Made by a program: the position numbers and the translations under genes
Assembly (NCBI GenBank): GCA_007135635.1
Contig: SLIO01000166.1
Location: 1 to 14,198 of the forward strand
Direction: 5' to 3'
DNA: 14,198 nt
Source: Methylomicrobium sp.
GTDB lineage: Bacteria; Pseudomonadota; Gammaproteobacteria; Methylococcales; Methylomonadaceae
In this document: in pieces, positions 1 through 14,198 of the stretch
How positions within the stretch are numbered: position 1 is the stretch's first letter
Layout of the letters: each line of letters opens with the position of its first letter
The notes under the pieces: generated by a model
What the model saw: only the letters and a program-made list of their open reading frames with translations
What the model was told of the DNA's origin: nothing
The model's database searches: none

Positions 1-2
1 AT

Positions 3-1343
3 TTATGACAACAAAAAAACGGTCCCCAACCCCAAAAATGCTACAAAACCGACGACATCGGTCACGGTAGTTAGAATGACCGAACCCGATAAGGCCGGGT
101 CGATATCAAGCTTATCCAAGACCAATGGAATGACTACGCCTGCGAAAGCCGCAATGATAATATTAACGACAATCGCGGCCGCAATCACCGAACCGATTGA
201 CAGGCTACCGAACCAAATGCCTGCAATTACGCCGATCACTAAAGCCCATAACAAGCCATTGAGTATGCCGACGCTGACCTCTTTAATCAATAGCGGCTTA
301 AAATTTCCTTTGCTGATTTGACCCAACGCAATACCTCTAATGATCAAAGTCAAGGTCTGACTGCCGGCAATCCCGCCCATCGATGCGACAATCGGCATCA
401 ACACCGCTAATGCAACAATTTGCTGTAATGTACCTTCAAATAAGCCGATTGACCAAGAGGCCAGAAAAGCCGTTAACAAATTGATTCCTAACCAGGTGGC
501 TCGGCGTTTTGAACTACGAATCACAGGAGCGAACAAGTCTTCGTCTTCATCCATACCAGCGGTTGCCATCAATTGGCTTTCATATTCTTCGCGGGTAATT
601 TCCAAAGCCAAGCGTAACGTAATTCTCCCCAACAATAGCCGATTGGCATCGATGACCGGTAATGCGCTTAGCCCGGAATGTTCCATCTTTTCCGCTGCAT
701 CGGTTAAATAACTATCCGCTGAAACAGTAACAGGATCGTCTATACATAATTCTACCAATGGCGTAAGCGGATCCGCGGCGTACAATTTATGAACGAGAAC
801 GGTGCCGACGAAAGCGCCATTACGCTGAATCAGATAAATGCAATCGGTATACTCGGGCAGGTTTTTGCGGATCAAGCGCATCGCCTGTCTAACCCTTGCC
901 GTCCTTGGCAAAATCAATAACTCGTGATCGACATAGCGGCCGATTCGTTCATCGTCATATTGCGCCGATAACTGATAATGTTTACGCTGACTGGCATCCA
1001 TATTGCCAAGCGCGGTATCTATCACCGATTCCGGCAATGTTTCCGCCAGCTCGATCAAATCCTCGGCATGCAGACCGCTCAACAAATTTTGCAATTCCGC
1101 TTCATCGAAGCTTTCGATGATAGTCTGCCTGGGCTCGGAACGCATCGCAACCAAAACATCGATACGATCTTCAACAGGAACCTGCTGCCAACGCTCCAAA
1201 CGTTGATGCAAGGGCAGGGATTCCAACAATAATGCCAATTCGGTACTTTCCAGTTCTTCTATGGCTTGTTCAAAAACAGTTTTTTGATCTTCATTTTCAG
1301 CTTCGTTAAGACGCTCGACCAAATGACTGATTTCTTCGTTCAT
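3..1343 (-). CDS. mgtE: Mg2+ transporter/channel MgtE
   Basis: MgtE is a homodimeric inner-membrane Mg2+ channel gated by intracellular Mg2+. The predicted protein of 446 residues has the full family layout. There is an acidic helical N domain (about 1-135), two CBS domains (about 140-255, with LPV at 228-230), a connecting 'plug' helix (about 256-280) and a C-terminal domain of five membrane segments (about 284-446). The conserved pore Asp in the last helix is present (TTVTD, D429, equivalent to D432 of the Thermus protein). I chose the ATG at 1343, preceded by a purine-rich GGGGGC, over an ATG 32 codons upstream, because the extra codons would run through a terminator hairpin and match no family N terminus. 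The stop codon lies within the window, so the gene is complete. It is separated from the regulator gene upstream by about 480 bases holding a possible attenuator. Confidence 0.95.
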   Translation of the reverse strand: MNEEISHLVERLNEAENEDQKTVFEQAIEELESTELALLLESLPLHQRLERWQQVPVEDRIDVLVAMRSEPRQTIIESFDEAELQNLLSGLHAEDLIELAETLPESVIDTALGNMDASQRKHYQLSAQYDDERIGRYVDHELLILPRTARVRQAMRLIRKNLPEYTDCIYLIQRNGAFVGTVLVHKLYAADPLTPLVELCIDDPVTVSADSYLTDAAEKMEHSGLSALPVIDANRLLLGRITLRLALEITREEYESQLMATAGMDEDEDLFAPVIRSSKRRATWLGINLLTAFLASWSIGLFEGTLQQIVALAVLMPIVASMGGIAGSQTLTLIIRGIALGQISKGNFKPLLIKEVSVGILNGLLWALVIGVIAGIWFGSLSIGSVIAAAIVVNIIIAAFAGVVIPLVLDKLDIDPALSGSVILTTVTDVVGFVAFLGLGTVFLLS

Positions 1344-1393
1344 TGCTGCCCCCAAATTGGGTCCCTTAAACGGGACTGTGTAAACGTTAAGCC

Positions 1394-1421
1394 AAAAAAA
1401 AGGGCCCTTTCGGGCCCTTTT
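1394..1421 (-). terminator. Strong intrinsic terminator upstream of mgtE
   Basis: Read on the minus strand, AAAAGGGCCC, a GAAA tetraloop and GGGCCCTTTT form a perfect 10-bp stem. The run of eight T's (1401-1394) supplies the last four stem bases and the U-tail. It lies 50 bases before the mgtE start, in the direction of mgtE transcription. It either ends a transcript coming from upstream (the CarH-like gene or a short leader RNA) or acts as an attenuator for mgtE. The other strand has only four T's after the stem and no gene reading into it. Confidence 0.85.
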
Positions 1422-1445
1422 CACATTATTATTCGGCAACCCATT

Positions 1446-1493
1446 TTAAGCATATAGTTGATTATCAAAGGCATTTAAGGCCATGTATTTCAT
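1446..1493 (-). CDS. Possible 15-codon leader peptide upstream of mgtE
   Basis: A short ORF encodes MKYMALNAFDNQLYA and stops at TAA, 24 bases before the terminator hairpin. GAGGT (1504-1500) sits six bases before the ATG, a better Shine-Dalgarno match and spacing than most genes in this window. The order SD, mini-ORF, terminator, transporter gene matches the general plan of attenuation leaders. The peptide itself is not recognised and lacks the proline or acidic runs of the Salmonella mgtA/mgtC leaders. The RBS and position are seen; the function is inference and could be chance. Confidence 0.35.
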   Translation of the reverse strand: MKYMALNAFDNQLYA

Positions 1494-1825
1494 AAATGTA
1501 CCTCTACACTTCGAAATAACCGCGAACGGCTTCGGGCGATAAACCATTCGCTCGGACATTATTAGGCCAAAACAACCATGCATCGGAATTGGGTGAACAA
1601 AAAAGAGTCTGATCATCGAATTAACAATAACAGGCAATAGTCCTGTGTTAAATAAGCTACGAATTATGAAAGCCATTTGCCGTGAATGCAATTAAAACCT
1701 AGCAAGTCTCAAATCTATTCATGTCGTTTGAACGGCTCGATTAAAAAAACCTACCAAATTCATAAGAAATTAAGAACTTTTCATGCGTTGCAAAGTCAGA
1801 GCATAAATCAATCGATCAAGAATCG
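1494..1825. other. Gene-free gap with leader hairpins
   Basis: I see no convincing gene here. On the minus strand it would be the 5' leader of the mini-ORF/mgtE transcript, or the 3' tail of the CarH-like gene. It holds an 8-bp stem with one G-U pair (GCGAATGG at 1551-1544 with CCGTTCGC at 1529-1522). A second small stem-loop is built on ACAGG/CCTGT near 1630-1647. I found no match to the M-box Mg2+ riboswitch consensus as I remember it. An 81-codon frame that covers the gap and ends in the mini-ORF has no recognisable protein features. Confidence 0.4.
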
Positions 1826-2740
1826 TTAAAACGGCCGAGACAGTCGGCGGCTTTCAATCAAGCGACCGATTCGATGGTAAAAGTCGTCGAGACTGGCGGT
1901 AAAAACAGACTGTTCCGGCAGTTGATTCGACTTGAACAAATACTGTGCACCGGTACCGCCGACCCATAATTGAATATCTTTCGGCAACGCCTCGACCAGA
2001 TGGTTTAAGTTTTGAATCATGGCTTGTTCAGGCGGTGTATTAGCGAGACTCATTACAATAACAGAAGGCTTGAGCCGGCTTCCGACGTTTAACAAGTCTT
2101 CCCATGGCAAGTCGGGACCGATGTAATAGCATTTGCAACGTTGGCTAGCGGCCAACCAACAGCTCAGCAATATTCCGAATTCGTGATGTTCTCCGGTCAT
2201 GGTCGCGAACATCACGCCGGGATTGGTTCCGGAAAATGGCTGTTCGTGATTCACCATGCTTAACACGATTCGTTTAACACAGGCGGAAAATAGATGCTCT
2301 TGAGCAATTGTCAATTTACCTTCATGCCAAAGATTACCCACTTTTTCCAAGGTCGGCAAAAGAATCTCCCGGGCATAGCTAAGAGGATCCATTGCAATCA
2401 GTGCCCGCCGGAGCAGCTCTTCGCAAACATCCATGCGAAACTCCAGCAGAGCATCGACAATCCGTTCAAAAAACAATTCTTGATTGGCATTAGGTGGATT
2501 CCGATTGGCATTTAACAAATCCTGTAGCTCATCGTTACTCAAATCTGCGATTTTGCTAATCGTAAAACCTTGCTGAGTTGCCGCCAGTAGAAGCGTCAAA
2601 CGCTCGACATCTTGCTGCGTATAAAGACGCCGGCCCTTGCTGTCCCTAACGGGGTTAACGGTTCCGTAGCGCCTTTCCCAAGCTCTGAGCGTTTCGGTGT
2701 TGATTCCTGTGAGTGAAGTCACGGTTTTTATTGTATACAT
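1826..2740 (-). CDS. MerR-family regulator with B12-binding domain, CarH/LitR-like photoreceptor
   Basis: This 304-residue protein joins an N-terminal MerR winged helix (about 1-70; ETLRAWERRYG is typical), a helical cobalamin-capping domain (about 85-165) and a Rossmann-type B12-binding domain (about 173-300). All the light-sensing residues known from Thermus CarH have counterparts. W138 followed nine residues later by E148-H149 is the Trp-x9-Glu-His cap motif. H139 matches the His that ligates cobalt after photolysis. E184-x-H186-x-x-G189 is the lower axial ligand motif. An SL (231-232) and a GG (261-262) also fit the B12 fold. In the known family, AdoCbl drives a dark tetramer that represses DNA and light disassembles it. 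The gene is divergent from a sigma-factor gene across 137 bases that hold a perfect dyad. No Shine-Dalgarno is obvious before the ATG, although the MerR alignment supports this start. Confidence 0.9.
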   Translation of the reverse strand: MYTIKTVTSLTGINTETLRAWERRYGTVNPVRDSKGRRLYTQQDVERLTLLLAATQQGFTISKIADLSNDELQDLLNANRNPPNANQELFFERIVDALLEFRMDVCEELLRRALIAMDPLSYAREILLPTLEKVGNLWHEGKLTIAQEHLFSACVKRIVLSMVNHEQPFSGTNPGVMFATMTGEHHEFGILLSCWLAASQRCKCYYIGPDLPWEDLLNVGSRLKPSVIVMSLANTPPEQAMIQNLNHLVEALPKDIQLWVGGTGAQYLFKSNQLPEQSVFTASLDDFYHRIGRLIESRRLSRPF

Positions 2741-2765
2741 TTATGCACAGGTTTTGTTTATGATT

Positions 2766-2782
2766 AATGTTTGACAAACATT
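2766..2782. promoter_or_regulatory. Perfect 17-bp dyad, candidate CarH-like operator
   Basis: AATGTTTG-A-CAAACATT is a perfect inverted repeat with 8-bp arms about a single central base. It lies between the divergent regulator and sigma-factor genes and overlaps a consensus -35 hexamer. The left half-site TAATGTTT (2765-2772) recurs in direct orientation at 2794-2801. CarH-type repressors are known to cover the -35 region of the promoters they control, so this is the obvious candidate binding site. Binding itself is inference. Confidence 0.6.
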
Positions 2783-2799
2783 GTACTCAGGAGTAATGT
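2771..2799 (+). promoter_or_regulatory. Candidate sigma-70 promoter for the sigma factor operon
   Basis: A perfect -35 TTGACA (2771-2776) is followed after 17 bases by the weak -10 TAATGT (2794-2799). The strong -35 lies inside the dyad, so a bound repressor would block it. The poor -10 fits a promoter needing help or an alternative sigma factor. Confidence 0.45.
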
Positions 2800-2850
2800 T
2801 TAATCCAAGCTTTAGTTGACTCAACAAAGTATTTACTCAGGGTATATAAC
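2785..2850. promoter_or_regulatory. Repeated motifs in the sigma-factor leader
   Basis: ACTCAGG occurs at 2785-2791 and again at 2835-2841. Between them is an 11-bp perfect palindrome GTTGA-C-TCAAC (2815-2825). An AT-rich TATATA follows at 2843-2848. TTGACT at 2816 is 21 bases from TATATA, too far for a standard promoter. These may be further regulator sites; no factor is identifiable. Confidence 0.3.
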
Positions 2851-2877
2851 CAGTTATCAGGTAAGGGGCAATCCACT

Positions 2878-4323
2878 ATGACCCAATTGAACCATTTAAT
2901 GCTAAACAATCAATACCGTTCGGGCAGTTTTCGGGCATTTTATAAGGAAACCACCATTGAAACGGATCTATATGTTTCACGCCGACCGCTCATCGACATC
3001 CTCAACGACGCTTCCGACGAAATCGAATCGGAACCTGTCGATGTCGAATTATTTGCGGAAACCGAAGAATTATCCTCATCGAATAATGCAATGACATTCA
3101 TGCAGAGTGGAGGCGACGAGTTATTAATACATCAGCAAAATGCATCGGTTTTAACCGCCGAGGAATTAACCTCGCTAGCCCAGCAGATGGAACAAAGTCG
3201 CTTGAATTTATCGCGATTGATGATTTATTCGGATTCGGGACTGTCGGTTATAGCCGGCGAATTTATTCGAGCTATCGGTGATGGCATCGACTTATCTGAG
3301 CTTATCAGAAAAAACAATCTCGACCCTTTACAAAGCGAGAATGTTGCACAGGATACCGCTAAACAGCTCGCAAGCAAATTATTGGGTTGTTTTCAGCAAG
3401 TCATCAACACCAAAGATCATCCGCATTCAAGTGCAGTATTTACCGAATGCAAGCAGTTGCTCGACGATCTTCATCTTTTACCTAATTTTCTACAACAAAT
3501 CGTCAAGGTCTTAACCTGCAGGCTCAGGGACCGAGCACTCAATGATGATGACCTGGAGTTGCTGAAATCCGCGTCGATCGAGCAACAACGAATGATTTCC
3601 GCCCGACGTGCGATGATCAGTGGCAACCTTAGGTTAGTCACTTTCATTGCACGTCAATATCACCATTCCTCGGTGCCGTTTACCGACTTGATTCAAGACG
3701 GGACTGTGGGTTTAATCAAGGCGGTTGACCGTTACGATTGGCGACGCTCGGTGCGCTTTTCCACCTATGCAATTTATTGGATCAAACAAAGCATCACTCG
3801 GGGAATGGTCAGACAGGAAAAGATGGTCCGCTTGCCATACAACATCGCGGCAAAAGCGGCCGCGGTATTTGAAACGATGAACGATTATCTGGTCAAACAC
3901 AACCAATGGCCGACCAATAAGACACTTGCCGATCTCTGCGCTTTGCCCGAAGAGGAAATCAAAGCCATCGTCGATAATTATCAACCGACCATCTCGCTCG
4001 ATAACAATATCAACGACGACGAGGATTTACCGGCGATCGTCGATTCGATAGAGCAACACCATTTTCCGCAACCGATTAATATACTAGCTAATTCGGCATT
4101 GAAAAACTGCTTGAGGAAGGCCATCGAAACGCTACCTGAGCGCGAAGCCGACATCATCAATTGCCGCTTCGGGCTCGACAGCGACACCGAAATGACGCTG
4201 CAAGACATTGCCGATCGGATGTCGTTAACGCGGGAACGGGTCCGGCAAATTCAGAACAGCGCGCTTTTAAAATTAAGAAATAAATTCAGTAGTGATTTAG
4301 TCGATTTTCTCGAACCGGGCTAA
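2878..4323 (+). CDS. Alternative sigma factor of the sigma-70 family (RpoD/RpoS-like)
   Basis: The 481-residue protein has core sigma regions 2 (about 245-316), 3 (about 324-400) and 4 (about 405-470). DLIQDGTVGLIKAVD, FSTYA and the TRERVRQIQ helix-turn-helix are diagnostic. A degenerate region 1.2 (around 91-115) resembles RpoD, but region 1.1 is absent and the first 80 or so residues are unlike any family I know. The residues that read -12 (Q304, T307) and the -35 box (TRER near 451-454) match E. coli RpoD. In the melting helix one Trp is replaced (Y300-W301 instead of Trp-Trp). It is thus probably a non-housekeeping factor with near-RpoD promoter preference. AAGGGG precedes the ATG by nine bases. 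It heads an apparent operon with hflK, hflC and ftsH and is divergent from the CarH-like gene. Confidence 0.88.
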   Translation: MTQLNHLMLNNQYRSGSFRAFYKETTIETDLYVSRRPLIDILNDASDEIESEPVDVELFAETEELSSSNNAMTFMQSGGDELLIHQQNASVLTAEELTSLAQQMEQSRLNLSRLMIYSDSGLSVIAGEFIRAIGDGIDLSELIRKNNLDPLQSENVAQDTAKQLASKLLGCFQQVINTKDHPHSSAVFTECKQLLDDLHLLPNFLQQIVKVLTCRLRDRALNDDDLELLKSASIEQQRMISARRAMISGNLRLVTFIARQYHHSSVPFTDLIQDGTVGLIKAVDRYDWRRSVRFSTYAIYWIKQSITRGMVRQEKMVRLPYNIAAKAAAVFETMNDYLVKHNQWPTNKTLADLCALPEEEIKAIVDNYQPTISLDNNINDDEDLPAIVDSIEQHHFPQPINILANSALKNCLRKAIETLPEREADIINCRFGLDSDTEMTLQDIADRMSLTRERVRQIQNSALLKLRNKFSSDLVDFLEPG

Positions 4324-4360
4324 AGCGGCCGATTGAATCGACATTGCACCGAGCAATAAA

Positions 4361-4386
4361 AGGCCGGATAAGCAATAAATCGGCCT
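4361..4386 (+). other. Small hairpin between the sigma gene and hflK
   Basis: AGGCCG (4361-4366) and CGGCCT (4381-4386) can pair across a 14-base loop in the 89-base gap. No T-run follows, so it is not a convincing terminator. The sigma gene and hflK may still be on one transcript. Confidence 0.3.
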
Positions 4387-4412
4387 CAACACACGAGTAT
4401 CAGGAGTACGCT

Positions 4413-5573
4413 ATGACCTGGAACAATAAAAAAAATGACCCAGAGGAAATGGGTGAAAATCCCAAGTCCGATTGGGAAGCTCAATTCGATAATATTTGGC
4501 GAAGCATCAATCAAAAGCCGAAAAATTTTCTTAGCCTTCATTCCAAATCCCTATTCACTTACTCAAGCGCCGCGTTGTTAATTGCCTGGGCGGGCAGCGG
4601 CGTTTATATCGTGGACCAAGGCAACCGAGGCGTAGAAACCCGCTTCGGCGCCTATCAAGCCACCACGATGCCCGGCCCGCATTGGCATTTACCCTTCCCA
4701 ATAGAAGATGTGTCTATCGTCAACGTCGAAAAACAACGCTTCATTGAAATCGGTTATCAAACCGGCAGCCGCCAACTCGGCAGTGGATCGGACTTACCCG
4801 AATCGCTGATGCTAACCAAGGATGAAAACATTATCAGTGTTAGGCTGGCCATTCAATATCAAATCAAAGATGCCAGAGATTATTTATTTAATGTCAAAAA
4901 TGCCGAAGCCACGCTTAAGCAGGTCACCGAAAGTATCGAACGGGGCGTGATCGGCAAGAATAATATGGACTTCATCCTGACCGAAGGTCGCAGCCAAATC
5001 GCCACGGCAATCAAGGATCAGGTGCAGGAAGCGATGGACCAATACCAAACCGGCTTGCGCATCGCTAGTGTCAATTTACAGGATGCCCAACCTCCCGAAG
5101 AAGTTCAGAATGCTTTCGAAGATGCAATCCGAGCACGTGAGGACAAACAAAGACTGATCAATGAAGCTGAAGCTTATGCCAACGAAGTCATTCCAAAAGC
5201 TCGAGGTGCAGCCGCCCGTTTGATTCAGGAGGCCGAAGGCTACGAGGCTCAAGTGATCGCCAGAGCAACCGGCGAGACACAACGCTTCGATCAATTACTG
5301 GTCCAATATGAAAAAGCGCCCAAAATAACTCGTAAACGTTTGTATCTTGAAGCCAAGGAAAAACTTTACAGCAATACCAATAAGGTGATCGTGGCGGTTG
5401 AAAACGGTAATAATATGTTTTATATGCCGATCGACTCGATGAATAAAAATGGTGATCAAAAAGCCGGTAGCCCTAGCCTAAATTCGATTGCGCAAATAGA
5501 AAAAGCCGCCCAGACCGACGCTCGAAAGCCAATCCATGCATCAACTATCCGTTCCAGTAGGAGCAGACTATGA
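4413..5573 (+). CDS. hflK: FtsH modulator HflK (SPFH/band-7 protein)
   Basis: HflK and HflC assemble into a large periplasmic cage around FtsH hexamers and limit its access to membrane substrates. The predicted 386-residue protein has the usual order: a polar N tail with DWEAQFDNIW (20-29), one membrane segment (about 47-67), an SPFH/band-7 domain starting at GNRGVETRFG, and a long Ala/Glu-rich coiled-coil arm (about 225-300). The tail after about residue 340 is polar and low in complexity. AGGAG (4402-4406) six bases before the ATG at 4413 fixes the start; an in-frame ATG 23 codons upstream would add a sequence unlike the family. Its TGA overlaps the ATG of hflC, so the two are translationally coupled. 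Confidence 0.93.
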   Translation: MTWNNKKNDPEEMGENPKSDWEAQFDNIWRSINQKPKNFLSLHSKSLFTYSSAALLIAWAGSGVYIVDQGNRGVETRFGAYQATTMPGPHWHLPFPIEDVSIVNVEKQRFIEIGYQTGSRQLGSGSDLPESLMLTKDENIISVRLAIQYQIKDARDYLFNVKNAEATLKQVTESIERGVIGKNNMDFILTEGRSQIATAIKDQVQEAMDQYQTGLRIASVNLQDAQPPEEVQNAFEDAIRAREDKQRLINEAEAYANEVIPKARGAAARLIQEAEGYEAQVIARATGETQRFDQLLVQYEKAPKITRKRLYLEAKEKLYSNTNKVIVAVENGNNMFYMPIDSMNKNGDQKAGSPSLNSIAQIEKAAQTDARKPIHASTIRSSRSRL

Positions 5574-6436
5574 ATTCTTTGTCTAAACAATTATTAGTTC
5601 CCATCGGTTTATCGGTGCTGATTATTGGATATATGTCGGTGTTTTATGTTGGCGAAAGTGAAAAAGCGATCAAATTTCGCTTGGGCGAAATCGTCGGCTC
5701 CGATTATCGGCCTGGCCTTCATTTAAAACTGCCGTTGATCAATAACACCAGCGCATTCGATGCCCGAATTCAAACGCTTAATGCCAAATCGGAGCGGTTT
5801 CTGACTTCGGAAAAGAAAAATGTGATTGTCGACTCCTTTGCCAAATGGAAAATTGGCGATGTCGGGCTGTTTTATACGACGGTCAGCGGCGATTCTTATC
5901 AAGCCAACCTTCGACTCGATCAAATCATGAAAGATGCGATGCGCGGCGAATTTGGTTTGAGAACGATTAAAGAGCTGGTTTCCGAGGATAGGGGCAATTT
6001 ACGCAAGGTGCTGATGGAAAAATTAAGCCCGGTCGCTGAACAATACGGCATCGAGCTGGTCGATATCCGCATCAAGCGCATCGATCTGCCTGACGAAGTC
6101 AGCAGCTCGGTATTTCGCAGAATGGAAGCCGAACGCGAAAGGGTTGCACGAGAATTCCGCTCACAAGGCGCGGAACTTGCAGAACAAATTAGCGCACAAG
6201 CCGATAAAGAACGCGAAATTATTTTGGCTAATGCTTATCGAGAAGCCGAACAAATACGAGGACGCGGCGATGCCAAGTCGGCCGAGATCTATGCGGTCAG
6301 CCATGGCAAAAATGAAGAGTTCTATGCATTCCACCGAAGCTTGAACGCCTATCAAAAATCGTTCGAAAATACCCAGGATACTCTGTTATTGGAACCTAAA
6401 TCGGATTTCTTCAGGTATTTTTCGAAAGAAGAATGA
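5570..6436 (+). CDS. hflC: FtsH modulator HflC (SPFH/band-7 protein)
   Basis: This is the partner of HflK in the HflKC cage. The 288-residue protein has a single N-terminal membrane anchor (about 7-27), then the band-7 domain (GESEKAIKFRLGEIVG onward, PGLHLKLP typical), and a charged helical arm with FRRMEAERERVAREFRSQG (about 183-201). It is shorter than E. coli HflC, which carries an extra insertion, but similar in length to many proteobacterial homologues. The ATG overlaps the hflK stop (ATGA), with AGGAG six bases upstream. Only 35 bases separate it from ftsH, supporting one operon and one complex. Confidence 0.93.
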   Translation: MNSLSKQLLVPIGLSVLIIGYMSVFYVGESEKAIKFRLGEIVGSDYRPGLHLKLPLINNTSAFDARIQTLNAKSERFLTSEKKNVIVDSFAKWKIGDVGLFYTTVSGDSYQANLRLDQIMKDAMRGEFGLRTIKELVSEDRGNLRKVLMEKLSPVAEQYGIELVDIRIKRIDLPDEVSSSVFRRMEAERERVAREFRSQGAELAEQISAQADKEREIILANAYREAEQIRGRGDAKSAEIYAVSHGKNEEFYAFHRSLNAYQKSFENTQDTLLLEPKSDFFRYFSKEE

Positions 6437-6471
6437 TATCCTCATACATCTCTAAAGGGGAGAAAATTTAA

Positions 6472-8370
6472 ATGAAATCAAATGCACTTAAAATCGTTAT
6501 CTGGATAGTGGTGGGGCTTACGTTATTCACGGCATTTAGCCGAATGGGCCCGCAAAACGATAGTAACTATGCCTTGTCGTACTCGGACTTCATCGAAGAC
6601 ATACGAGCCGGCGTAGTCGCTGAAGTCACTATCAACGGCGATGAAATCAACGGCCGTAGACGTAACGGGGAACGGTTTATGACCTATAACCCCAATGACG
6701 CCAAAATGATCGACGAATTGTTGGAATACGGCGTCAAAATCAAAGTCGCATCGCCGCCGAAACAATCAATGCTGATGCAGATATTTGTCTCATGGGCACC
6801 GATGTTACTATTGATCGCAGTCTGGGTTTATTTCTTTCGCAAGCAGCAAGGCGGCGGAATGGGCGGCCAGATGAATTTCGGTAAAAGCAAGGCTAAATTG
6901 CTGGAGGAAAACCAAATCAAGGTCAAGTTCACTGATGTTGCCGGCGTAGAAGAAGCCAAGGAAGACGTCGTGGAAATGGTGGATTTTCTGAGAGACCCCG
7001 CCAAGTATGAATTCCTAGGCGGTCAGATACCCCGCGGCGTTCTGATGGTGGGTCCTCCGGGAACCGGCAAAACATTGCTGGCGCGAGCCATAGCAGGCGA
7101 AGCGGGTGTGCCGTTCTTCTCGATATCCGGTTCGGATTTCGTCGAAATGTTCGTCGGTGTGGGTGCTTCTCGCGTTCGCGACATGTTCGAACAAGCCAAG
7201 AAACGCGCGCCTTGCATCATTTTCATCGACGAAATCGATGCGGTCGGCCGTCATCGTGGCAACGGTATGGGCGGCGGTAATGATGAGCGCGAACAAACCC
7301 TGAACCAATTGCTTGTAGAAATGGACGGCTTCAACGGCAACGAAGGTATCATCGTGATAGCGGCAACCAACCGTGCCGATGTGCTCGATAAAGCCTTGCT
7401 GAGACCTGGCCGATTCGACCGTCAAGTCACGGTCGGCTTACCCGATATCAAGGGCCGCGAGCAGATTCTTGGCGTCCATATCAAAAAAGTACCGCAAGCC
7501 GCCGATGTCAACATCAACGATCTTGCCAGAGGCACGCCCGGATTTTCCGGCGCGGAACTAGCGAACTTGATTAATGAAGCCGCTTTATTCGCTGCGAGGA
7601 AAAACAAACGCGAAGTGAACATGGAAGACCTCGATAAAGCCCGTGACAAGATGCTCATGGGGGCCGAAAGACGAAGCATGATGATGCGAGAAGAAGATAA
7701 ATTGATGACCGCCTATCATGAAGCCGGTCATGCTATCGTCGGACGCATCGTTCCGGAGCACGATCCGGTCTACAAAGTCAGTATCATGCCCCGCGGTGGT
7801 GCGCTAGGTATCACGATGTTCCTGCCTGAACGGGATTCCTATAGCGCCAGCCGGGATAAGTTGGAAAGCCAAATCGCCAGCTTATTTGGCGGACGCGTTG
7901 CCGAGGAAATTATTTACGGCAAAAACAAAGTGACCACCGGCGCGTCCAATGACATCGAGCGCGCCACTCAATTGGCCCGCAACATGGTGACTAAATGGGG
8001 ACTCTCCGATCGCCTCGGCCCGATGGATTACGGCCCGGATCAGAATCAAGGCTATTTCGGACCGCAAAATAAAGCGATGTCGGAACAAATGGCGCGATTG
8101 ATCGATGATGAGATTCGCTCGCTGGTCGACAAAAACTATGAGCGCGCCAGGCAGATTCTCACCGACCGCATGGACATCCTGCATAACATGGCGGAAGCCT
8201 TGATGTTGTGGGAAACCATCGATAAGTTTCAAATCGATGATCTGATGAAAGGCAAAAAAATCGCTCCGCCGATACCGGAAGATGATAACAAGGACGAGCA
8301 ACCACCTGTCTCCCTGACACCGGATACAACGAGCGGCGGTAATATCGGTCAAAGCGGCCTGGCAACCTAG
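6472..8370 (+). CDS. ftsH: ATP-dependent zinc metalloprotease FtsH
   Basis: FtsH is a hexameric inner-membrane AAA+ protease that degrades misassembled membrane proteins and short-lived regulators such as sigma-32. The 632 residues show two membrane segments (about 5-24 and 103-122) around a periplasmic domain and Walker A GPPGTGKT (194-201). They also show a pore loop FVG (227-230), Walker B IIFIDE (249-254), second-region-of-homology arginines (RPGRFDR, 311-317), zinc site HEAGH (416-420) and a distal Asp ligand (SND, 494). All key residues are intact. GGGGAG precedes the ATG by nine bases. Proteobacterial ftsH usually sits next to rlmE rather than hflKC, so this may be a second copy; the window cannot show that. 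Confidence 0.97.
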
Positions 8371-8394
8371 CCGCTGTCAACGTCCTCCTCTATA

Positions 8395-8433
8395 AAGTCC
8401 TCCTGTTCGGTTCTTTCAGGAGGACTTCTTTTT
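8395..8433 (+). terminator. Intrinsic terminator after ftsH
   Basis: AAGTCCTCCTG (8395-8405) pairs with CAGGAGGACTT (8417-8427) in a perfect 11-bp stem with an 11-base loop, followed by C and five T's. It ends the sigma-hflK-hflC-ftsH unit. The next start codon lies only 12 bases past the T-run. A second copy of GTCCTCCT at 8382-8389 could compete with the 8397-8404 copy for the same 3' arm. Confidence 0.85.
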
Positions 8434-8445
8434 CAGGATAATTTC

Positions 8446-8886
8446 ATGAATAGTTTTGTAACAAAAGGCTTGACAAGCTTCAAATACGCCCTGGAAGCTA
8501 ATTATTATGTCTCGCTGGCCGTCAGTATCGCAGCAGCAACCCTATCCTTCACTAATGACCAGGCCTTTTTTGAGCTCAACACCGACCTTTACGGCCCCTT
8601 GAGTAACAACATCAAGATCATGATGATTTATATCGTACTAGCAGAATTATCAATGTTCGCTTATTGTGTTATGAAGCAAAGCTATAAAGAATTAACAGCC
8701 GCCGGTCTTTTTTTGATTTTGTTGAGTGGCGCGCTTGAATTTTACGGTCGCGTCAATCAAATTCCGATCGATAATACTTATCGACTGTTTTTTCTCTATG
8801 CAGGCCTTTCGCATATAGGCTATGGTTTATTATCGTTTCTACCCGTAAAACAGGAATACGACGGTCAACATGTCGAGGAATCCTGA
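8446..8886 (+). CDS. Small four-helix membrane protein, function unknown
   Basis: I do not recognise this 146-residue protein. It shows four hydrophobic segments (about 19-34, 57-76, 82-98 and 112-132), a short polar N terminus and an acidic C-terminal tail. No cofactor motif or metal ligand cluster stands out. The PsiE family, similar in size and helix number, was considered but there is no convincing motif match. AGGA (8435-8438) seven bases before the ATG supports translation. The gene starts 12 bases after the ftsH terminator on the same strand, so it must rely on read-through or on a promoter inside the end of ftsH. Length, SD and membrane pattern make a real gene likely. Confidence 0.75.
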   Translation: MNSFVTKGLTSFKYALEANYYVSLAVSIAAATLSFTNDQAFFELNTDLYGPLSNNIKIMMIYIVLAELSMFAYCVMKQSYKELTAAGLFLILLSGALEFYGRVNQIPIDNTYRLFFLYAGLSHIGYGLLSFLPVKQEYDGQHVEES

Positions 8887-8943
8887 TAAGCAAACCCGAT
8901 AAATCTGTTGTTGCCACTCTCATTTTGGACCCGAGTCATGAAT

Positions 8944-9108
8944 ATATACTTCGCACGATCACATTTTCTGGTAAGCTCACGCCTCTTTTGTCCGGTAGCT
9001 GCGTTGCGAAAACAGTTACATAGCTTGCTATGCGCCTGTTTTCGCGCCTTGCCACCGAACAAAATAGCATTGCCATAAAAGCCGAAAACATGACCATGCG
9101 AAGTATAT
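8944..9108. repeat. Nested 165-bp palindromic element running into the yfcH start
   Basis: Four nested inverted repeats share one centre. The outer arms are a perfect 12 bp (ATATACTTCGCA at 8944-8955, TGCGAAGTATAT at 9097-9108). The next are 14 bp with two mismatches (8986-8999 and 9051-9064). Then come a perfect 10 bp (GCGAAAACAG at 9006-9015, CTGTTTTCGC at 9036-9045) and a central 6-bp hairpin (CATAGC-TT-GCTATG, 9019-9032). The right outer arm overlaps the first codons of the epimerase gene. It looks like a MITE or REP-type element; no transposase is present. Confidence 0.7.
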
Positions 9109-10010
9109 TACTAACAGGCGGCACCGGTTTTATCGGCACCCTTTTAACCAGACAATTAAGCGGTCAAGGTCACCAGCTGACGGTACTTAGCCGGAACCCC
9201 GAACGCGTACCGTTAATTTGCGGCCCTGACATAAAAGGCCTGGGCAGCTTCGACGATATCCGCCCAGACCAAAGATTCGACGCAATCATTAATCTGGCCG
9301 GTGCGCCTATTTTCGACAAAAGATGGACCGAGGCACAAAAACGCATCATTTGGGACAGCCGCGTCTTATTGACTGATCGTTTGTTTGAAACGATGAAACG
9401 ATTGGCCGTAAAACCGGAAGTCTTGATTAGTGGGTCGGCGATAGGCTATTACGGAAACCAAGGCGACACGGTTCTCGATGAAGAGACGCCCGCCAAAGAC
9501 GATTTTTCACATCGATTATGCTCGGCCTGGGAAAACAGTGCGCTTCAAGCCGAGCAGCTAGATATTAGAGTTTGTTTAATACGAACCGGTTTGGTTCTAG
9601 GGCACGGAGGGGGACTGCTACAACGTATGCTCCTCCCCTTCAAGCTTGGCTTGGGCGGCCAAATCGGTCCCGGCAACCAATGGATGTCTTGGATACACCG
9701 GCAAGATTGGATCAATATCGCCTGCGCAATGTTGAACGACGACTCAATGCGCGGCCCCTACAATGCTACCGCGCCTAACCCCGTTACCAATCGCGAGTTC
9801 ACCGAAACGCTAGCCGCCTGCTTGAAACGTCCTGCCCTACTACCGATTCCCGCTTGGGCTTTGAAGCTACTGCTCGGTGAAATGTCGGAACTAGTACTTG
9901 GCAGCCAACGCGTCTTGCCATTAAGACTGATTAATGAACTTGGCTTCAGTTTTGAATATAACGACTTGCAATCGGCTTTTACCGAGGCTCTGTCATCCCA
10001 CTGTGATTGA
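9096..10010 (+). CDS. YfcH-type SDR family epimerase/NAD(P)-binding protein
   Basis: This 304-residue protein belongs to the TIGR01777/YfcH group of atypical short-chain dehydrogenase relatives, whose substrate is not established. It starts with the nucleotide-binding loop GGTGFIG (8-14), followed by NLAGAPI (66-72), the family hallmark SAIGYYG (114-120) and a C-x-x-WEN motif (142-147). It ends in a DUF1731-like domain with GEMSELVLGSQRVLP. I placed the start at the ATG at 9096, one residue before the usual beta strand; an ATG at 9090 is equally possible. Neither has a clear Shine-Dalgarno. A longer frame from 9030 would add 20 or more residues encoded by the palindromic repeat and is unlikely. 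It is convergent with metG. Confidence 0.9.
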   Translation: MRSILLTGGTGFIGTLLTRQLSGQGHQLTVLSRNPERVPLICGPDIKGLGSFDDIRPDQRFDAIINLAGAPIFDKRWTEAQKRIIWDSRVLLTDRLFETMKRLAVKPEVLISGSAIGYYGNQGDTVLDEETPAKDDFSHRLCSAWENSALQAEQLDIRVCLIRTGLVLGHGGGLLQRMLLPFKLGLGGQIGPGNQWMSWIHRQDWINIACAMLNDDSMRGPYNATAPNPVTNREFTETLAACLKRPALLPIPAWALKLLLGEMSELVLGSQRVLPLRLINELGFSFEYNDLQSAFTEALSSHCD

Positions 10011-10152
10011 TTATTCCCTTTTGATCGAGAAGCCGTCTAAGATAAGAATTTATTTCAATGGCTTATTATGCTTATGCAAATTACTCTTAAGCAGGACGGG
10101 GTTTGCAACTTATGGGCATCAAGCTAAAAAAGACCAACCCGCACCACGCTCT

Positions 10153-10287
10153 TTCCCAAGCTCCAGCTTCCTGAGACCGACACAAGGACCGCACATTGCC
10201 AATCAACCCCGGCTTACTCATTCAAATTTCCTTGATTGTCGGGAAGCTAGAGCTTCCTGAACAGGTTACCCAAGCTGAAGCTCTCAT
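10153..10287. repeat. Three copies of an AAGCT-NN-AGCT palindromic unit
   Basis: Related units lie at about 10153-10174 (CCCAAGCTCCAGCTTCCTGA), 10239-10260 (GGGAAGCTAGAGCTTCCTGA) and 10267-10287 (CCCAAGCTGAAGCTC). Each is a small dyad; the second is perfect (GGAAGCT-AG-AGCTTCC, 10242-10257). They look like members of a dispersed intergenic repeat family. Confidence 0.55.
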
Positions 10288-10337
10288 CGTTATACATAAG
10301 TACCGGTACACTTGATGAACAGAGTTTATCGAATAAC

Positions 10338-10416
10338 TGGGAGCGTTGATGTTTGATAAATCTGTGGATATTGATCGTCATTGGCTTCGATAGTCGCGAC
10401 GAAGGCGTCGCTCCCA
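10338..10416. repeat. 79-bp element bounded by TGGGAGCG/CGCTCCCA
   Basis: TGGGAGCG (10338-10345) and CGCTCCCA (10409-10416) are perfect 8-bp inverted ends. A 6-bp hairpin GCGACG-AAGG-CGTCGC (10396-10411) sits within and overlaps the right end. Its motif resembles short palindromic repeats seen in other gammaproteobacterial intergenic regions (from memory, not checked). Confidence 0.45.
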
Positions 10417-10448
10417 CAGGGGCGGCGATGATCGCTCCAGTGCTGTGT

Positions 10449-10471
10449 GTCGGGCAATTTTTTTGCCTGAC
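10449..10471. other. Hairpin in the metG 3' flank
   Basis: GTCGGGCAA (10449-10457) and TTGCCTGAC (10463-10471) form a 9-bp stem with one G-U pair on the plus strand and a five-T loop. It lies about 75 bases past the metG stop. No T-tail follows on either strand, so a terminator role is only a possibility. Confidence 0.3.
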
Positions 10472-10544
10472 TATACCGGGCTTTCAAGCCAAGTGATTGC
10501 TCGCTATCAGAAATGGTGAACTTGCACTCATTCTTTGAATTCTG

Positions 10545-12563
10545 TCACTTGACGCGCATGCCCGGCACGGCACCCTGGTCGGGACTCAGCAACCAGATGT
10601 CCTTGCCGCCGGGCCCGGCCGCCAACACCATGCCTTCGGATAAACCGAAGCGCATTTTCCTGGGCTTCAGGTTCGCAACGACCAAGGTCAATTTGCCGAC
10701 CAAGTCTTCCGTGGCGTAGGCCGATTTGATGCCGGCAAAGATATTGCGTGTTTCATCGCCGATATCGACGGTTAATTGCAGCAACTTGTCGGCGCCTTCG
10801 ACATGCTCGGCTTTGACAATGCGCGCGATGCGAAGATCCAGTTTGGCGAAATCGTCGAACTCGATCGGCTCGGCAATCGGGTCGAATCGTTTCGGTTTCG
10901 GCTCATCGGTTTTTTGCAGATTTTCTTTCGAGGCTTCAATTACGGCGGCGATTTTATCCGGTTCGACGCGCGTCATCAAAGGACGAAACACGTCGATTTG
11001 ATGATCGAGCAAGGGTTCGGCACGGTCCGGCCAGGCTTCCGGCTCAAGGTTCAGAAAAATCTCGGCTTGATGCGCCATTGCCGGTACGACCGGTTTTAAA
11101 TAGACGATCAGCAATCTGAATAAGTTGATGCCCATTGAGCAGACTTCATGCAATTCCTCGTCGCGGCCTTCTTCTTTCGCGATCAGCCAGGGTTTTTTCT
11201 CGTCGATGTATTGATTGGCCCGATCCGCGAGCGCCATGATTTCTCGCATCGCCTTGCCGAATTCGCGTGCATCGTAACAACGTGCAATGCCTTCATTAGC
11301 CTCGGTAAAATAATCGAACAGGTCCGGCTCCGCGCAATGTTTCGACAGCATGCCGTCAAAACGCTTATGAATGAAACCGGCGCAACGGCTTGCAATATTG
11401 ACGACCTTACCGACTAGGTCGGAATTGACGCGCTGAGTAAAATCGTCGAAGTTCAGATCGATATCGTCAACGCCGGAGCCCAGTTTCGCGGCAAAATAAT
11501 AACGCAAATATTCCGGATTAAGGTGATCGAGATAAGTGCGCGCCTTAATGAAAGTGCCGCGCGATTTGGACATCTTTTCGCCATTAACGGTTAAAAATCC
11601 GTGTGCAAAAATCGCACTCGGCGTTCTGAATCCGGAACCTTTAAGCATCGCCGGCCAGAACAAGGCATGAAAATAAATGATGTCCTTACCGATAAAGTGA
11701 TAGAGCTCAGCATCGCTTTCTTCTGCCCAAAAGTCGTCGAAATTTAAGTCTTCCCGGCTTTCGCATAGATTCTTGAAGCTAGCCATGTAACCGATCGGCG
11801 CATCGAGCCAAACATAAAAATATTTGCCCGGTGCATCAGGTATTTCGAAACCGAAATAAGGCGCATCGCGCGAAATATCCCATTCTTGCAAGCCGTTTTG
11901 GAGCCATTCATTCATTTTATTGCCGACTTCCGGCTGTAAATGGCCTTCCTTTATCCAGTCTCGCAGCATGTTCTCGAAATCCGGCAGTTTAAAGAAATAA
12001 TGAAGCGATTCCCTCTCAATCGGTTTTTCGCCGGAAACGACCGAGACGGCATTTTTCAATTCGGTCGGCGAATAAGTCGCGCCGCACACCTCACAGCTAT
12101 CGCCGTATTGATCCTTAGCGCCGCATTTCGGGCAATCGCCTTTGATGAAGCGGTCGGGCAAAAACATATTTTTGACCGGATCGAAAGCCTGCGTGATGCT
12201 GCGCGATGTGATATGCCCGCCTTCGCGCAAACGCCTATAGATCAACTCGGCGAGCGATTTGTTTTCTTCGGAATGCGTACTATGAAAATTGTCGAATGCG
12301 ACGCCGAACTCGGTAAAGTCGGCCAAATGCTCTTCGGCGGAGCGGGCGATTAATTGTTCCGGTGAAATGCCTTCACTATCGGCCCGTAGCATGATCGGCG
12401 TACCGTGCGTATCATCGGCACAGACGAAATAGCATTGCTGATGCCGTTGTTTCTGAAACCGTACCCAAATATCGGTTTGAATATATTCGACCATGTGTCC
12501 TAAATGAATCGGACCATTGGCATAAGGTAGGGCACTGGTAACAAGAATTTTTCTGTCTGACAT
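10545..12563 (-). CDS. metG: Methionyl-tRNA synthetase
   Basis: MetG is the class I aminoacyl-tRNA synthetase that charges tRNA-Met with methionine in the cytoplasm. The 672 residues carry the HIGH-type motif HLGH (20-23) and a zinc knuckle with Cys 144, 147, 157 and 160. The KMSKS loop is present (330-334), as is the anticodon-binding helical domain (about 390-545). A C-terminal tRNA-binding OB-fold (about 569-672; [20 protein letters not shown]) aids dimerisation in the long form of the enzyme. Length and all signature residues match the E. coli type. The start ATG opens directly into the catalytic domain as expected; no strong Shine-Dalgarno is visible. The gene is complete and looks essential and ordinary. 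Confidence 0.97.
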
Positions 12564-12602
12564 GGTTTTAACCGGCGAAAATGAGATGAAAACAAGCGCA
12601 CT

Positions 12603-12611
12603 ATTATGGCA
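12603..12611 (-). promoter_or_regulatory. Possible extended -10 promoter for metG
   Basis: On the minus strand TG-C-CATAAT, an extended -10 with five of six consensus bases, lies about 40 bases before the metG ATG. No good -35 is found at 16-18 bases, as is common with extended -10 promoters. Confidence 0.35.
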
Positions 12612-12634
12612 TAAAACCTGATTTTATTGGGACT

Positions 12635-12668
12635 TACAAAACGACCAAGGCAGGACAAACGTTTTGTA
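12635..12668. repeat. 9-bp inverted repeat upstream of metG
   Basis: TACAAAACG (12635-12643) and CGTTTTGTA (12660-12668) are perfect inverted copies with a 16-base spacer. They sit just upstream of the proposed metG promoter. The site could be an operator or a hairpin; no binding protein can be named. Confidence 0.4.
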
Positions 12669-12833
12669 TATTAGTTAATATTGTTGACTTGGATAAAACC
12701 TTTACTCGATACGACGCCTTTATCGCAATGGCCTTGAATATTCTAACTAACGCTTATGAAAGCTAAGCAATCACCCCGGCAAATGAAAGTGCAAAGATGG
12801 AAAGAGCGCGGTCACTCGACCGGTAGGATGCCA

Positions 12834-12906
12834 TGAACCCAGCCCCTAAATTATCCAAGACAATTAAACATGGCCAATGGGCTATGGAATTTAGGTGCTG
12901 GGTGAA
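12834..12906. mobile_element. 65-bp MITE-like element with TGAA direct repeats
   Basis: CCCAGCCCCTAAATT (12838-12852) and AATTTAGGTGCTGGG (12888-12902) are 15-bp terminal inverted repeats with one mismatch. TGAA flanks both ends directly (12834-12837 and 12903-12906), as a 4-bp target duplication would. The 35-base middle includes a smaller imperfect hairpin (CATGGCC with GGGCTATG). It codes for nothing. Confidence 0.55.
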
Positions 12907-13012
12907 TATGTCCCTTTAGGCTCAACGAATATATCCATTTGGATGTTTTTCAATGAAATTAACGTAAACTGCATTACACTTATCTCTAGTATGACTTGTA
13001 TTTGTTCCGCTT

Positions 13013-13903
13013 ATGAATCAGTCCATAACAAGTATCGATGTCCTTTGCGTAGGACAAGCGACTTACGATCTTATTTTTTCGGTACCGGCTCACCCCGGTG
13101 CCGATGAGAAAGTATTTGCCGACCGTTTTGCCGGCTGCGGCGGAGGGCCTGCTGCCAATGCCGCGATAACGGTTGCTCGTCTGGGTTACAAAGCGGCCTT
13201 TGCCGGTTATTTGGGCAATGACTTGTTCGGTTCCAAACATTGGCAGGAATTTTCTGATGCAGGAGTCGATACCGACTTGATCATTAGGGGCCAGGCCCCG
13301 ACGCCGCTGTCGGCAATTCTGGTTAAACCCGATGGACAACGTTCTCTGATCAATTACAAAGGTGCAACCCGGCCTTTGCCCGCCGATGCGAACAATTACT
13401 CGAGCCTCGAGTTCAAAACCGTGCTGTTCGACGGTCACGAACCGCACATTTCTATAAAATTGGCTCGATATGCAAAACTCATTGGCATTACGACCCTGCT
13501 CGATGCCGGTTCGGTTCACGAAGGCACCCTTGGCTTATTGGACTTATCTGATTATTTGGTTGCTTCGGAAAAGTTTGCACTGCAATACGCCGGTGACACA
13601 CGCACCGCATTGAGCCGTCTGGCGGAAATCGCGCCGAATGTCGTGATTACATTAGGCGAAAACGGTTTGATTTGGCAACGTGGTAATGAACAAGGCGAGA
13701 TGCCGGCGTATCCTATCATCGCGATCGATACCACCGGCGCCGGCGATGCTTTTCACGGCGCATTCGCGGCCGCGTTGGCCGCAGGTAAAAACTGGCTTGA
13801 TATTTTGAATTATGCCAGCGCGGCCGGTGCACTTTGTTGCACTAAGACCGGCGCCAGACCCGGATTACCTACCTGTGAAGAAATGCAGGATTTTTTACGT
13901 TAG
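13013..13903 (+). CDS. PfkB/ribokinase-family sugar kinase
   Basis: The 296-residue protein is an ATP-dependent kinase of the PfkB family, cytoplasmic, probably acting on a sugar or sugar phosphate. An N-terminal GGGPAANAA (43-51) gives substrate-site glycines. The second PfkB signature DTTGAGDAFHGAF (239-251) contains the anion hole and the catalytic base D245. INYKG (113-117) and TLGENG (213-218) fit the fold. The pattern is closest, by eye, to the ketohexokinase/sulfofructokinase (YihV) branch, but the substrate cannot be read from the sequence. No Shine-Dalgarno is visible; the start fits the family N terminus. The stop codon TAG forms the first bases of a downstream inverted-repeat element. 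Confidence 0.9.
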   Translation: MNQSITSIDVLCVGQATYDLIFSVPAHPGADEKVFADRFAGCGGGPAANAAITVARLGYKAAFAGYLGNDLFGSKHWQEFSDAGVDTDLIIRGQAPTPLSAILVKPDGQRSLINYKGATRPLPADANNYSSLEFKTVLFDGHEPHISIKLARYAKLIGITTLLDAGSVHEGTLGLLDLSDYLVASEKFALQYAGDTRTALSRLAEIAPNVVITLGENGLIWQRGNEQGEMPAYPIIAIDTTGAGDAFHGAFAAALAAGKNWLDILNYASAAGALCCTKTGARPGLPTCEEMQDFLR

Positions 13904-14132
13904 GATTTCGCGAAAAATAACTTCCTGGAGTTATGAGCTTTGTCGAGGATTCGGTAACTCGCCTGGCAGGACGCCGTGAATAAGTCCTTGTAGGCTTGAC
14001 GGCGGCGACTGATTGCCAAGGATGGCGTGAATGCAGATTTTGCAGGAGCAAAAATCTGCCCTGCCGTCGACAACTGCCAATCGAGCAACCGAACCCTCCA
14101 AAAATAGGGAAGTTATTTATGACCAAATCCTA
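13901..14132. mobile_element. 232-bp MITE-like element with 25-bp imperfect terminal inverted repeats
   Basis: The ends are TAGGATTT-N6-AAATAACTTCC (13901-13925) and GGAAGTTATTT-N6-AAATCCTA (14108-14132). Nineteen of 25 positions pair, with the six unpaired bases in the same place on both sides. Inside are hairpins GAGTTA/TAACTC (13928-13960), CGCCGT/ACGGCG (near 13971-14003) and a strong GCAGATTTTGC-AGGA-GCAAAAATCTGC (14033-14059). Both ends begin with TA, as in elements moved by IS630/Tc1-type enzymes. No coding sequence is inside. Its first three bases are the kinase stop codon. Confidence 0.6.
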
Positions 14133-14138
14133 AATAAA

Positions 14139-14191
14139 TGTAGCAATTCCCAGTTTGAGCATTTATGAGTCCCAAATTGGGAATTACTGCA
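14139..14191. repeat. 19-bp-arm inverted repeat at the window end
   Basis: TGTAGCAATTCCCAGTTTG (14139-14157) and CAAATTGGGAATTACTGCA (14173-14191) pair with only three transition mismatches, two of which are G-U-type, across a 15-base loop. It starts seven bases after the preceding element. No T-tail follows, so it is more likely another repeat unit than a terminator. Confidence 0.5.
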
Positions 14192-14198
14192 ATAGATC

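Follow-up and report, generated by a model that had tools for sequence, protein, structure and literature searches.

The window analyzed here, the whole stretch of 14,198 nt (Methylomicrobium sp., Methylomonadaceae; assembly GCA_007135635.1, contig SLIO01000166.1, positions 1 to 14,198, forward strand), carries a gene for an alternative sigma factor followed by paralogs of hflK, hflC, and ftsH, with a gene for a CarH/LitR-type regulator on its other side (Table 1). These four genes had been described as running in the same direction with short gaps, and the gaps of 89, -4, and 35 nt are exact. The terminator claimed for the end of the cluster was found as a hairpin with a U-tract at positions 8396 to 8433; its stem consists of AGTCCTCCTG (8396 to 8405) and CAGGAGGACT (8417 to 8426), with TCTTTTT coming next, and it was missed in an automated terminator scan because its loop is 11 nt long and the scan accepts loops of 3 to 8 nt. 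Purine-rich Shine-Dalgarno-like stretches precede the starts of hflK, hflC, and ftsH. The start of hflK is probably the ATG at 4413, the listed TTG at 4344 being merely the first mechanical start. Both HflK and HflC contain the SPFH domain, the FtsH of the cluster contains the AAA module and the M41 motif HEAGH, and all three score above the curated cutoffs.

Table 1. Features of the window, with the evidence for each
Feature	Positions	Strand	Evidence
CarH/LitR-type regulator with MerR DNA-binding and B12-binding domains, divergent from sigma	1826-2740	-	Profile searches, motifs
Conserved operator-promoter block of the sigma gene (palindrome ATGTTTGACAAACAT, TTGTAC)	2767-2799	+	Alignment of 13 regions
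Alternative sigma-70 family factor (481 aa, non-ECF, RpoD/RpoS-like regions 2-4)	2878-4323	+	Profile searches, tree, alignment
hflK paralog (FtsH modulator)	4413-5573	+	TIGR01933, 321.9 bits (cutoff, 159.4); longer frame from 4344
hflC paralog (FtsH modulator)	5570-6436	+	TIGR01932, 275.5 bits (cutoff, 134.4)
ftsH paralog of the cluster (Walker A GPPGTGKT, HEAGH)	6472-8370	+	TIGR01241, 854.5 bits (cutoff, 600)
Conserved RNA element of ~50 nt (TCCTCCTCTAT, then intrinsic-terminator hairpin and U-tract)	8383-8433	+	Sequence comparison
mem146 (small hydrophobic protein of an unnamed family)	8446-8886	+	Usually directly 3' of the RNA element
TIGR01777/YfcH-type epimerase-oxidoreductase, a recurrent neighbor of mem146	9030-10010	+	346.9 bits (cutoff, 207.35)

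The terminator is part of a conserved RNA element that was delineated from 34 distinct sequences, minus one false match (L035) and five near-identical copies, with the copy in the window added by its coordinates. Searched against Rfam, with the CcsR-type stress RNAs of Rhodobacter in mind, this element matched no family at the gathering score, the other matches being weak and to eukaryotic or viral families. Searches of Pfam, NCBIfam, PADLOC, and PHROGs gave no match for the mem146 protein; those of its 119 homologs that carry organism names come from Methylococcales or unclassified Gammaproteobacteria.

Affiliation of the sigma factor and FtsH

The sigma factor scores above the cutoffs of PF04542 and PF04545 (regions 2 and 4) and below that of PF04539 (region 3; 23.8 versus 25.3). 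Its scores in the curated models lie under the respective cutoffs (RpoD, 212.7 versus 555; RpoS, 205 versus 378.7; RpoH, 126.2 versus 323.1; MzaA, 223.9 versus 800), and these scores together with the tree rule out its being RpoH, RpoS, or RpoD. The ECF sigma factors, LitS among them, are short proteins that contain regions 2 and 4 only; the sigma factor of the cluster, with its 481 aa, aligns with RpoD across regions 2 to 4, region 3 being ungapped, and is thus not of this type. A third sigma-like gene of the source genome, on C401, presumably encodes RpoH, judging from its size.

Since MzaA is the best NCBIfam match of this protein, a PADLOC MzaA model matches its residues 241 to 477, and PADLOC IetA models match the AAA part of FtsH, the cluster could be viewed as containing a defense-type (MzaA-like) sigma factor or as a mobile stress island. 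However, the MzaA score is far under the cutoff, the PADLOC match covers the conserved sigma core only, and HflK and HflC, like mem146, have no PADLOC match. In the genome searches made, the cluster is confined to a single order, plus one MAG labeled Nitrospinales, and the three named genomes of the genus share the flanking genes mgtE and metG. The NCBIfam score and the PADLOC results rule out the Mza reading, and a defense or mobile-island origin is altogether extremely improbable.

The FtsH of the cluster is a paralog: a relative from the same genus (G001) has, besides the cluster, the standard loci rrmJ-ftsH-glmM-tpiA and hfq-hflX-hflK-hflC. In the FtsH tree, the cluster FtsHs stand apart from the standard FtsH (98/88) and form two groups, A (100/99) and B, and the sampled sigma factors fall into the same two groups (in the trees, clade A is represented by 18 sigma factors and 17 cluster FtsHs, and clade B by 20 and 19).

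Conservation of the sigma-ftsH pair

The sigma subfamily was detected in 152 of the 311 genomes of the order Methylococcales that were examined. In 95 of the 99 sigma loci retrieved, ftsH follows downstream in the same orientation; three others reach the contig edge 74 to 215 nt past the sigma gene, and one (L257) has no ftsH although 4.3 kb of contig remains; the 99 include a locus with a broken sigma gene (L253, genome G665) and leave out L291, a locus retrieved for its FtsH that contains no sigma gene. The co-location of the two genes is no local accident. Locus L033 is that of the laboratory methanotroph Methylotuvimicrobium buryatense 5G. The HflKC complex, which had been cast in the preliminary description as the gatekeeper of FtsH, fared differently: hflK and hflC are present in 33 of the 40 clade A loci and only 2 of the 59 clade B loci, and they are broken in 2 of the 6 genomes of the Methylotuvimicrobium group, with the sigma gene and ftsH retained. 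The hflKC genes are dispensable to the cluster, their broken copies and near absence from clade B ruling them out as an essential component.

Genome G020 keeps an FtsH of the cluster (clade A) type and has no sigma factor of the subfamily, and genome G045 keeps the sigma factor with no FtsH adjoining; each holds one partner, and therefore neither strictly needs the other. These two genomes and the variable presence of HflKC would fit an operon of convenience, in which a light-regulated promoter coexpresses the sigma factor and a useful protease that do not act on each other. However, the pair persists without HflKC or without an adjacent carH gene, a pattern suggestive of selection for the two genes as a pair, and simple coexpression appears to be a tenable, if somewhat unlikely, account. 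In clade B, cotranscription of the pair is less certain because the sigma-ftsH gap is often 100 to 310 nt.

The conserved pairing and the parallel grouping of the two proteins also speak for the feedback circuit that had been envisaged from the outset, whereby the FtsH paralog would chiefly degrade its own sigma factor and shut off the response, as FtsH does with sigma-32 in E. coli. The carboxyl ends of the sigma factors point in the same direction: 57 of the 59 clade B proteins have a hydrophobic -FL or -CL end, RpoD ends in -FLDGE in the five genomes looked at, and the L257 protein, the sole sigma factor of the survey without an adjoining FtsH, ends in FLDDD. The FtsH degrons of LpxC and lambda CII are likewise C-terminal and have nonpolar ends, according to a table in PMC8138137. 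However, in clade A, to which the window belongs, the tails of the sigma factors are mostly of the FLEP type, with an end that is not hydrophobic, and the FL end may simply be how region 4 normally terminates. The G020 and G045 genomes, each with a single partner, count against this circuit as well, and the E. coli precedent does not transfer by homology because the sigma factor is RpoD/RpoS-like and not RpoH-like. Feedback as the chief role of FtsH is unlikely, and an effector FtsH acting in light-stressed membranes accounts for these observations no less well.

The CarH/LitR-type regulator and its operator

The regulator encoded in the window scores above the cutoffs of PF13411 and PF02607 and below that of PF02310 (23.6 versus 32.1); because it reaches 129.1 bits against the cutoff of 400 for the NCBIfam CarH equivalog, it is filed as CarH/LitR-type and not as a CarH equivalog. 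It contains Wx9EH (WHEGKLTIAQEH) and ExHx2Gx41S..GG, with SLA at the published SxV/T position (Ala in place of Val/Thr). Wx9EH and E/DxHxxG, which are presented as CarH signature motifs in a section of the review PMC8156234, are found in all 41 distinct clade A CarH-type proteins, and carH is divergent from the sigma gene in 35 of the 40 clade A loci. Eight CarH-like homologs from clade B genomes (29 to 31% identity) are devoid of the ExHxxG motif, so light sensing in clade B may differ.

The operator-promoter block was derived from an alignment of 13 carH-sigma intergenic regions. In the window, the sigma promoter comprises a -35 box TTGACA (2771 to 2776), a 17-nt spacer, and a -10-like TAATGT (2794 to 2799); passages of PMC9758184 report a LitR site that overlaps a -35 box. 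The pattern TTTTGT-N8-17-TTGAC, picked after inspection of the sequences, is found in the upstream regions of both clades (clade A, 39 of 48, with a shuffle mean of 0.15; clade B, 39 of 59, with a shuffle mean of 0.4). By the CarH 11-bp repeat consensus nAnnTnnACAn, the intergenic region of the window is no better than shuffles, 392 of 1,000 of which are equally good for three repeats and 119 of 1,000 for four. TGTACA-type half-sites precede 6 of the 59 clade B sigma genes, below the shuffle mean of 12.6. A search for the CarH regulon pattern with 3 mismatches in 11 genomes was uninformative (460 matches versus 412 for the reversed pattern). A site with 1 mismatch to the CarH pattern, viewed as sequence, is common to genomes G010 and G036. 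The light/B12 switch proposed for the cluster draws support from the linkage to a B12-type regulator with both motifs and from the conserved operator-promoter block.

The genes that neighbor the cluster in relatives are similar to those of photo-oxidative stress. Downstream of the CarH-sigma pair, G045 has genes for an FAD amine-oxidase-like protein, DUF1365, CMAS, and a chalcone-isomerase-like protein, and the clade B locus L218 has genes for a lipocalin and a mem146 homolog upstream of the sigma gene. Light/singlet-oxygen regulons of this kind include lipocalin and epimerase-like genes as well. Passages of PMC7380195 place DUF1365 in UfaO and tie the RSP1087-1091 operon to furan fatty acids, which protect against singlet oxygen. 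A Pseudomonas LitR locus with ufaM, an FAD oxidoreductase, and a photolyase appears in PMC9758184, in the available text of which the terms "lipocalin" and "DUF1365" are absent. The genes of G045 thus overlap with those of the Pseudomonas LitR loci and the Rhodobacter furan fatty acid genes in CMAS/UfaM, the FAD oxidoreductase, and DUF1365; as presented in those passages, the Pseudomonas and Rhodobacter loci differ in including neither FtsH nor an RpoD-like sigma factor.

Proposed role of the cluster

On balance, the cluster appears to be a light-inducible stress module of methanotrophs that provides light-induced membrane protection, with FtsH mainly as an effector. Judging from the motifs and from CarH biology, the CarH/LitR-type regulator with coenzyme B12 would occupy the operator, which overlaps the -35 box, in the dark and repress transcription; blue-green light would degrade the cofactor and release the repressor, whereupon a single transcript would cover the sigma gene, hflK, hflC, and ftsH. 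The sigma factor would then steer RNA polymerase toward genes for protection against photo-oxidative damage, and the FtsH paralog, with HflKC where it is kept, would remove photodamaged membrane proteins. Such clearing would matter in methanotroph cells, which are packed with internal membranes. As a secondary step, FtsH may shorten the lifetime of the sigma factor, limiting the response. A more elaborate version, quite unlikely as a whole, is a self-limiting light circuit, unlike that of sigma-32, in which a B12 photoreceptor would control an RpoD-like sigma factor and its private FtsH, serving both membrane repair and sigma degradation, and a conserved sRNA carrying CCUCCUC, released from the operon terminator, would add a post-transcriptional layer.

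The proposed module would be a variant of LitR-driven sigma circuits, and, in keeping with the suggestion that its layout had no described counterpart, searches of the open-licence literature brought up no description of it. In Streptomyces too, a MerR-type B12 photoregulator, LitR, controls a sigma gene that drives light-induced genes, but there LitR promotes litS upon illumination, as stated in part of PMC12705666, whereas dark repression is suggested here; further, the sigma factor of the cluster is RpoD/RpoS-like and has an FtsH paralog next to it. The genes for RpoH and FtsH are unlinked in E. coli. The sigma-32 system is similar in that a stress sigma factor, RpoH, is tied to FtsH as its substrate (PMC8138137, in part), and differs in that the sigma factor of the cluster is not RpoH and its degradation is only proposed. 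The FtsH2 protein of Pseudomonas aeruginosa clone C is another extra FtsH, linked to stress tolerance and present in addition to the standard one; portions of PMC10850787 describe it as a horizontally acquired xenolog on a tLST island with a shorter linker, whereas the cluster FtsH is a long-standing paralog that is paired with a sigma factor and has, as read from its sequence, a glycine-rich linker.

These data suggest a conserved light response in nonphototrophic methane oxidizers that is built on a second FtsH, in parallel to the FtsH-based repair of photodamage in cyanobacteria and chloroplasts. Methane oxidation in surface waters is affected by light, and a literature search on light and methanotrophs returned nothing specific. 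With the sigma factor encoded in nearly half of the genomes of the order that were examined, a light-controlled membrane-protection module could bear on methane oxidation in such waters, and the natural gene-linked sigma-protease pair offers a direct testing ground for the control of a non-heat-shock sigma factor by FtsH.

The sigma factor and its FtsH

The contig, part of a genome of 2.78 Mb that is 79% complete, encodes an RpoD/RpoS-like sigma factor whose closest relatives among titled records (90-91%) are those of Methylotuvimicrobium buryatense 5G, "Methylomicrobium sp. wino1" and one Gammaproteobacteria MAG. The gaps between sigma, hflK, hflC and ftsH given in the preliminary description are exact, and the terminator that it placed behind ftsH was recovered.

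Gene order and features around the sigma factor gene
Feature	Position	Strand	Remark
mgtE		-	first in gene order
MerR/B12 regulator (carH)	1826-2740	-	after mgtE
sigma	2878-4323	+	consecutive with hflK, hflC, ftsH
hflK		+	
hflC		+	
ftsH		+	
RNA element	8383-8433		~50 nt: TCCTCCTCTAT, hairpin, U-tract
Terminator	8396-8405 / 8417-8426 (stem)		then TCTTTTT; one end of the RNA element
mem146 (146 aa)	8446-8886	+	3' of ftsH
TIGR01777/YfcH-type gene		+	3' of mem146
metG		-	3' of the yfcH-type gene
pfkB-family kinase			last, beyond metG

A profile built from 20 sigmas detected this subfamily in 152 of the 311 Methylococcales genomes searched. Among 369 sampled genomes of Gammaproteobacteria, which include few members of the order, only two Methylotuvimicrobium-group genomes scored above the RpoD level (~471 bits), the next best match (307.6 bits) being an RpoD-like frame of 637 aa. 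The best 120 matches of a protein search came mainly from Methylococcales or from unnamed records; one belonged to a MAG labelled Nitrospinales. Flanks were fetched for 99 sigma loci among the matches listed (all of the first 20, about every second further clade B match, and most clade A matches outside the Methylotuvimicrobium group). The proposed linkage held: 95 of these 99 loci have ftsH downstream of sigma and in the same orientation. At L238, L239 and L278, the sequence stops 74-215 nt past sigma; L257 (genome G045) has no ftsH downstream. Four genomes (G574, G579, G566 and G570) contain, along with a carH-bearing copy of the cluster, an extra sigma-hflK-hflC-ftsH copy without adjacent carH (L275, L279, L280 and L282). 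Among the matches listed in the open-licence literature, we found no description of such a LitR/CarH-sigma-FtsH layout.

The sampled sigmas form two clades: clade A (support 93/84), with members from the window, Methylotuvimicrobium, Methylicorpusculum, Methylomonas and other genomes, and clade B, supported at only 82/47. A 99/99 branch sets both off from RpoD and RpoS; given the very long RpoH branch, the two clades may or may not share a single origin. The cluster FtsH is split from the standard FtsH (98/88) and likewise divides into a group A (100/99) and a group B (100/100); L250 belongs to neither. The standard loci rrmJ-ftsH-glmM-tpiA and hfq-hflX-hflK-hflC are retained in G001. FtsH sequences from G020, a second copy from G015 and an extra copy from G006, which are not known to adjoin a sigma gene, belong in or beside the cluster groups. 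The sigma factor and its FtsH thus look to have been inherited together, FtsH at times alone.

HflKC and the role of FtsH

HflKC had been viewed as an integral gatekeeper of this FtsH, which is not borne out. Most clade A loci (33 of 40) carry hflK and hflC, but only 2 of 59 clade B loci do; remnants occur at L194 and L272. In the Methylotuvimicrobium group, four of six genomes (G000, G001, G002 and G004) have full-length copies of both; G003 and G005 carry hflC pieces only, and ftsH is kept at 97-98% identity. The gatekeeper is therefore optional.

The proposed feedback, in which FtsH degrades its sigma factor, would fit the clade B sigmas, of which 57 of 59 have a terminal -FL or -CL, as against -FLDGE for RpoD in five genomes; C-terminal degrons are listed for LpxC and CII (PMC8138137). 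However, clade A, to which the window's own sigma belongs, has tails mostly of the FLEP type, and G020 keeps a clade A-type FtsH (78% identical) with no sigma gene within the 13 kb fetched around it (L291) and none of the subfamily in the genome at the search thresholds used. Because of these tails and the G020 FtsH, we rank an effector role of FtsH first and feedback degradation second.

The putative B12/light switch

The divergent regulator contains WHEGKLTIAQEH and EHHEFG..S..GG, and all 41 of the distinct clade A homologues have both signatures (Wx9EH and E/DxHxxG), motifs that mark B12-binding CarH (PMC8156234). Between carH and sigma, an alignment of 13 intergenic regions shows the conserved block TTTGACAAACATTGTAC..GTAA, which in the window includes promoter-like elements (TTGACA, 17 nt, TAATGT). 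TTTTGT-N8-17-TTGAC, a pattern picked after the sequences had been seen, occurs upstream of sigma in 39/48 clade A and 39/59 clade B regions (sets containing near-duplicates), as against means of 0.15 and 0.4, respectively, in dinucleotide shuffles (maxima, 2). Counting against the switch, the window shows no enrichment of the published 11-bp CarH consensus, TGTACA-type half-sites 5' of clade B sigma genes are rarer than in shuffles, and the window regulator scores far under the CarH equivalog cut-off. L144 and L145 show a further copy of the operator-like sequence, with one mismatch, common to G036 and G010. In clade B loci L226 and L245, a CarH-like B12/MerR protein (29-30% identity) without the ExHxxG motif is encoded convergently behind ftsH.

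The RNA element and a possible stress regulon

When 29 copies of the RNA element are aligned, the 11-nt head hardly varies, unlike the stem, where five of seven predicted pairs have two-sided changes; stems that slip out of register in the alignment keep the consensus energy weak (-1.24 kcal/mol). A covariance model found the element in 133 of 311 Methylococcales genomes (single in 129); of the 133, 121 are among the 152 with sigma and 12 lack it, counts that ignore kinship. Rfam gave no match at the gathering score. The element mostly lies directly 5' of mem146, including cases in which ftsH is elsewhere. Of the 20 further copies, 17 are closely followed by mem146, which starts ~57-81 nt past the CCTCCT motif; in the remaining three, yfcH alone was detected. 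CcsR RNAs bear the CCUCCUCCC motif. CcsR1-4 are small RNAs of the Rhodobacter photo-oxidative stress response (PMC8307010). The element may function as a small RNA or as an attenuator.

Mem146 is an unnamed hydrophobic family whose named homologue records are from Methylococcales or unclassified Gammaproteobacteria. It recurs alongside yfcH (divergent upstream in 14 of the 17 mem146-bearing copies), lipocalin (downstream in 7) and LitR-like upstream sequences (TTTTGTACATGTTTTGTACA..TTGACA-like in 9, a raw count without shuffle control). In G045, FAD amine-oxidase-like, DUF1365, CMAS and chalcone-isomerase-like genes stand directly behind the carH-sigma pair, in place of ftsH. The CMAS presumably corresponds to UfaM. 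UfaO, which has DUF1365, is part of furan fatty acid synthesis linked to singlet oxygen (PMC7380195), and a Pseudomonas LitR locus carries ufaM, an FAD-dependent oxidoreductase and a photolyase (PMC9758184). By resemblance, these gene neighbourhoods would place the module in a light or photo-oxidative stress regulon.
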